Of a stretch of 64,000 nucleotides of DNA, positions 1-64,000 are shown piece by piece. The notes beneath the pieces are model-generated. The model was not told the origin of the DNA and made no database searches. It saw only the letters and a list, made by a program, of their open reading frames with translations. The stretch comes from Sulfurospirillum deleyianum DSM 6946 (lineage in GTDB: Bacteria; Campylobacterota; Campylobacteria; Campylobacterales; Sulfurospirillaceae), in assembly GCF_000024885.1 (NCBI RefSeq), contig NC_013512.1, positions 1,736,001 through 1,800,000 of the forward strand, written 5' to 3'. Each line of letters begins with the position of its first letter. Position 1 is the stretch's first letter. The position numbers and the translations under genes were made by a program.

Positions 1-394
1 CTACTTTTTTACCTTGACTTGCAAGGGCTATGGCTAGATTTACGGTCGTAGTTGTTTTACCAACACCCCCTTTTCCAGAGCTGACCATCACAAAATTTTT
101 AATGTGTGGCGCCATATTTTTACCCGATTGGGAGTTGCTTTTCTCAACAGGAGGTTTAGGTTGTTTAACCACAACATCGACACGTCCCGCACCCAAAGCT
201 TTAATCGCTTTTTCAATAGAAGCTTTTAACTCATCACCCACGTCTTTACTAGAAGAGACAATCTCTACTTCAACATATACATTTGATTCTGATACTTCAA
301 TGGCTTTGACAAATCCAAACGTCACAATATCTTTTTCAAATCCTGGGTATTTCACCCCACTTAACTGTTCTTGCACTGATTCTTTATTTAACAT
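1..394 (-). CDS. mrp: Mrp/ApbC (NBP35-type) Fe-S cluster carrier ATPase, partial
   Basis: The reverse strand reads from ATG at 394 off the window start; about 131 residues are visible. The N-terminal part (residues 1-80) matches the MIP18/DUF59-like domain of Mrp proteins. The deviant Walker A motif SSGKGGVGKTTT follows around residues 106-117, which identifies a ParA/MinD-class P-loop ATPase used as an Fe-S scaffold or carrier. A GAGGT ribosome site lies just upstream of the ATG. It is divergent from ispDF, as in the C. jejuni Cj1606c-Cj1607 arrangement. The C-terminal half, including the CxxC cluster ligands, is outside the window. Confidence 0.9.
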   Translation of the reverse strand, partial: MLNKESVQEQLSGVKYPGFEKDIVTFGFVKAIEVSESNVYVEVEIVSSSKDVGDELKASIEKAIKALGAGRVDVVVKQPKPPVEKSNSQSGKNMAPHIKNFVMVSSGKGGVGKTTTTVNLAIALASQGKKV

Positions 395-464
395 TTTGAC
401 CTCACATGCTTTTTAATAATGGCGGAATTTAACACAAAAAAGATAAAAAAAAGCTTTCAAAATG

Positions 465-470
465 TATAAT
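465..470 (+). promoter_or_regulatory. Sigma-70 -10 element upstream of ispDF
   Basis: TATAAT at 465-470 in an AT-rich context, about 30 bases before the ispDF start. There is no clear -35 box, which is usual for housekeeping promoters of Campylobacterota. Inference from sequence only. Confidence 0.5.
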
Positions 471-499
471 ATCGTAACACTTCAGAAAAAGGACAAAGT

Positions 500-1624
500 T
501 TGCCCGAAATAACCCTTATTATGTTGGGAGCTGGAAGTTCATCACGCTTTAATCAACGTGTTAAAAAGCAGTGGTTACGCATTGAAGAGACTCCATTATG
601 GCTTTTTGCTACCCAAACACTTCAAACGCTTTTCCCTTTTACACAGACCATTGTTACCACGACACCTGATGAGATGTTTTACGCACAAAAATTTAGCCCA
701 CATATCACCTTCGTTGAAGGAGGAGACACCAGACAAGACTCTTTGCAAAAAGCCCTTTTACATGTAAAGACTCCGTACGTTTTAGTCAGTGACATTGCAC
801 GAGCGTGCATTGACCAAGCAATGCTGGTTCGCCTTTTGGCTGAAATGGAAAACGCCGATATCGTTGTGCCGTATTTACCGGTGGTTGATACCGTTGTTTA
901 TGAAGAGAGTACCATCAATCGTGATGCCATCAAGCTCATACAAACACCTCAACTCTCCCAAACAGCATCTTTAAAAAAAGCCCTTCAAACAGGCGTTATT
1001 TATACAGATGATAGCAGTGCCATTAAAGCTATGGGTGGCAAGGTTGCTTATGTTTTAGGTCATGAGAAAGCCAAAAAGCTTACATGTAAAGACGATATTC
1101 CAACCATGGATTGCCTTCAAGCGCCTTCCAACAGAGCCTTAGTAGGATACGGATTTGATGTCCATGCGTACGAAGAAGGCAAAGCGATGATGTTAGGGGG
1201 TATTCACGTTCACGATACCATCGGCTTTAAAGCACATTCTGATGGCGATGTAGCGATTCACGCACTGATTGACGCTCTCTTAGGGGCGGCTGGTGCTGGA
1301 GACATTGGAGAGCTCTTTCCCGATAATGACGCCCGCTATAAAGATATTGATTCTAAAGTATTACTGAAGGAGGTGTGTACCTTTTTGCGCAAAGTAGGAT
1401 TTGAAATTACCCATTGTGATATCGCCATTATGGCAGAATTTCCACGCCTCAGCCCGTTTAAGGATGCTATACGCTTTTGCCTCGCAGACATCATGGAATT
1501 AAATCCTGTTCATGTCAATATCAAAGCGACCACAACAGAAAAACTAGGATTTGTGGGACGCAAAGAAGGTGTCGCAGCCAGTGCGACCGCTACATTACAC
1601 TATTATGATTGGACACATGTATGA
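500..1624 (+). CDS. ispDF: Bifunctional 2-C-methyl-D-erythritol 4-phosphate cytidylyltransferase / MECDP synthase
   Basis: Fusion enzyme catalysing two steps of the non-mevalonate isoprenoid pathway. Residues 1 to about 210 form the IspD nucleotidyltransferase: LGAGSSSRF at 9-17 and KKQW at 22-25 bind CTP. The usual HDAAR motif reads SDIARA here. Residues from about 215 are IspF: DVH near 219-221 and HSDGDV near 243-248 supply zinc ligands, and the C-terminus carries KATTTEKLGFVGR. Length 374 residues is normal for epsilonproteobacterial IspDF. The start is TTG at 500, preceded by an AAGGA site. The stop overlaps the ATG of the next gene (ATGA), which implies translational coupling with the HP1021-like regulator. 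It carries two TTACATGTAA palindromes (758, 1080). Confidence 0.95.
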   Translation: MPEITLIMLGAGSSSRFNQRVKKQWLRIEETPLWLFATQTLQTLFPFTQTIVTTTPDEMFYAQKFSPHITFVEGGDTRQDSLQKALLHVKTPYVLVSDIARACIDQAMLVRLLAEMENADIVVPYLPVVDTVVYEESTINRDAIKLIQTPQLSQTASLKKALQTGVIYTDDSSAIKAMGGKVAYVLGHEKAKKLTCKDDIPTMDCLQAPSNRALVGYGFDVHAYEEGKAMMLGGIHVHDTIGFKAHSDGDVAIHALIDALLGAAGAGDIGELFPDNDARYKDIDSKVLLKEVCTFLRKVGFEITHCDIAIMAEFPRLSPFKDAIRFCLADIMELNPVHVNIKATTTEKLGFVGRKEGVAASATATLHYYDWTHV

Positions 1625-2508
1625 AGATTTTAATTGTCGAAAATGAAATTTATCTTGCCCAAAGTATCGCCTCAAAATTAATGGAAATCGGACATCTATG
1701 TGAAATTAGTACCAGCATCAAAGACTCACTTAAAGATGAAAAATATGACGCCGTGCTTCTCTCTACCAATATCTCTGGACAAAATTTTTATCCTGTTATT
1801 GAAAAACACCGTAACTCCATTATCATTTTAATGATTTCGTATATCAGCAATGATACCGTCACCAATCCTATCAAAGCAGGTGCAAGTGATTATATTCAAA
1901 AACCCTTTATGATTGAAGAGTTGATTCGAAAATTACAACACCTCAATGAATACAAAAAACTCAAAAAAGAGAACGAAACCTATAAAGAGTATGTGAGTAA
2001 CTTATTTGCCGCTGCAAACCTAGAGCCCATTGACAAGAAGATGAAATTTCCTATTCTCATTAAAACCAATTTTCAAAAACACGCCGATGCCCTCGTGTTT
2101 AACTACGCACAAACGTATAATGAAACATTTACCTTTATCTCGCTTTTAAACGCAAACGCTTTTGAAAAAATCACCCGTGCGAGCAATGATGAGTTGCTCT
2201 ACATCATCGATATTCAAAATTTAAAGCGCAGTGATAAGCTCAAAGCATATGCTGTTTTAGAAGGTAAACGTGCCATTATTTGTAGCACTGACCCTAATGA
2301 AGAGAGTAGCTTCTCTACCATTGAAATCAACACCGAAAGCAAAGTGCTAGACCAAGGTGAAATTTTGAGCATTGATGAATATGTCAAATATATCATTGGT
2401 AATTTTCAAAACAAATTTCCCGACACAGAACTCTCAAAAAAATTAGGAATTTCCCGTAAAAGCTTGTGGGAAAAAAGGAAAAAATATGGAATCAACAAGA
2501 AAAAATAA
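1621..2508 (+). CDS. Atypical orphan response regulator, HP1021/Cj1608-like
   Basis: An N-terminal receiver-like domain (about 1-115) is followed by a mixed middle region and a C-terminal Fis-like helix-turn-helix (ELSKKLGISRKSLWEKRKK, about 268-286). The receiver is degenerate: the acidic pair is E-N, and the phosphoacceptor position after AVLL is Ser48 rather than Asp. The Lys of YIQKPF (K94) is kept. Proteins of this family (HP1021 in Helicobacter, Cj1608 in Campylobacter) are phosphorylation-independent regulators that bind oriC and respond to redox state. Family and gene context (ispDF upstream, sat and pgpA downstream) agree. An in-frame ATG at 1609 is possible, but 1621 overlaps the ispDF stop and begins MKILIVEN, the normal receiver start. 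Confidence 0.85.
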   Translation: MKILIVENEIYLAQSIASKLMEIGHLCEISTSIKDSLKDEKYDAVLLSTNISGQNFYPVIEKHRNSIIILMISYISNDTVTNPIKAGASDYIQKPFMIEELIRKLQHLNEYKKLKKENETYKEYVSNLFAAANLEPIDKKMKFPILIKTNFQKHADALVFNYAQTYNETFTFISLLNANAFEKITRASNDELLYIIDIQNLKRSDKLKAYAVLEGKRAIICSTDPNEESSFSTIEINTESKVLDQGEILSIDEYVKYIIGNFQNKFPDTELSKKLGISRKSLWEKRKKYGINKKK

Positions 2509-3679
2509 CCAATCCCTTTATCTTGATAATGAATTTTTAGCAACTTTAGCACTCGCAAAAGAGGGTATTTTACACCCTGTGGATAAACTAATGAATCAAG
2601 CAGAGTGCCTTGAAGTGGAGCAAAGTGGCTACTACAAAGGCAAACCTTTCCCCTTTCCTTTCATCATCGCCCCAGCGGGAGAAAAAAACAAAGAAACCCT
2701 TACCCATGCACAAAAAGGGGATACGTTAGATTTGATCGTAGATGGAAAAATACGTGGATTTTTAGTGGTCGAAGAGGTCTTTGAGGTGGATAAAAAAAGA
2801 CGTATTGAACAAATTTTTGGCACATATGACCTTTCTAACCCCGAAATCCAATCATTTCTTAAACGTTTAGGCGATTATGCGGTGTGTGGAGCCTATGAAG
2901 TTTGGTTTGATGATATTAAACAGATAAAAACTAACATTCAAGAGGCAAAAAAAGAGCTTGATGCTAAAAATGTCGCAGCGATTATGATTAACGCAAATCC
3001 TTTTCATCGAGCACACGAGCGGGTTATTCGTATGACCCTTGAGAAGTATGACCTTTTGGTGATTTTCCTTCTCAAACCCTATAAACAAGATATTCTCTCG
3101 TATGATTTACGCCTTAAAAGTTTGCAATATTTTGTAGATAATTATCTACCGAAAAACAGAGTGGTCATTGTTCCTTTTGAAAACACCTACCTTTTTTCCA
3201 GTTACAAAAATGCGATTTTAGACAGCATTTGTGCTTCAAACTATGGATGCAATAAGCTTATCTTAGGTCAACATCACAGTGGCATTGGCGCTTATTATGA
3301 CAAAAATGAGATGAAATCCGTTGTCAATCAGTATAATGACCTTGATATTGAGATTGAGATTATTGCTGAGTTTGTCTATTGTGATGAGTGTAAAACCTTG
3401 GTGAGCACAAGCACCTGCCCACATGGCGCACATCACCACATCAAGTACCATGCAAAATCTTTGCTGGAAATCCTAAAATTAGGGATGTTACCGCCTGCTA
3501 TTTTTATGCGCAAAGATATCTCGGCAATGCTTTTGAGTGAGCTTTTCAAGCACCGATTTGATAACATCAGCAAAATTTATGATGCTATTTTCCCCAACAA
3601 TGGACTACTGGAAAGCCATGATGAAAAAGACTTTTACCTTGAACTCATGCGCTTACATCAAACCACATCACTGACATAG
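2486..3679 (+). CDS. sat: Sulfate adenylyltransferase (ATP sulfurylase)
   Basis: 397 residues of ATP-sulfurylase type: a PUA-like N-terminal domain (about 1-150), then a catalytic domain with NANPFHRAHE near residues 169-178, equivalent to the NPxHRAH nucleotide-binding loop. QHHSGIG (about 260) corresponds to the second substrate loop. The ATG at 2486 has an AAGGA site and overlaps the end of the upstream regulator by 23 bases. It activates sulfate to APS. No APS kinase or reductase gene lies in this window, so its physiological direction cannot be read here. The context matches C. jejuni Cj1609. Confidence 0.82.
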   Translation: MESTRKNNQSLYLDNEFLATLALAKEGILHPVDKLMNQAECLEVEQSGYYKGKPFPFPFIIAPAGEKNKETLTHAQKGDTLDLIVDGKIRGFLVVEEVFEVDKKRRIEQIFGTYDLSNPEIQSFLKRLGDYAVCGAYEVWFDDIKQIKTNIQEAKKELDAKNVAAIMINANPFHRAHERVIRMTLEKYDLLVIFLLKPYKQDILSYDLRLKSLQYFVDNYLPKNRVVIVPFENTYLFSSYKNAILDSICASNYGCNKLILGQHHSGIGAYYDKNEMKSVVNQYNDLDIEIEIIAEFVYCDECKTLVSTSTCPHGAHHHIKYHAKSLLEILKLGMLPPAIFMRKDISAMLLSELFKHRFDNISKIYDAIFPNNGLLESHDEKDFYLELMRLHQTTSLT

Positions 3680-3686
3680 GAATCAT

Positions 3687-4160
3687 ATGCGACCCAATGC
3701 TTTTTTAACCTTTTGCTATTCAGGACTCTTCCCAAAAGCTCCAGGCACAGCAGGAACCTTTCTTGCGGTTATCCTAGGAGTAGGGATTATTCGTTTTATT
3801 TCCATGGAAACCTTGGTTTTATTGACCATTCTTTTTACCTTAATGGGGATACGTCAAATCAATGCGTATGAGACGCATAGTGGCAATCACGACGATAAAC
3901 GTATTGTGATTGATGAAGTCGTAGGGGTTTGGATTGCACTCATTTTAAGCTCAGCAACACTCACTCAAATCGTTTTTAGTTTTTTATTTTTTCGTCTTTT
4001 TGATATTTGGAAGCCCTCTGTCATTGGGAGAATTGACCGCAATATTCAAGGAGGTATTGGGGTGATGGGCGATGACATGTTAGCGGGTATTTTTGCTGGA
4101 ATTTGCAGTGCAGGCGTCTTTCAACTCATCGAAATGATAGAGAAAACTCTCTTAAATTAA
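3687..4160 (+). CDS. pgpA: Phosphatidylglycerophosphatase A
   Basis: 157-residue membrane protein that dephosphorylates phosphatidylglycerol phosphate to phosphatidylglycerol at the inner membrane. The opening FCYSGLFPKAPGTAGTF and the acidic HDDKRIVIDEVVG segment are typical of PgpA, followed by FDIWKPSVIGRID. Hydrophobic helices surround these motifs. It starts 7 bases after sat with an AGGAAT site, so it is the last gene of the ispDF operon, the same order as in C. jejuni. Confidence 0.9.
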   Translation: MRPNAFLTFCYSGLFPKAPGTAGTFLAVILGVGIIRFISMETLVLLTILFTLMGIRQINAYETHSGNHDDKRIVIDEVVGVWIALILSSATLTQIVFSFLFFRLFDIWKPSVIGRIDRNIQGGIGVMGDDMLAGIFAGICSAGVFQLIEMIEKTLLN

Positions 4161-4270
4161 AAAATTACTTTTTTATCACACAAGAGTCATAAGCCACATC
4201 CAACTATACTTTTTAGACAAAGGGTTCTTTCGTCACACAAAGAGTCCTATTCCCCCAAAAAGGATAGACC

Positions 4271-4837
4271 ATGAAATCACTTATCAAACTTTTTTTTGCC
4301 CTCTTTCTTAGTTTCTCTTTTGTACACGCAAAAGAGTTTGTCATTGACGCCAGTCACTCGCATGTGGGATTTAGTATCAAACACATGATGATCTCAAATG
4401 TCAAAGGCAATTTCAATACCTATAGTGCTGAAATCGAGTTCGATGAGGCGAATAAACAGTTTACTAAACTCAATGCAAAAATTGATGCAGCGTCCATTGA
4501 CACAGGCATTAGTAAACGAGATGAGCATTTACGCAGTGCGGACTTTTTTGATGTCGCAAAGTTTAAAACTATCGAATTTGTCATGACCTCTATGAAAGAG
4601 AACAAAGTCTATGGAAAACTGACTATGCACGGTATCACCAAAGATATTGTCCTTCAAAGTACGGTTCATGGCTTGATTAAAGACTTTCAAGGCAATCAAC
4701 GTCTAGGATTTAGTTTGGAAGGAAAACTCAACCGTAAAGATTTTGCTCTCACATGGAATAAAATCCTAGAAGGGGGTGGACTAACGGTGGATGAAACGGT
4801 CAATATCACCATTGAAGTGGAAGCCATCGCCCTATAA
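4271..4837 (+). CDS. YceI-family periplasmic lipid-binding protein
   Basis: 188 residues with a clear signal peptide (positive MKSLIK, hydrophobic core, cleavage near VHA-K at about residue 21). The mature part begins FVIDASHSHVGFSIKHMM, the characteristic first strand of the YceI lipocalin-like beta barrel, which in known members binds polyisoprenoids. AAGGATAGACC precedes the ATG. Its last bases overlap the end of the convergent YigZ-like gene by 6 bases. Substrate unknown. Confidence 0.85.
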   Translation: MKSLIKLFFALFLSFSFVHAKEFVIDASHSHVGFSIKHMMISNVKGNFNTYSAEIEFDEANKQFTKLNAKIDAASIDTGISKRDEHLRSADFFDVAKFKTIEFVMTSMKENKVYGKLTMHGITKDIVLQSTVHGLIKDFQGNQRLGFSLEGKLNRKDFALTWNKILEGGGLTVDETVNITIEVEAIAL

Positions 4838-5422
4838 AAGGCTAAAACCATCCCGCTCAAATGCTAAAGCGAAGTGCAAAAATGCTTGTTTTTGTGCTTC
4901 GCTTAACTCAAATCTCCAGACCACACCATCGCTCTCAAACAAACGCTCCTTTACCTGTAAGTCATGATGCATAACATAGTGCTCAAAACGAGGCACGAGT
5001 GAATAAATGGTTTTACATGTAAGAAGTTCTTTGAAAACAAAAGGAACAAGAGAAGCCCCCGCTATCACCTCTTTCGCACTTCTCCCATAAGCCCTCACCA
5101 AACCTCCTGTGCCTAACTTAATACCTCCAAAATACCGCACAATTAAAAGCCCCACTTCAACCAATTCATATCCACGCATGACATTAAGCACAGGAGGACC
5201 TGAGGTTCCCTTAGGCTCACCATCATCAGAATTATTTTCAACAATCTGGCGAAATTCATTAAAATAACGCTTTGCCCAGACAATATGTGCGGCTTTGGGA
5301 TGTTCATTTTTGAGTGTTACATGTAAAGATTCCATGTCATCAATGGGAGATAAAAAACTTAAAAAAGTGGACTTTTTTTCTTCAAAAAAGGAGGAAAAAA
5401 TCTCATCTACGGTATACATCAT
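4832..5422 (-). CDS. YigZ/IMPACT family protein
   Basis: 196 residues. The N-terminal IMPACT domain contains DDGEPKGTSGPP (67-77) and the hallmark YFGGIKLGTGGLVRAYG (97-113). The C-terminal about 60 residues fit the DUF1949-like domain. Bacterial YigZ proteins are linked to translation or RNA-related stress, but their biochemical role is unsettled. Contains two TTACATGTAA palindromes (5013, 5317) and one near-copy (4931). Confidence 0.85.
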   Translation of the reverse strand: MMYTVDEIFSSFFEEKKSTFLSFLSPIDDMESLHVTLKNEHPKAAHIVWAKRYFNEFRQIVENNSDDGEPKGTSGPPVLNVMRGYELVEVGLLIVRYFGGIKLGTGGLVRAYGRSAKEVIAGASLVPFVFKELLTCKTIYSLVPRFEHYVMHHDLQVKERLFESDGVVWRFELSEAQKQAFLHFALAFERDGFSLL

Positions 5423-5501
5423 TACGCTTCAATCCAAAATATTAAAATTAAAAACTTTATATATTAACACCAGTCTAAACTAAATCCCTGCTTACTGTCA
5501 T

Positions 5502-6161
5502 TTAGTTTTTAAAAATCTCTTGAGGAGTACCTATATACTCTATACGTCCTTTATTAAGACCAATAACCCTGTGCGCTAATACTTTTGCATCAATTATAGT
5601 ATGTGTAACGTAAATAATACTAAGATGCAGTTTTTGTTGCAATATCTTTAACTCCGTTCTGATTTCATGAGCTGTTGCTTCATCCAAGCTAGACAAAGGT
5701 TCATCTAAAAGCAAAATTTTTGGTTGTGTGACAATAGCACGAGCAAGTCCTACACGTTGTTTTTCACCTCCACTTAAATTTTTAGGATATCTGTTTTTCA
5801 AATGAGAAATATGAAGTGTTCCCATTATTTCAGATACTTTTTTTTCTAAACTTCCTTTACTCATTCCTTTTACACGCAATCCAAAGGCAATATTTTCAAA
5901 AACATCTAAGTGAGGAAAGAGATGAATGGCTTGATGTAGATAACTTATCTCCCTTTTTTGTGTGACAATCTGATTCATTCGTTTTTCATCAAAATAAAGA
6001 TCACCACTATGTCCAACAAAACCTGCAAGGATGTTTAAAAGCGTACTTTTCCCCGCTCCAGAATGTCCTAATATAACCATAAATTCACCATCATGTATGG
6101 TTATATTAATATCTTTCAAACAATAAGAAGTAGAAATATTTTGCATTCTAATCGTTGCCAT
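5502..6161 (-). CDS. ABC transporter ATP-binding protein, NitT/TauT (SsuB/TauB) type
   Basis: 219 residues with Walker A GHSGAGKST (32-40), signature LSGGEKQRVG and Walker B ILLLDEPLSSLDE, followed by a switch His (YVTHT). It resembles SsuB/TauB/NrtD ATPases that energise importers of sulfonates, nitrate or related anions. Last gene of a three-gene minus-strand unit (binding protein, permease, ATPase), 3 bases after the permease. The unit is visibly more AT-rich than the mod operon beside it. Confidence 0.85.
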   Translation of the reverse strand: MATIRMQNISTSYCLKDINITIHDGEFMVILGHSGAGKSTLLNILAGFVGHSGDLYFDEKRMNQIVTQKREISYLHQAIHLFPHLDVFENIAFGLRVKGMSKGSLEKKVSEIMGTLHISHLKNRYPKNLSGGEKQRVGLARAIVTQPKILLLDEPLSSLDEATAHEIRTELKILQQKLHLSIIYVTHTIIDAKVLAHRVIGLNKGRIEYIGTPQEIFKN

Positions 6162-6164
6162 AAA

Positions 6165-6917
6165 CTACCTCCAATTTTTAGTGACATAGTGTTCTAACCA
6201 ATAAATACTTTTTTCAAAACTAAAACTCATAAAGGCTAAAAGCATAAGTGAAACCATAATAATATCAACACGAATCAAACTCTCTGCTTGAATCATCATA
6301 GATCCAATTCCTGTAGGAATAGCAAACATCTCAGAAGCTAAAACCGTTTTCCACACCATACCCGCTTCCAATCTCAATCCTGTAAAAATAGTAGGCGCCG
6401 CTAAAGGAAGCATTACTCGTATCAAAATATACCACGATGAAGCACCTAAGGATTTTGCTGTATTAATGTATTCATAAGGAATTTCCTTAATGCCCAATAA
6501 CGTTGCATACGCTACTGGGAAAAAAGCACAGATAAAAATAAGTGTAATTGGTAGCGCTTCGTTAATACCAATCCACAACATCATGAGTGGTAACCATCCC
6601 AAAGTGGGAATAGGTAAAAGTAAGCTAATTAGAGGTTTGAGCGATTTTTCTATCATAACATTCATTCCCATTAAAATACCAACAACAATACCCAGTAGAC
6701 CCCCAAGCAAATACCCTATAGCAACCCTTGCAAAAGAGTGACTTAAATTTTCGATAATGATTCCTGAATAAAGGAGATGATAAAACTCAATGATCACATT
6801 CGAAAAAGAAGGTAAAAGAGGTGTTTGTGCAATTCTACCAGCCAATTCCCAAATCATAAGAAAAAGAAAAATAGGACTATTCAGCAATAAAAAATTTAAA
6901 ATATATTTTTTGACCAT
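6165..6917 (-). CDS. ABC transporter permease, NitT/TauT type
   Basis: 250 residues with about six hydrophobic helices and the cytoplasmic EAA-like loop SLGASSWYILIRVMLPLAAP typical of BPD_transp_1 permeases of the SsuC/TauC class. It forms the membrane channel for the neighbouring ATPase and binding protein. The start lies 2 bases downstream of the binding-protein stop, so the genes are probably translated together. Confidence 0.87.
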   Translation of the reverse strand: MVKKYILNFLLLNSPIFLFLMIWELAGRIAQTPLLPSFSNVIIEFYHLLYSGIIIENLSHSFARVAIGYLLGGLLGIVVGILMGMNVMIEKSLKPLISLLLPIPTLGWLPLMMLWIGINEALPITLIFICAFFPVAYATLLGIKEIPYEYINTAKSLGASSWYILIRVMLPLAAPTIFTGLRLEAGMVWKTVLASEMFAIPTGIGSMMIQAESLIRVDIIMVSLMLLAFMSFSFEKSIYWLEHYVTKNWR

Positions 6918-6919
6918 TA

Positions 6920-7903
6920 TTAATCCACCACTAAAATCTCTTTAGCATCAAATGATTTTTTAATAAACCCATATTGAACCATTTTATCAATGACTTCTTG
7001 AACATCTTTTTCAGATATCTTGGAAGTAAGCCCTAACTGCTTAATAGATCCTTTAGCAATTTCTGGGGTAACACTAAGGTCTATTTCAGGTGTTTTTGTC
7101 TCATTTTTAATACGATCTTGGTATACATTTAAATTCTTGGCTACGATGATGGAAGCTTCGTCATTATCTTTGTTAATTGCATCAATCGCTTCTTGATTTA
7201 TCTGTTTTAGCTTTGTGACAGTTTTTGGGTACTCCTGAAGCATTTTATCAGATACTACAATGACACTTCCTTGTAAATCTTTCCATAAATCTTGGCTCGA
7301 TACCAACATACTCATGCCTTCCATATGAGAAGCAAGTGTTGCAAAATGCTCTGGTAAAACAACAGCATCAACAAGACCTGATTTCAAAGCCATAATTTGC
7401 TTAGATGAATTCATGGTCAGAAAATTTTTTCTCACCTTTTGTGCATCTAGGTTGGCTTTTTCAATTAAAACTTCTTGTATAAAACTTGTCACCGTTCCTT
7501 TAGGTCCCACGCCTATTTTGATTCCCTCTTTTCCTAGGTCCTGAACCGTCTTAATTTTAGCGCTATTCACAACAACACCATAACCATCTTTATGTGTCCC
7601 TGCAATAATTTTAATGGGAACACCTCCATTAACATAAGTAATAATAGCAGGGACTAAACACATATATGCAACATCAAAATGTTCTTTAACAAAGGCTGTT
7701 GCTACCGCTGCGCCACTGACATACACTTTAACATCATTAACATCAATACCATTTTTTTTAAACAATCCTTTAGCTTCTGCATAGTAGTACGATGTTGCGT
7801 GACTCGTATACTCAACAGCAAAATTTAAATTCTTTTTCTCTCCATCATTAGCTATTAATAAATTACATACAATTAAAAAACCCACTATCCCTCTTTTTAA
7901 CAT
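6920..7903 (-). CDS. ABC transporter substrate-binding protein, NMT1/SsuA-like
   Basis: 327 residues: an N-terminal signal sequence (MLKRGIVGFLIVCNLLIAN) and then an NMT1/SsuA-type periplasmic binding fold (AVEYTSHATSYYYAEAKGLF, GIKIGVGPKGT). AAAGGTGTACAG precedes the ATG. The ligand cannot be deduced; aliphatic sulfonate, taurine, nitrate and thiamine-precursor binders share this fold. It begins only 37 bases after modC, so read-through from the molybdate operon is possible. Confidence 0.82.
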   Translation of the reverse strand: MLKRGIVGFLIVCNLLIANDGEKKNLNFAVEYTSHATSYYYAEAKGLFKKNGIDVNDVKVYVSGAAVATAFVKEHFDVAYMCLVPAIITYVNGGVPIKIIAGTHKDGYGVVVNSAKIKTVQDLGKEGIKIGVGPKGTVTSFIQEVLIEKANLDAQKVRKNFLTMNSSKQIMALKSGLVDAVVLPEHFATLASHMEGMSMLVSSQDLWKDLQGSVIVVSDKMLQEYPKTVTKLKQINQEAIDAINKDNDEASIIVAKNLNVYQDRIKNETKTPEIDLSVTPEIAKGSIKQLGLTSKISEKDVQEVIDKMVQYGFIKKSFDAKEILVVD

Positions 7904-7940
7904 CTGTACACCTTTTTATTTAAGTTTGGATACTTTACCG

Positions 7941-8801
7941 TCACTTTTTTTGAAATGTTATAATGGGCGCAAACGCTTTCGTACCAATCGTAACGTTATC
8001 CCCTATTTTCAAGCTTTCTGCCTCGCTTCTATCTAAAACGACCTCAACCAACTGCTGTCCAATAGCAATCACCGCTACATAAATCACATCAACCCGCACA
8101 ATCTCTAAAACTTCACCTTCAAAAGAGAACTTTTGAGAGCCTTGTGTACGCAAAAGTACCTCTTTTGCGCTTCCATCTTGAATGATACTTCCCTGAGACA
8201 TCACCAAGACACGGTTACTTAAGCGGTACATTTCGCTGGGGTCATGACTGACAATCATCGTTGTGGTCTCAAACTCTTTATGAAGTGTCAAAATTTCATT
8301 TTGCAACTTTAAGCGCATGGAAGGATCAAGCGCAGAGAGGGGTTCATCCATCAAAAGCAATTTGGGACGATTCATCATCGCACGACACAAACTCACCCGC
8401 TGTTTTTGCCCACCTGAAAGCGTCAAAGGAGATCGTTTGGCGAGTTCACTTAATTCTGTAATTTCCAAAAGATGGAATGCTAATTCTCTATCATTTCGAA
8501 CAAAAAGCAAATTTTCCAACACACTCATATTGGGAAAAAGCGCATAGTCTTGAAACACAAACCCAATGCCTCTTTGCTGAGGTAAAACGGCTTTCGAGCC
8601 ATCCAACCACACTTCATCATTCACAACAATACGCCCTTTTGCTTCTTCTAACCCTGCTAAGATACGAAGAAGTGTCGTTTTTCCACTACCACTTTGACCT
8701 GAAAGAGCCACAAAACTTTGAGGCTCAATCGTAAGATTTACATGTAGCGCCATTTTTCCACGTGAACCTAAGAGCTCTTTTTCAACCGCAATTTCTATCA
8801 T
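7941..8801 (-). CDS. modC: Molybdate ABC transporter ATP-binding protein
   Basis: 286 residues. Walker A GQSGSGKTT (about 34-42), signature LSGGQKQRVSLCRA, Walker B LLLMDEPLSALDP, and a C-terminal TOBE-like region (about 215-286, ending NVTIGTKAFAPII) mark ModC, which powers molybdate (or tungstate) import. The ATG overlaps the modB stop as ATGA. A one-mismatch copy of the TTACATGTAA palindrome lies near 8709. Confidence 0.88.
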   Translation of the reverse strand: MIEIAVEKELLGSRGKMALHVNLTIEPQSFVALSGQSGSGKTTLLRILAGLEEAKGRIVVNDEVWLDGSKAVLPQQRGIGFVFQDYALFPNMSVLENLLFVRNDRELAFHLLEITELSELAKRSPLTLSGGQKQRVSLCRAMMNRPKLLLMDEPLSALDPSMRLKLQNEILTLHKEFETTTMIVSHDPSEMYRLSNRVLVMSQGSIIQDGSAKEVLLRTQGSQKFSFEGEVLEIVRVDVIYVAVIAIGQQLVEVVLDRSEAESLKIGDNVTIGTKAFAPIITFQKK

Positions 8802-9496
8802 GCAAGACCTCCGAGATGCCGTTTTTGTTTTCGATTAAAAATATAGACCAAAAGCAACACACAAAAGCTAATCAGCACCATAATACCGCTGTAAATATGC
8901 GCACTTGTATAATCCATAATCTCAACCATTTCATAAATAGCCACCGAAGCCGTTTTTGTCTCATTGGGGATACTTCCGCCCACCATTAAAACCACACCAA
9001 ACTCTCCTACCGTATGTGCAAACGTTATGACAACAGCACTTAACATTGAAGGTTTAATGTTGGGTAATGCCACACGAAAAAGGGTTGTGAGCTTACTTTT
9101 CCCCGCAATATAAGAAGCTTCTAGCATATTTTTCGGCAAAGACTCAAAACCACTTTGCAGGGGTTGCACCATAAAAGGAAGTGAGTAGAGACAACTTGCG
9201 ATCACTAAGCCTGTAAAATTAAACACCATACTAACGCCAAAAACATCATTAACAAAAGCACCTAACGCAGAGTTTTTAGAGAGTGCTATCAAAATATAAA
9301 AACCAATCACCGAAGGAGGCAATACAATCGGCAATGCCGTAATGGCTTCAAAAAAAGGTTTCATCCTAGAAGCGCTTTGCGAAAGAAACCATGCGATAAA
9401 GGTTGAGAGAAAAAGCAAAATCAGTGTCGTAATTCCCGCTAATTTGAATGAAATGAAAAAAGGAGTCAGTGGTATTTGCATCAAGCTCTCAAGCAT
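8798..9496 (-). CDS. modB: Molybdate ABC transporter permease
   Basis: About 232 residues with five to six membrane helices and the ModB signatures PLVLPPSVIGFYI-like (PIVLPPSVIGFYI) and FAHTVGEFGVVLMVGG. It is the transmembrane channel for molybdate. I chose ATG 9496 because GGAGG sits 6 bases upstream; a longer in-frame start at 9523 lacks a ribosome site. The start overlaps the end of the mop-like gene by 8 bases. Confidence 0.9.
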   Translation of the reverse strand: MLESLMQIPLTPFFISFKLAGITTLILLFLSTFIAWFLSQSASRMKPFFEAITALPIVLPPSVIGFYILIALSKNSALGAFVNDVFGVSMVFNFTGLVIASCLYSLPFMVQPLQSGFESLPKNMLEASYIAGKSKLTTLFRVALPNIKPSMLSAVVITFAHTVGEFGVVLMVGGSIPNETKTASVAIYEMVEIMDYTSAHIYSGIMVLISFCVLLLVYIFNRKQKRHLGGLA

Positions 9497-9890
9497 CCAA
9501 AACCTCCACAATAAACAACTCACTCGCCTTAATTAAAAGAGTCACAGAATCGTTTACATGTAAATCCATACGATCAAACGAACCCCGTGTGATAATGCTT
9601 TGCATCGTAATAGACCCCACACTTGCATACACACTGCACAACAATTTTCCCTTTTCCACCGCATCAATGGTACATTGCATCTGATTGGAGTAGCTAAGGA
9701 TTCCCCCAAGATTTTTTCCTAAAGCCACACTTGAAGGTTTCACGCCTAAGGTAACATAACTATTTTCATGCAACCCCTTTGGCAATTCCAATCCCATCAT
9801 CTTCAAAGCGCAATGCTCTGCTTCAAAATGGATAATGTGTAAATTTTGCTCTTTCTCAATACGTGTTACAAAAGCCTTTATTCTATTCAT
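9489..9890 (-). CDS. TOBE/Mop-domain molybdate-binding protein
   Basis: 133 residues with two TOBE/Mop-like halves (conserved VTLGVKPSSVAL in the first; DLHVNDSVTLLIKASELFIV in the second). No helix-turn-helix is present, so it is a molbindin-like molybdate binder rather than a complete ModE. It sits between modA and modB, the same place as Cj0302c in C. jejuni. Start overlaps the modA end. A TTACATGTAA palindrome (9554) encodes Leu-His-Val in the second half. Confidence 0.8.
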   Translation of the reverse strand: MNRIKAFVTRIEKEQNLHIIHFEAEHCALKMMGLELPKGLHENSYVTLGVKPSSVALGKNLGGILSYSNQMQCTIDAVEKGKLLCSVYASVGSITMQSIITRGSFDRMDLHVNDSVTLLIKASELFIVEVLDA

Positions 9891-10632
9891 TTACCACATA
9901 CCCATACGATTTAAAGATTTTTTTTGCGGGAGCACTTAAAATAAAATCATAAAACGCTTTAGCTTCAAGATTTTTTTCACCCTGTTTAAGCAACACAATG
10001 CCTTGAGCAATCGGTGTATAGAGTGTTGAATCAACCTTTACCCACTCTTTGCCCTCTTTATACTGCTTCATTTTTTCACTGTAAAAGGCTGAGGCATTGA
10101 CAAAACCAACATCCGCAGCACTTAAGGTAAATTGTAACGCTTGTCCGATACTATCGCCATAAACCAATTTTGAAACAACGCCATCGTAAACCTTTGCGTT
10201 CTTAAATGCTTCAATACTGGCCGTGCCATAAGGCGCTGTTTTAGGATTAGCAATCGCTACTTTTTCAATTTTTGCCTGATTCAGTATTGCTAATCCTTGA
10301 CTTAAGTCTAATCCCTTCACACTCACCATCGCTAAAGCGCCACTGGCATACACAACAGGTTTATCTACTGCAATTTTTTCTGCATACAAATGTTCAGGAA
10401 ACTGCATGTCCGCACTTAAAAACAGATCAAAAGGGGCGCCATTTTTAATTTGTGTGGTAAATTTTCCACTGGAACCTAACGTAGTATTGACCTTTGTAGA
10501 AGGATGCTGCTTAGAAAATTCTGTCTTGATCACTTCAATCGCATCACTTAAATTGGCTGCAACAGCCACGCTAATCTCACCTGCACTCAACGAAAGAGCC
10601 AACACCGCACTTGCCATCAAAACTTTCAACAT
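9883..10632 (-). CDS. modA: Molybdate-binding periplasmic protein
   Basis: About 249 residues: signal peptide (MLKVLMASAVLALSLSAG), then the ModA fold with VAVAANLSDAIEVI, LGSSGKFTTQIKNGAPFDLFLSAD and NPKTAPYG, the oxyanion-binding segments of molybdate/tungstate binders. First gene of modA-mop-modB-modC. ATG 10632 is preferred over the upstream GTG 10638, because AAGGAG overlaps the GTG and is correctly spaced from the ATG. Palindromes at 10642-10662 and 10701-10714 probably control it. Confidence 0.9.
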   Translation of the reverse strand: MLKVLMASAVLALSLSAGEISVAVAANLSDAIEVIKTEFSKQHPSTKVNTTLGSSGKFTTQIKNGAPFDLFLSADMQFPEHLYAEKIAVDKPVVYASGALAMVSVKGLDLSQGLAILNQAKIEKVAIANPKTAPYGTASIEAFKNAKVYDGVVSKLVYGDSIGQALQFTLSAADVGFVNASAFYSEKMKQYKEGKEWVKVDSTLYTPIAQGIVLLKQGEKNLEAKAFYDFILSAPAKKIFKSYGYVVNE

Positions 10633-10641
10633 AAACACTCC

Positions 10642-10662
10642 TTATATATTTTAGGTATATAA
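10642..10662 (-). promoter_or_regulatory. Palindromic operator candidate at modA (ModE-like box)
   Basis: Perfect 7-7-7 inverted repeat: TTATATA, 7-base spacer, TATATAA. It overlaps the modA ribosome site and is extended on the minus strand as CGTTATATA. ModE sites of other bacteria have CGTTATAT-like half-sites, so repression by a ModE-type protein encoded elsewhere is plausible. Inference. Confidence 0.5.
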
Positions 10663-10700
10663 CGCTAAGACCTTCAAAAAAGTAGAACATTTCAAAAGTA

Positions 10701-10731
10701 TTATAACGTTATAACCTTAAGTGTTATATCG
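10701..10731. promoter_or_regulatory. Second palindrome cluster upstream of modA
   Basis: TTATAACGTTATAA (10701-10714) is a perfect 14-base palindrome. It overlaps a looser inverted repeat CGTTATAAC-N7-GTTATATCG (10707-10731). These share the CGTTATA half-site with the box at 10642, which suggests cooperative binding of one regulator. It lies between modA and the divergent dacA gene. Confidence 0.45.
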
Positions 10732-10845
10732 CTTTATGCCTTATTTTGCATTATTTCACTCAAAGTGGCTATTTCAGCCATTTTCAAAGCGAAATTTTAA
10801 GAGAATTTCATTAAAATCAAGAAAACATTTTATGAAAAGGCCAGC

Positions 10846-11775
10846 ATGACTAAAAAATTTTTAACGCTTCTTTGTGGCGTCTCATTGCTCACCACCAGTT
10901 TAAGTGCAAATTACCTCGATAAAGAGACTGCTGCAAGGCTTAGCAAAAACACTGATGCGATTATCGCTAAAGATTTGAGTACCAAAGAGCTTATTTTTTC
11001 CAAAGATGCACAAAAAATCAACCAACCTGCTAGTCTTACAAAAATCATGACTGCCATGTTAGCCATCGAAAGTGGTCGCATGAACGATGTTGTAACAATT
11101 ACACGTGATATGATTCAAGTAGAACCCACCAAAGCAGGTCTTAGAATTGGCGAAAAATTTTATTTAAGAGATTTAGTCAAAGCAGCGATGGTCATGTCCG
11201 CTAATGACGCAGCAATGAGCATTGGCGTCTATTTGGGTGATGGCAATGTAAATACCTTCGTCGCGAAAATGAATCGCAAAGCCAAGCAACTGGGCATGAA
11301 CAATACCAACTTCACTAACCCTTGTGGATTTGATATTGGAGATCATCATTCAACAGCGTTAGACTTACTTAAAATGAGTGAGTATGCCATTAAAAACTCT
11401 CAATTTAACGAAATGGCAAAACTCAAACGCCATGACTTTAAATCCCTCAATACCAAACGAGCATATGCTGCTTACACCCACAATAAACTACTCAATAATT
11501 ACAAATACGCCGTAGGCATTAAAACAGGATACACCCGTAAAGCAGGTCCTTGTCTTATCGCTCGTGCAAAAAATGGAAATAAAGATGTTTTAGTTGTTAT
11601 GCTCAATTCTGAGCAACGTTGGAAGGATATTAAAACTATTTTTGAAGATGTTTTACCACAACTGACCAAAACCGCCGTTCAAGTTCCTACACAAAAACCT
11701 GTCAAAAAAATAGTCACCCCAAAACAAAAGAAAAGCAAAAAAACAACAAAAAAGAAGAAAGCACAAAACGCATAA
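10846..11775 (+). CDS. dacA: D-alanyl-D-alanine carboxypeptidase (PBP5/6-like)
   Basis: 309 residues: signal peptide (to about residue 21, LSA-N), then a serine-type peptidase S11 domain with all three active-site motifs: PASLTKIM (catalytic Ser and Lys, about 64-69), MSANDAA (SxN, about 118-121) and KTGYT (about 226-230). It trims the terminal D-Ala of peptidoglycan stem peptides at the outer face of the inner membrane. The tail is extremely lysine-rich (about the last 40 residues) with no clear amphipathic anchor. A 30-base perfect palindrome follows the stop. Confidence 0.92.
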   Translation: MTKKFLTLLCGVSLLTTSLSANYLDKETAARLSKNTDAIIAKDLSTKELIFSKDAQKINQPASLTKIMTAMLAIESGRMNDVVTITRDMIQVEPTKAGLRIGEKFYLRDLVKAAMVMSANDAAMSIGVYLGDGNVNTFVAKMNRKAKQLGMNNTNFTNPCGFDIGDHHSTALDLLKMSEYAIKNSQFNEMAKLKRHDFKSLNTKRAYAAYTHNKLLNNYKYAVGIKTGYTRKAGPCLIARAKNGNKDVLVVMLNSEQRWKDIKTIFEDVLPQLTKTAVQVPTQKPVKKIVTPKQKKSKKTTKKKKAQNA

Positions 11776-11800
11776 AGAGATTACATGTAATCTCTTTATG
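11771..11800 (+). terminator. Perfect 30-bp palindrome containing TTACATGTAA, terminator candidate of dacA
   Basis: Positions 11771-11800 are identical to their own reverse complement, with TTACATGTAA in the centre (11781-11790) flanked by AAAGAGA / TCTCTTT arms. The palindrome overlaps the dacA stop codon and could form a long hairpin. There is no loop in the perfect form and the following T-run is weak, so the terminator role is inferred. Confidence 0.6.
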
Positions 11801-11841
11801 CCTATTCTATAATCATCACAATTTCATTCTGCAATGTTTTT

Positions 11842-11868
11842 TTGACAAAATTCTTCTTTGGCTATAAT
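11842..11868 (+). promoter_or_regulatory. Promoter of the restriction-modification genes
   Basis: TTGACA (11842-11847) and TATAAT (11863-11868) with a 15-base spacer; the endonuclease ATG is 27 bases downstream of the -10 box. Both hexamers match the sigma-70 consensus; the spacer is slightly short. Confidence 0.6.
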
Positions 11869-11894
11869 ACACACAAAACTAAAAAAGAGAACTC

Positions 11895-12746
11895 ATGACA
11901 AATATATTAAGTGCTTTTCGCACCATTATCAGCAATTATCAAACAAATGTTCAACATGTGACCAATGGCTCAAATCGAGCCAACAATATGGGTGATGGAT
12001 TAGAAGCTTTTATCAAAGATGCTTTTGCCAACACCTTCAATGAGACAAATGAGCAAACGAAACTAGAAGTTTTTTCAAGAATTTATTCGTACAGTGGCAA
12101 TAAAAACAATCCGCCTGATTTAATCCTCCAAAATAGCGATGCCATTGAAATTAAAAAGTTAGAGTCTGCTAGTACAGCCATTGCTCTTAATAGTTCTTAT
12201 CCAAAAGCAAAACTTTTTTCCAATAGCACCATGATTACCACGGCATGTAGAACATGTGAGGCATGGAGTGAAAAAGATATGCTTTATGCTATCGGTAACG
12301 TTCCCAAAACCACCAACCAATTAAAATCTTTATGGTTAGTTTATGGTGATTGTTTTTGTGCCGATAAAGAAGTGTATGAGCGCATACAACAAACAATTTC
12401 AAGCGGTATCACTTCAATTCCTAATGTAGAGTTTACACAAACCAATGAACTTGGAAAAGTCAAAAAAGTTGACCCTTTGGGCATTACGGATTTGCGCATA
12501 CGTGGTATGTGGCATATTGAAAATCCAACAAAAATTTTCAACTATCTTTACCATTACGATGAAACAGCTACTTTTCAACTCATCTGCTTGATGAAAAAAG
12601 AGAAGTACGAAGCACTACCACTTGAAGATAGAAATGCTATTGAAAATTTGAGTAATTTACATGTAACGCTTAGTGATATAAGAATTAAAAATCCGAATAA
12701 CCCTATTCAGTTAATGGATGGGAAATTGTTAGTGTTTAAGGTTTAA
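11895..12746 (+). CDS. Type II restriction endonuclease, NgoPII-like (GGCC)
   Basis: 283 residues resembling R.NgoPII: SNRANNMGDGLEAFIKDAFA near the N-terminus, NPPDLILQNSDAIEIKKLES (a PD-(D/E)xK-like core, about 76-95), ALNSSYPKAKL, and LGKVKKVDPLGITDLRIRGM toward the C-terminus. NgoPII cuts GGCC. The gene is directly followed, 2 bases on, by its C5-cytosine methyltransferase. A TTACATGTAA palindrome at 12657 encodes Leu-His-Val. Specificity is inferred from family resemblance. Confidence 0.85.
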   Translation: MTNILSAFRTIISNYQTNVQHVTNGSNRANNMGDGLEAFIKDAFANTFNETNEQTKLEVFSRIYSYSGNKNNPPDLILQNSDAIEIKKLESASTAIALNSSYPKAKLFSNSTMITTACRTCEAWSEKDMLYAIGNVPKTTNQLKSLWLVYGDCFCADKEVYERIQQTISSGITSIPNVEFTQTNELGKVKKVDPLGITDLRIRGMWHIENPTKIFNYLYHYDETATFQLICLMKKEKYEALPLEDRNAIENLSNLHVTLSDIRIKNPNNPIQLMDGKLLVFKV

Positions 12747-12748
12747 TA

Positions 12749-13756
12749 ATGAACATTATCTCTCTTTTCAGTGGTGCTGGTGGTTTAGACTTAGGCTTTG
12801 AAAAAGCAGGTTTTAAAACCGTTTGGGCAAATGAATACGACAAAGAAATTTGGGAAACTTTTGAAAAGAATTTTCCTCATACAACGCTCGATAGACGAAG
12901 TATTCGTAATATTCCCTCATGCGACATTCCAGAAGCCATTGGGCTTATTGGAGGGCCGCCGTGTCAAAGTTGGAGTGAGGCTGGGGCATTACGAGGTATC
13001 GAAGACCATCGGGGTCAGCTTTTTTTTGAATTTATCAGGGTTTTACGAGATAAAAAACCACTGTTTTTCTTGGCTGAAAATGTCTCAGGAATGTTAGCAA
13101 GTCGTCATAGTGATGCGTTAGAAAACATCAAAAATCACTTCATCGACAGTGGCTACAACCTCTCTTTCAAGCTTCTTAATGCCCATGACTATAAAGTGCC
13201 ACAAGACAGACAACGTCTCTTTTTTGTGGGGTTTAGAAAAGATTTGAACATGACATTTGAGTTTCCTAAAGCGTTTCCTTTAAAACGCTATTTAAAAGAT
13301 GTTATTTGGGATTTAAAAGACAACGCATTACCAGCTAAGGAGAAAAATTATACCAACGGTCATGCGTGCACTCTTGCAAATCATGAGTATATGACGGGTA
13401 GTTTTTCGACCATTTTTATGTCACGCAATCGTGTGAGAAATTGGGATGAACCTTCATTTACCATTCAAGCAGGAGGACGTCATGCCCCACTTCACCCTCA
13501 AGCACCTAAGATGGAGTTTATAGAACAAAACAAACGCATTTTTGTCAAAGGAAGTGAACATCTGTATCGAAGGCTCAGCATCAGAGAATGTGCCAGAATC
13601 CAAACCTTTCCTGATACCCATACCTTTTACTACGACAATTTAACAGCAGGTTATAAAATGGTTGGCAACGCCGTGCCACCAAACCTTGCTTTCTTTTTAG
13701 CTGATGCTATTGCTAAACAACTTACACAAGCAAACATTCTCAAGAAAGTTTCATAA
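12749..13756 (+). CDS. DNA (cytosine-5-)-methyltransferase, M.NgoPII/HaeIII-like
   Basis: 335 residues with the ordered C5-MTase motifs: I LFSGAGGLDLGFEKAGF (5-21), IV GGPPCQSWSEAG (catalytic Cys, about 69-80), VI FLAENVSGML, VIII QDRQRLFFVGFR, then a target recognition region with GSFSTIFMSRNRVRNWDEPS, and IX-X near the C-terminus (AGYKMVGNAVPPNLA). The motif IV context and target region resemble M.NgoPII, so methylation of GGCC is inferred. It protects host DNA from the upstream endonuclease. Confidence 0.9.
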   Translation: MNIISLFSGAGGLDLGFEKAGFKTVWANEYDKEIWETFEKNFPHTTLDRRSIRNIPSCDIPEAIGLIGGPPCQSWSEAGALRGIEDHRGQLFFEFIRVLRDKKPLFFLAENVSGMLASRHSDALENIKNHFIDSGYNLSFKLLNAHDYKVPQDRQRLFFVGFRKDLNMTFEFPKAFPLKRYLKDVIWDLKDNALPAKEKNYTNGHACTLANHEYMTGSFSTIFMSRNRVRNWDEPSFTIQAGGRHAPLHPQAPKMEFIEQNKRIFVKGSEHLYRRLSIRECARIQTFPDTHTFYYDNLTAGYKMVGNAVPPNLAFFLADAIAKQLTQANILKKVS

Positions 13757-13760
13757 CTCA

Positions 13761-13797
13761 TTACATGTAACGTGCTCACAATTTTGCAAACACGTTA
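13761..13797 (+). terminator. TTACATGTAA copy plus hairpin after the methyltransferase gene
   Basis: An exact TTACATGTAA (13761-13770) follows the methyltransferase stop. It overlaps an inverted repeat TAACGTG (13768-13774) / CACGTTA (13791-13797) with a 16-base loop. Lies between the convergent ends of the methyltransferase and proC genes. Terminator function is tentative. Confidence 0.4.
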
Positions 13798-13805
13798 TAT
13801 GTTCT

Positions 13806-14552
13806 CTATTTTGAAAGCCCTTTAGCTCTCTCGTAAGAAGCTTCCATCGCTTTAATGAAGCTATCTCTTACCTTACCCTCTTCCAATTTTGCATACCCTG
13901 CCGCAGTCGTTCCAGCTGGAGACATCACTTTATCTTTTAAGAGCGCTGGATGTTCATGCTTAAGTACCTCGCCTACGCCTTCAAAAAGTGCTGCCACATA
14001 GGCATAGCTTATATCTCTCTTCATGCCTAAATTCACCGCACCATCACTCAAAGCTTCTGCAACCAAAGCAATCCACGCAGGAGCGGAACCTGCGATGCCT
14101 GTGGCAATGTCTAACTCTTTTTCACTCTCCAACCAAAAACAATATCCAATGGAGCCTAACACTTCTGTCGCCACCTCTTTTAATGCCACATCGCCACATA
14201 AAGAGGTGGCTGATTTACGTACAAGCGCTGCCATATTGGGCATAGAGCGAATATAATGCTTCGCCATAATACCCGCATGAAGCTTTTCCAAACTAATCCC
14301 TGCCATAATGGAAATAACACCCTCTGCAATCCCCTTAGTTTGAAGCGAAGCAAAGGACTGAGGCTTGATCGCCAAAATGACGACAAACCCTTCCAAAGAG
14401 GGAATTTCTCCTACCACAGTAATCGTAGGATAAAGCTTTTTTAACTCACTTGCACGTGTCGCATTCGCCTCAACCACGGTGATATCTTTTACATGTAAGC
14501 CTTGAAGCATCGCTCCACCCATGTTACCTGCACCAATTAAAAGTAATTTCAT
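13806..14552 (-). CDS. proC: Pyrroline-5-carboxylate reductase
   Basis: 248 residues; NAD(P)-binding start MKLLLIGAGNMGGAM, mid-protein YIRSMPNMAALV, and C-terminal VMSPAGTTAAGYAKLEEG, the classic ProC signature. Catalyses the last step of proline synthesis in the cytoplasm. AGAGGATAAAG precedes the ATG. TTACATGTAA at 14489 encodes Leu-His-Val (GLHVKDIT). Slightly shorter than the usual 265-280 residues, but all motifs are intact. Confidence 0.92.
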   Translation of the reverse strand: MKLLLIGAGNMGGAMLQGLHVKDITVVEANATRASELKKLYPTITVVGEIPSLEGFVVILAIKPQSFASLQTKGIAEGVISIMAGISLEKLHAGIMAKHYIRSMPNMAALVRKSATSLCGDVALKEVATEVLGSIGYCFWLESEKELDIATGIAGSAPAWIALVAEALSDGAVNLGMKRDISYAYVAALFEGVGEVLKHEHPALLKDKVMSPAGTTAAGYAKLEEGKVRDSFIKAMEASYERAKGLSK

Positions 14553-14580
14553 TCTTTATCCTCTATACATTTTCAAAAAT

Positions 14581-14614
14581 TAGACTTCTTTCAATGGGTT
14601 ATGAAAGAAGTCTA
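14581..14614 (-). terminator. Intrinsic terminator of the macAB operon
   Basis: Perfect 13-bp stem (14581-14593 with 14602-14614) and an 8-base loop. On the minus strand it is followed by AATTTTTG. It lies just after the macB permease stop. Confidence 0.75.
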
Positions 14615-14633
14615 TTATAACGTATCACACGCT

Positions 14634-15854
14634 TTACTGATAACGCAATGCATCAATCGGTTCTAAATTGGAAGCTTTTTTTGCTGGATAAAATCCAAAA
14701 AAGACACCAACTCCTCCAGCAACCAAAAAGGAAATCATAACAGAACTTTGTGTGACCGTCACGCCAATCGGTAAAAATTTTTCCAGCACAAACGCTCCAC
14801 CCATTCCAAAACAAACCCCAATAAAACACCCTATAATCGAAATCATTAACGCTTCGAGCAAAAATTGCAATAAAATCGCATTTTGTTTCGCACCAATAGC
14901 AATACGAATACCAATCTCTCGTGTTCGCTCTGTTACAGAAACCAACATAATATTCATAATCCCAATGCCCCCAACCACCAATGATATCGAAGCAATAGCT
15001 GCTAGCATTAATGACATTGCCTGTGTCGTTTCTTGTGCGGTATTGGCAAGAGCGGTTAAATTTCGAATCGTAAAATCATCCTCCGCACTCTCACGTAATT
15101 TATGGCGTTGTCGCAACAACTGCACCATCTCTTTTTCTACTTGATCCATCACTTCTTTAGTAGTAGCTTCCACCATAATAAATCGAACAGAACCTTTAAA
15201 TTGATTACCAAAAAGCTTTGTCTGTGCTGTCGTAATCGGAATAATAGCAGTATCGTCCTGATCCCTTCCATCCAAACTCTGCCCTTTTTTAGATAAAACA
15301 CCCACGACCAAATAAGGACTGTTTTTAATACGAATCGTTTTTCCTATGGGATTTTCATCGCCAAAAAGATTTTGCACAATCGTCTGCCCAAGCACCACCA
15401 CACGTGTTGAGCCTCTCACATCCGAATCCATAAAAGGATACCCCTGTTCAATCTCCCAATCACGTACTTGAAAAAAAGCAGGGTTTGTTCCTGTCACTTG
15501 TGTAAACCAATTCGAGGATTGGTAAATCAGCTGTGCTGAACCTGTGGACATAGGCGCTGTGGCAGAAATACCTTCTAGCTCTTCCATAGCAGTCGCATCA
15601 GCTATCGTCAACGTTTGCACGCCCCCACTTCCAATGCGCACACCTCCTGAGGTGGTTGAACCTGCTAAAACAATAAAAAGATTGCTTCCCATCGAATCAA
15701 TAGCCTCTTGAACCTTTATCTGTGTACCAGCACCCACGGCGGACATGATAATCACAGCCCCAACACCAATCACCATTCCAAGCATTGTCAGTAACGTGCG
15801 TAAACGATTGGCATTCATTGCACGCCATGCTTCATTTAACATGAGCATTATCAT
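14634..15854 (-). CDS. macB: MacB-like ABC transporter permease
   Basis: 406 residues: an N-terminal helix (RLRTLLTMLGMVIGVGAVI), a large periplasmic MacB_PCD domain (about 50-270), then three C-terminal helices of the FtsX family containing SVTERTREIGIRIAIGA. It works with the separately encoded ATPase, the MacA-like adaptor and the TolC-like channel to export large molecules such as macrolides, lipopeptides or siderophores. The ATG overlaps the ATPase stop (ATGA). In E. coli MacB is one polypeptide with its ATPase; here it is split into two genes. Confidence 0.88.
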   Translation of the reverse strand: MIMLMLNEAWRAMNANRLRTLLTMLGMVIGVGAVIIMSAVGAGTQIKVQEAIDSMGSNLFIVLAGSTTSGGVRIGSGGVQTLTIADATAMEELEGISATAPMSTGSAQLIYQSSNWFTQVTGTNPAFFQVRDWEIEQGYPFMDSDVRGSTRVVVLGQTIVQNLFGDENPIGKTIRIKNSPYLVVGVLSKKGQSLDGRDQDDTAIIPITTAQTKLFGNQFKGSVRFIMVEATTKEVMDQVEKEMVQLLRQRHKLRESAEDDFTIRNLTALANTAQETTQAMSLMLAAIASISLVVGGIGIMNIMLVSVTERTREIGIRIAIGAKQNAILLQFLLEALMISIIGCFIGVCFGMGGAFVLEKFLPIGVTVTQSSVMISFLVAGGVGVFFGFYPAKKASNLEPIDALRYQ

Positions 15855-16561
15855 AAACGTTTATCCTTCAGTACTGCGGTTGTTCCATCGTGTTGAATTT
15901 TTCCATCCACCACTGTAATTAACCGTTTCGCATACGCTGCAATATTAGATTCATGGGTAACAAGGACGATTGTAATCCCCTCTTTCTCATTCAAATCGCA
16001 AAATAACTGCATAATTTCTTGACTGGTTTTGGTATCTAAATTTCCAGTGGGTTCATCGGCTAAAATTAATTGAGGGCGATTGACCAAAGCTCTAGCTATC
16101 GCAACACGCTGTTGCTGTCCCCCTGAAATTTGATTGGGAAGGTAGTGTTCAAAATTCCCCAAACCCACACTTTTAAGCACCTCTTTGGCACGTTTTTTAC
16201 GTTCATCTGTTGCCACCCCTGCATACACTAAAGGCAAGGCAACATTATCTAAAAGTGTTTGTCGTGGAATCAAATTAAACCCTTGAAACACAAACCCAAT
16301 AATACGATTACGCAGCTCTGCCAACTCATTTTTACTCAAACGACTGGTCTCTTTTCCACTGAGATAATACTCACCGCTACTGGCTTTATCCAAACATCCC
16401 AAAATATTCATAAATGTTGATTTTCCTGAACCTGATGGTCCCATAATCGCAACAAATTCACCTTTATAAACAAGACTATTAATCCCTTTTAAAACAGAAA
16501 CTTCTCCCGCTTCTGTCACATAATTTTTCGTCACATTGACGATTTTAATGACCTCATCCAT
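15851..16561 (-). CDS. MacB/LolD-type ABC ATPase
   Basis: 236 residues with Walker A GPSGSGKST (about 41-49), signature ISGGQQQRVAIARAL, Walker B LILADEPTGNLD and the switch region VLVTHE. This is the MacB/LolD/FtsE subgroup. It shares one base with the macA stop and overlaps the permease start, so the three proteins are probably made in fixed ratio. Confidence 0.9.
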   Translation of the reverse strand: MDEVIKIVNVTKNYVTEAGEVSVLKGINSLVYKGEFVAIMGPSGSGKSTFMNILGCLDKASSGEYYLSGKETSRLSKNELAELRNRIIGFVFQGFNLIPRQTLLDNVALPLVYAGVATDERKKRAKEVLKSVGLGNFEHYLPNQISGGQQQRVAIARALVNRPQLILADEPTGNLDTKTSQEIMQLFCDLNEKEGITIVLVTHESNIAAYAKRLITVVDGKIQHDGTTAVLKDKRL

Positions 16562-17748
16562 TAAAAAGGTCTCATCGGAGGATGTGAGGATTTAGAGCCT
16601 TGCGCCCCATTGGCTTTAAGCTCTTCCGAAATAATCATATCACCCTCTTTGAGTGTGTCACTCTCTATTTCACTCATACGATTATCTGTAATTCCCACAC
16701 GTACTTTAACAGGTTTTGGCACCCCATTTTCCAACACATACACGATACCAAAGCCACCCTCTTTTTTCTCATTTTTGACCTTCATCCCCATCGATGTTGC
16801 ATTGCCTTGCAACGATGTTGGACGATAACGAAGTGCGGCATTAGGAACCATCAAAACATTTTTTTTCTCAGCAATAATGACATTAACATACGCTGTCATG
16901 CCAGGAATTAAAATCTCATCTGGATTTTCAACTTTCACGACAACGTCATACGTCACAACGTTAGAAACCGTTGTAGCATTCAGTCTGACTTGACGTACTA
17001 CTCCTGAAAAAGAGAGATTTGGAAAAGCATCAACCGCAAAAGTTACAGCTTGACCTACCTTAATACGCCCAATATCCGCTTCCGCAAAATTAGAGTCTAT
17101 TTGCATCTGTCTTAAATCCTGTGCGATTTTAAAAAGAACAGGCGCTTGTAAACTCGCAGCAACCGTTTGCCCGACATCAATTTGTCTATCGACCACAACC
17201 CCTGAAACAGGAGAACGAATGATGGTATATCCTTGATTGGTTTTATCTTTTTGTGCCTGAGCTCGTGCCAAATCTAGCGCCGCTCGTGCCGCTTTGAGTG
17301 CTTGTACTGTCGTATCAAACTCTTGTTTGGAGATGTACTCTTTTGCTAAAAGTTCTCGAGAACGCTTTTCATTGGCAATCGCCAATTCCAAAGAGGCTTC
17401 AGCACTTTTGACATTCGCAGCACTTTGGGCAGCTTGTGCATCTAACAAGGCAGGATCAAGTTCTGCCAAAATCTGCCCTTTTTCAACCCTATCATTAAAA
17501 TCCACATAAAGCTTAATCACCTTACCAGAGACTTGTGTACCTACGGTTACGAGAACAAGAGGGTTCAGCGTACCATTGGCAGAGACACTTTGCGTCACAT
17601 CCCCTTTTTCCAATGTATAAAATTTATAGTTCGCCTCAAGAGGAGGTTTTGTATACGCTTTCCATGCCTTATATCCACCGATGCCTAAACCAATAAGCAC
17701 TATAACAAGTGTTATTTTATTGAAAAGAATTTTTTGTAAAAATGTCAT
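16561..17748 (-). CDS. macA: MacA-like periplasmic adaptor (membrane fusion protein)
   Basis: 395 residues: an N-terminal membrane anchor (ITLVIVLIGLGIGGYKAW), barrel-sandwich halves (SANGTLNPLVLVTVGTQVSG and SPVSGVVVDRQIDVGQTVAA) separated by a helical hairpin rich in Ala/Glu/Lys (about 110-180), then a beta-barrel and membrane-proximal domain. It bridges the MacB-type pump and the outer-membrane TolC-type channel. The ATG overlaps the tolC-like gene's stop by 4 bases. Confidence 0.9.
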   Translation of the reverse strand: MTFLQKILFNKITLVIVLIGLGIGGYKAWKAYTKPPLEANYKFYTLEKGDVTQSVSANGTLNPLVLVTVGTQVSGKVIKLYVDFNDRVEKGQILAELDPALLDAQAAQSAANVKSAEASLELAIANEKRSRELLAKEYISKQEFDTTVQALKAARAALDLARAQAQKDKTNQGYTIIRSPVSGVVVDRQIDVGQTVAASLQAPVLFKIAQDLRQMQIDSNFAEADIGRIKVGQAVTFAVDAFPNLSFSGVVRQVRLNATTVSNVVTYDVVVKVENPDEILIPGMTAYVNVIIAEKKNVLMVPNAALRYRPTSLQGNATSMGMKVKNEKKEGGFGIVYVLENGVPKPVKVRVGITDNRMSEIESDTLKEGDMIISEELKANGAQGSKSSHPPMRPF

Positions 17749-19103
17749 GGTTGTCCTTTAATCACAGAAAAATCGAGAGAACCCATCGATTTTGCGAGGG
17801 TTGCTTTACTAATATACCACGTATACAACGCTTGAATATGTTGCTGTTTTGCACTTGCAAGCGCACTTTGTGCACTGAGAAGATCCAAAATAGTTCCCAC
17901 TCCAGCCTTATAACGTCCCAAAGCTAAATCATACGAGGCCTGTGCACTGGCTACCAAATCGGCACTCGTTCGTGTCGCTTGCGTCTGACTGACTAACGTT
18001 TGGTAGGTTTTGTACACTTCCAAATTGGCATCTTGAGAGAGCCTCTCATACTCAGCCTCAGAGATTTTCAGCTGTTGCTGTGCTGCTTGCACTTTATATT
18101 TAGTATTAAATCCTGTAAAGATAGGGATACTCACATAAAGCCCAATACTCGAATTACGTTGCGTGGTATTGTAAACCGTCTCCGTGGAGCCTTTCGTCGC
18201 ACTGAGTGAAAAACTGGGTAAATGCTCCGCTTTAGCAGCTTTAAGACTCGCTTCACTTGCTTTGATTTTGGCACTCGCTGCCATCAAATCAGGGCGAAGT
18301 CGTTGTGCTTCTTCCATCAATGCCCGTATGTTTTTTTCAAACGAGCCATCAGGAAGAGATAGCTTAGGAACACGAAGACGCAAAGAAGTATCAGGCAATA
18401 AACCTAAAATAGCAGCCAATTCACCTTGTGCTGTTTTAAGATTGCCTTGCGCTTGAATGCGATTGAGCATCGCTTGAGAATACGCCGTTTGAGCTTGAAG
18501 CGTATCTGCGGGCGTTACAACACCCACACCATAACGTGTTTTAGCAGCATTAAGACTTTCAAAAGCAGAACGCTCTGCCTCATACGCCGCATCTAAACTT
18601 GCTTGAGAACCAAAAAGGTTATAGTAGGCTTCAAGCGCTAAGAGAAAAACCGTTTGAAGAGTATCGTTTTCTGAGTACAATGCGGCATCCAACAACGCAC
18701 GTGTATTGTCATACGAAGCATCTCGTTTACCAAAATCATAGAGCAAGTAAGAGAGCGTAACGCTGATATTTTCACTATTTCCTGTCATCGTTTCACTGTT
18801 CGTACCCCTCGATGCTGAACCTGAAGCGCTCAAGGTTGGCAAATACGCTGCACGACTCATTCCCACCTGAGCAGCATGATATAAAGAGGTTTCCCATGCG
18901 ATTTTGGTTTGAGGATTGTGACAAAGTGCCATGTTGATCACATCACTTAACGTCAATTCCTTCTCTAAATCAACGTTATGACAGGCATTTTGCTTCATCT
19001 CATTGGGTGAAACGAGTGCATGTGTATTAAGCGGATCAAACTCTGCTGCAAACACCAAAGGTGTGAGCATCAAGAGCGTAAAACTTACAGATTTTAAGTG
19101 CAT
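17745..19103 (-). CDS. tolC: TolC-family outer-membrane efflux protein
   Basis: 452 residues: signal peptide (SVSFTLLMLTPLVFAAEF), then two OEP repeats with the usual duplicated helices (LALEAYYNLFGSQASLDAA and ADTLQAQTAYSQAMLNRIQAQ; ALGRYKAGVGTILDLLSAQSAL). First gene of the tolC-macA-macB operon. It gives the outer-membrane exit duct of the tripartite pump. A Cys pair (about residues 41 and 59) near the mature N-terminus could form a disulfide. Confidence 0.9.
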   Translation of the reverse strand: MHLKSVSFTLLMLTPLVFAAEFDPLNTHALVSPNEMKQNACHNVDLEKELTLSDVINMALCHNPQTKIAWETSLYHAAQVGMSRAAYLPTLSASGSASRGTNSETMTGNSENISVTLSYLLYDFGKRDASYDNTRALLDAALYSENDTLQTVFLLALEAYYNLFGSQASLDAAYEAERSAFESLNAAKTRYGVGVVTPADTLQAQTAYSQAMLNRIQAQGNLKTAQGELAAILGLLPDTSLRLRVPKLSLPDGSFEKNIRALMEEAQRLRPDLMAASAKIKASEASLKAAKAEHLPSFSLSATKGSTETVYNTTQRNSSIGLYVSIPIFTGFNTKYKVQAAQQQLKISEAEYERLSQDANLEVYKTYQTLVSQTQATRTSADLVASAQASYDLALGRYKAGVGTILDLLSAQSALASAKQQHIQALYTWYISKATLAKSMGSLDFSVIKGQP

Positions 19104-19223
19104 TAATTTCTATCCTATGTCGTTTATGCCATCTATCTTAGCATGAAATTGTTAACATTTGTAATACGTTTGTAAAACTTTAGGAGTATACTTTTCTATC
19201 TTGTTTCGTATAAGGAGTTATAG

Positions 19224-20015
19224 ATGCATTCAACGCTATCCCTTATTTCCATTGCTTTACCACACCCTTTTGCCAAACATGAGATTGAAAATATCTTAGA
19301 ATGTGTACTCAAAAAAGGGATTGAAAAGACGTTTTACACCCAAGTCCACGAACGTTATCTTGTCTATACTCCGTTTAATGTCATTAGTTTTATAAATTGG
19401 GAGCGTTTAGAAATTGTCAAAGCGCTTGAAAAACTAGGAATTAAAGAGGCGGACACGTTTGAAAACCATCTTTTATACCAAGATTATCCCATTGTTATTG
19501 ACGCTTCTTTGGAGTTTACATGTAAAGTGAGCAATGAGCAAATTCTCCTCAAAGAAGCCCTCCCTCTCTATCTCATTATCATTGCGTTGGTCGTGTCTCA
19601 AAGTGTGGGACTTGAAAAGTATGAACAAGATTTGGATGTTTACTTTGGGAAAAGTCAAGAACTGCTTGATGTCACCAAAAGCTATACCTTTTTTAAACGT
19701 TCCCGTTTGATTGAATTCGCACGCAATCTTATTTTTATTCAACATGGCATGGTCAATGATCTTTTTTTACTCGATAAACCCAATATTTTGTGGGATAACG
19801 AAGAAGCAGAAAAGCTCTACAATATGCTCTCTTCAACCTTAGAGCTTAAAGATCGCTTTGAAATTATAGAGCATAAACTTACCCATCTTAAAGAAAATAT
19901 CACCCTAGCGCTTGATCTGTTTAACCATAAACACAGCGAAGTGCTAGAGTGGATTATTATTCTTTTAATTATGTTTGAAATTGTGATGGGGTTGATAGAA
20001 TTTTTTGGGCATTAA
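19224..20015 (+). CDS. RMD1/DUF155 family protein
   Basis: 263 residues. The central-to-C-terminal half matches the RMD1 (DUF155) family: RSRLIEFARNLIFIQHGMVN, FLLDKPNILWDNEEAEKLY, and a final membrane helix (EWIIILLIMFEIVMGLIEF). Eukaryotic relatives sit in mitochondrial membranes; the bacterial role is unknown. AAGGAGTTATAG precedes the ATG. TTACATGTAA at 19516 encodes Phe-Thr-Cys-Lys. It overlaps the convergent DUF2798 gene by 4 bases. Confidence 0.82.
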   Translation: MHSTLSLISIALPHPFAKHEIENILECVLKKGIEKTFYTQVHERYLVYTPFNVISFINWERLEIVKALEKLGIKEADTFENHLLYQDYPIVIDASLEFTCKVSNEQILLKEALPLYLIIIALVVSQSVGLEKYEQDLDVYFGKSQELLDVTKSYTFFKRSRLIEFARNLIFIQHGMVNDLFLLDKPNILWDNEEAEKLYNMLSSTLELKDRFEIIEHKLTHLKENITLALDLFNHKHSEVLEWIIILLIMFEIVMGLIEFFGH

Positions 20016-20239
20016 TGGGGTCTAACCAATTTGTGGACTAATTTACGCACAAAAGGTACAACCACTAAAATCGTAGGAAACGCTATAAAATAAGTTCGCC
20101 AAAATGCTCTAAACCAGAGGGTAAAAAAATCATCCACCCAACCTACGTTAATAAATGTAACCACACACGACATTAAGGTTGTCATAAAAAGGGACATTAA
20201 AAACGCAAAAGCTAAAAACTCATATTTTTTGGGAATCAC
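20012..20239 (-). CDS. DUF2798-like small membrane protein
   Basis: 75 residues with two hydrophobic helices (FLAFAFLMSLFMTTLMSCVVTF and AFWRTYFIAFPTILVVVPFV) and the VGW..DFF..W motif of DUF2798 proteins. Function unknown. The stop overlaps the convergent RMD1-like gene by 4 bases. The GAAGGATAGTGTGTG leader gives a fair ribosome site. Confidence 0.7.
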   Translation of the reverse strand: MIPKKYEFLAFAFLMSLFMTTLMSCVVTFINVGWVDDFFTLWFRAFWRTYFIAFPTILVVVPFVRKLVHKLVRPH

Positions 20240-20343
20240 ACACTATCCTTCTTTTAAAATAAGCGACATTGTAATGTGGTTGTCTTAACAAAAATTTAAT
20301 AAACGTCTTTCATAGCCATTAGAAAGATGAAGCGTTTGCAACG

Positions 20344-21174
20344 TTATTTTTCAAGATGCTCTAAAATACGGACTTCTCTTTGTATAAATGAGATGGCAAT
20401 ATGATTGAGATGCAAAGCATCATAAATGGCTAAATTGATTTCATATTGGGTTTTAAAATAGCTTCGTGTCGGTACCCAGTAGCGAAGTCCAAGTTCTATG
20501 GCACTATCACCAAATTTAGAAATACCCACAATAGGAATATGCTCTTGAGTGACGCTAGGATGGTTTATGAATACATTTTGGATAATCTCTATGGCTTTAT
20601 GAGGCTCCTTTTCATACGAAACACCCAAACGTGACTCAACCACCCTGTATTCAAACGAATTTACCAAAATGTCACCAATCATCTGCTTATTAGGAATGGT
20701 AATAAGCTCTTCATCTTCATTACGAAGCATCGTATAGGAGAGTTTTATCTCTTCAACCACGCCATACACACCTGAAACCAACAGCGTATCGCCTACTTTA
20801 AATGGACGTGAGATAATGAGTAAAATACCCGCCGCATAGTTAGAAACACTGCCTTGAAGCGCCAAACCAGCGGTGAGAGAAACCGCACCAATCGCGGCGA
20901 CAAAAGGAGCAATGGAAATACCCACTTTTCCCAGTGCCACGACACTCATTGCCGCTAAAATAAGTATTTTTGCAACATTGGCGATAAATTTAGCAAGGGT
21001 CGTATCAAACTGATGACGCTCAAAAAGACGTAATAAAAGGAGATAGACATATTTGGAGGCGAACCAGCCTAAAAGCACAATAATAAAAGCACCCACTAGC
21101 TGAAAACTGTACGTGGTTAAAAACTCTATCACAACCGCATAAAAACGCTGGAGACTTTGCAACTCTTTTTCCAT
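20344..21174 (-). CDS. Small-conductance mechanosensitive channel (MscS family)
   Basis: About 276 residues: three N-terminal helices, a pore helix rich in Gly/Ala (GAVSLTAGLALQGSVSNYAAG), then the beta domain (RPFKVGDTLLVSGVYGVVEEI) and a C-terminal alpha/beta domain. It releases solutes on hypo-osmotic shock. ATG 21174 is chosen because AAAGG sits 7 bases upstream; an in-frame TTG at 21180 is less likely. It stands alone. Confidence 0.9.
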   Translation of the reverse strand: MEKELQSLQRFYAVVIEFLTTYSFQLVGAFIIVLLGWFASKYVYLLLLRLFERHQFDTTLAKFIANVAKILILAAMSVVALGKVGISIAPFVAAIGAVSLTAGLALQGSVSNYAAGILLIISRPFKVGDTLLVSGVYGVVEEIKLSYTMLRNEDEELITIPNKQMIGDILVNSFEYRVVESRLGVSYEKEPHKAIEIIQNVFINHPSVTQEHIPIVGISKFGDSAIELGLRYWVPTRSYFKTQYEINLAIYDALHLNHIAISFIQREVRILEHLEK

Positions 21175-21266
21175 TGTCAAACCTTTCGTAAAGATAAAGA
21201 TTAAGAAACATTAAAATTAGCACAACTTTGCTTAATAATTCTACGATAGATGACGATAAAAAAGAG

Positions 21267-21272
21267 TATAAT
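21267..21272 (+). promoter_or_regulatory. -10 element upstream of the REC-PAS gene
   Basis: TATAAT 34 bases before the ATG at 21306. No clear -35 box. Confidence 0.45.
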
Positions 21273-21305
21273 CTTTCGTGATTTTTTGGCAAGGAAAGAT
21301 AAGAT

Positions 21306-22739
21306 ATGGAAAGTAAACATGAGGCTTTGAAAGAGACGATAAAACCTTTATCTTCACTTAGCGTTTTGGTCATCAGTGAAGACGCTTCTGCACTGCTTCC
21401 CTTACTTCACTCTCTTTTTTCGCATGTTTACACCACCCATTCACACACACAAAGCCTTCACTTTTTTGATGAAAAACATAGTGATCTTGTTCTCTTAGAA
21501 ACCTCCATGAAGGCATATAATTGGCTCTCGTTAGTGCATCAACTACGTTTAAAACAGCATGATGTTTCGCTCGTACTACTCACACATCTCCAAGAAGAAC
21601 TCAATCACGATGCGCTTATTAGCGCAAATGCGATGTGTTACCTTCTCAAACCTTTAGAAGAAGAAACGCTTCGCTTTAGCCTACGGAACTTAATTCATAA
21701 AATAGAACTCAAAAAAGAGACACATTTTTATCATGAACTTAAAGAAAAGCGTAAAATTCAAGGCATTGCGTTATATACGATTCAACGGGTTATTGAAGAG
21801 ATACCTTCTCCTATTTTTGCCTACAATGCACAGGAGAAAATTCTCTTTTTTAACAAAGATTTAGCCAAACTTTTTCACAACAAAAAATTAGACATCCCAG
21901 AGATGGCGCATGTATGGAATATAGAGGATTTATTTGAAACGATGCCCAAAGAGATGCATTTTGCACAAATTAAAGAGGGAAAATCGTTAGACTTAAAATA
22001 CATCTATAAAGATTATGCGATTCAAAAAATCTTTATCCCTACCAAATTTACCGTTGCGCTTGAGAGTGAGGAAGAGCCTTTTAGTGTCATTGTGCTCACC
22101 GATATCGCCCCTTTGTTACTTCAAATTCAACACATGACCTATCAGCAACAAAAGATGGATAACTACAAAGAAATCATCGAAGAACTCTTAGCACAAAAGC
22201 TTTTTAAAGAGAATAATAAAGCCTTTATGCACACACAAAAAACACTCAAAATCCAAGAGAAAACCTCTTTACATGTAAAGCCTCTAAGCGCCCTAGCGTA
22301 TAAAAAACATCAAGACGCAGCTTTGTTTGGAACACTCACCCCTTTAATGACGTTAGAAAATGCGCTCCATCAAACCATCAGCGCCTTTTTAGAAAACCCA
22401 TCGCTTATGACACTCATCTTCCTTCCTCGCTTACTAGAACACTATGCTCTCCTTTTAAAAAATCTCAGTGAATTTCAAAACCTTAGCAATGCGCTTTACT
22501 CGCTGAGTGACTTTATGGAAGGGCTAGAAGAGGAGGATATTCGCACATATGCGCACGAAGCCTGTGCGAGTCTTGAAAAACTGCTTCAGTACCTTACCCA
22601 ATGGCGTATTGCTATTTTTTACACAGAGGAAACAGAAGATATTCATGCGTTTGATCGGGTTATTTTAAGTACCGTTTTAGAGTTTCAAATTACCTTATCC
22701 CATTCAAAAAAAGCCAACGAAATGCAACCAAAAGGATGA
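21306..22739 (+). CDS. Orphan REC-PAS protein without a recognisable output domain
   Basis: 477 residues. Residues about 17-130 look like a response-regulator receiver (LSVLVISEDA; LVLLETSM; MCYLLKPLE) in which the phosphoacceptor Asp is replaced by Glu. A PAS-like domain follows (IPSPIFAYNAQEKILFFNKD, about 175-260). The remaining about 200 residues are mostly helical, with no kinase, GGDEF, EAL or DNA-binding motif that I can recognise. It has no adjacent sensor kinase. A Glu at the acceptor position may mimic constitutive phosphorylation. Contains TTACATGTAA at 22269 (Leu-His-Val). Confidence 0.65.
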   Translation: MESKHEALKETIKPLSSLSVLVISEDASALLPLLHSLFSHVYTTHSHTQSLHFFDEKHSDLVLLETSMKAYNWLSLVHQLRLKQHDVSLVLLTHLQEELNHDALISANAMCYLLKPLEEETLRFSLRNLIHKIELKKETHFYHELKEKRKIQGIALYTIQRVIEEIPSPIFAYNAQEKILFFNKDLAKLFHNKKLDIPEMAHVWNIEDLFETMPKEMHFAQIKEGKSLDLKYIYKDYAIQKIFIPTKFTVALESEEEPFSVIVLTDIAPLLLQIQHMTYQQQKMDNYKEIIEELLAQKLFKENNKAFMHTQKTLKIQEKTSLHVKPLSALAYKKHQDAALFGTLTPLMTLENALHQTISAFLENPSLMTLIFLPRLLEHYALLLKNLSEFQNLSNALYSLSDFMEGLEEEDIRTYAHEACASLEKLLQYLTQWRIAIFYTEETEDIHAFDRVILSTVLEFQITLSHSKKANEMQPKG

Positions 22740-22873
22740 AATATCTCATGTTGAGCGAGAAAGAATTAAGGATAAAATTACTCTTAATTTTGAATATTAG
22801 CTCGTAATTGTCTTGTTTTATTAATTAAAATAAATTATCATTTGCATAAATTTTAATAATAGAAGGAAATCGA

Positions 22874-23263
22874 ATGAAAAAAACAACCTTTATGGATAAA
22901 TACCCCGTTTTTAGTCTTACCATCGACAAAAGCGAATGCAAATACGAAACTATGCAAGAAGTAGTAGAGGATTTGAAAGCGAAAATTGATGCGCATCCTA
23001 TCGCAAAATTTATTGCTCTTTTTGACCATTATGCGCACACTAAAAATATTAACGGAGAAATTGCTCCTGAGATTTTAGATGCAAAAAATATCGTTTTCTG
23101 TTTTGGCGCTGCCATTCCTAACTCTAAAATTTTAGCAGTTCGTCCTCGTTCTATTGGTTTATGTGAAACAAAAGATCAGTTTATTGTTGACTTTTTAGAA
23201 GCCCCTAAAGAAGAGCTTCATGTGCTTATGGAAACATGGGCTAAATCACTTGCAAAAGCCTGA
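22874..23263 (+). CDS. Conserved hypothetical protein (DUF6858-like)
   Basis: 129 residues, soluble, no signal peptide. It starts KKTTFMDKYPVFSLTIDKSE and contains HPIAKFIALFDHYAHT and NIVFCFGAAIPNSKILAVRPRS-like stretches. It has an AGAAGGAAATCG ribosome site and precedes the DUF4492-cydAB operon by 14 bases, so it is probably co-transcribed with the bd oxidase genes. The DUF name is from memory and uncertain. Confidence 0.7.
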   Translation: MKKTTFMDKYPVFSLTIDKSECKYETMQEVVEDLKAKIDAHPIAKFIALFDHYAHTKNINGEIAPEILDAKNIVFCFGAAIPNSKILAVRPRSIGLCETKDQFIVDFLEAPKEELHVLMETWAKSLAKA

Positions 23264-23277
23264 TTCAAGGAGTAAAA

Positions 23278-23493
23278 ATGCAATTTTTCCGCACCTTCTT
23301 TAGCCTCTACAAAGAGGGTTTTGCCAACCTTAGACTGGGAAAGACGTTGTGGAAAATTGTTCTTTTAAAACTGCTGATTATGCTGGTCGTGTTTAAGTTT
23401 TTCTTCTTTAACACGACCCTTCACTCCCACTTTTTAGACGACTCAGCTCGTAGTAATTATGTATTAGACAATCTCATAAAGGAGACACCATGA
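23278..23493 (+). CDS. DUF4492 small membrane protein upstream of cydA
   Basis: 71 residues with one hydrophobic helix (IVLLKLLIMLVVFKFFFF, about 27-44) preceded by the amphipathic FFSLYKEGFANLRLGKTLW. This is the DUF4492 family, found next to cydAB in Campylobacterota and Bacteroidetes. Its stop overlaps the cydA ATG (ATGA), so it is probably an accessory or assembly factor of the oxidase. Confidence 0.82.
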   Translation: MQFFRTFFSLYKEGFANLRLGKTLWKIVLLKLLIMLVVFKFFFFNTTLHSHFLDDSARSNYVLDNLIKETP

Positions 23494-25019
23494 ACGAACT
23501 CTCTTCGGTCGATTGGAGCAGAGCCCAGTTTGCGCTCACTGCCATCTACCATTTTCTCTTTGTTCCCCTCACATTGGGGCTTAGCTTTATCATCGCCATA
23601 ATGGAAACACTCTATGTAAAAACAGGCGATGTACGTTGGAAAAAAATCACCCAATTTTGGATGAGCCTTTTTGCGATCAATTTTGCAATTGGTGTCGCAA
23701 CAGGGCTTATTATGGAGTTTGAATTTGGAACCAACTGGGCGAATTATTCGTGGTTTGTTGGTGATATTTTTGGTGCACCTCTTGCCATTGAAGGTCTTTT
23801 AGCCTTTTTTATGGAATCCACCTTCTTTGCCGTGATGTTCTTTGGTTGGAACAAGGTGACGCCTAAATTCCATCTGCTTTCCACATGGTTGGTTGCCATT
23901 GGTTCAAACCTCTCCGCTTTTTGGATTTTGGTCGCCAATGGTTGGATGCAATACCCCATCGGGATGTATTTTAACCCCTCCACCGCCCGTAATGAAATGT
24001 CAAACTTTTTCGATGTCATACTCTCCCCTGTTGCCATTTCAAAATTTCTACACACCGTCTCAAGCGGGTATGTCATCGGCGCACTTTTTGTCATTGGTAT
24101 CTCTTCGTGGTTTTTACTCAAACAAAAAGAGGTACTTTTAGCCAAACGCAGTATCGTCGTAGGCGCTACTTTTGGTCTTTTAACCTCGCTTTTCCTCACC
24201 CTAAGCGGTGATGAGAGTGCCTATCAGGTGGCACAACACCAACCTGTCAAACTCGCTGCCATGGAAGGGCTCTATAAAGGTGAATCCAGAGCGGGTATTA
24301 TTGCTTTTGGTATTTTAAATCCCAACAAGCAACTAGGCGATAAAGAGCCTGAACTCTTAGGCGATATCGAACTTCCCTACATGCTCTCCTTATTAGGTCA
24401 CCGTGATGTCGATGCCTTTGTACCAGGCTTAGAGGATTTGGTCTATGGCAATCCTGCCCATAACATTACGCCCGCTAGTGAACGTATCGCCAATGGCAAA
24501 ATAGCCCTTCAAGCCTTAAGTGACTTTAGGGAAGCAAAAAAGATGGGCGATGCAGGAAAAATGAAAGAGAATGAAGCCATTTTACAAACCTATATGAAAG
24601 ATTTTGGTTATGGTTATTTTGAGAAACCTGAGCAAATCGTACCACCCATTGCGCTCTCTTTTTACAGTTTTCACATCATGGTCTCTTTGGGCATGTGGTT
24701 TATCGCACTCTTTGCGCTCACCCTCTTTTTTACGCTTAAACGAGATATTGTACGTTATCCGCTTTTATTGAACTCTGCGTTGTGGAGCATTCCTTTAGGC
24801 TACATCGCTGCTGAGGCAGGGTGGATTGTGGCAGAAGTAGGCAGACAACCGTGGGCGATTCAAGACTTGATGCCAACGCACATCGCAGCAACGCATTTAG
24901 GCGGAGGCAATATCGCCCTCTCCTTTACCCTTTTTGCCATTTTATTTACGGTGCTCTTAATTGCGGAGATCAAAATTATGCTGAGGCAAATTGCCAAAGG
25001 CTTTGAGGGAGGTCACTGA
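23490..25019 (+). CDS. cydA: Cytochrome bd-type ubiquinol oxidase subunit I
   Basis: 509 residues with nine expected membrane helices. The N-terminal RAQFALTAIYHFLFVPLTLG carries the haem-ligand His. The GRQPW signature (AEVGRQPWAIQ) lies near residue 447, and the quinol-binding Q-loop (about 250-330) includes YKGESRAG. Reduces oxygen with quinol electrons. C. jejuni's equivalent (CioA) is cyanide-insensitive and non-canonical in its haems, which cannot be told from sequence alone. AAGGAGACACC precedes the ATG. Confidence 0.93.
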   Translation: MNELSSVDWSRAQFALTAIYHFLFVPLTLGLSFIIAIMETLYVKTGDVRWKKITQFWMSLFAINFAIGVATGLIMEFEFGTNWANYSWFVGDIFGAPLAIEGLLAFFMESTFFAVMFFGWNKVTPKFHLLSTWLVAIGSNLSAFWILVANGWMQYPIGMYFNPSTARNEMSNFFDVILSPVAISKFLHTVSSGYVIGALFVIGISSWFLLKQKEVLLAKRSIVVGATFGLLTSLFLTLSGDESAYQVAQHQPVKLAAMEGLYKGESRAGIIAFGILNPNKQLGDKEPELLGDIELPYMLSLLGHRDVDAFVPGLEDLVYGNPAHNITPASERIANGKIALQALSDFREAKKMGDAGKMKENEAILQTYMKDFGYGYFEKPEQIVPPIALSFYSFHIMVSLGMWFIALFALTLFFTLKRDIVRYPLLLNSALWSIPLGYIAAEAGWIVAEVGRQPWAIQDLMPTHIAATHLGGGNIALSFTLFAILFTVLLIAEIKIMLRQIAKGFEGGH

Positions 25020-26149
25020 TGTTTGAATTACTCTCTTTTTTACAACTTCAACAGTTGTGGTGGATGATTGTCAGTCTGCTTGCGGGGCTTTTTGTCTTTT
25101 TGATGTTCATTCAAGGCGGACAAAGTCTGCTCTTTAGTTTGCCTGAAAATGAAGTAGAAAAAAGTATGCTGATTAACTCTTTAGGACGAAAGTGGGAACT
25201 GGGTTTTACCACGCTTGTTCTTTTTGGTGGAGCGCTCTTTGCCGCATTTCCTCTTTTTTATGCGACCAGTTTTGGTGGAGCGTATTGGGTGTGGCTTGCT
25301 ATTTTGTTTTGTTTTATTATTCAAGCGGTAAGCTACGAATACCGCAAAAAAGAGAACAACTTTTTGGGGCAAAAAACCTATGAAATGTTCTTGTACATTA
25401 ACGGCTCATTGGGTGTCATTTTACTCGGTGTGGCGCTAAGTACCCTTTTTAGTGGAGCTTCGTTTCATTTAGATGAAAATTTCTTTGTGCAATGGGATAG
25501 CAACCTTCGAGGTCTTGAAGCGCTTTTTGTCCCCCAAAATTACCTTTTAGCCTTTGCACTTTTCTTTTTAGCACGTCTTAGTGCAGGGCTTTATTTTCTT
25601 AGCAACATCAACCATGCCTCTTTACATGTAAGAATTCAAAAAATGCTTTTGAAAAATACCCTGCTCTTTTTGCCTTTCTTTCTAGGGTTTTTGGCATGGA
25701 TTTTTCTCAAAGAGGGGTTTACCTACGATGCTTCGGGAGTGGTGAGTATTGAAGCGTACAAATACCTTAAAAACCTTCTTGCCTTACCTGTGGTCGCTGT
25801 GATGATTCTTTTAGGGGTGGTCTTGGTGTTGGTAGCGCTTTATCTAGGCATTTTTAAAGCCAGTGTTCATGGTATCAAAGTGATGGGAAGTGGCATTGTT
25901 CTTGTGGTCATGGGTATTTTCTTGCTTTTAGGGTTTAATCAAACAGCGTTTTACCCTTCCATCAGTGCACTGCAAAGCTCACTCACCATTGAAAACTCAA
26001 GCGGAAGTCACTATACATTAACCACCATGAGTTATGTAGCACTTATTATCCCTTTCGTACTCGCCTACATCAGCTATGCGTGGTATGCAATGGATAAAAA
26101 AGATATTGATGAAGCAGAGATAAAAGATGCTTCAGAACATCACTATTAG
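25019..26149 (+). CDS. cydB: Cytochrome bd-type ubiquinol oxidase subunit II
   Basis: 376 residues, about eight to nine membrane helices, beginning LQLQQLWWMIVSLLAGLFVFLMFIQGG, the usual CydB opening with the F.QGGQ motif. The ATG overlaps the cydA stop. TTACATGTAA at 25622 encodes Leu-His-Val. It forms the structural partner of CydA. Confidence 0.92.
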   Translation: MFELLSFLQLQQLWWMIVSLLAGLFVFLMFIQGGQSLLFSLPENEVEKSMLINSLGRKWELGFTTLVLFGGALFAAFPLFYATSFGGAYWVWLAILFCFIIQAVSYEYRKKENNFLGQKTYEMFLYINGSLGVILLGVALSTLFSGASFHLDENFFVQWDSNLRGLEALFVPQNYLLAFALFFLARLSAGLYFLSNINHASLHVRIQKMLLKNTLLFLPFFLGFLAWIFLKEGFTYDASGVVSIEAYKYLKNLLALPVVAVMILLGVVLVLVALYLGIFKASVHGIKVMGSGIVLVVMGIFLLLGFNQTAFYPSISALQSSLTIENSSGSHYTLTTMSYVALIIPFVLAYISYAWYAMDKKDIDEAEIKDASEHHY

Positions 26150-26158
26150 GGGATTTTT

Positions 26159-26260
26159 ATGGATTATACAACATCATTTGTCTGGCTTTTATGCTGGCCT
26201 GTACTTATTTATGCAACGTACCGCTTGATTCTTTTTACCGTTAAAAAGTTAGAAGCATAA
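26159..26260 (+). CDS. 33-residue membrane microprotein after cydB, CioY-like
   Basis: ATG at 26159, 9 bases after the cydB stop, with an AGGGG site upstream; 33 codons to TAA. The product has one hydrophobic helix (about residues 7-27, SFVWLLCWPVLIYATY) ending in a lysine-rich tail. Position and size match CioY, a 34-residue component of the CioAB oxidase reported in C. jejuni, and functionally resemble CydX of E. coli. Homology is judged from size, place and topology only. Confidence 0.7.
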   Translation: MDYTTSFVWLLCWPVLIYATYRLILFTVKKLEA

Positions 26261-26267
26261 TCATCTT

Positions 26268-26286
26268 GAGGCAGTTTAACTGCCTC
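26268..26286 (+). terminator. Terminator of the cyd operon
   Basis: GAGGCAG (26268-26274) and CTGCCTC (26280-26286) form a 7-bp stem with a 5-base loop, followed by a T-rich stretch. An exact TTACATGTAA follows at 26295-26304 in the same gap. Confidence 0.75.
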
Positions 26287-26294
26287 TTTCTTCT

Positions 26295-26304
26295 TTACAT
26301 GTAA
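26295..26304. repeat. TTACATGTAA iterated palindrome, intergenic copy
   Basis: Exact copy in the 58-base gap between the convergent ends of the CioY-like gene and the GGDEF gene, just downstream of the cyd terminator. One of 29 copies in the window. Confidence 0.9.
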
Positions 26305-26318
26305 CGATTTTTCTCCAC

Positions 26319-27491
26319 TCACAGTTCTATTTTAACTCTATTTCGACCCTCTTTTTTGGCAAGATACATTGCTTTATCAGCACGTGAAATAATATTTTCA
26401 ATCGTCGTGTCATAATTTAAAAAGGTGCTCATTCCAAAACTCATGGTCACAGATATGCACGCACTGGGATGATGAGGAAGGGAGATTTTCAACGCTTCTA
26501 CCATGCGTCTTAAACGCTCAGCAATAATATACCCTCGTTTTGCAGAGGTATTAAAAAGAAGCAACGCAAACTCTTCTCCACCAAATCTTACCAAACAATC
26601 ATTGTCTCTCACATAATGCTTCATTCGATTCGCCAAAGCGATTAAAACCTCATCACCAACTAAATGCCCATACGTATCATTCACTTTTTTGAAAAAATCT
26701 ATATCCATCATGATCATACAACTCGAAAGGCGATGCGTTTTATAAAGAGTCATTTTCTCTTCCAACCATCTTTCAAAAACCCTTCGATTAGAGACGTTGG
26801 TTAAAGGATCAATTTGATTTAACAATCGCAATTCATCGCTCTCTTCCACTAAGAGATGATGTTTCCGTAACAATCGAACAAGATAAGCCATCGCCACCCC
26901 TAAGCTCACAAGCCCACATATCCAAAAGAAACCATAAATCCACAAAGAGTATTGTGCTCGTTTTTGAGCAATTTCATCGTAATTTTCCAACGAAAGAGAA
27001 ACACTAATGCCCCCTTTTACATCACCCTTGTGCATTTCATGGTGGCATTTGAGACAACTCTCATCCACCACTAAAGCACCCATAAAACGTAGATGCTCCT
27101 TCCCTTCGTATGGGTTAAAATCGTACACTTCATGTTGGTTGGCACTTAATTTTGCTAAGGCCTCTTTTTCCCATGCATCAGGAGGATTGGGTAAGTTTTC
27201 TAAGCGATGCAAATGAATCAAACGTCCTTGTAATCCTCCTTTGGAGCCAAAAGAATCTTCATTGACATGATCAACAATTTCTGTGGGGTTCACAAAAGTA
27301 AATGCCTCATGAGAGGCGTTGGTATCGGTGGAACGGATATAGATACCTCCTTGTTGGGATATCCAACGATACAAACGTAAATCTTTTTGAAAAACAGACC
27401 GTGCTTGAGAGAGGGCTAACTCTTCTATAAATTTTTTCTCTCGCCTAGAATCTAAGACATAAAAAAGAAAAACAGCACAGGTTAATACCAT
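26319..27491 (-). CDS. Diguanylate cyclase with Tll0287-like (DUF3365) haem-binding sensor domain
   Basis: 390 residues. The periplasmic part (about 20-190) contains CLKCHHEMHKGDVKGGISVS, a c-type haem CxxCH motif in a Tll0287/DUF3365-like sensor. A membrane helix (IYGFFWICGLVSLGVAMAYL) leads to a GGDEF domain with an RFGGEEFALLLF active loop, so cyclic-di-GMP synthesis is expected. The annotated ATG leaves only half of the first membrane helix: in-frame codons upstream (to 27536) continue the hydrophobic segment but contain no ATG, GTG or TTG. The real start may be a rare ATT or ATC codon. Confidence 0.83.
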   Translation of the reverse strand: MVLTCAVFLFYVLDSRREKKFIEELALSQARSVFQKDLRLYRWISQQGGIYIRSTDTNASHEAFTFVNPTEIVDHVNEDSFGSKGGLQGRLIHLHRLENLPNPPDAWEKEALAKLSANQHEVYDFNPYEGKEHLRFMGALVVDESCLKCHHEMHKGDVKGGISVSLSLENYDEIAQKRAQYSLWIYGFFWICGLVSLGVAMAYLVRLLRKHHLLVEESDELRLLNQIDPLTNVSNRRVFERWLEEKMTLYKTHRLSSCMIMMDIDFFKKVNDTYGHLVGDEVLIALANRMKHYVRDNDCLVRFGGEEFALLLFNTSAKRGYIIAERLRRMVEALKISLPHHPSACISVTMSFGMSTFLNYDTTIENIISRADKAMYLAKKEGRNRVKIEL

Positions 27492-27643
27492 AAGAAAAGC
27501 CGTGAAAATAGTGATAATAGGTTTGATGGGAACTACTTTAATGATGATGTAAAAAATGTACTCAAATTATTCACTATTTTTAATAAAAAAGTGTTTAATT
27601 TTGACAAATTCTAATAATTCTAATATTTATTTTTTTCTTTTTC

Positions 27644-27659
27644 CTTGATACACATCAAG
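27644..27659. promoter_or_regulatory. FNR/CRP-type box upstream of the cytochrome c gene
   Basis: CTTGAT-N4-ATCAAG, which includes the exact FNR consensus TTGAT-N4-ATCAA (27645-27658). It lies between the haem-GGDEF gene and the cytochrome gene and could serve either. Regulation by an FNR/CRP-family protein is inferred. Confidence 0.5.
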
Positions 27660-27713
27660 CCATCCATCACTCAAAATCACTCTCTTCATTTTCATATCTT
27701 AGCTGTTTAATTA

Positions 27714-27725
27714 TGACGCACGTCA
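27714..27725. promoter_or_regulatory. TGACG-CA-CGTCA palindrome before the cytochrome c gene
   Basis: Perfect 5-2-5 inverted repeat centred 25-36 bases upstream of the putative -10 box TACAAT (27750-27755). It is placed as expected for an activator near -45. The protein is unknown. Confidence 0.4.
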
Positions 27726-27787
27726 ACGAGAAGAAGCCCTGCTTTTTGCTACAATAAATCCAAATAGATTACGCAGAGAGAAAAGCC

Positions 27788-28126
27788 ATGAAACGATTCT
27801 TTGGACTTATTTTTATCACAACAACCCTTAGTGCCTCAAACCTTGGAGAAACGCTCTTTCAGGGCAACTGTGTCACCTGTCATGCTATCCAAAAGGCAAA
27901 CTCAGCCCCTTCAATTCAAGCCATACAAACCCGTTACAAAGAGAAGTTTCCCACAAAAGAAGACTTTGTCTCTTTTATGGCGCAATGGATTTTAAAACCC
28001 AATGCCAAAACAGCTTTAATGCCTGAAGCCATTGCTCAGTATGAGCTTATGCCCATTTTAGGCTATGACAAGGAGAGCTTAGAAGAGATTGCCCGTTACC
28101 TTTATGATGCGACATGGCAACCTTGA
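27788..28126 (+). CDS. Monohaem c-type cytochrome
   Basis: 112 residues with a signal peptide (MKRFFGLIFITTTLSAS) and one haem site CVTCH (about residues 31-35). The late Met in LMPEA or LMPILG may be the sixth ligand. Small periplasmic electron carrier. Its end overlaps the convergent P-type ATPase gene by 25 bases. Upstream sites suggest oxygen or redox control. Confidence 0.85.
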   Translation: MKRFFGLIFITTTLSASNLGETLFQGNCVTCHAIQKANSAPSIQAIQTRYKEKFPTKEDFVSFMAQWILKPNAKTALMPEAIAQYELMPILGYDKESLEEIARYLYDATWQP

Positions 28127-30804
28127 TGCTTTTTACATGTAAGGTATTTTTCGACCTCAACAATGCCATAAATCACTAGACTAGAAAGAGTTACAATTCC
28201 CCATTCAAACAACCCAAGTGGTGTCGTATCAAAGAGATGGTTCATCCACGGATGATAGGTTAGAAAGAGTTGTAGCACACCCACTCCCAACATCGCATAG
28301 AGCAGATAAGGATTGCTTAAAAAGCCTATTTTAAAAGCAGAATGATAAAAAGAACGACAATTTAGAAGGTACAACATCTCACCAAACACAAAAATATTCA
28401 TAACCAATGTTCGAGCAACACTCTCATCCACACCTAAAAAGAGCGTATAAAAAAATGCGCCAAAAGCGTGAGCAAAGAGTAAACATCCCACTAAAAGCAC
28501 TCGACGCAGTAAAAGAAACGTTAAGATAGGCGTTTGGGGTGCACGAGGTGGACGTTGCATCAGAGCGTTCTCTTTGGGTTCATACGCTAACATAATGCCT
28601 AGCGCACTATCGCTAATCATATTAATCCACAAAATCTGCAAAGGCAACAACGGAAGCGCCACACCAAAGCAAATCGCCACAATAATCACCAATCCCTCTC
28701 CTACATTGGTCGGTAAAATCCATGTGATAAATTTGATAAGATTATCATACACAACCCGTCCCTCTTCAATGGCATCTTTGATGGTTAAGAAATTATCATC
28801 TGTTAAAATCATATCGGAAGACTCTTTGGCAACTTCCGTTCCCATCACACCCATCGCAATGCCAATGTTAGCTTGTCTAAGCGCAGGAGCGTCATTGACC
28901 CCATCACCTGTCATTGCCACAATCTCACCATTTTGCTGTAACGCTTTTACCAAACGCAGTTTTTGTTCAGGGGCAATGCGTGCAAAAACATTGACCTGAG
29001 CGATAATCTTTGAGAGCGAAGCATCATCCAATGCATCTATTTCCGCTCCGCTTAAAACCCTTTGCTCACCTTCCACATTCATACCAATAGAACGAGCGAT
29101 AGAGCGTGCGGTCACACCATGATCCCCCGTAATCATCTTCACAACAATACCCGCTTCATAACAGCTCTGTATCGCCTCTTTCACGCCTAAACGTGGAGGG
29201 TCTATCATCCCTTGTAAGCCTAAAAAAATCAACCCCTCTTTCACATCCTCATGCGTCAAACTGGTGCGCTTTTCATCCCACACACCCTTTGCAAAAGCTA
29301 AAATACGAAGCCCCTCTTCTGCCATAATCTCCGCTTGCGCAAAAATCTCTTCTTTCTGAATAGCGCTAATTTCTCCTTTATCATCCATCATCCATGCGCA
29401 TCGTTCCAGCACTCTCTCCACTGAACCTTTAAGATACACCACACTCTTTTCATCCACACTGTACAGTGATGCCATATATTGATATTCCGACTCAAAGGCA
29501 AGGGTATCTTCTAAAACGACCTTTTTGAGGAGTTCATCGATCCAAATGCCCCCTTTAGCCGCCGCAACCAATAGCGCACCTTCCGTTGGATCTCCTACAA
29601 TATGATACACACCTTTCTTACTTTGAAGCGATGCACTGTTACATAATACCCCCGCAACAAGCATCTCATAAAGCCCTCGTTTGGGAAGAGGCATGAAAGC
29701 TTTTTCATGGAGTAAAATCTCTCCCCTAGGAGCATATCCTCTGCCACTGACTAAAAACGGAACACCCTCAGCATAAAGCGTGGTAACACTCATCGCATTT
29801 TGAGTAAGGGTTCCTGTTTTATCCGAACAAATAACACTCGTGCTCCCTAAGGTTTCCACAGCAGGAAGCCTCCTAATAATGGCATGTTTATCCGCCATTT
29901 TCATCACGCCAATCGCTAAAATAATACTCATCGCTGCAGGTAATCCCTCAGGAATAATTCCTACGGCTAAAGCAACCGAAGCCATAAAAGTCTCGATCAC
30001 TCCTTGTTGATGCACCATCCCCATGATAAACGTAAAAACAGAAACCCCCATAATCGCATAAAGCATACGCTTTGAAAAAAGAGCCAATTTTTGACTTAAA
30101 GGAGTCTGTAAAATATCCGCATGAGCGATTAGTGTGTTAATCTGCCCCACATAACTTGCATCGCCTACCTCAACGACCACCCCTTTTGCTTCTCCATAGG
30201 TAATCAACGTTGAGGCATAGAGCATACTTATTCTATCGGCAAAAAGGGTATGAGGCGCATCGATTCCTTTTGTTTTACTCTCGCAAACTGACTCTCCCGT
30301 TAAGAGTGATTCATCGACTTTAAGTGCTTTGGCATACAAAATTTTCATATCGGCAGGGACTTTATCGCCCGAAGCCAACCAGACGATATCGCCTACGACC
30401 AAATCCTCCGCATCCAAAAGGCTGATATGCCCTTCCCGTAAAACCCGTACCCTATTTTTACGCATTTTAGAAAGCGCTTCAATAGCACGGTGTGCCTTAC
30501 TCTCTTGCCAATACCCAATCAGCGCATTTATCATCACCACCGCAAAAATAACACCCGCATCCAGCCACTCATGAAGCAGTACCATAACCAAAGCAGCCAA
30601 AAGTAAAATATAAACAAGGGATTGATGAAATTGAAGTAAAAAAAGTTTCCACGGCACATACGAAGGTTTGGATTTTAAACGATTGACGCCATAGGTTAAA
30701 CGCTGCTTTTCAACGTCACTCTCTTTAATGCCAACGCTCTCATCCACAACGAGCATCTCAAGCACATGCGTTACATGTAAAGTGTGCCAAAGCGTCTGTT
30801 TCAT
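28102..30804 (-). CDS. P-type cation-transporting ATPase (P2A/Ca2+-like)
   Basis: About 900 residues with an N-terminal cation-ATPase domain, the TGES actuator loop (LLTGES), PEGLPAAMSI in M4, the phosphorylation motif CSDKTGTLTQ, a nucleotide domain with KGSVE, the hinge MTGDGVNDAPALR, and C-terminal helices with WINMISDSALG in M6. M4 and M6 motifs are of the PMR1/SERCA (P2A) type, suggesting Ca2+ export; Mn2+ or Na+ cannot be excluded. Start uncertain: 30819 overlaps the Sel1 gene stop, 30804 is the next ATG. TTACATGTAA occurs at 28133 and 30771. Confidence 0.88.
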   Translation of the reverse strand: MKQTLWHTLHVTHVLEMLVVDESVGIKESDVEKQRLTYGVNRLKSKPSYVPWKLFLLQFHQSLVYILLLAALVMVLLHEWLDAGVIFAVVMINALIGYWQESKAHRAIEALSKMRKNRVRVLREGHISLLDAEDLVVGDIVWLASGDKVPADMKILYAKALKVDESLLTGESVCESKTKGIDAPHTLFADRISMLYASTLITYGEAKGVVVEVGDASYVGQINTLIAHADILQTPLSQKLALFSKRMLYAIMGVSVFTFIMGMVHQQGVIETFMASVALAVGIIPEGLPAAMSIILAIGVMKMADKHAIIRRLPAVETLGSTSVICSDKTGTLTQNAMSVTTLYAEGVPFLVSGRGYAPRGEILLHEKAFMPLPKRGLYEMLVAGVLCNSASLQSKKGVYHIVGDPTEGALLVAAAKGGIWIDELLKKVVLEDTLAFESEYQYMASLYSVDEKSVVYLKGSVERVLERCAWMMDDKGEISAIQKEEIFAQAEIMAEEGLRILAFAKGVWDEKRTSLTHEDVKEGLIFLGLQGMIDPPRLGVKEAIQSCYEAGIVVKMITGDHGVTARSIARSIGMNVEGEQRVLSGAEIDALDDASLSKIIAQVNVFARIAPEQKLRLVKALQQNGEIVAMTGDGVNDAPALRQANIGIAMGVMGTEVAKESSDMILTDDNFLTIKDAIEEGRVVYDNLIKFITWILPTNVGEGLVIIVAICFGVALPLLPLQILWINMISDSALGIMLAYEPKENALMQRPPRAPQTPILTFLLLRRVLLVGCLLFAHAFGAFFYTLFLGVDESVARTLVMNIFVFGEMLYLLNCRSFYHSAFKIGFLSNPYLLYAMLGVGVLQLFLTYHPWMNHLFDTTPLGLFEWGIVTLSSLVIYGIVEVEKYLTCKKHQGCHVAS

Positions 30805-30815
30805 CCCTTTTTCTT

Positions 30816-31511
30816 TCAATGTGAAGCCTTAAACCAAACTTTATTGCTTTGCAAAATCGTTACATTCTTGCATCCACTCTCTTCCCCTAAATCACACGCT
30901 TTTTGAAATGCCTCCTCTGCTTTTTGCTCATTTTGAGCCACCCCTTGCCCCGTATAATACATCTCGCCCACACGCACACACGATTCTGCGACACCCGCAT
31001 CACACGCTCGCTGATAGTAAATAACCGCATCCACAACATTTTCATCTTGCTCATAAAGTAAGCCCAAATGCGCACAACTGCGACCCACCCCATACGCACA
31101 CGCTCTATCGTGATAATCCACTGCCTTTTGCATATCTTCACTCACGCCTGTGCCATTTTCATGCATCAATGCCACACTCATACACCCTTCCCCATCGCCT
31201 AGCGCACACGCTCTTTCATACCACTGAAGCGCTAAAGAGAGGTTTTCCCCCGCATGACCATTTTCATACATGTAACCCACATTGGCACACCCACTGCCCA
31301 GCCCCAACTCACATGCGTATAAGTACAAAGCCTTCGCTCGTGCAAAATTTTGCAACACACCATCGCCTGAATGGTACATCGCACCTAAGGCGACACACGC
31401 TTTAGCATCTCCCCTATCACAAGCGTTTTGATATTCACTTTCTCGCTCAAAATCAAGACCATACAGGACTGTCGTTAAAAGGATAGCTATCATAAAAAAA
31501 CGTTTTTTCAT
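30816..31511 (-). CDS. Sel1-like repeat protein, cysteine-rich, secreted
   Basis: 231 residues: a signal peptide (KKRFFMIAILLTTVLYG) and about five Sel1-like repeats of 35-36 residues, each with a Cys pair seven residues apart (for example ACDRGDAKAC, ACELGLGSGC, ACDAGVAESC). This is the pattern of Helicobacter cysteine-rich proteins (Hcp), where each repeat is held by a disulfide. Periplasmic or secreted; partner unknown. It lies just upstream of the P-type ATPase with overlapping ends. Confidence 0.85.
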   Translation of the reverse strand: MKKRFFMIAILLTTVLYGLDFERESEYQNACDRGDAKACVALGAMYHSGDGVLQNFARAKALYLYACELGLGSGCANVGYMYENGHAGENLSLALQWYERACALGDGEGCMSVALMHENGTGVSEDMQKAVDYHDRACAYGVGRSCAHLGLLYEQDENVVDAVIYYQRACDAGVAESCVRVGEMYYTGQGVAQNEQKAEEAFQKACDLGEESGCKNVTILQSNKVWFKASH

Positions 31512-31602
31512 GCCAGACTCCTTGTCATTGTTTTACTGATTATAGTACAACTGAGCCTTAAAAAAGGAAAAAAAAGTAGCAGATAAAGGATTTATTTTAT
31601 CG

Positions 31603-31612
31603 TTACATGTAA
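31603..31612. repeat. TTACATGTAA iterated palindrome within a 14-bp palindrome
   Basis: Exact copy inside CGTTACATGTAACG (31601-31614) in the gap between the lipocalin gene end and the Sel1 gene start (both minus strand). It may act as a hairpin behind the lipocalin gene. Confidence 0.85.
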
Positions 31613-31626
31613 CGTTATGCAGTGTT

Positions 31627-32130
31627 TTAAGGACAAGAAGTTCGCCAAATAAGTTTGCTTGTATCAAAACCCAAATACGTCGCATAGGAGAGTAAACGGC
31701 TGAGCGTATCTTCACTTAACTGTGGCGTGCGTGAGAGAATCCAAAAATAGCGTTTACTGGGTTCACTCACCATCGCATACGAATAATCCTCCGCCACATC
31801 CACAATCCAATAATCCCCATAAAAAGGCCAAAAGAAAGTGACTTTTAGCTTTGCCTTGCTCATTTCATCGACAATTTTTGCCCGACCATACGCCACGTTA
31901 TGGCTTTGTGTCGCACGTTTAAAACAGCTGTTTTCAACCCCTATCATGCCATCGTCTCGTAGCGTGTAAAAGGCTTCTACCTCATCACACCCTCGCTCAA
32001 AGGAGTGGTCAAATCGTGCGATTTCATACCATTTTCCAAGGTAACGCTCCATATCCACCCACGAAACCGTAGGCAACTCTTGCGCAAAACACGAAAAACT
32101 AAAAAGAAACAAAAAGCACCATTTACGCAT
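31627..32130 (-). CDS. blc: Bacterial lipocalin (Blc-like)
   Basis: 167 residues with an N-terminal export signal (MRKWCFLFLFSFSCFAQ). The lipocalin signature YLGKWYEIARFDHSFERGC follows, then YGDYWIVDVAEDYSYAMVSEP and YFWILSRTP, all typical of Blc. A Cys within the signal (SFSC) could be a lipobox, as in E. coli Blc, but the motif is weak. Probable role is binding fatty acids or lysophospholipids at the outer membrane. It sits 3 bases after the RND exporter gene. Confidence 0.9.
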   Translation of the reverse strand: MRKWCFLFLFSFSCFAQELPTVSWVDMERYLGKWYEIARFDHSFERGCDEVEAFYTLRDDGMIGVENSCFKRATQSHNVAYGRAKIVDEMSKAKLKVTFFWPFYGDYWIVDVAEDYSYAMVSEPSKRYFWILSRTPQLSEDTLSRLLSYATYLGFDTSKLIWRTSCP

Positions 32131-32133
32131 ACC

Positions 32134-34608
32134 TTACTCCTTTGTTTCACGTCCAAAAGGTTTAAATAAAAGCACCAAAAGCGGAGAGAAAAGCAAGTCA
32201 GAGACAATGGCCGTCAACAGAACAATCACCGTTAAAAGCCCAAAAATCAGCGTTGGAATAAAATTGGATGTCACCATCACTAAAAATCCCACAATGGTAG
32301 CAAGTGAGTAGTAAAACATCCCAAAGGCAATGCTCCCGTGCGCTCTGTGCATCGCTGCTACATAATTGCCATCAATGGCGACTTCTTCTCTGAAACGGTA
32401 GTAGTAATGAATCGTATTGTCCACCGTAATGCCAAGCGCAATGGAAGCTATGGTAATGCTCATCATATCAAGCGGGATATTAAACACGCCCATAATGCCA
32501 AAGATAACACTCACAGGAACCATATTGACCACCATCGCCAAAAACGCCACTTTAAAAGAACGGAACAAAAATAAAAACATCGAACCCAAACTTAATACCG
32601 CTAAAGCGAGGGTTGAAATTTGAGACGAAAAGAGGGATTGGAGCATGTTGTTATAAAGTACCATCATCCCCACCAGTTTATAATCCTCTTTTGGCAAACC
32701 TACTTTGCTCTCTAATTCATTTTGAATTTTCTCCAAAAGCTCAGAGCGTCTGAGTTCTGGATTGGAATCAATCAAACGCACTACAAAACGTGCCTCATCA
32801 TGCTCTATGTTCACATAAGGCGTTAAAATAACCTTTTTATACACCTCAGGAAGTTCATTATAAAGCAGTGCCAACTCAAACGTATCAAAATCTTTGCCCT
32901 CTTTTAAAATACGCCCCACTTTAGAAAGAGTACCCAAAGAAGAGACATTACCCACTTCTGGCAAAGACTCTAAATAGTCATGCACCTTTAAAATGGTCTG
33001 CATTTTTTGTGCAGTAAACCAGTACTGTGCCTCTGAACTTTTCTCTTCAAATTCAGCCTCAAACTCATCTAAAGGACTCTGCTCTTTTGCTTGAGCGACA
33101 TCTGCTTTGGGTAAACGCACGACAATCTCAAGCGGTGTGGTACCGCCTAGTTCATTGTCGATTTTTTGCATCCCTTTGTAAATTTCTGTGCTCTCTTTAA
33201 AGTAGTTGATAAAACTGTTCTCCACCACCAAACGGCTCACACCAAAAAGGCTAAACAGCGCTATCAGCACCACCACACTCAAAATCACCCCACGGCGTTT
33301 TTCCACAATACGTGCAAAGGTCGCATTAAGCGTAAAAGCATGATCAAAAATCATCACAGGCGCTTTTTTCTCTAAGAGCATCAACATGGAAGGGAAAAGC
33401 AGATAGGTGACAATTAAAGAGACACTCACACCAATGTTCATCATATTACCAAGGTCGATAATCGGAACAATATCGCAGGTCATTAACGAGCCAAATCCCG
33501 CCACAGAAGTTAAAATAACAAAAACAGAAGGAACACTCATACGCTTTAGGGTGACGCCTATTAACTCTTGTTGCGTAAGATTTGGATATACCTGATACTC
33601 TTCTCTGTAACACACAATTAAATGAATCACCAAAGAGAGCGTGGTAATGAGTTGCATCGCAATGTAATTGGACGAAATCACTGTAATTTCTAAGCCCAAA
33701 AGAGCGTTAATGCCCACCGTAATCACCACCGCACTAAAAGAGGCAAGAATAGGCAATACCACAAAACGAACCTGTCTAAAAATCACCCATAAAATCACAA
33801 TCATAATAAGAAAAATCGCAATGCCATAATTAACAATGTCATTTTTGACAAAGCTAATCATATCATCAGCAATCATCATCACGCCACCTAAAAAGAGGTC
33901 TCCCTCACTTTTAAAAGGCTCCATCACGGCTCGCACATTTTCAATCATCTCATGTGTTTCATCACGAATGCTATCCCTATACGCTTTAAATGCCTTCTTC
34001 GCCTCTTCGTAGCGTACCTTTTCTTCAACACTCAGCGAACGCTCTTGCGACAAAAGCATATACTGATTACGCTCACTTAAGAGTTTTGTATACGTGGTAT
34101 CATCTTTAAGATTGAGCAAAATCGCTGTGGTTTTAAAATCAGCACTGACAAGATTATTGGCATACAAAGGGCTCGTGGTAAGCTCTTTTTGAACTAAAGT
34201 TTTATCAATACCAGTAGATTCAAGGGTTTGAACATTGCCCACCACCTCTTTAATGGGACGAATAGGACTCTCTAAAAGGGGAACATCTAAAATGGAAGTC
34301 ACACTCTCCACGCCCTTGATTTTCAAAAGCTCCTCTTTTAAACGTCGCATGCTCTCCAAAGTGGTATCTTCTAAAAGCCCTTGATGCGGGGTAAAAGAGA
34401 TCACCAAATACTCAGGACTAACATAGCGTCCATGCACTTCACGGGTCAGTTTCAAATCTTTATCGTTTTCGAGTAAAAGTGTTTCTGCGGAGGCATCAAT
34501 ACTTAAATATTGTGCGTAGTAGCCAAAAAGAGCTGTGAGTAGAGCCACAACAAAAAGTGTGGTTTTAAAATATGTCGTTACTAAACGGGTATAAAAAGAT
34601 ATAAGCAT
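32134..34608 (-). CDS. RND/MMPL-family exporter
   Basis: About 824 residues in the classical duplicated layout: one helix, a large periplasmic loop, then five helices, twice (second half starts near RRGVILSVVVLIALFSLFGV). The segments SITIASIALGITVDNTIHYYYRFRE and ISSNYIAMQLITTLSLVIHL correspond to the paired proton-relay helices of MMPL/sterol-sensing-type transporters. Likely exports lipids or other hydrophobic compounds; substrate not deducible. ATG 34608 is preferred to a TTG at 34626. It forms a unit with the lipocalin gene, which supports a lipid role. Confidence 0.83.
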   Translation of the reverse strand: MLISFYTRLVTTYFKTTLFVVALLTALFGYYAQYLSIDASAETLLLENDKDLKLTREVHGRYVSPEYLVISFTPHQGLLEDTTLESMRRLKEELLKIKGVESVTSILDVPLLESPIRPIKEVVGNVQTLESTGIDKTLVQKELTTSPLYANNLVSADFKTTAILLNLKDDTTYTKLLSERNQYMLLSQERSLSVEEKVRYEEAKKAFKAYRDSIRDETHEMIENVRAVMEPFKSEGDLFLGGVMMIADDMISFVKNDIVNYGIAIFLIMIVILWVIFRQVRFVVLPILASFSAVVITVGINALLGLEITVISSNYIAMQLITTLSLVIHLIVCYREEYQVYPNLTQQELIGVTLKRMSVPSVFVILTSVAGFGSLMTCDIVPIIDLGNMMNIGVSVSLIVTYLLFPSMLMLLEKKAPVMIFDHAFTLNATFARIVEKRRGVILSVVVLIALFSLFGVSRLVVENSFINYFKESTEIYKGMQKIDNELGGTTPLEIVVRLPKADVAQAKEQSPLDEFEAEFEEKSSEAQYWFTAQKMQTILKVHDYLESLPEVGNVSSLGTLSKVGRILKEGKDFDTFELALLYNELPEVYKKVILTPYVNIEHDEARFVVRLIDSNPELRRSELLEKIQNELESKVGLPKEDYKLVGMMVLYNNMLQSLFSSQISTLALAVLSLGSMFLFLFRSFKVAFLAMVVNMVPVSVIFGIMGVFNIPLDMMSITIASIALGITVDNTIHYYYRFREEVAIDGNYVAAMHRAHGSIAFGMFYYSLATIVGFLVMVTSNFIPTLIFGLLTVIVLLTAIVSDLLFSPLLVLLFKPFGRETKE

Positions 34609-34704
34609 TGCGCAACTTTCGTACAAAATTTCGTATTTATTGCGCGTATTTTAGCCTAATTTCGCTTATACTGCCTTAGCCATTTTGAGAGAGAAAGGAA
34701 GTGG

Positions 34705-35652
34705 TTAATTCCACTTCCATACTAGATTCATTCCTCCTGTTTGCTCACGAGAAGAACGCCCACCTTTATAATCTATATCTACGGATTTAAGATAAAAAGA
34801 GAGTTGCATCTCATCGTAAAAGAGGTCTAATGAAAGCTTTTCACCTACGAGAGCATCCATTTTTTTCAAACGATACCCCTGATCAATCGCCTCATCAATG
34901 AGATAGTAACGTTCAACCGCATTATAAAATGCGCCTAAAGAGAGTGCCCACTCAAAACTCTTTTTCGCTTCATAATTGAGCAATGCACTCTCGTTTCCTC
35001 CAATATAATTCCCAATCGTCGCAAAACTTTTCATAGGCGTACTGCTTAAACGAAGCGTTCCACCCAGTAAACCACCCGTATAAAATCGTCCCGCATCGCC
35101 TCTAACATGTGTTGTAAAGTCCAGATATACATCACTTAGCGACCAAGGAGTCGTCTTATATCCCACCTGATAAGAAGCACCATACATGAACTCATCATCT
35201 AGCTGATACTCCCACCCTTTGGGCTTACTGTGTCCAATGAGAGAGTGAAACCCTTTTTGCAAATCCTCTGCATGCGTTGAAGGACCCACCATCCCCACAT
35301 TAACACCTGCTTCATGAAAAAAATGCTCTGAAGATTTATAGGCTAAAAGGCTCACGCCCATATACCCAGCATATGGCAAATCATCTAAATTACGGGTATC
35401 ACGCTTTTTATCTTCGGGGGTAAAAATAGCATGAGAGAGTGAAAAAGCAACATTTTTCTGCTCCAAATCAATAAAAGGCAACAAATCAGGAAAGCTTGTA
35501 TCCTTTTCACTCATCCATGTATAATACATTCCATTCGTATAGTGCTGATCTTTACCTACAAGGGCATCATTTTCAAGCACCAATGACATCGTATCGGCAT
35601 ACGCAAATGTCGCACATGCCAACACCATACTCTTCTTTAGTATACTAAACAT
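34705..35652 (-). CDS. LpxR-like outer-membrane protein (DUF2219)
   Basis: About 315 residues: signal peptide (ending AYA-D), then SLVLENDALVGKDQHYTNGMYYTW, the ENDxxxxxDxxYTNG motif of the LpxR/DUF2219 lipid A 3'-O-deacylase family. The rest is aromatic-rich alternating strands of a beta-barrel, ending in NLVWKWN with aromatic residues. LpxR removes the 3'-acyloxyacyl chain of lipid A. ATG 35652 is chosen, with GGAG 5 bases upstream; an in-frame GTG at 35658 overlaps that site. Confidence 0.82.
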   Translation of the reverse strand: MFSILKKSMVLACATFAYADTMSLVLENDALVGKDQHYTNGMYYTWMSEKDTSFPDLLPFIDLEQKNVAFSLSHAIFTPEDKKRDTRNLDDLPYAGYMGVSLLAYKSSEHFFHEAGVNVGMVGPSTHAEDLQKGFHSLIGHSKPKGWEYQLDDEFMYGASYQVGYKTTPWSLSDVYLDFTTHVRGDAGRFYTGGLLGGTLRLSSTPMKSFATIGNYIGGNESALLNYEAKKSFEWALSLGAFYNAVERYYLIDEAIDQGYRLKKMDALVGEKLSLDLFYDEMQLSFYLKSVDIDYKGGRSSREQTGGMNLVWKWN

Positions 35653-35788
35653 CCTCACTCCATCGACTCTGATTTTGTGTGAAAGTATAACAAATGAATT
35701 TTGATAGATACGTTAGGGAAAAGATATTTCAATGAAAAAAACGCTGATTTGAAAAGATGTTTTTGGAAGGTTTAAAAATTAAATTTGG

Positions 35789-35878
35789 TGGCGGACAGAG
35801 AGGGATTTGAACCCTCGGTCAGGTCACCCCGACGCACCCTTAGCAGGGGTGTGGTTTCAGCCACTCACCCATCTGTCC
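35789..35878 (-). tRNA. tRNA-Ser (GCT anticodon)
   Basis: 90-nt class II tRNA on the minus strand. Acceptor stem GGACAGA pairs with TCTGTCC; the anticodon loop reads CTGCTAA (anticodon GCT) within CCCCTGCTAAGGG; a long variable arm follows; the T-arm is GGGTTCAAATCCC; the 3' CCA is encoded (35789-35791). Decodes AGC and AGU serine codons. Stands alone between lpxR-like and a small ORF. Confidence 0.95.
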
Positions 35879-35918
35879 AAGTAAAAAGTAGAGTGCAATT
35901 ATAGCAAGAGTAAATAAT

Positions 35919-35951
35919 AAACGGCTTAAGAAAAAACTTTTTAAGCCGTTT
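35919..35951 (-). terminator. Hairpin downstream of the 47-residue protein gene
   Basis: AAACGGCTTAA (35919-35929) and TTAAGCCGTTT (35941-35951) form an 11-bp perfect stem with an 11-base loop. It lies just after the stop of the small gene (35957) on the minus strand. Confidence 0.65.
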
Positions 35952-35956
35952 AGTGT

Positions 35957-36100
35957 TTAAATACAGAGCGGATCGTTGGATTTTAGAAGTTTTTCAAGTA
36001 AATTTTGTAACTTTTGCGCTGCAACTTGATCAGTTTTTTTCGCCTCTTCAATCTTATCTTTCAGCATAACAATTAACTTAACACCTTCTATAAAATGCAT
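35957..36100 (-). CDS. 47-residue helical protein of unknown function
   Basis: ATG at 36100 with AGGAG 6 bases upstream, 47 codons to TAA at 35957. The product is strongly helical and charged (MHFIEGVKLIVMLKDKIEEA, then a Lys/Gln/Leu-rich stretch), with a Cys near the end, and could be a short coiled coil. A clean ribosome site and a following hairpin support expression. I do not recognise the family. Confidence 0.65.
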   Translation of the reverse strand: MHFIEGVKLIVMLKDKIEEAKKTDQVAAQKLQNLLEKLLKSNDPLCI

Positions 36101-36153
36101 TGGGTACTCCTTTTGATCATAATATAATCAAAAAAAGCAAAAGGCATTCCTCT

Positions 36154-37602
36154 TTATAAACTAGGATGCTTTACAACGCCTTCGTAAAAAACCGTACAAT
36201 TTTCATCCGTTTCAACCTGAGGAGAATCTACTGTTTTGTTCGATGATTTTGATTTATTGAGTAAAGAGAAAGCGACTTGACTTAAGGTATTTAAAACCGT
36301 TTCATTCACATTGAAAACAGGCTTTTGAAACGTCCCTTCAATCGTCTGCGTAAGTGTTGCGCACCCTTTTGCATTTAAAAGTGCCACTTTCATCTCTTGA
36401 AATTTTTCTTCTACGATATTCACAGAACCTTTTATGGCTAAACGATTTTTAGCCGTACTTGCCGCAACATCACTCAAATGCACTTCAGAATACCCAATAT
36501 CAACCTTAGCATTAACCTCTTTTAAAAGTGTTTTTGCTTCTTGTGTACTCTTTATAACGTTTAAAAGCATCATCGAAAGACCTTTACTCGCATCTACACT
36601 CGTAACAATCTTGTCGATATCGTACCCTTTAAACGTCACATTTTCACCGCTCACATGGATAAATCCATTCACCGTATTTTTGAACGTCAATGTATCATTA
36701 AGAAAGAAAGAGAGTTTCAAATCGGCGTTAGCTTTTCCTTCAAGAATCTCTTTTTTCAAAATTTCTTTGGAAACTTGCGCTAGTTTTAACTGTTCTAATT
36801 TGCTTTTCAATGAAAGCTTAGGTTGTTTACCACTTAAATCTATTTTAAGTGTTCCTTGAGAAGGTGTCTCAAATAGTGTAAATTGAACATTTTCACTACT
36901 CAGTACTGACTCTTTCATCTCTAAGGGCATATAAATCTCTTTGATGCCATATTCGCCATAATTCAGACTTCCAATAGACGCATCTGCGATAAAAGAGAGC
37001 CCCTGAAATTTATGTTTTGATGGATCATAGTGAATATTGTCAATATCGAAATTAATACCTTTGATTTGCAATGTCTCTTTCTGACGCACATCATGATACG
37101 AAACATGCGCATTACTAAATTTAATCTCTTTAACATTGACCAAAGGAAGAAGTGGCGCTTTTTCAAGCGTTGTATTCTGCTCTGTGCTTGGTTTTGCTTC
37201 TTCTTTTTTACTCACCGTTGGCAATTCAAAATTAAACTGTTCTTGTTCATTTTTTTCAAGCGTTAATGCCAATGAATCTAAAGAGAGATAATGGATTTTA
37301 ATCTCTTTTGTGAGCAAAGGCGCAACTTCTAGGGCAACATCAAAACTTTTAAGTGTTGCAAAAGCACCTTTTTCTTTTTCATGCGGATTGAACACCTCTA
37401 TATCTAAAACACTAATTCCAACGGGCGAAAGTGAAAGAGTAATATCCCCTTTAATAATCAACTCATAACCCGTAGCGTCTTTGATCATTTTTTGGAGGCG
37501 AGGTTTGTACTCATTAAAATCTATCACCTTAATCAATAAGAAAAAAGCAACAATACTAAATGCAAAAAACAACACAATACTAAGCACTACTTTTTGGAAC
37601 AT
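36154..37602 (-). CDS. AsmA-like protein
   Basis: About 482 residues: an N-terminal helix (VVLSIVLFFAFSIVAFFLLIK), then DFNEYKPRLQKMIKDATGYEL, the typical AsmA opening, and a long beta-rich periplasmic region with a C-terminal AsmA_2-type segment. AsmA proteins are implicated in phospholipid transport and outer-membrane homeostasis. I chose ATG 37602 (AGAGGG upstream) rather than the longer frame to 37725, which would overlap pyrF by more than 100 bases. Last gene of the kdsA-pyrF run. Confidence 0.78.
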   Translation of the reverse strand: MFQKVVLSIVLFFAFSIVAFFLLIKVIDFNEYKPRLQKMIKDATGYELIIKGDITLSLSPVGISVLDIEVFNPHEKEKGAFATLKSFDVALEVAPLLTKEIKIHYLSLDSLALTLEKNEQEQFNFELPTVSKKEEAKPSTEQNTTLEKAPLLPLVNVKEIKFSNAHVSYHDVRQKETLQIKGINFDIDNIHYDPSKHKFQGLSFIADASIGSLNYGEYGIKEIYMPLEMKESVLSSENVQFTLFETPSQGTLKIDLSGKQPKLSLKSKLEQLKLAQVSKEILKKEILEGKANADLKLSFFLNDTLTFKNTVNGFIHVSGENVTFKGYDIDKIVTSVDASKGLSMMLLNVIKSTQEAKTLLKEVNAKVDIGYSEVHLSDVAASTAKNRLAIKGSVNIVEEKFQEMKVALLNAKGCATLTQTIEGTFQKPVFNVNETVLNTLSQVAFSLLNKSKSSNKTVDSPQVETDENCTVFYEGVVKHPSL

Positions 37603-37618
37603 GTTTCCCTCTTCGTCT

Positions 37619-38302
37619 CTAAATATTTTCGATAATTTTTTGAACAACGCCCAAAGGGTCACTGCTTTGATAGATAGGACGTCCCACCACAATAAAATCA
37701 GAAAGCTCCGCTTTTGCTCTTGCAAGGTCTGCTACACGCTCTTGATCATCATGGGATTCTCCAAAGGGTCTGATACCTGGTGTTAATGTTAAAAAGGCTT
37801 CAGAAGTAGAAGCTTTAATCGCACGACTTTCAAAAACAGAACAAACAACGCCATGAACACCTGCATTGTGAGCATCTCTAGCAAAATCAATCGCTTTTTG
37901 CGCAATAGGCGTTTTATAGATAGCTTCAAACGACGCATTATCAAAACTGGTTAATGCTGTCACGGCTAAAACAATCGGTTTTTGAGGTAAGTGATTAACT
38001 CGCTCCATCACCGTTTTCATGGCTTTAATTCCACTAGAAGCATGCACATTAAACATATCCACGCCTAAGCCCACAATGGATTCTGCAGCATCTGCCATCG
38101 TATTAGGAATATCATGGATTTTCAAATCTAAAAAAATCTTAAAATTTGGATTGATGTTTTTTATCTTTTTTAAAAGAAATTCTCCATCACGAATAAAGGA
38201 GCGAAGCCCTACTTTAAGCCATATATCTTCACTTTTTAAGGTACGAATAAGCGTAAGGGTTTCCTCTTGGGTTGGCAAATCTAAAGCGACACACACTTTC
38301 AT
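37619..38302 (-). CDS. pyrF: Orotidine 5'-phosphate decarboxylase
   Basis: 227 residues; starts MKVCVALDLPTQEE, with the catalytic FLDLKIHDIPNTM (Asp-Lys-Asp motif, about 55-67) and phosphate-binding TPGIRPFGE and VVGRPIYQS. Converts OMP to UMP. The ATG overlaps the nusB stop (ATGA). Confidence 0.95.
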   Translation of the reverse strand: MKVCVALDLPTQEETLTLIRTLKSEDIWLKVGLRSFIRDGEFLLKKIKNINPNFKIFLDLKIHDIPNTMADAAESIVGLGVDMFNVHASSGIKAMKTVMERVNHLPQKPIVLAVTALTSFDNASFEAIYKTPIAQKAIDFARDAHNAGVHGVVCSVFESRAIKASTSEAFLTLTPGIRPFGESHDDQERVADLARAKAELSDFIVVGRPIYQSSDPLGVVQKIIENI

Positions 38303-38709
38303 GCCTTAGCTTCTCCCTCTTTGCAAATCGCATCTAAAACACCATTGATAAATTTTGGGCTGGTTTCATTGCAAAGTTTTTTTGCTAATTCAATCGCTTC
38401 ATTAATGACAACGGCATTATCCAGTTCTGAGTAGAGTATTTCATATCCACCCAGTCGTAAAATCGCGCGCTCCAACATCCCAATTTCACTAAGATTCCAC
38501 TCTTTTAAATGACGGTTAATCGCCTCATCAATAACACTTAAGTGTGCTTTAACACCCTGATAAAGCCCTAACGCAAACTCTTTTTGCTGGTTACGAATCT
38601 TTTTCTCTTCAAAAAGCTCATCAATAAATTTATCAATCCCCGCATTGCCTATATCTTCCGCATACAGAAGTGTAATAATACTTTCTCTTGCTTGATGTCG
38701 TGTTGCCAA
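38299..38709 (-). CDS. nusB: Transcription antitermination factor NusB
   Basis: 136 residues, all-helical, beginning ATRHQARESIITLLYAEDIG and ending FINGVLDAICKE, the NusB family pattern. Binds boxA RNA with NusE in rRNA antitermination. Start is TTG at 38709, preceded by AAGGA at 7 bases. Lies between ribH and pyrF as in C. jejuni. Confidence 0.93.
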   Translation of the reverse strand: MATRHQARESIITLLYAEDIGNAGIDKFIDELFEEKKIRNQQKEFALGLYQGVKAHLSVIDEAINRHLKEWNLSEIGMLERAILRLGGYEILYSELDNAVVINEAIELAKKLCNETSPKFINGVLDAICKEGEAKA

Positions 38710-38718
38710 TGCGTTTCC

Positions 38719-39183
38719 TTACAGATTTTTATACAGGCTAATGAGTTCAATCAAACCTGTCATCGCTTCAAAGCCTTTATTGCCTGCTTTGCTTCCCGCA
38801 CGCTCAATAGCTTGCTCAATCGTATCGGTTGTTAAAACACCATACGTTACAGGTTTTTGATACTTCAATGCTGTATTGGCGACACCTTTGGTTGCCTCAG
38901 CCGCAACATAATCAAAATGAGGCGTACTGCCACGAATAATCGCACCCACACAACAGACAGCATCGTATTTGCCACTGCTAAGCACTTTATCGAGTGCCAA
39001 AGGAATCTCATACGCACCAGGAACTAAAATAAGGTCTAAATTTTTCTCATCTCCACCATGGCGAATAAACGCATCTTTCGCACCCTCAACCAAACGATCC
39101 GTAATAATATGGTTAAATCTGCTATTAATAATCGCCACTTTTTCGTGACCACTTAGGGAGAGTTTTCCTTCAATAATATTCAT
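38719..39183 (-). CDS. ribH: 6,7-dimethyl-8-ribityllumazine synthase
   Basis: 154 residues; [49 protein letters not shown] (substrate loop, with the catalytic His at TPHFD) and [20 protein letters not shown] are all RibH motifs. Penultimate step of riboflavin synthesis; forms icosahedral or pentameric assemblies. Confidence 0.95.
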
Positions 39184-39240
39184 AACAATCCTTCTATCAA
39201 ATGTTGTTTAATCATACACTATTTTTGGTTAGAGAACCTT

Positions 39241-41331
39241 TTATCGCTTTTTCCAGACACTGACATGTAACGATTTTAGAACCGTCTTTCGTGCGCTCTC
39301 ATGCAAAGGAAGAGGCATGACAAAAGGGTTTACATGTAACGTAAAAAAAGGTGAAAGATGTTCATGCAATGCATCAAATGTCGTATATTTTTCGCCATTT
39401 TTCTTAAATCCACCCAGCCATTTAGCCCTTGGCGTTCTCGTTTCATCCCAATCATAACTACTGGCTATTACTAAAAATCCTTGTGGATTTAAACGCTCTT
39501 TAATCTTCTCTAAAAAGAGTGCTGGGTCATACAAGGTATCTAGCGTATCGTTGAGTAAAATCAGGTCATATCCATCAAAATAAGGTTTCAAATTATGCGG
39601 GTCTGCTTGCCAAAATTCCACTTTTTGAATGCTTGGGTCAATCTCAAAATCACTCAAATTTTTCTCTATAAATGTCGCAAGTTCGCCCTCTTCTTTAAGA
39701 GCATACTTGAGCTTTCCACTCTCTTTAAAATTGGTAGCAAGTCTGACCACACGTGCCGTAAACTCAATGCCATGTACCATTTCAAAATGACGTGCAAGGG
39801 CAAAAGTTCCACGTCCTGCACCGCACCCAATCTCAAGGGCTTTGGCTTTTGCCTCGCCTAATGTGGTGCAAAAATGGGCTATCTCTTCGTAGTAATTGTT
39901 CTCTTTTTTTCCAAAGTGCACTTCACAGATTTGAGAGAGTTCAAAGTCCATCTCATAAAAAACCGAAGAGACTTCCACTGGCTCGTTTGATTCAACATAG
40001 CGAAAACCCGCATGTTGGTAAAAATGACGACGAAAGGCATAACGAGAAGAGCGAATAATCTCATTGCCCGTGCTAATCCACGAACCGCCTTTTATAAGAT
40101 TGTGTCTGTCATCAAAAGTGGGAACGGAAAAATCATCGTAAAGTGGATGAACTTGGAAACCATCAAACCCGTTAATCGGTGTTTCACTCCACTGCCACAC
40201 ATTGCCGATGACATCGTAAAAATCGCCAAAAGCAAAGGTATCCACAGGAACAGAAGAAGCAAAATACTCTAAGTTGATATTCGCAGGCGCCTTGTCCCAA
40301 AAGGGCTCATCCACCTTTACATGTAAATCTCTTAAAACATACCACTCTTCCTCACTTGGAAGACGAATGGATGTACCCTCTTTCTGGCTTTTCCAGTTAC
40401 AAAATGCCTTGGCCTCAAGGTAGTTAATCTCCACAGGCCAACTCCATGGCATCGCAATCTCTTCTGCCATTAAGCGAAGCGCATACCCTTCCTCATTTTT
40501 ACGCCAAAACAGTGGCATCGTGGCATTTTTGTACGTTCTCCACTTCCAGCCCTCTTCATTCCAAAAACGCTCATTTTCATAACCGCCCTCTTCTATAAAG
40601 CCTAAAAACTCAGCGTTTGAAACAAGATATTTAGACGCTTTAAAGTCTTTAACCTCTTTTACATGTAACCCGTATTCGTTGTCCCAACCATAAAGCGCAT
40701 CGTCTCTTTTCTTCTCCAAACGAAGGGTTTTCCCCGTTACATGTAAGAGTGAATTTTCCACCACAGGCGTATCAAAAGGGCAGACTTTCCAAAACGAGTC
40801 GGAGACTACTTTATTCAGGGGAAGTTGACGAATCAACACCGAAGAGGTCTCAAGATGAATCCGCTCATGCTCAATGCCCATCATAATTGCCCAAAACGGA
40901 CTCTCCCACGAAATGGGCATAGAAAGAGGCATCGTATCAATCAGCTCTAACACCTTAGCCTTAACGGCTTCACGATAAAGACGCACCTCTTCAATGCGTG
41001 GCCATTTGTAGTGCGATTGGTTCAAATCATCCCAACTCATTTCATCCACACCAATAGCAAAAATAGACTCGTAAACTGGGTTAATGCGTTGATCCAAAAG
41101 CTTAGCAAGGACGAGTTTATTGATAAAAAAACTCGCCGTATGCCCAAAATAAAAGACCAAAGGATGACGCAGAGGATCCGCCGTAAGGTAATAACTTTCA
41201 TCGTCCTTCATCAATTCAAAAAGCTTCTCATAAAGCGTATACGTTTTTAAAAAATAATTCCTAATCTCTACTCTTTTTTCTTCAACATTTCCTTGATTGA
41301 GAAGAAGATTGCGTGTAGGAATGAGTTGCAT
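39241..41331 (-). CDS. ovoA: 5-histidylcysteine sulfoxide synthase with methyltransferase domain (OvoA)
   Basis: 696 residues with three parts: a DinB-like iron-binding domain (H64 and EHERIH at 154-159 are probable ligands), an FGE-sulfatase-like domain (about 225-450, LIKGGSWISTGNEIIRSSRY), and a C-terminal SAM methyltransferase (LEIGCGAGRGTFALARHF, about 497). This is the OvoA architecture, which joins cysteine and histidine oxidatively and later N-methylates to ovothiol A, a redox thiol. It sits between kdsA and ribH, which are adjacent in C. jejuni. Four exact TTACATGTAA copies (39330, 40317, 40659, 40737), the densest cluster in the window. Confidence 0.9.
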   Translation of the reverse strand: MQLIPTRNLLLNQGNVEEKRVEIRNYFLKTYTLYEKLFELMKDDESYYLTADPLRHPLVFYFGHTASFFINKLVLAKLLDQRINPVYESIFAIGVDEMSWDDLNQSHYKWPRIEEVRLYREAVKAKVLELIDTMPLSMPISWESPFWAIMMGIEHERIHLETSSVLIRQLPLNKVVSDSFWKVCPFDTPVVENSLLHVTGKTLRLEKKRDDALYGWDNEYGLHVKEVKDFKASKYLVSNAEFLGFIEEGGYENERFWNEEGWKWRTYKNATMPLFWRKNEEGYALRLMAEEIAMPWSWPVEINYLEAKAFCNWKSQKEGTSIRLPSEEEWYVLRDLHVKVDEPFWDKAPANINLEYFASSVPVDTFAFGDFYDVIGNVWQWSETPINGFDGFQVHPLYDDFSVPTFDDRHNLIKGGSWISTGNEIIRSSRYAFRRHFYQHAGFRYVESNEPVEVSSVFYEMDFELSQICEVHFGKKENNYYEEIAHFCTTLGEAKAKALEIGCGAGRGTFALARHFEMVHGIEFTARVVRLATNFKESGKLKYALKEEGELATFIEKNLSDFEIDPSIQKVEFWQADPHNLKPYFDGYDLILLNDTLDTLYDPALFLEKIKERLNPQGFLVIASSYDWDETRTPRAKWLGGFKKNGEKYTTFDALHEHLSPFFTLHVNPFVMPLPLHESARKTVLKSLHVSVWKKR

Positions 41332-41332
41332 C

Positions 41333-42133
41333 TTATACCTTTAAGGCGTTTTGAATCGCTTTGATATCTTTAATGGCTAAGTCCAAATCCTCTAAATAGA
41401 GCATATTAGGACCATCACACAACGCCTCGCAGGGATTAAAATGAGTTTCAAAGAAAAAGCCATCCACACCCACCGCAGCAGCCGCACGTGAAAGAGGACG
41501 TACAAACTCACGTTTTCCACCACTTTTTCCACCCTCAGCACCAGGCATCTGTACCGAATGGGTCGCATCAAAAATAACAGGCGCAAACTCTCTCATAATG
41601 CCAAAACTACGCATATCGACAACCAAATTACCATACCCAAAGGTACTTCCTCGCTCGGTCAACCACACGCCTGCACGCTTTGCCGCTTCGTAACCTTCCT
41701 CTTTCACTCCTCTGGTCTCTAAAACTTTTTTCACCGAATAGCGCATATCCGCAGGATTTAAAAACTGCCCTTTTTTAACGTTTACCACGCATTTTGTCTG
41801 TGCGGCTGCAACCAAAAGATCGGTTTGACGACACAAAAAAGCAGGGATTTGAAGCACATCCACGACCTCTCCCACCGGCTTAGCTTGGGTGTAGTCATGA
41901 ATGTCGGTTAAAAGTTTAAAACCAAACGTTCTTCTAACTTCATCTAAAAGTTTCAAACCTTCATCCAGTCCAGGTCCTCTGAAACTGTCAATGCTGGTGC
42001 GATTGGCTTTATCAAAACTGCTTTTAAAATAAAAATCTATGCTTTCATCTTCATGGTAACTCACTAATTTTTCAGCAACCCGTAAAAGGTTCTCTCTGCT
42101 TTCAATAACACACGGTCCTGCAATTAAAATCAT
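41333..42133 (-). CDS. kdsA: 3-deoxy-8-phosphooctulonate synthase (KDO8P synthase)
   Basis: 266 residues: [75 protein letters not shown]. Condenses arabinose 5-phosphate and PEP for lipopolysaccharide inner core. The ATG overlaps the upstream DMT transporter's stop; ovoA follows after 1 base. Confidence 0.95.
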
Positions 42134-43023
42134 TCTTTTTCCTTTGCTACAATTATTCCACTCAAAATAACGAGGAGTATACCAAATAGTCCTAGAAAAT
42201 CAGGCAATGGGTCTCCTAAAATAATCCCAATAATCAGTGAAAAAAAGATAATCGAATACCCAGCCGCACCCACAACACCCGCACGGGTTGTAGCAAACGC
42301 TTTGGTCATATAAACCTGTCCAATGGCACCTGAAAAGCCCATTAGAAAAATATAGAGCCACTCTATGCCTTTTGGCATAACAAATTGCCCCATCATAAAA
42401 TCAAACATCGGCGCATGATAGACTTCGCTAATCAGCATAAAAAGGGCAGGAAAAATCGTTCCTGTGGAGACAAACGCTAAAACAATCACTCGTGTATCGT
42501 ACACCTTATTTAACTCTCGCACACTCGTATACGCCAAAGCCGCACCTAACCCACTAAAGAGCCCAAATAAATCTGTTTTAGAAAGCATAAAACCCGTCGG
42601 CTTCATGACAAAAACAATACCTAAAAATCCTATAAATACAGCTATCCACGCTTTCAACCCCATTTTCTCTTTCAAGAAAAAAAATGCCAAAATCGCTGTA
42701 AAAATCGGCGCCGTACGAGAAAAGGTCATCGCATCAGCAAACGGAATATGCGCAATGTTATAGAAAAAAACCAACATCGAAGCAAACCCAATCAACGCCC
42801 TAAAAAGAAGTAACCACGGTTTTCCACCCACTTGTTTGAGGGGAAGCTTAACAATGCTTAACGCCACAATACACATGGTAATGCCATTACGAAAGAAAAC
42901 CACCTCAACCGAATCCATCCCTTCGCTTAACATCTTTGCAAAAGCCCCATCAAAAGCAAAACTAAATGAAGAGATCAGCATAAATAAAACCCCTTTATTT
43001 ATCTGACCAAAAAATACTCCCAC
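42130..43023 (-). CDS. DMT-superfamily (EamA) transporter
   Basis: About 297 residues with ten hydrophobic helices in two EamA repeats ([40 protein letters not shown]). Probable inner-membrane exporter of metabolites; substrate unknown. The start is ambiguous among GTG codons at 43029 and 43023; the latter sits 5 bases after GGAG. Same place as Cj0385c relative to kdsA and der. Confidence 0.82.
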
Positions 43024-43112
43024 ACTCACTCCAATCTGCGTTAAATACGTAATCTTAATCTATTCTGTGTTAAAATTGGTTGATATATTTGATTTGCCTT
43101 ACAGGAGAAAGC

Positions 43113-44183
43113 ATGCATTTTGAAACTATCTTCAACTACACGTTTATGGGCTTTGCCGTTACACATATTGCTCTGTCTATCTGTTTCTTTTTGATGGTTT
43201 TTTTCTTACGTCATTTTCTCACCAACGTCATTCTCAAACCGTTTAAGATTATTGCTCTGCGTAGCAAAACATCATGGGATAATCGAGTCATCAACGTCCT
43301 AGAAGGTCCTTTAAAAGCCTCTCTTGTCTTCGCCTCAGCCTACGTGGCAGGAACATGGTTGTCTTATCCTCGTTTACAAAAACTCCTAGACCTTGGCTTA
43401 AAAACCTTTTTAACCTTTCTTATTTTTTGGATTCTATACCGTCTTGTGAATCGTTTTTCTCATCTTTTTAACTTTTTTTCCTCCAAACTAGGTACCGAAG
43501 TGGACAATGGCATCCAAAATTTCACCATTAAAGCCCTGCGTGTTCTGATTATTGCCTTAGGACTGATGGCGATTTTACAAGAGTGGGGTATTAATGTGAG
43601 TGCATTTGTTGCTTCATTAGGACTCGGTGGACTTGCTTTTGCCTTAGCCGCAAAAGATACCGTTGCAAACCTCTTTGGCTCACTGGTCATCTTCAGCGAT
43701 AGACCGTTTCAAGTGGGCGATAGCATCGAAATGAATGGCGTGGAAGGAACCATCGAAGAGATCGGCATTCGTTCTACCAAAATTCGAAATCCTACACAAG
43801 CGTTGGTGAGTGTACCAAACTCTTTTATCGCAAATGCGACCATTACCAACACGTCACGCATGGGAAAACGTCGTATCCGTACCCGTCTTGGACTGACCTA
43901 TACCACCACTATGGAACAGATGCAAACCATTTTGCAAGAGATTAAGACGATGTTATCGAATCATCCTGATGTTCATTCTGAGGGAATTATGGTCTATTTT
44001 GATGAGTTTGAAGCGAGTGCGCTTGGCATTTTACTCAACTTTTTTACCTATGCCACATCCCTTGATGAATCTTTACATGTAAGAGAAGAGATTAATTATA
44101 AAATTATGGAAATTGTCGCACGCAATGGAGCGACGTTTGCGTTTCCTTCTCAATCGCTCTATGTGGAGAGTTTACCAAAATAA
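43113..44183 (+). CDS. MscS-family mechanosensitive ion channel
   Basis: About 356 residues: N-terminal helices, a pore helix (INVSAFVASLGLGGLAFALAAKDTVAN), beta domain (RPFQVGDSIEMNGVEGTIEEIGIRSTKIR) and a C-terminal alpha/beta domain. Related to MscS/YbdG types; length in between. ATG 43113 has AGGAGAAAGC upstream; the longer frame from 43080 has no ribosome site. TTACATGTAA at 44073 encodes Leu-His-Val. Confidence 0.9.
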   Translation: MHFETIFNYTFMGFAVTHIALSICFFLMVFFLRHFLTNVILKPFKIIALRSKTSWDNRVINVLEGPLKASLVFASAYVAGTWLSYPRLQKLLDLGLKTFLTFLIFWILYRLVNRFSHLFNFFSSKLGTEVDNGIQNFTIKALRVLIIALGLMAILQEWGINVSAFVASLGLGGLAFALAAKDTVANLFGSLVIFSDRPFQVGDSIEMNGVEGTIEEIGIRSTKIRNPTQALVSVPNSFIANATITNTSRMGKRRIRTRLGLTYTTTMEQMQTILQEIKTMLSNHPDVHSEGIMVYFDEFEASALGILLNFFTYATSLDESLHVREEINYKIMEIVARNGATFAFPSQSLYVESLPK

Positions 44184-44197
44184 CAGCAAAGAAAAGC

Positions 44198-44203
44198 TAT
44201 AAT
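44198..44203 (+). promoter_or_regulatory. -10 element upstream of der
   Basis: TATAAT 28 bases before the der ATG. It would drive the der-aroK-trpS-serS-pflB cluster. Confidence 0.45.
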
Positions 44204-44230
44204 AGATTCAATTATGCCATAAAGGTTACT

Positions 44231-45664
44231 ATGAAAAAAATTGCTATTATCGGGCTTCCTAATGTTGGGAAAAGCTCTTTATTTAATCGCATTGCTAAAG
44301 CACGTATTGCTATTACCTCGGATTTTAGTGGTACAACACGCGATATTAAAAGTCATCAAGTTTACATCACCGAAAAGCCCTGCCTTATCTTAGATACAGG
44401 TGGACTGGACAAATCAACTGAGCTCTTTGAAAATGTCCATGATATGTCGATGCAAGCATCCAAAAAAGCAGATGTTATATTAATGGTCGTCGATGGAAAA
44501 CTTCTCCCTAGTGAAGAAGAAAAAAAGATTTTTTATGCCCTTCAAGCCCTCAATAAACCTATTGCCTTAGTCATTAATAAAATTGACAACGATAAAGAGA
44601 TGGAACGTGCTTGGGAATTTAGTGAATTTGGCGCAGAACACGTCTTTCCTCTCTCCGTTTCACACAACCGAGGTGTCAGTGCACTTTTAGAGTGGATTGG
44701 CTCATACTTACCTGCACCAGAAGGTGCTCTGGTTGCTTCAGAAGAAGAAGCAGATGAGGAGACGATAGATGAGGAAGATGACGTTTGGGATGAGGATAAA
44801 ATATCAGAGGAGCAGAGCTTAGAAGCACCCATTGAAGAAGAAAATCCTAACATCAATGTCGCTATTATTGGGCGTGTCAACGTCGGTAAAAGCTCCCTAC
44901 TCAACGCCCTTGTCGGCAAACAGCGTGCGGTTGTGAGTAATGTGGCAGGAACAACCATTGACCCTGTAGATGAGAGCATTGAGTACAACGAAAAAGTCAT
45001 TAACTTTGTCGATACTGCTGGACTTCGAAGGCGTGGAAAAATCGAAGGCATTGAAAAATTTGCGCTCATGCGTACCAAAGAGATGCTAGAGCGTGCGAAC
45101 ATTGCTCTGCTTGTCTTAGATGCGAGTGAACCCTTTTTGGAACTCGATGAGCGTATCGCAGGGCTAGTGGAAGAGAACAATCTTGCGTGTATTATCGTTC
45201 TAAATAAATGGGATGAAGCGATGGATGACTTTGAAAAAGTCACCGCAGAGGTACGCCACCGATTTAAATTTCTCTCCTATGCGCCACTGATTACGGTTTC
45301 GGCTAAAAGCAAACAACGGGTTTCAAAAATTAAAGATATGATTTTAAGTGTGTATGAAAACTACTCTCAACACATTCCAACCAGACAGCTCAATGAAGTG
45401 ATTCGTGAAGCGACCATTAGACATCAAATTCCAAGCGACCACTCTAAAGTTGTCAAAATCTACTTCGCAACCCAGTACCAAACCAAGCCACCACGTATTG
45501 CGCTTGTCATGAATAAACCACGCTCCTTGCATTTTAGTTACAAACGCTACCTTGCCAATAAACTGCGTGATGTCTTTAATTTGGAAGGCTCACCGATTTT
45601 ACTCTACCCCCGTGCTAAAGGGGAGAGGGATAATGAACAGGAAAATAGCGGTGAAGAATCTTAA
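44231..45664 (+). CDS. der: Ribosome biogenesis GTPase Der (EngA)
   Basis: 477 residues with two GTPase domains: first P-loop GLPNVGKSS (8-16) with DTGG and NKID; second GRVNVGKSS (about 215) with DTAG and NKWD. A C-terminal KH-like domain follows (about 375-460). An acidic linker (about 170-205, many Glu/Asp) joins the G domains. Needed for 50S assembly. The 3' end overlaps the aroK start. Confidence 0.95.
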   Translation: MKKIAIIGLPNVGKSSLFNRIAKARIAITSDFSGTTRDIKSHQVYITEKPCLILDTGGLDKSTELFENVHDMSMQASKKADVILMVVDGKLLPSEEEKKIFYALQALNKPIALVINKIDNDKEMERAWEFSEFGAEHVFPLSVSHNRGVSALLEWIGSYLPAPEGALVASEEEADEETIDEEDDVWDEDKISEEQSLEAPIEEENPNINVAIIGRVNVGKSSLLNALVGKQRAVVSNVAGTTIDPVDESIEYNEKVINFVDTAGLRRRGKIEGIEKFALMRTKEMLERANIALLVLDASEPFLELDERIAGLVEENNLACIIVLNKWDEAMDDFEKVTAEVRHRFKFLSYAPLITVSAKSKQRVSKIKDMILSVYENYSQHIPTRQLNEVIREATIRHQIPSDHSKVVKIYFATQYQTKPPRIALVMNKPRSLHFSYKRYLANKLRDVFNLEGSPILLYPRAKGERDNEQENSGEES

Positions 45665-46187
45665 GAATAAAAATATCGTTTTTATCGGTTTTATGGGAGT
45701 TGGCAAAGGTACGATTGCAAGGGCACTGATTCAAAGAACCAAACAAATGGGTTTGGATACTGATGATTTGATTGAGAGCATGGAAAATCGCAAAATCAAA
45801 GATATTTTTGCGAGCGATGGGGAAGCCTACTTTCGACGACTTGAGAAACAAACAGCTAAATGGCTTGAAAAAAGTGTCAAAAATGCCATTATATCCACAG
45901 GTGGTGGTTTTTTTAAGGTAGATAATTTAGAAAAGATAGGAACCATCATCTATCTTCGTTCCTCTTTTGATGGTATCCTTAAACGCTTAAAAGCGCATGA
46001 AAATGGCGATTTAAAACTTGCAAAACGCCCTCTTTTGCAAGATGAAGAGAAGGCAAGAGCCTTATTTAAAGAACGCTCCTGCTTATATGAAAAAAAAGCC
46101 GATGTGATTGTGGATGTGGAAGATCGAAGTATCGAAGAGATTATTCATGCCATTATGAAACGACTCAATTTAAAAGAGAAAGAGTAG
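45633..46187 (+). CDS. aroK: Shikimate kinase
   Basis: About 184 residues: IVFIGFMGVGKGTIARALIQ (P-loop; the usual GKS/T reads GKGT), DTDDLIE (substrate Asp), FRRLEKQ, STGGGFF and KRPLL. Phosphorylates shikimate in aromatic amino acid synthesis. ATG 45633 (GGGGAGAGG upstream) is chosen; it overlaps der by 32 bases. The longer frame from 45552 would overlap der by more than 100 bases. Confidence 0.9.
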   Translation: MNRKIAVKNLKNKNIVFIGFMGVGKGTIARALIQRTKQMGLDTDDLIESMENRKIKDIFASDGEAYFRRLEKQTAKWLEKSVKNAIISTGGGFFKVDNLEKIGTIIYLRSSFDGILKRLKAHENGDLKLAKRPLLQDEEKARALFKERSCLYEKKADVIVDVEDRSIEEIIHAIMKRLNLKEKE

Positions 46188-46196
46188 GACAGCTTT

Positions 46197-47162
46197 ATGA
46201 GAGTATTAACAGGAATTCAACCCTCAGGTGCACTGCATATAGGAAACTATTTTGGTGCGATTAAACAGATGATTGACCTTCAAGAAAAAAGTGATTTATT
46301 TATCTTCATCGCCAATTACCACGCCCTCACCTCTTTAAAAGATGGCGAGGCACTTAAGCATAATACGCTTGATGCGGCGATTAATTTTCTCTCTCTAGGC
46401 ATTGATCACACCAAAGTCACCTTTTGGGCACAATCCGATGTCAAAGAAGTATTAGAACTCTACTGGATACTCTCAGGCTATACGCCGATGGGACTTTTAG
46501 AGAGAGCCCATAGCTACAAAGACAAAGTCGCCAAAGGCATTGCTGCCAACCACTCTTTATTTTCCTATCCTGTTTTAATGGCTGCGGATATTTTGCTCTA
46601 TGACTCAGAAGTGATTCCTGTGGGAAAAGACCAAATCCAACACGTTGAAATTACCCGTGACATCGCCATTAAATTTAATAACGATTTTGGTGATATTTTT
46701 AAAGTACCCGAATTTAAAGTCGATGAAAACGTCGCCACTGTCCCCGGACTTGATGGGGCAAAAATGAGTAAAAGTTATGGCAATACCATTGATATTTTTT
46801 GCAGTGAAAAAGAGCTTAAAAAAGCAACTTCTCGTATTGTAACCGACTCAACACCGATGGAAGAGCCTAAAAATCCTTTTACATGTAACGTGTACGCTCT
46901 GGCTAAACTCTTTTTAGAAAATGACGAACTAGAAGCACTCAAAGTGCGCTACCAAAAGGGCGGTGAAGGGTATGGGCATTTTAAAGCTTACCTCAATGGT
47001 CTGATTTGGGACTATTTTGCACCGGCTCGTGAAAAAAGAGCCTACTATGTAGCGCATAAAGAGGAAGTCATCGCCATTCTTGATGAAGGTGCCGCTAAAG
47101 CACGTCACATTGCTTCTGCAAAAATGGATATGATTCGTAATCTTGTTGGAATTTACCGTTAA
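46197..47162 (+). CDS. trpS: Tryptophanyl-tRNA synthetase
   Basis: 321 residues, class I synthetase: [17 protein letters not shown] (HIGH-type motif HIGN) and [12 protein letters not shown] (KMSKS). Starts 9 bases after aroK. TTACATGTAA at 46879 encodes Phe-Thr-Cys-Asn. Charges tRNA-Trp. Confidence 0.95.
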
Positions 47163-47170
47163 GGAAACGT

Positions 47171-48415
47171 ATGCTAGATATTAAACTGATTCAAAATGAT
47201 TTTGATACTGTTGCCACAGCGCTCAGAAAGAAAAAAGTAGATGAGAGCCTTTTGGAAGAACTTCGTGCTATTTCATTGGAACTTAAAAGTGCACGTCTTG
47301 TTTTAGAGCCACTCCAAGCGGAACAAAATGCTAAAAGCAAACTCTTTGGGGTTTATGCCAAAGAAGGCAAAGATGTGGGAGCGCTTAAAGCAGAACTCTC
47401 TTTAAACAAAGAAAAAATCGCTGAGAAAACGGAGGTGGTTCGTGCCTTAGAAGAGAAGCTTGAAGCACTAGCGACTATTATTCCAAATATGCCCTCTTCT
47501 CTTGTTCCTGAAGGTGAAGATGAAAATGACAACGTGGAACTGAAACGTGTGCTTGAGCCTAAAACATTTTCCTTTACTCCTAAAGAGCATTGGGATATCG
47601 ACAGCAAACAAAACTGGATTGATTTTGAGAGAGGTGTAAAACTTGCCAAAAGCCGTTTTAGTGTTTTAAAAAATGACGCTGCCAGATTAGAGCGAGCGCT
47701 CATTAACTATATGCTTGATTTTAACCGAAGCCGTGGTTTTCATGAGGTAGCCGTTCCTTACATTGTCAACCGTGAAACACTGATGGGAACAGGACAACTC
47801 CCTAAATTTGAAGATGACCTCTTTAAAATTGATGGCGAAGAGCTCTTTTTGATTCCTACTGCTGAAGTGCCTGTCACCAACCTTTTTAGAGATGAAATTC
47901 TAAGCAAAGAAGAACTCCCTCTTAAAATGACCGCCTATTCTGCATGTTTTCGAAAAGAAGCAGGCAGTGCGGGGAAAGATACCCGTGGCATGATTCGCCA
48001 GCACCAGTTTGATAAAGTAGAATTGGTTTCAATTACCACACCAGAACAGAGCGAAACGGTTTTTGAAGAGATGCTTTCATGTGCTTCTGATTTACTTAGC
48101 TCCTTAGGACTCCCTCACCGCCACTTAATGCTTTGTGGTGGAGATTTGGGCTTTAGTGCTGCAAAAACGGTGGATTTGGAAGTCTGGCTTCCAGGGCAAA
48201 ACCGTTACCGTGAAATTAGTTCCGTATCTAATACCTTCGACTTTCAAGCCAGACGAGCTAAAATTCGCTTTAAAGATGAGGGTAAAAACCGCTTAGTACA
48301 CACGCTCAATGGCTCTTCTTTAGCCGTGGGTCGCACACTCATCGCCATTATGGAAAATTACCAACAAGAAGATGGCAGTGTTGCCATTCCTGAAGTCTTG
48401 AAAAAGTACATGTAA
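47171..48415 (+). CDS. serS: Seryl-tRNA synthetase
   Basis: 414 residues, class II: an N-terminal helical arm (about 27-100, coiled coil for the long variable arm of tRNA-Ser), motif 2 ([21 protein letters not shown]) and motif 3 ([20 protein letters not shown]). The stop codon lies in GTACATGTAA, one mismatch from the iterated palindrome, giving a Tyr-Met-stop ending. The tRNA-Ser(GCT) gene at 35789 is one of its substrates. Confidence 0.95.
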
Positions 48416-48416
48416 G

Positions 48417-50768
48417 ATGGCAGAAGAAGAAGTTGTCATCCTCGAGGCGGAAAACACTCCTTCAAATGAAGAGGAGAGTTTTGCGCTCATCGAGGAGGAG
48501 CGAACAGATGAGATTACCCCCTCAGAGGTTGTTCCACTCAATCAAAATGAAAAGAGATCTCCCTCTAAAAAAAGATTGCTTATTTTACTCATTGCAGGGG
48601 TTATTTTGCTCATTGGCATCATGGTTGCCCTTCTTCTTATTTTAAATGCAAAAGACACGGTATCCCAAACACCCATAATCAAAGAGAAAGAAGAAGAAAA
48701 AATACTCCAAAAGGAGCAATTTTCTCCTTCTAAACTCGATAGTATGATTAAAAAAGCACACCTTCTTTACGAACAAGGCAATAAAGAAGAAGCGCTTAAA
48801 ATTTATGAAAAAATTGCTACATTCAATGAGGCAATTTCTTATTACAATATTGGCGTTGCAAAACTGAAAGAAAAAAACTTCTCAGAAGCACTTGAAGCCT
48901 TTAAAAAGGCGATTCAAAACAAAGAGCACCGCTGTATCAGTGCCATTAATGCCGCTGTTTGCGCCTTGGAACTCAAAGATGATACCCTTTTTACCTACTA
49001 TATTGACCTTGCTTTTTCGTATCTTCCGGAAGAGAGTAATGCGCCACTCTATTCTTATTATGTCGGACTGGTTCATTATTATAAAAATTTTTATTACGAA
49101 GCCCTTAGTGCTATTCGTCATCCCTCTATGGAGTTTTATAAAGAGGATCAAACCTATCTTGCTTCCAAAATTTTAGCTTCCTTAAATCAAAACACCCTTG
49201 CGATTGATACGCTAGAAGGCATTAAAGCAGAAGGAGATCATTTCACGTTGGGACTTTTATATGCGAAAAAAGGTGATTTTGTAACAGCAAAACACTATTT
49301 ACAACGTGCGATTCACGCTGAACCCCACAATGCAAAAGTCAAAATAGCGCTTTCAATGGTCGAAAATAAATTAGGCAATCTAGGCAACACCGCCTCGCTC
49401 CTTGGTGAAGTGTATAAAATCAACGATACAAACGCCCAAACCAAACCTCTTTACAACCTTCATACCATTTTAAAACCCTCTCTTTTTGATGTACAAAATG
49501 CACAAAAAGAGTTTGAAAAAGAGCTTTTTTTCACGCAAGAAAATATCTATGGTCTCCTTTTTTATTACGCCCCGTACAAAGTTTTTGACGCTAAACAGAC
49601 GATTGATTATATTCGAAAAGGAAGTATGAATATTTTTATTGATGAGATCGGTCCTGCCCTCTCATACCTTAAAGCAAGTTCAACCATTTCTAAAGTCAAT
49701 ATCGCCATTAGCCAAGGAATTAAACAAGCTTTAAATGCCCACGTCTATGAAGCCAATACCATCTTTGCACACATGGTAGAAGAGTATAAAAATCACTCCA
49801 TTTTGCACTACAATCTAGCCTTAACCTACGCACAAATAGGCGATTATGCGGCTGCGTACAAAAACTTTTCCAAAAGCTACCATTTAGATAATAACAACTA
49901 CCTTGCGGGTGTTTTTGCGATTATGAGTGGGCATCTCATCAACAGAGATGTTGCAAAACTGTTAGAAGATGTTAAAGAGAGTATCCACAAAAATCCAGCG
50001 TTAGAAAAAGAGAACCTTTATCTTTCACTTCTTTATCTTACCGATAAAAATGAATTTTCACTGACACGATGGCTTGAAATGGAAAAAGAAGATAGCCCAC
50101 TAAGCCTTGTTTTAAATATCATCGCTTCGCAAAAACTGAGCAATGAACGTATGTATGAACGCAGTACTCAAAAACTTCAAGCGCTGCTACCCAAAGACAT
50201 TATGGCAAATATTATTGCCTTTAATGCGAAGTACCATAAAAAAGCGATTAAGAGTTATGCCAAAGAGATTCAAATGGAGTTTAACAAACTTCCATTAGAG
50301 TATGATACCTTTTATTACGGACCTAAAATGGTTAAAGAGCAGTACATTAAACTCCTTCAGATTGGAGGCTTACTGCATCAAAAACGTGATAGTGTGAGAG
50401 CACAGATGGAAAAAGAGCAAGAAGACATCCCTGCAATGATGCAAACACTCGCTTTTATGGAAATCTACACCAATCGTTTTGAAGAGGCTTTTACTCTCTA
50501 CAATAAACTCATTGATGATTATCACAAAAAAGATACCTACACTATTTTTCTAGCTTCCGTTGCCGCCATCGGTGCAGGACACAATGAAAATGCCATCGCA
50601 CTCCTAGAACTCTCTAAACTCACAGATCCTGCAAATATGGAAAGCCGTTATGCGTTAGGATTACTCTATCAAGAAATAGGAAATTTTGAAGCAGCGAGTG
50701 TGCAATATCGAAGCATTGGAAACAGCGGTTTTATCTCACGCTATTTTAGCTTTAACATTGCGAGATAA
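48417..50768 (+). CDS. pflB: TPR-repeat membrane protein, PflB-like flagellar motor scaffold
   Basis: 783 residues: a Glu-rich cytoplasmic N-terminus (about 1-45), one membrane helix (LLILLIAGVILLIGIMVALL, about 53-72), then a long periplasmic region of TPR-like helices (AHLLYEQGNKEEALKIYEKI; ALTYAQIGDYAAAYKNFSKS; ALGLLYQEIGNFEAASVQY). Location straight after serS equals Cj0390, which is PflB of C. jejuni, a medial-disk protein needed to place the MotAB stators. Starts 1 base after serS. The name rests on synteny, size and topology. Confidence 0.75.
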   Translation: MAEEEVVILEAENTPSNEEESFALIEEERTDEITPSEVVPLNQNEKRSPSKKRLLILLIAGVILLIGIMVALLLILNAKDTVSQTPIIKEKEEEKILQKEQFSPSKLDSMIKKAHLLYEQGNKEEALKIYEKIATFNEAISYYNIGVAKLKEKNFSEALEAFKKAIQNKEHRCISAINAAVCALELKDDTLFTYYIDLAFSYLPEESNAPLYSYYVGLVHYYKNFYYEALSAIRHPSMEFYKEDQTYLASKILASLNQNTLAIDTLEGIKAEGDHFTLGLLYAKKGDFVTAKHYLQRAIHAEPHNAKVKIALSMVENKLGNLGNTASLLGEVYKINDTNAQTKPLYNLHTILKPSLFDVQNAQKEFEKELFFTQENIYGLLFYYAPYKVFDAKQTIDYIRKGSMNIFIDEIGPALSYLKASSTISKVNIAISQGIKQALNAHVYEANTIFAHMVEEYKNHSILHYNLALTYAQIGDYAAAYKNFSKSYHLDNNNYLAGVFAIMSGHLINRDVAKLLEDVKESIHKNPALEKENLYLSLLYLTDKNEFSLTRWLEMEKEDSPLSLVLNIIASQKLSNERMYERSTQKLQALLPKDIMANIIAFNAKYHKKAIKSYAKEIQMEFNKLPLEYDTFYYGPKMVKEQYIKLLQIGGLLHQKRDSVRAQMEKEQEDIPAMMQTLAFMEIYTNRFEEAFTLYNKLIDDYHKKDTYTIFLASVAAIGAGHNENAIALLELSKLTDPANMESRYALGLLYQEIGNFEAASVQYRSIGNSGFISRYFSFNIAR

Positions 50769-50771
50769 GCT

Positions 50772-50803
50772 TTACATGTAAAGAGTTCTATCTTTACATG
50801 TAA
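50772..50803. terminator. Inverted pair of TTACATGTAA palindromes between convergent pflB and leuA
   Basis: Exact copies at 50772-50781 and 50794-50803 with extended flanks (TTTACATGTAAAG and CTTTACATGTAAA) form an approximately 13-bp stem with an 8-base loop. The 48-base gap holds nothing else, so this pair is the likely bidirectional terminator of both genes. Paired uptake sequences serve as terminators in Neisseria, an analogous arrangement. Confidence 0.75.
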
Positions 50804-50816
50804 AAACATTAAAACG

Positions 50817-52379
50817 TTAAATTCCCTCGCTGGTGTGATTTTTAATGGTTCGCAAACGCTCTCTCATAGACATATAACTGTTCAACGCTCCAATGTACGC
50901 TTTAGCTGTTGCTAACATCGTATCCACGCTAAGTCCATGCCCCATAATGGCAGGTTTGCTCTCATCAAAGACCACTTTAACCAAAACACGAGCCATCGCA
51001 TCTTTACCTTGAGACACAGCATCAACCTTATAATCTCTAAGTTCACCACTCACGCCACATACCCTATCAATAACTTTAAAAATGGCATCCATCGTTCCAT
51101 TTCCAATCGCCGCATCTGTTATCTCTTTACCCTCATGGCTAATCGTAACAGCAGCACTTGGAAGCCCTCCTGGAGAACAATCTGAAAGTTGTAAGCGCAC
51201 CAATTCAAATACTTGAGGAATTTTGGTAATTTCATCTGCGACCAAAGCACGTAAATCATCATCAAAAATATCTTTCTTCTGATCCGCTAAAATTTTAAAT
51301 CGCTCAAACGCTTCATTAATCTCTTCATCTTTTAGTTCATACCCTAAACTATTTAACTTATCTTTAAAGGCATGACGACCCGAATGCTTTCCAAGCACAA
51401 TAGAATTTTTATCTAAGCCAATGTCTTTCGCACTCATAATTTCATACGTTTGCGTGTGTTTTAGAACACCATCTTGATGAATACCACTCTCGTGAGAAAA
51501 AGCATTTTTCCCTACAATCGCCTTGTTAGGCTGAGGCTCAATACCTGTGATGGATGAAACCAATTTGCTGGTTGGGTAAATCTCTTTGATGTTGATATTG
51601 GTCTCATAACCACTAAAATGATCTTTACGTGTGCGAAGCGCCATAACGATTTCCTCTAACGCCGCATTACCAGCTCTCTCTCCCAAACCATTAATGGTAC
51701 ACTCCACCTGACGTGCACCATTTTCAATACACGCTAAAGAGTTGGCAACGGCTAAACCTAAATCATTATGATTGTGCACCGAAATAATCGCTCTATCTCC
51801 CACAAAATCATGCAAAGACTTAATAATAGCCCCCATTTCTGTTGGCAAACGATACCCTACTGTATCAGGGATATTCAGTGTGGTAGCCCCTGCATTGATG
51901 ACCGCATCTAACACTTCTTTCATAAAACTCACTTCACTGCGTCCTGCATCTTCACAACTAAACTCAACATCCTCACAAAAGGTTTTAGCATACTGTACGG
52001 CTTCAACTGCTTTCTTAATGACTTGATCAGGTGTCATTTTAAGTTTATATTCCATGTGAATAGGACTGGTCGCTATAAATGTATGAATACGATTCATCTT
52101 CGCTTTAGAAACTGCTTCACCTGCTGCTTTAATGTCTTTTTCCAATGCACGAGCCAGTGAACAAATACGACTTTTTGTGACCGCTTCAGCAATACGAGAA
52201 ATCGCATCAAAATCACCAGGGCTGGCCGCTGCAAACCCTGCTTCTATCACATCAACCCCTAATTTTTGAAGTTGCAAAGCAATTTGAATTTTTTCTTCTG
52301 TATTCATCGAAGCACCGGGGCTTTGTTCGCCATCTCTTAATGTTGTATCAAAAATGATAATTTTATTATCTGTGCTCAT
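50817..52379 (-). CDS. leuA: 2-isopropylmalate synthase
   Basis: 520 residues: [18 protein letters not shown], catalytic [15 protein letters not shown] (HxH metal site), [16 protein letters not shown], and a C-terminal regulatory LeuA dimer domain (about 385-510) for leucine feedback. First step of leucine synthesis. AAGGACAATACC precedes the ATG. A short Leu-rich ORF and hairpin upstream suggest attenuation. No other leu genes follow. Confidence 0.95.
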
Positions 52380-52433
52380 GGTATTGTCCTTACGGTATGT
52401 ATTGATATAAGAAATTTGAAAAATAAAAAGGGG

Positions 52434-52529
52434 TTAGAGGGAGAGGAGGTGTTGCAGGAGAGCGTTTTTAATCTCTATTTTGGGCAAAATTTTAATCGAC
52501 TTCATAATACCGATATCTACGCTATTCAT
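52434..52529 (-). CDS. leuL: Putative leuA leader peptide (31 residues, Leu-rich end)
   Basis: ATG at 52529 with AAAGGAG 7 bases upstream; 31 codons to TAA at 52434, 54 bases before leuA. The last eight codons before the stop include five for Leu (peptide ending ALLQHLLSL), the hallmark of a leucine-sensing leader. Its Leu-codon region (CGCTCTCCT) could pair with its own ribosome site (AGGAGAAGCG, one bulge). No classical terminator/antiterminator pair is evident in the 54 bases before leuA, so the mechanism is open. Confidence 0.6.
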   Translation of the reverse strand: MNSVDIGIMKSIKILPKIEIKNALLQHLLSL

Positions 52530-52551
52530 CGCTTCTCCTTTAAAAAATGTC

Positions 52552-52578
52552 TGAGGCAAAAAAGATACTTTTGCCTCA
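52552..52578 (-). terminator. Hairpin between pssA and leuL
   Basis: TGAGGCAAAA / TTTTGCCTCA, 10-bp perfect stem with a 7-base loop, followed on the minus strand by GACATTTTTT. It ends the ftsH-pssA run, or lies at the 5' end of the leuA leader if transcription starts at the TATAAT at 52589-52594. Confidence 0.65.
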
Positions 52579-52588
52579 AGGTTGGCGT

Positions 52589-52594
52589 ATTATA
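52589..52594 (-). promoter_or_regulatory. -10 element of leuL-leuA, overlapping the pssA stop codon
   Basis: TATAAT on the minus strand (52594 to 52589) includes the pssA TAA stop. Between the hairpin and the leuL ribosome site there is no room for another promoter. Start of transcription would be about 52582. Inference. Confidence 0.45.
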
Positions 52595-53324
52595 CTAAAT
52601 TTTTATGAAATTTGACAACGCAGAAGGTATAAATAGCTCGAACCAATCCATAAAGTAAATAGACTGTAATTAAACCTGTGCCAACTTCAATAGGATACAA
52701 ATATAAAAATGAGAAAGCAACAACTAAATAGACCAAAATTTTAATCAAATGCGCTTTTTTTAAATCTACTTTTTTAAAACTAGGATAACGAATATTACTC
52801 ACCATTAAAAAAGAGAGCAATCCAATACCTACCAATAAAATCCATTCTGCTCCTTTGAGAATATCATATTCACCATAAAAGAGAATCCACATAGCAAGCA
52901 CAACAGCCGCCGTCGGAATAGGCACACCAATAAAAACAGAAGGCTCACTCACCCCAATCATAATATTAAAACGTGCCAATCGAATTGCCCCAAAAACAAC
53001 ATACATCGCACATAAAAGAGAGCCTAATTTTCCATACATGTGCCCAATGTTAAAATAGAACAAAATTGCAGGAGCAACACCAAATGCAACAATATCAGCT
53101 AGTGAATCAAACTCTGCACCAAATTTACTGGTTGCATTCGTCAATCGTGCGACACGTCCATCAAGTCCATCAAAAATCAAAGAAAGTAAAATATAAAAAG
53201 CTGCTTTTTCAAATTGTCCACTAGCAGAACATAAAATACTAATCACCCCTAAAAAAGCACTTGCTGCGGTAAAAAGATTTGGGAAAAGATACATTAATTG
53301 AAGTTTATTACTACTGTTTGTCAT
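52590..53324 (-). CDS. pssA: CDP-diacylglycerol-serine O-phosphatidyltransferase
   Basis: About 244 residues, multi-helix membrane enzyme with the CDP-alcohol motif FDGLDGRVARLTNATSKFGAEFDSLAD split around (DGxDGRxAR...GxxxDSLxD), about residues 51-77. Makes phosphatidylserine from CDP-diacylglycerol and serine. ATG 53324 (AAGGACAATC upstream) is chosen; the longer frame to 53357 lies inside the upstream gene. Overlaps the Psd-like gene end by 14 bases. Confidence 0.92.
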   Translation of the reverse strand: MTNSSNKLQLMYLFPNLFTAASAFLGVISILCSASGQFEKAAFYILLSLIFDGLDGRVARLTNATSKFGAEFDSLADIVAFGVAPAILFYFNIGHMYGKLGSLLCAMYVVFGAIRLARFNIMIGVSEPSVFIGVPIPTAAVVLAMWILFYGEYDILKGAEWILLVGIGLLSFLMVSNIRYPSFKKVDLKKAHLIKILVYLVVAFSFLYLYPIEVGTGLITVYLLYGLVRAIYTFCVVKFHKNLV

Positions 53325-53970
53325 GATTGTCCTTATATGCAAGATAGCCCAAAACACTCTCTCCTGCTTTAACTGAATGATTTAAAGAGACTTTTATACG
53401 CACATCAAGTGGAAGTAAAAGCGCCACTTCTCCCTCTCGTAAAAAACCAAAACGCTCATTGGCTTTATAGGCATTTTTATTAAAAAAAACAATACTCTGA
53501 CTCAATCGTCCTGCGGAAACAACGATTTTAAACGAGGTAAATTTGTTTTTACATGTAAAGGTTTTTCGCTCACACAGATTTGAAAAAAGAGAAGAACCTG
53601 AGGAGATAAACAGACCAAAACGATTTTTCACTTCTATGATTTCCATGCCAATGGGAGCTCTAAGAATTCCTACATCCCAAATGGATTTACGAATAACCAC
53701 ACATAAAGCTTCACTTCCATCTTTCAAATCTACTTTAGATATTTTTAAAATTGTTCCATCGACAGGAGAAAGCAATGTAAGCTCATCACTCTCCTCTACA
53801 ATCCGTTCAGGATTACGATAAATATAAATAGTTACCACTAAAACAAAGAAAAAAAACCATGAAAAAAACGACAACGCATACGAAAGAAGAAAAACCATAA
53901 ATGTAAAAACAATATGATTCCACCCCTCTTTCGCAATTAATTGTGTTGTCGTGTAGTGATGGCGTACCAT
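53311..53970 (-). CDS. Phosphatidylserine decarboxylase-like protein lacking catalytic residues
   Basis: 219 residues with two N-terminal helices and the fold markers of short Psd proteins: YRNPER, LLSPVDGTI, LRAPIGMEI, NERFGFLREGEVALLLP. In active members the second-last segment is H-containing (CHVNRAP) and the last is RFGS, whose Ser becomes the pyruvoyl group. Here the His is absent (VGILRAP) and GS is replaced by GE (REGE). So it is probably not a self-processing decarboxylase. It corresponds to Cj1115c and sits between ftsH and pssA. Confidence 0.75.
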   Translation of the reverse strand: MVRHHYTTTQLIAKEGWNHIVFTFMVFLLSYALSFFSWFFFFVLVVTIYIYRNPERIVEESDELTLLSPVDGTILKISKVDLKDGSEALCVVIRKSIWDVGILRAPIGMEIIEVKNRFGLFISSGSSLFSNLCERKTFTCKNKFTSFKIVVSAGRLSQSIVFFNKNAYKANERFGFLREGEVALLLPLDVRIKVSLNHSVKAGESVLGYLAYKDNHDKQ

Positions 53971-55901
53971 TACGCTTGAGACTCTTTTTCTGTAATCGAA
54001 GCAATGTTAAACTCTTGCTCATATGCGTGAATAATCTCTCTGAGCTGTTCTCCATCCATCGTTTCAACTTCTGTCAATTTTGAGACAATACGTTCAATAC
54101 ACTCACGGTACTCTTCTAAACGTGCCTTGACAATTTCATAACGTTCTTGCAATGCTTTTTTAATGTGTTCATCTAATTTTTCAGCCATTTTATCACTATA
54201 ATCTTTGGTCGTTCCACCATTTAAAAAAGTATTACGTTGTTTTTCGAGCACCATTAATCCAGCAACATCACTCATACCATACAGACTTACCATCGCTTTG
54301 ATAATATCTGTTGCACGTTCTAAATCATTCCCTGCACCCGTTGAAATTTCACCTAAGAAAACATCTTCTGCTGCACGTCCGCCTAAGAGAACATCCACCT
54401 CTGCGATCAGTTCATGCTTTTGCATTAAAAATTTATTTTCTTCTGGCGTATTAAGGGTATAGCCAAGGGCAGCAAGTCCTCTAGGAATAATTGAAACCTT
54501 TGAGACTTTTTTAGCACCTTTTGTCGTTTCCGCAATCAATGCATGTCCACTTTCGTGATACGCAACAATACGCTTCTCTTTTGGATTAATACGACGGCTC
54601 TTCTTTTCTAAACCAGCAATAGCTCGCTCCACAGCTTCAATAAGATCTTGTTGCTCAACATATGCCTTACTTTTTCGACCACCCAACAAGGCAGCTTCAT
54701 TAATAATATTGGCCAAATCAGCGCCCGCAAGTCCAGCCGTTAAACGTGCAATCTCTTCTAAATCAATATTTTTATCTAATTTAATATCAGCACTATGTAC
54801 TTTTAAAATATCTTTTCTACCTTGAAAATCAGGTTTATCAACCAAGACTTGCCTATCAAAACGACCTGGTCGCAAAAGAGCGGCATCTAAAACTTCAGGT
54901 CGATTGGTTGCGGCGAGAACAATAACAGGTGATTTATCAGAACTAAAACCATCCATCTCCGCAAGAAGTTGATTGAGCGTTTGTTCTCTCTCATCATTGC
55001 CACCCATCATACCATTTGCCGCTCTACTTTTACCAATCGCATCAATTTCATCAATAAAAACAATAGCAGGAGCCTCTTTTTTAGCATTTTCAAACAAATC
55101 ACGTACACGACTGGCACCCACACCTACAAACATCTCAATGAAACTTGAACCTGAAACAGAAAAGAATGGTACACTTGCCTCTCCCGCAACCGCTTTGGCG
55201 AGTAACGTCTTACCTGTACCTGGAGGTCCCACTAAAAGAACACCTTTAGGAATTTTAGCACCAAGGCTCATATAACGATCAGGAAATTTTAGAAAATCTA
55301 CAATTTCTTTAACTTCCTCTTTTGCTTCTTCTACACCTGCAACATCTTGAAATTTAACTTTTGGTTTTTCAGAATTGACAAGCTTTTTACTGCTTCCCAT
55401 TCCAAGAATACCACCACCCATATTTTTCTGCATTTTATTAGCTAAGAACATCCAAATACCAAAGAAAATAAACACAGGTAAAACCCATGAAAAAAGAATT
55501 TCTGTTAAAATATTCGACTCGTTATAGCCACCATAACCGACTTTTTTCTCATCCATCAGAGGGATAAGCGTATTATCCTCTCCTACTTTTTTAACCATAT
55601 AAACAACTTTTTGTCCACTTGTCGTTGCAGAAAAAGCTTTAATGGTTGTCTGTCCAATGGCGACATAACTGATTTGACCATTTTTAATCAACTCTTTGAG
55701 TTCATAATAACTAATATTTTTACTTGCACTGTTTTGCGTTGCAAATCCTGATTCCATACCTGAATCAGACATAGAAGTAAAATTTTTAAAAAGTAAGATA
55801 ACAATGATCGAAAAGATAGCAAACACTAAAAGAGGATTTTGGTTAAAAAAATTATTTTTCTTTTCGTTTTTAGGATCTCTATTTTGATGATTTTGACTCA
55901 T
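53970..55901 (-). CDS. ftsH: ATP-dependent zinc metalloprotease FtsH
   Basis: 643 residues: an N-terminal helix ([15 protein letters not shown]), periplasmic FtsH_ext region, second helix ([19 protein letters not shown]), AAA domain ([18 protein letters not shown]; second region of homology RPGRFDRQ) and protease domain with [10 protein letters not shown] zinc motif. Degrades membrane and regulatory proteins. Ends adjoin prmA and the Psd-like gene by a base. Confidence 0.96.
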
Positions 55902-56729
55902 TTAATTCCTTTGTAGCACGAGTGTAAACCACTCTTCTTTTTGATACTTTTCAACACATCTCATTGAAGAAAACTTTTGTTCTACTTTATCAATATATTT
56001 ATCTAAGATACCAGAGAGAATTAACATTCCTCCTTCTTTCACCGCTTTTTTTAAATCACTTGCCAACATAATCAACACATCTGCAATAATGTTTGCAACA
56101 ACAACATCGTATTCAAATTTTCGTTTTTGAACAGAACCCGTCCAAATGCCATTAAAATTTTCATGATTTAAAGCAAAGTTTTCTTGTGCACTCTGCGTTG
56201 CTTGCTCATCCGTATCACACAAATCAACAATAGCACCACATTTCCGAGCTGCAATACTCAAGATTCCACTGCCACATCCAACATCTAAAAGCGTCATGCC
56301 TGGTCGAACGTATTTTTGTAAGAGTAATAAACAACCATATGTTGTTTCATGATGTCCTGAACCAAAAGCAAGTGCAGGATCGATAATAATATTGATTTTT
56401 CCTTCACGATGTGAAAGCCAACTAGGATGAATGTAAAAATTTCCGACATCTAAAGGTTGAATAGAATTACGATACTGCGCTATCCAATCTTCATTTTCTT
56501 TTACCAACATTTTGGTTTCAAGGGTAATCTCTTTACCATATAATTTAGAGAGTTCCTGTGCAAAAGCCTCTGCGCCAAACAAAACCATCTCCAAATCATT
56601 TTCGCTACGCAAAATCAGCGTACCATTAAACTCTTCAATCGCCTCATCCGTGAGACTCATTATCAAATCAAGAAAAAGCGGATATTCTCCGCTTGGGGTT
56701 ATATGAAGCTCGTTGTAGGTTTGTTTCAT
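55902..56729 (-). CDS. prmA: Ribosomal protein L11 methyltransferase
   Basis: 275 residues: DPALAFGSGHHETTYGC, SAM-binding MTLLDVGCGSGILSIAARKCGA, VVANIIADVLI, GGMLILSGIL, all PrmA motifs. Trimethylates L11. Its ATG overlaps the cheY stop by one base. Confidence 0.93.
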   Translation of the reverse strand: MKQTYNELHITPSGEYPLFLDLIMSLTDEAIEEFNGTLILRSENDLEMVLFGAEAFAQELSKLYGKEITLETKMLVKENEDWIAQYRNSIQPLDVGNFYIHPSWLSHREGKINIIIDPALAFGSGHHETTYGCLLLLQKYVRPGMTLLDVGCGSGILSIAARKCGAIVDLCDTDEQATQSAQENFALNHENFNGIWTGSVQKRKFEYDVVVANIIADVLIMLASDLKKAVKEGGMLILSGILDKYIDKVEQKFSSMRCVEKYQKEEWFTLVLQRN

Positions 56730-57094
56730 TAACCCAATACGTCCTCTAGTTTTTCTTTTAGTACTTGTGGGGTAAATGGTTTTACGATGTAATTATTAAC
56801 CCCTGCTTTTAAAGCCGTAATCACTTCAGCTTTTCCACCCTCTGTGGTGACCATAATGATTGGCATGTTTTCATATTTTTTTTCAGCTCTTACTTTACGA
56901 ACCAAATCCAATCCGTTCATTTCAGGCATGTTCCAGTCAGTAATCAAGACATTAATATCAGGTGTTCTCTCCATAATCTGCCACGCTTCCACGCCGTGCT
57001 CCGCTTCAAGAACATCATCATATCCGAGTCTTTGTAAAGTATTTTTGATTATACGGCGCATTGTTGAGCTATCATCTACTACAAGCAGCTTCAA
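56729..57094 (-). CDS. cheY: Chemotaxis response regulator CheY
   Basis: About 121 residues, single receiver: MKLLVVDDSSTMRRIIKNTL, acidic pair D7/D8, phosphoacceptor Asp53 in ITDWNMPEMNG, T83 (VTTEGG) and K105 (IVKPFT). Binds the flagellar switch when phosphorylated. Start TTG 57094 (AAAGGAG 5 bases upstream) fits the known CheY N-terminus; GTG 57100 overlaps the ribosome site. Confidence 0.93.
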   Translation of the reverse strand: MKLLVVDDSSTMRRIIKNTLQRLGYDDVLEAEHGVEAWQIMERTPDINVLITDWNMPEMNGLDLVRKVRAEKKYENMPIIMVTTEGGKAEVITALKAGVNNYIVKPFTPQVLKEKLEDVLG

Positions 57095-57163
57095 TGTCAC
57101 TCCTTTGTTGTTATGTGTTATTGACTATCTTTAAATTCTAACGAACTTTAGTTTGAACTTAGT

Positions 57164-57889
57164 TTAAAGCACGTTTTTAGCGAGAAAATCAAATGCTTTT
57201 GGCAAATCTAACGTTCCCTCATAAAAGGCTTTACCAACAATGACTCCTGAAACTTTTTGAGTCTCTTGCAATGCTACTATATCGTCCAAATTTTTTAATC
57301 CTCCACTGGCAATCGTAGCAATACCTGAAGCATCCGCAATAGAGAGTGTAAAATCGACATTCACCCCACTTAACATACCATCACGTCCTACATCAGTACA
57401 AATAATCGCCTCAACACCAGCGTCCGCAAATGCTTTGGCTAAATCAGTTGCTTTCATCGTCGATTTTTCTGCCCATCCTTCAACAGCAACATACCCATCA
57501 ATCGCGTCAATACCCACGACGATACGGTATTTTTGTGCCATTTCTTTCACAAAAGAGGGATTCTTCAAAGCAATAGAACCTAAAATAATTCTATCGATTC
57601 CCAAATCAACATAGCGACGAATAGTCTCCTCATCACGAATACCACCCCCTAGTTCTAACTTTAGGTGACACTTTTGACGAATTTTTTCAATCTGTTCCAA
57701 ATTTTTTGGTTCACCCGCAAATGCACCATTTAAATCCACCAAATGAACCCAATGTGAACCCATCTCTTCAAATTTTTTGGCAACTTCCCAAGGCTCATTT
57801 GAATAAATTTTAGCACTTTGCATTAAACCTTTTGTTAACCTAACCGCTTGTCCATCTTTTAAATCAATCGCTGGCAAAATTTCCATCAT
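57164..57889 (-). CDS. hisA: Phosphoribosylformimino-5-aminoimidazole carboxamide ribotide isomerase
   Basis: 241 residues, TIM barrel: [19 protein letters not shown] (catalytic Asp), [35 protein letters not shown] (second Asp), [10 protein letters not shown]. Fourth step of histidine synthesis. Start overlaps the hisH stop. Confidence 0.95.
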
Positions 57890-58497
57890 AACTCCACAAA
57901 ATTCTTTAAAATTTTCAAGCCATTGTCATGAGACTTTTCAGGGTGTGGCTGAAACCCATACACATTATTTTTTTGTACTGCACTGGGAAATTCATACCCA
58001 TACATCGTTTTGCCAATGATATATTTTTCGTCACACTGCGCATGAAAACTGTGCACAAAATAGAGATAAAACGCTTCTGGCATACCTTTAAACAAAGCCG
58101 ATTTTTGTGTTATAAAAAGTTCATTCCATCCCATATGTGGTACTTTTAGACGACTTTGAAATCGTGATGTATCAAACTGAACAATTTCCCCCTCAATCAA
58201 TCCAAGCCCTACACTTTTTCCAAACTCCACACTGCTTTCAAAAAGAAGTTGCATTCCAAGACAAATACCAAGAAGGGGTTTATGGGATGTAGCAAAATCT
58301 CGAATCGCCTCATCCATTTCTCTCTCTTTTAAACATTGCATCGCATCTTTAAAAGCCCCAACGCCTGGTAAAATAATTTTATCGCACACAGCAATCTCTT
58401 CTGCTTTTTGTATAATCTTAACAGTTACACCAAGCTTTTCAAAAGCGTTACTCACGCTTTGAAGATTTCCCATATTGTAATCAATTAAGCCAATCAT
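57886..58497 (-). CDS. hisH: Imidazole glycerol phosphate synthase subunit HisH
   Basis: 203 residues, class I glutamine amidotransferase: [20 protein letters not shown], nucleophile Cys in [15 protein letters not shown], and the His-Glu of [10 protein letters not shown]. Supplies ammonia to HisF, which is not in the window. The ATG overlaps the upstream pglG-like stop (ATGA), so it is expressed with glycosylation genes. Confidence 0.94.
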
Positions 58498-59399
58498 TCA
58501 TCTCTCTTTTGTGAAATTGCTTTCAAATAAAATGCTAATCCAAATAGAAGCAGTGTCACTCCACCAATTAAATAAACGGCATTTAAGATATGGGATGAAT
58601 CAATAATGGCATATTTAAAAACCAACATCAGTGCCTCAATAGCCAAAGCAATAATAATAGAACCCAAAAAACGCACCATGGTTTTATGAATTCCTGAGCT
58701 CTCATCACGCTCATGGCGACCTAAGACTTCCTCTTCAAAAATAGTTTTAACCAAATCAAAAATGGCTAGTGAAAGCGTAATTAAAATCGTCGATTGAAAC
58801 ATCGCTTCAATATCTAGAAGATTAAAGGCAAAACCGTGGGTAAAAAGACTTTTCATCCCATTAAATAAAAGTAACATTGCAATCGCAAGCAAAGAGAGAG
58901 AAAAAATAGAATAAATAACTTGTGAACTTCTCCCAAACATAGACTGTAAAGAAGAAGGGTGTGCTATTTTTAAGATATGCTCCAACGAGACATCAATACA
59001 AGCAATGTATTTCAAAATCCCTTGTTCATCATAAATGGGATAAGAAGCTGTCACCGTCAAATCGTTGGTGAGCGTTGAAGGATAGGGATCGCTTAAAACA
59101 CATCGCTTTTCACGTACCGCCCGATAATAGTAAGACTTAGCACTTCGATTTTGCCCTAGACCACCCTTTTTATGAGGGTCATCGGTAATGTTATTAATCA
59201 CTTGTTCACCTCGATGATCGAGAAGATACAACGCTTCAAACTCTTCCACTTCATGGACAATTTTATCTAAACTCCCCGTAATCACATCCACATTGGGTTC
59301 AGGCATACGATTGGGAATATTACGAGTAAAGAGATAGCATAAATAAGCCCTTGCTCGTGCTCTTACTTCAGAAAATTGTTGAATTTCACGAATGACCAT
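58494..59399 (-). CDS. pglG: PDC-sensor membrane protein, PglG-like
   Basis: 301 residues: an N-terminal PDC/Cache-like sensor region (about 1-145: FEALYLLDHRGEQVINNI; SKxYYYRAV-type segment SAKSYYYRAVREKRCVLSDP; TASYPIYDEQGILKYIACID), then four hydrophobic helices. There is no export signal before the sensor domain, so it may be cytoplasmic. In C. jejuni the gene after cheY is pglG, an uncharacterised membrane protein of the N-glycosylation locus. Here hisA and hisH are inserted between. Name by position; role unknown. Confidence 0.6.
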   Translation of the reverse strand: MVIREIQQFSEVRARARAYLCYLFTRNIPNRMPEPNVDVITGSLDKIVHEVEEFEALYLLDHRGEQVINNITDDPHKKGGLGQNRSAKSYYYRAVREKRCVLSDPYPSTLTNDLTVTASYPIYDEQGILKYIACIDVSLEHILKIAHPSSLQSMFGRSSQVIYSIFSLSLLAIAMLLLFNGMKSLFTHGFAFNLLDIEAMFQSTILITLSLAIFDLVKTIFEEEVLGRHERDESSGIHKTMVRFLGSIIIALAIEALMLVFKYAIIDSSHILNAVYLIGGVTLLLFGLAFYLKAISQKRDE

Positions 59400-59428
59400 C
59401 TCACACCTTTTGTTTTTGCCTATTTTAG

Positions 59429-61576
59429 CTAAATTTTTAGCTTATACACTTTAGCATACGCTTCTAAACTTATCGGCTCAAAAAAACGTTCATCATAATT
59501 TTCTAAAACAAATAACTGGACATACAAAGAGTTAAGCATCGCCTCATCAACAATTAAAAAAGTGTTGTACGCTTGCATATAAATAATCGACACAGCACCA
59601 TTTACATGTAAAAGATTTTGGGCTTTAGAAAATTGCATCTCTGGGGTATAGCTTGTTTGAATAAAATATTTCACCGCAAGCTCTTTTTGCCCTAGTTTTA
59701 ACATCCCTTTTGCTTTATCTAACACAATACCATTACCAAACATCAATGTAGCCCCTTGATCACTAAACTGCTGTGTTTGATAAAAAAAAGGCTCTCGCAC
59801 CGTTTTACCACTCATCACATCAATATTGCTAAATTGAGCAACGGTTGGAAAAATGCTCATCATACGATACGGAAGATAAAAATAGACATCCCTCGTTTTT
59901 TGAGGAAGAACCAGCGGGGTTTGCAAAGCATCTAAAAAATCATTGGCATCTTTGAACCCATAATCTAAGGTCATTTTCGCTGTATTACTTAAATTTTTGG
60001 TTCGCTCTTTTTTAGGTTTTGTTTTATTTTCTTCTGCTAATGCGGACGCTTTTTCAGTATACTCAACTTCCAAGCGTGCCAAGCGTGCCGCTGCATCCAT
60101 AGGATTACTAAGCATAAAACTCACAGGAAAGTTCACCTCTCCGCTGTGTTTTCCTCCATCAATCAGTGTTTTTACATCACTGTAATAACGAAGTGGATAC
60201 CCATAATCCCACCAACTCACCACATAATCTTCTCGTTGTAGCTGAGATTTTAAGGCATCTAGTTGAGCGACTTCAGCTTGATTGAAAACCGTGGGAACAC
60301 GATAGTTCATTACATGTAAAAGATTAGGATATAAAATCGCTAAACTTGAGAGAATGACAAAGGCTGATTTAACAAAGTTTCCTAAACGTTCATTGCGAAA
60401 AGAGGAGAGAATCCATCCGTTACATGTAAAAATAAAATAGGAAATGCCTAAGGCACACACAGGAACAGCGTAAATCGTAAAACGAAGCCCACCCCACAGG
60501 GCTAAACATCCAAGTCCCAAAAGAGGTAATGCTAAAAACATCACAGGATAACGCTTCAGTAACAATGCATATCCTACAAGAGAGAAAACAAACGTTAGAG
60601 TATGTCCACTAATACGCTCCGCAAAGACCGTAAACGAAATTTGCCCCGCTTCCCGTACCGTTTGCATCACAGAGAAAAAATGAAGTGAAAGTTTCCCCTC
60701 GCTTGCCTCAATAGCCTCTTTAAACACATATCTTTCAAGTTGCACCCAAATCGGCTCAAACCCTCCACTTAAAAAAAAGAGTACGGTAGCAACGCCTAAA
60801 AATAGATAAGTATATTTTTGCCATTTTTCTTGTCTAAATACTCCATACACGCCAATGACTATGAGCAAACGAATCAAGGTATCTAAGCCCATCATAGCAA
60901 ACAACATGATACTGAGAAGCTGATAATAAAAAAGATTTTTACGCTGAAACAACAGAGTATAGAGCAAAATTAATCCAAAAAATGCAAACTCTAATGAGTA
61001 ACTTTGCGGATACCACCATCGATATGCAATAATCTCTAAAGCTGTGATTAAAAGATACTTCTCTTCTTGCGTACGAAAAGCCAAAATCAGTGACCATAAA
61101 AGAAAAGTGGGGAAAACAATGGTGAGCATATCCGTATCATAATACCCCACCATGGTACGATTGTAATAACTCACTGCAATGGAAGCTAAGAGAGCAGCTA
61201 AAAACCCTACTTCTATCATTTTAAGGTTATGAGAAATAAGAATGAGAGGAATAACAATAAGTGAGCCCAAAATAGCAGGCATATAAAAAATAATACTCTC
61301 AAACGAAAAAGGCAAAAGCTTAACAGCCACATACGTCAACCACGCAGGTGCTGAATTAATGGGAGAGAGGTCGTACTTTTGAGAAATGCCACTAAGCAAG
61401 TCCCTAGCTCCCTCAGCCCAATAATACCCATCGTTGGTATTGATCATAAATTGCCCAGCAAATTGAAAGCTTTCCAAATCATTGAATTGATAGACCCAGA
61501 TAAGACGAACCACAAAACTAAATACAAACGCAATAAAGATACAAAAAATTAAACTAAAAGATATCTTACTTTTCAT
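59429..61576 (-). CDS. pglB: Oligosaccharyltransferase PglB (STT3 family)
   Basis: About 715 residues: N-terminal 13-helix region with the DGYYWAEGARDLL catalytic loop (metal Asp) and YYDTDM, then a C-terminal periplasmic domain with the hallmark WWDYGYPLRYYSD (WWDYG near residue 453). Transfers a lipid-linked glycan to Asn in sequons of periplasmic proteins. ATG 61576 is preferred over 61657, which is deep inside the upstream gene. Three TTACATGTAA copies (59602, 60310, 60420). It lies with pglG-like, Wzz-like and pglF genes. Confidence 0.93.
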   Translation of the reverse strand: MKSKISFSLIFCIFIAFVFSFVVRLIWVYQFNDLESFQFAGQFMINTNDGYYWAEGARDLLSGISQKYDLSPINSAPAWLTYVAVKLLPFSFESIIFYMPAILGSLIVIPLILISHNLKMIEVGFLAALLASIAVSYYNRTMVGYYDTDMLTIVFPTFLLWSLILAFRTQEEKYLLITALEIIAYRWWYPQSYSLEFAFFGLILLYTLLFQRKNLFYYQLLSIMLFAMMGLDTLIRLLIVIGVYGVFRQEKWQKYTYLFLGVATVLFFLSGGFEPIWVQLERYVFKEAIEASEGKLSLHFFSVMQTVREAGQISFTVFAERISGHTLTFVFSLVGYALLLKRYPVMFLALPLLGLGCLALWGGLRFTIYAVPVCALGISYFIFTCNGWILSSFRNERLGNFVKSAFVILSSLAILYPNLLHVMNYRVPTVFNQAEVAQLDALKSQLQREDYVVSWWDYGYPLRYYSDVKTLIDGGKHSGEVNFPVSFMLSNPMDAAARLARLEVEYTEKASALAEENKTKPKKERTKNLSNTAKMTLDYGFKDANDFLDALQTPLVLPQKTRDVYFYLPYRMMSIFPTVAQFSNIDVMSGKTVREPFFYQTQQFSDQGATLMFGNGIVLDKAKGMLKLGQKELAVKYFIQTSYTPEMQFSKAQNLLHVNGAVSIIYMQAYNTFLIVDEAMLNSLYVQLFVLENYDERFFEPISLEAYAKVYKLKI

Positions 61577-62459
61577 TTTTGGGACTTCTAAACATCTCAA
61601 ATAAAAATACCATAAATATCGATAAAATAAATCCTGTGATGGATGATACAAGAACAATCAAAGCTTTTTTAGGTTTTACAGGTTTGTCAGATTTTGTGAT
61701 ATTACCTAAGAACGATGTTTCTTTAACATTACTAGGAGCAATTAATAATTCTAAATCACTTAACTGATTATTGAGAGTATAAATTTTATTTTTCAGCTCT
61801 GTGAGCTCTAGGGACTTATTATTTAACTCTATACTATAAATTGCAGCAACAGCTGGGTTATCTTTTAAAATTTGATCAACCATGAGAGTTTTATTGCTTA
61901 TGAAGTTGCTTAACTTCTCTTTTTCTAGCGAAAGCTCCTCTTTTTGAGCTTGGATATTACTTATTTTTATATGCATCTGTTTTAAATAAGCTTCAATAAC
62001 TTTTTGATGTTTAAGCTTTACTTCATCTACAATAGCGTTCAGTTTTTTCAAACCTTCTTCGTTTGATTGTGCTTCGATGACTAATTCTACTAAGTTATTC
62101 GTACCTTTGATCAATAAAGCTTTTGAAAGAAAAGATGTTTCTTTGCTCCCTTTTTGATTATCTATGTAATTTAACTCTAATCGCTGTATAAGATTTGCTG
62201 GTGATTCAAGAAACGTATTAGTATTAGTATTAGTATTAGTATTAGTATTAGTATTAGTATTAGTATTAGTAAAAAAACCTATTTCTAGTATAGCCTTTAC
62301 TTCATAAATAGGTGTTTTTAGAACACTATACACAGCGGCAAACAGTGTCACACATACAGTTATCACAACGATAAATTTTTTATACCGTATTATCGTTCTA
62401 AAAAGTTCTCTTAAATCAATTTCATCTTCATGTGGCATTTGTTGTATCGTCTCACTCAT
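61566..62459 (-). CDS. Wzz/GNVR-type polysaccharide chain-length protein with Asn-Thr repeat
   Basis: 297 residues: cytoplasmic start (EDEIDLRELFRTIIRYKKF), first helix (IVVITVCVTLFAAVYSVL), Wzz-type periplasmic region with YEVKAILEIG and long helices (about 140-235), and final helix (ALIVLVSSITGFILSIFMVFLF). Shortly after the first helix a run of alternating Asn-Thr (about residues 81-100) is encoded by nine tandem hexamers. Wzz proteins set O-antigen or capsule length; one beside pglB is unexpected, as C. jejuni N-glycans are not polymerised. Overlaps the pglB start by 11 bases. Confidence 0.8.
   Translation of the reverse strand: MSETIQQMPHEDEIDLRELFRTIIRYKKFIVVITVCVTLFAAVYSVLKTPIYEVKAILEIGFFTNTNTNTNTNTNTNTNTNTFLESPANLIQRLELNYIDNQKGSKETSFLSKALLIKGTNNLVELVIEAQSNEEGLKKLNAIVDEVKLKHQKVIEAYLKQMHIKISNIQAQKEELSLEKEKLSNFISNKTLMVDQILKDNPAVAAIYSIELNNKSLELTELKNKIYTLNNQLSDLELLIAPSNVKETSFLGNITKSDKPVKPKKALIVLVSSITGFILSIFMVFLFEMFRSPKNEK
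62215..62268. repeat. Hexanucleotide microsatellite, nine copies of GTATTA
   Basis: Nine perfect tandem GTATTA units (plus strand), read as Asn-Thr codons on the minus strand in the Wzz-like gene. Copy changes keep the frame and add or remove Asn-Thr pairs. Slipped-strand variation is likely. Confidence 0.95.
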
Positions 62460-62473
62460 CTTTTTTTCTTTCC

Positions 62474-64000
62474 TTATATGTTTTTTTGATGATTAAACTC
62501 AGGCACAATATGTTTAAGCTGTGCCAAAATATCTTTACATGTAAAAAGTGTTGCTATCTCGTGTTCAAGTTTTTCAATCGGATACATACTTCGATGTGCA
62601 ACCAATATAGAAGTATACTCAGTCTTCTTATCACTCTCATTAATCAAAAGCTCTTCATACAGCTTTTCACCAGGTCGCAGTCCTGTAAATTCGATAGTAA
62701 TATCATTTTTTCCTGAGAGTTCTATCATTTTTTGCGCTAAATCGACGATTTTTACAGGTTCACCCATATCCAAAATAAACAGCTCCCCACTCCTCCCAAT
62801 CGCTCCTGTTTGAAGTACCAACTCACACGCTTCAGGAATTAACATAAAATAGCGTGTAATGTCAGGATGCGTAACCGTAATGGGACCTCCTTTTTCAATT
62901 TGCGCTTTGAATTTAGGGATAACAGAGCCACTACTACCCAAAACATTTCCAAAGCGTACTGCAACAATGTGTGTGTTACCCGCATCCACATTTTGAGCAT
63001 ACAGCTCACACACACGTTTTGTCGCACCCATCACATTGGTGGGACGTACTGCTTTATCGGTTGAGATTAAAATAAATTTACCTACTTCATATTTAATCGC
63101 CAAATCAATGCAAATTTTTGTACCCAAAATATTATTTAAAATGCCCTCTTTTGGATTTGCCTCCACCAGTGGTACATGTTTATAGGCAGCGGCATGTACC
63201 ACAATATCTAGGCGATAGCGATGAAAAACATCTTCCAACAATGACTCGTTTAAAACGCTTTGCATAATGGGTACAAGTTTATCACTGTGTAGCTCTTCTA
63301 TGATTTGATACAAATTGAACTCACTATGATCCACTAAAATCAGCTTTTTTGCATTGTATTTTAAACACTGTCGCACAATTTCACTACCAATACTTCCACC
63401 CGCACCTGTTATCAAGACCACTTTATCATGGATAAATTCCCCAATTTTGACCTTATCCAAATCTTGAGGATGCCTAGCTAATAAATCTTCAACGGTAATA
63501 TTTTTGAGTTGATTCGATAAAACTGTATCGGAGAGAATATTCTCCAATGTCGGTAAAATTTTAATTTCACTAAAAAAAGGCTTGAATTCTTCGTAAAGTG
63601 CATTGATTTTTTTTGTTGGTGCTGAGGGTATCGCAATCAACAACAAATCATATGTGCTCGATTGCATTTTTTGTTTTAATTTTTCTTTGGAAATGATTCT
63701 AATCGCATCAATACTTCGTTTTTGAAGCAGTGTGTTGTCATCGACGAAATAACGTATCTTATACTGACTATCTCTAAATTCCTCTGCAAGTTTTAACCCT
63801 GCTTTTCCAGCCCCATAGATAACAAGATTTTTCTCTTTGCTCACATGACTTCTGTTCACGAACAGATAATAAGCATACATTAAAAAATTAATCGAAAAGA
63901 GATACAAAAAGAGTTCTGAGAGCATAAATGAAAGACGCAATTTTCCATAATAAAAAGGAACATACACACAAAAAGCAACTATATACACAAAACTTTTCAT
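62474..64000 (-). CDS. pglF: UDP-N-acetylglucosamine 4,6-dehydratase PglF-like, 5' end missing
   Basis: At least 508 residues; the frame runs to the window edge and N-terminal helices are probably cut. Membrane helices are followed by a CoA-binding-like domain (LVIYGAGKAGLKLAEEF) and a polysaccharide dehydratase SDR domain: VLITGAGGSIGSEIVRQ, STDKAVRPTNVMGATKR (catalytic Asp/Lys with Met in place of Tyr, as in PglF/WbpM), and RFGNVLGSSGSVIP. First step to bacillosamine for N-glycans. TTACATGTAA at 62535 encodes Phe-Thr-Cys-Lys. Confidence 0.9.
   Translation of the reverse strand: MKSFVYIVAFCVYVPFYYGKLRLSFMLSELFLYLFSINFLMYAYYLFVNRSHVSKEKNLVIYGAGKAGLKLAEEFRDSQYKIRYFVDDNTLLQKRSIDAIRIISKEKLKQKMQSSTYDLLLIAIPSAPTKKINALYEEFKPFFSEIKILPTLENILSDTVLSNQLKNITVEDLLARHPQDLDKVKIGEFIHDKVVLITGAGGSIGSEIVRQCLKYNAKKLILVDHSEFNLYQIIEELHSDKLVPIMQSVLNESLLEDVFHRYRLDIVVHAAAYKHVPLVEANPKEGILNNILGTKICIDLAIKYEVGKFILISTDKAVRPTNVMGATKRVCELYAQNVDAGNTHIVAVRFGNVLGSSGSVIPKFKAQIEKGGPITVTHPDITRYFMLIPEACELVLQTGAIGRSGELFILDMGEPVKIVDLAQKMIELSGKNDITIEFTGLRPGEKLYEELLINESDKKTEYTSILVAHRSMYPIEKLEHEIATLFTCKDILAQLKHIVPEFNHQKNI

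Follow-up and report, generated by a model that had tools for sequence, protein, structure and literature searches.

A small CydY/CioY-type membrane protein encoded behind cydB in Sulfurospirillum deleyianum, most likely a subunit of the cytochrome bd oxidase

In Sulfurospirillum deleyianum DSM 6946 the genes for cytochrome bd oxidase are followed by an open reading frame of 33 codons, which raises the question of whether so short a stretch is a gene and, if it is, what its product does for the oxidase. The window, i.e., the whole stretch of 64,000 nucleotides that was analysed (NC_013512.1, positions 1,736,001 to 1,800,000), carries the unit in the order DUF4492(cydW)-cydA-cydB-cioY with a hairpin at its end (Table 1). 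The gene for DUF4492 overlaps the start of cydA by 4 nt, and cioY follows the stop codon of cydB after 9 nt and in the same orientation. The cioY product (MDYTTSFVWLLCWPVLIYATYRLILFTVKKLEA, 33 aa, stop codon TAA) consists of a single hydrophobic helix, within which W13, P14, and Y21 are located, and the basic tail VKKLEA. A hairpin after the cioY stop was found in the window and in each of the six relatives examined within the genus (7 of 7 loci), its stem sequence being altered in the two more distant ones. The helix, the basic tail and the position ahead of a terminator, as given in a preliminary description of the locus, are all present.

Table 1. Features of the cyd unit in the window, with positions counted from the first nucleotide of the window.
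Feature	Position	Strand	Basis
DUF4492 small membrane protein, CydW-like, 71 aa	23278..23493	+	PF14899 85.8 bits, cut-off 27
cydA, cytochrome bd subunit I, 509 aa, long Q-loop type	23490..25019	+	PF01654 E 4.5e-164
cydB, cytochrome bd subunit II, 376 aa	25019..26149	+	PF02322 E 9.2e-64; TIGR00203 127 bits, cut-off 117.3
Shine-Dalgarno-like AGGGGA ahead of the cioY ATG	26148..26153	+	by eye
cioY/cydY, 33-aa single-helix membrane protein	26159..26260	+	leave-genus-out profile, dN/dS, CydB coupling
Intrinsic terminator-like hairpin and T run, end of unit	26268..26286	+	sequence; recurs in genus loci

For comparison 200 genomes of the phylum, each at least 90% complete, were sampled. CydB was above the cut-off in 84 of them, and examination of all 84 cydB loci revealed a cioY ORF near cydB in 81, usually after a gap of 9–10 nt. 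A Shine-Dalgarno-like 4-mer was present within 16 nt upstream of cioY in 80 of the 81 loci. A profile built without the genus of the window, when searched against the whole genome (one contig of 2,306,351 bases, approximately 2.3 Mb), matched the cioY of the window with an E value of 4.7e-9, the next match having an E value of 6.44. Ten pairs among the five closest loci gave dN/dS values of 0.14–0.66 for cioY and of 0.04–0.08 for cydB, and pooled values for cioY in three other groups were 0.12 (19 sequences), 0.15 (9), and 0.15 (5). cioY is a gene; it is kept by purifying selection and evolves faster than cydB, and the observation made in the preliminary description is confirmed. We give next to no credence to the view that cioY is an ORF that arose by chance in an untranslated end of the unit, as might be supposed from its shortness and its absence from Pfam and NCBIfam; this is contradicted by the purifying selection, the profile match and the synteny. 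In the 57 CydB loci where no CioY was called, a small hydrophobic ORF follows cydB in only 6, and one of these six is a borderline CioY. The cioY of the window is in frame with cydB, a single stop (TAG) separating the two, so that the cioY codons might be taken for a C-terminal extension of CydB made by readthrough. The distance to cydB is, however, not a multiple of three in 30 of the 81 loci, which together with the Shine-Dalgarno-like motifs makes readthrough exceedingly improbable.

The preliminary description had likened the protein to CioY of Campylobacter jejuni. This reading is right in substance, yet the family had already been described: CydY was predicted behind cydB, with a ribosome-binding site, in operons with a long Q-loop and without cydX (Allen, 2014; PMC4325964). 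In the accessible portion of that paper CydY comes from Epsilon- and Deltaproteobacteria, with Campylobacter concisus among the species shown, and a C. concisus locus (L126) is within the loci analysed here. The window protein is likewise a small hydrophobic protein encoded behind cydB, with a ribosome-binding site, a CydA with a long Q-loop and no cydX; CydY was a prediction in that paper, whereas the family is here also seen in a few records from Bacteroidota and Chlorobiota. More recently CydY was renamed CioY in Campylobacter, and the C. jejuni protein, with conserved W, P, and Y, was reported to be translated, to co-precipitate reciprocally with CioA and to form a predicted CydX-like complex (PMC11955535, 2025), in agreement with its mention as an oxidase component in the preliminary description. 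C. jejuni CioY and the window protein have the position behind cydB, the single helix and the conserved W, P, and Y in common; the former has 34 aa and binds CioA, whereas the latter has 33 aa, comes from a free-living relative and is known from its sequence. In an alignment of 63 distinct family sequences, which includes 34-aa relatives (group f11g23), the W is invariant and a Y and an F are nearly so; across the 81 loci the W is followed by P in 63 and by Y at W+8 in 79. The profile built from other genera, the position, the long Q-loop without cydX and the W-P...Y residues all point to membership in CydY/CioY, so that a CioY-like identity appears well supported and the window CioY is a known kind of protein in a new species. 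The protein has no Pfam match, and neither Pfam nor NCBIfam has a model for the family (63 distinct members checked), which is therefore probably unannotated in many genomes.

Within the phylum cioY is tightly coupled to cydB. The CioY profile (E <= 5.2e-10) matched 82 of the 84 genomes with CydB vs. none of the 116 without it, and both the CioY-positive and the DUF4492-positive genomes are nested within the CydB-positive set. The profile contains most of the counted sequences by construction, and the independent tests of the family are the leave-genus-out search and the copy in one genome (G175) that is outside the profile, which was matched with E 5.8e-16. Among the genomes without CydB five have matches to the profile, only between 1e-3 and 1e-2. 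Similarly, all 18 matches at E < 1e-3 in a single-protein search of 41 genomes are directly behind cydB. The two misses differ in kind: in G114 cydB is broken and DUF4492 is also absent, whereas in G125 the genes are intact and no convincing CioY was found beside cydB, and CioY is therefore not indispensable everywhere. In G175 (L096) cioY is located 463 nt behind cydB, with an apparently non-coding spacer of 460 nt and a Shine-Dalgarno-like site of its own, which suggests that it can be retained when uncoupled from cydB translation.

The unit has neighbours on both sides in the window. Upstream, a gene for DUF6858 (PF21651, 22874-23263) ends 14 nt ahead of the DUF4492 gene; in another genome (G126, L111) a relative of it is found just behind cioY, i.e., in a different placement. 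DUF6858 is present in 38 of the 200 genomes, 19 of which are among the 84 with CydB (by-eye count), and in six genomes it is no more than about 2.5 kb from the cyd genes (by eye); because of these counts the link between DUF6858 and cyd is regarded as partial. Downstream, a convergent ORF of 390 aa (26319-27491, minus strand), with a GGDEF-like GGEEF and a possible haem c site, CLKCH (both by eye), terminates 59 nt past the cioY stop. It lies next to the hairpin, which may therefore serve both genes.

Beyond the phylum the presence of CioY follows the lineage of CydA. The window CydA could be aligned over its full length with the E. coli subunit (6rko_A, E 9.7e-130), including what we take to be the Q-loop region, and it retains GRQPW as well as H21, H188, and M397, which are presumably the ligands. 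The best 80 of 591 CydA candidates from named genomes by similarity, a non-random set with many metagenome-assembled records, included 23 with CioY over the cut-off behind cydB and two more borderline cases; 8 of the 23 are from Campylobacterota and 15 from elsewhere (going by record titles, 9 Bacteroidota, 2 Chlorobiota, 3 of Desulfobacterota type, and 1 unclassified). CioY-type genes after cydB in a small number of records from Bacteroidota and Chlorobiota are newly found here. DUF4492 was found in 77 of the same best 80, the misses being L133, L180, and L166, the last with just 188 nt of upstream sequence. On a CydA tree of 140 rows, in which L153 and L168 (matches with E ~0.01 directly behind cydB) and L096 (cioY found separately) were labelled by hand as having CioY, its presence requires 4 changes vs. 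a mean of 43.5 after shuffling. CioY is absent from all 51 rows of one group, nearly all Bacteroidota, and present in 85 of the remaining 89, the deepest split of the tree being weakly supported (76). Gut and oral Bacteroidota have related CydAB and DUF4492 without CioY, and this type of oxidase can therefore work without it. The absence from the Bacteroidota group agrees with the description of Porphyromonas gingivalis as having no cydY (PMC4668044). Of 148 genomes sampled from the phylum assigned to G226, a CioY carrier whose record is titled Bacteroidales, 63 had CydB over the cut-off, one had DUF4492 and one CioY, G226 itself, so that the two small proteins do not accompany every CydB, and outside Campylobacterota CioY appears to be rare.

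Lysine and arginine residues are more numerous after the helix than before it in 80 of the 81 CioY loci, with one tie, and the predicted topology is therefore N-out/C-in. A longer form of 70 aa was found in all six loci of one group (f16; L094, L100, L105-L108), where the CydA is more distant (about 47–51% to the window CydA). Here a signal-peptide-like stretch that ends in LFA-S or similar is followed by approximately 20 polar residues and then the W-P helix. Judged by eye this start may be cleaved, and if so the orientation is likewise N-out.

With the gene, its family, its coupling to a CydA lineage and its predicted topology in place, it is most likely that CioY is a small subunit of cytochrome bd oxidase. 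We are highly confident that the window protein is a CydY/CioY orthologue which closes the DUF4492(cydW)-cydA-cydB-cioY unit and that it spans the inner membrane once, its N-terminus facing outward and its basic C-terminal end lying in the cytoplasm. Its helix would most likely pack on CydA at the position that CydX has in E. coli; such binding in S. deleyianum is proposed by analogy. By the same analogy CioY would probably stabilise CydA together with the haem site, which is the role of CydX, and would have no catalysis of its own. It is also conceivable, but improbable, that CioY acts only in assembly or as a chaperone of insertion and is not retained in the finished oxidase: CioY is missing from some otherwise similar oxidases and we know of no deletion phenotype for any CioY, but its presence tracks the CydA lineage, and CydX and CydS, which are of similar size, are structural. 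The co-precipitation of CioY with CioA in C. jejuni (PMC11955535) also argues for a structural subunit.

Whether CioY is related to CydX by descent is a separate matter. E. coli CydX and AppX resemble the window CioY in position, size, the single helix and a W-x3-W at the helix start, but the sequence match is not significant. Alignment of the CioY family with hhalign gave a score of 15.98 and a probability of only 4.8% with CydX (full shuffles attained this score in 1 case of 200, region-wise shuffles in 6 of 200), and 17.78 and 13.2% with AppX (3 of 200 and 5 of 200, respectively). The weak alignment pairs W2/W6 of CydX with W9/W13 of CioY, and 18 of the 81 loci, from 13 genus groups, have a W four residues ahead of the W-P motif. 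The CydX family (PF08173) was not among the Pfam families matched by any of the 63 CioY members, and a profile search of the PDB with CioY at E up to 10 returned no CydX, CydS or CydH chain, only unrelated weak matches. The resemblance is suggestive of either a shared interface or a remote kinship, homology being unproven. That CioY shares descent with CydX/AppX and has diverged very strongly, rather than having arisen independently, is possible in view of its place after cydB and of scores that shuffles seldom reach, but we consider it rather unlikely, as the alignment probabilities are low, the PDB and Pfam searches returned no CydX and the first W is missing from most of the 81 loci.

The preliminary description had also proposed DUF4492 as a second small protein of the oxidase, and its coupling proved equally tight (83 of the 84 genomes with CydB vs. 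0 of 116 without). The gene is at most 121 nt from cydA in 82 of 83 loci, the exception (G076) being about 1.6 kb away, and Y, G, F, G, L, W, and K are invariant in 42 sequences, a conservation higher than that of CioY. A profile search of the PDB with DUF4492 gave one weak unrelated match only. A nameless hydrophobic protein is described upstream of cydAB in every long-Q-loop operon without cydX (Allen, 2014; PMC4325964), and in P. gingivalis the upstream protein was named CydW and shown to be co-transcribed (PMC4668044, 2015). CydW and the DUF4492 protein of the window are both small membrane proteins encoded ahead of cydA, of 82 and 71 aa, respectively. The name DUF4492 is not used for CydW in the accessible portion of that paper, and a limited literature search did not find the equation in print; one frame of the cydW primer given in the P. 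gingivalis paper, when translated by eye, encodes GKTLWA, which fits the DUF4492 core GK-x-LW, and DUF4492 is therefore likened to CydW and almost certainly the same protein. From its coupling and conservation, DUF4492 is probably a second small subunit.

In bd oxidases, small subunits influence both the stability of the haem and the access of oxygen, and they are easily overlooked in annotation. It is tempting to speculate that the oxidases studied here form a distinct long-Q-loop class, cydWABY, in which two small stoichiometric subunits, CydW and CioY, do the work of CydX and CydH in E. coli, DUF4492 having gone unnoticed as a structural subunit throughout the lineage; we regard this as a little less likely than not. 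If it is true, DUF4492/CydW would be old and shared with the Bacteroidota, and CioY would belong to a single lineage of CydA. Since both small genes are coupled almost perfectly to one such lineage, a structure of a bd oxidase from Campylobacterota is predicted to contain two extra helices in addition to CydA and CydB.
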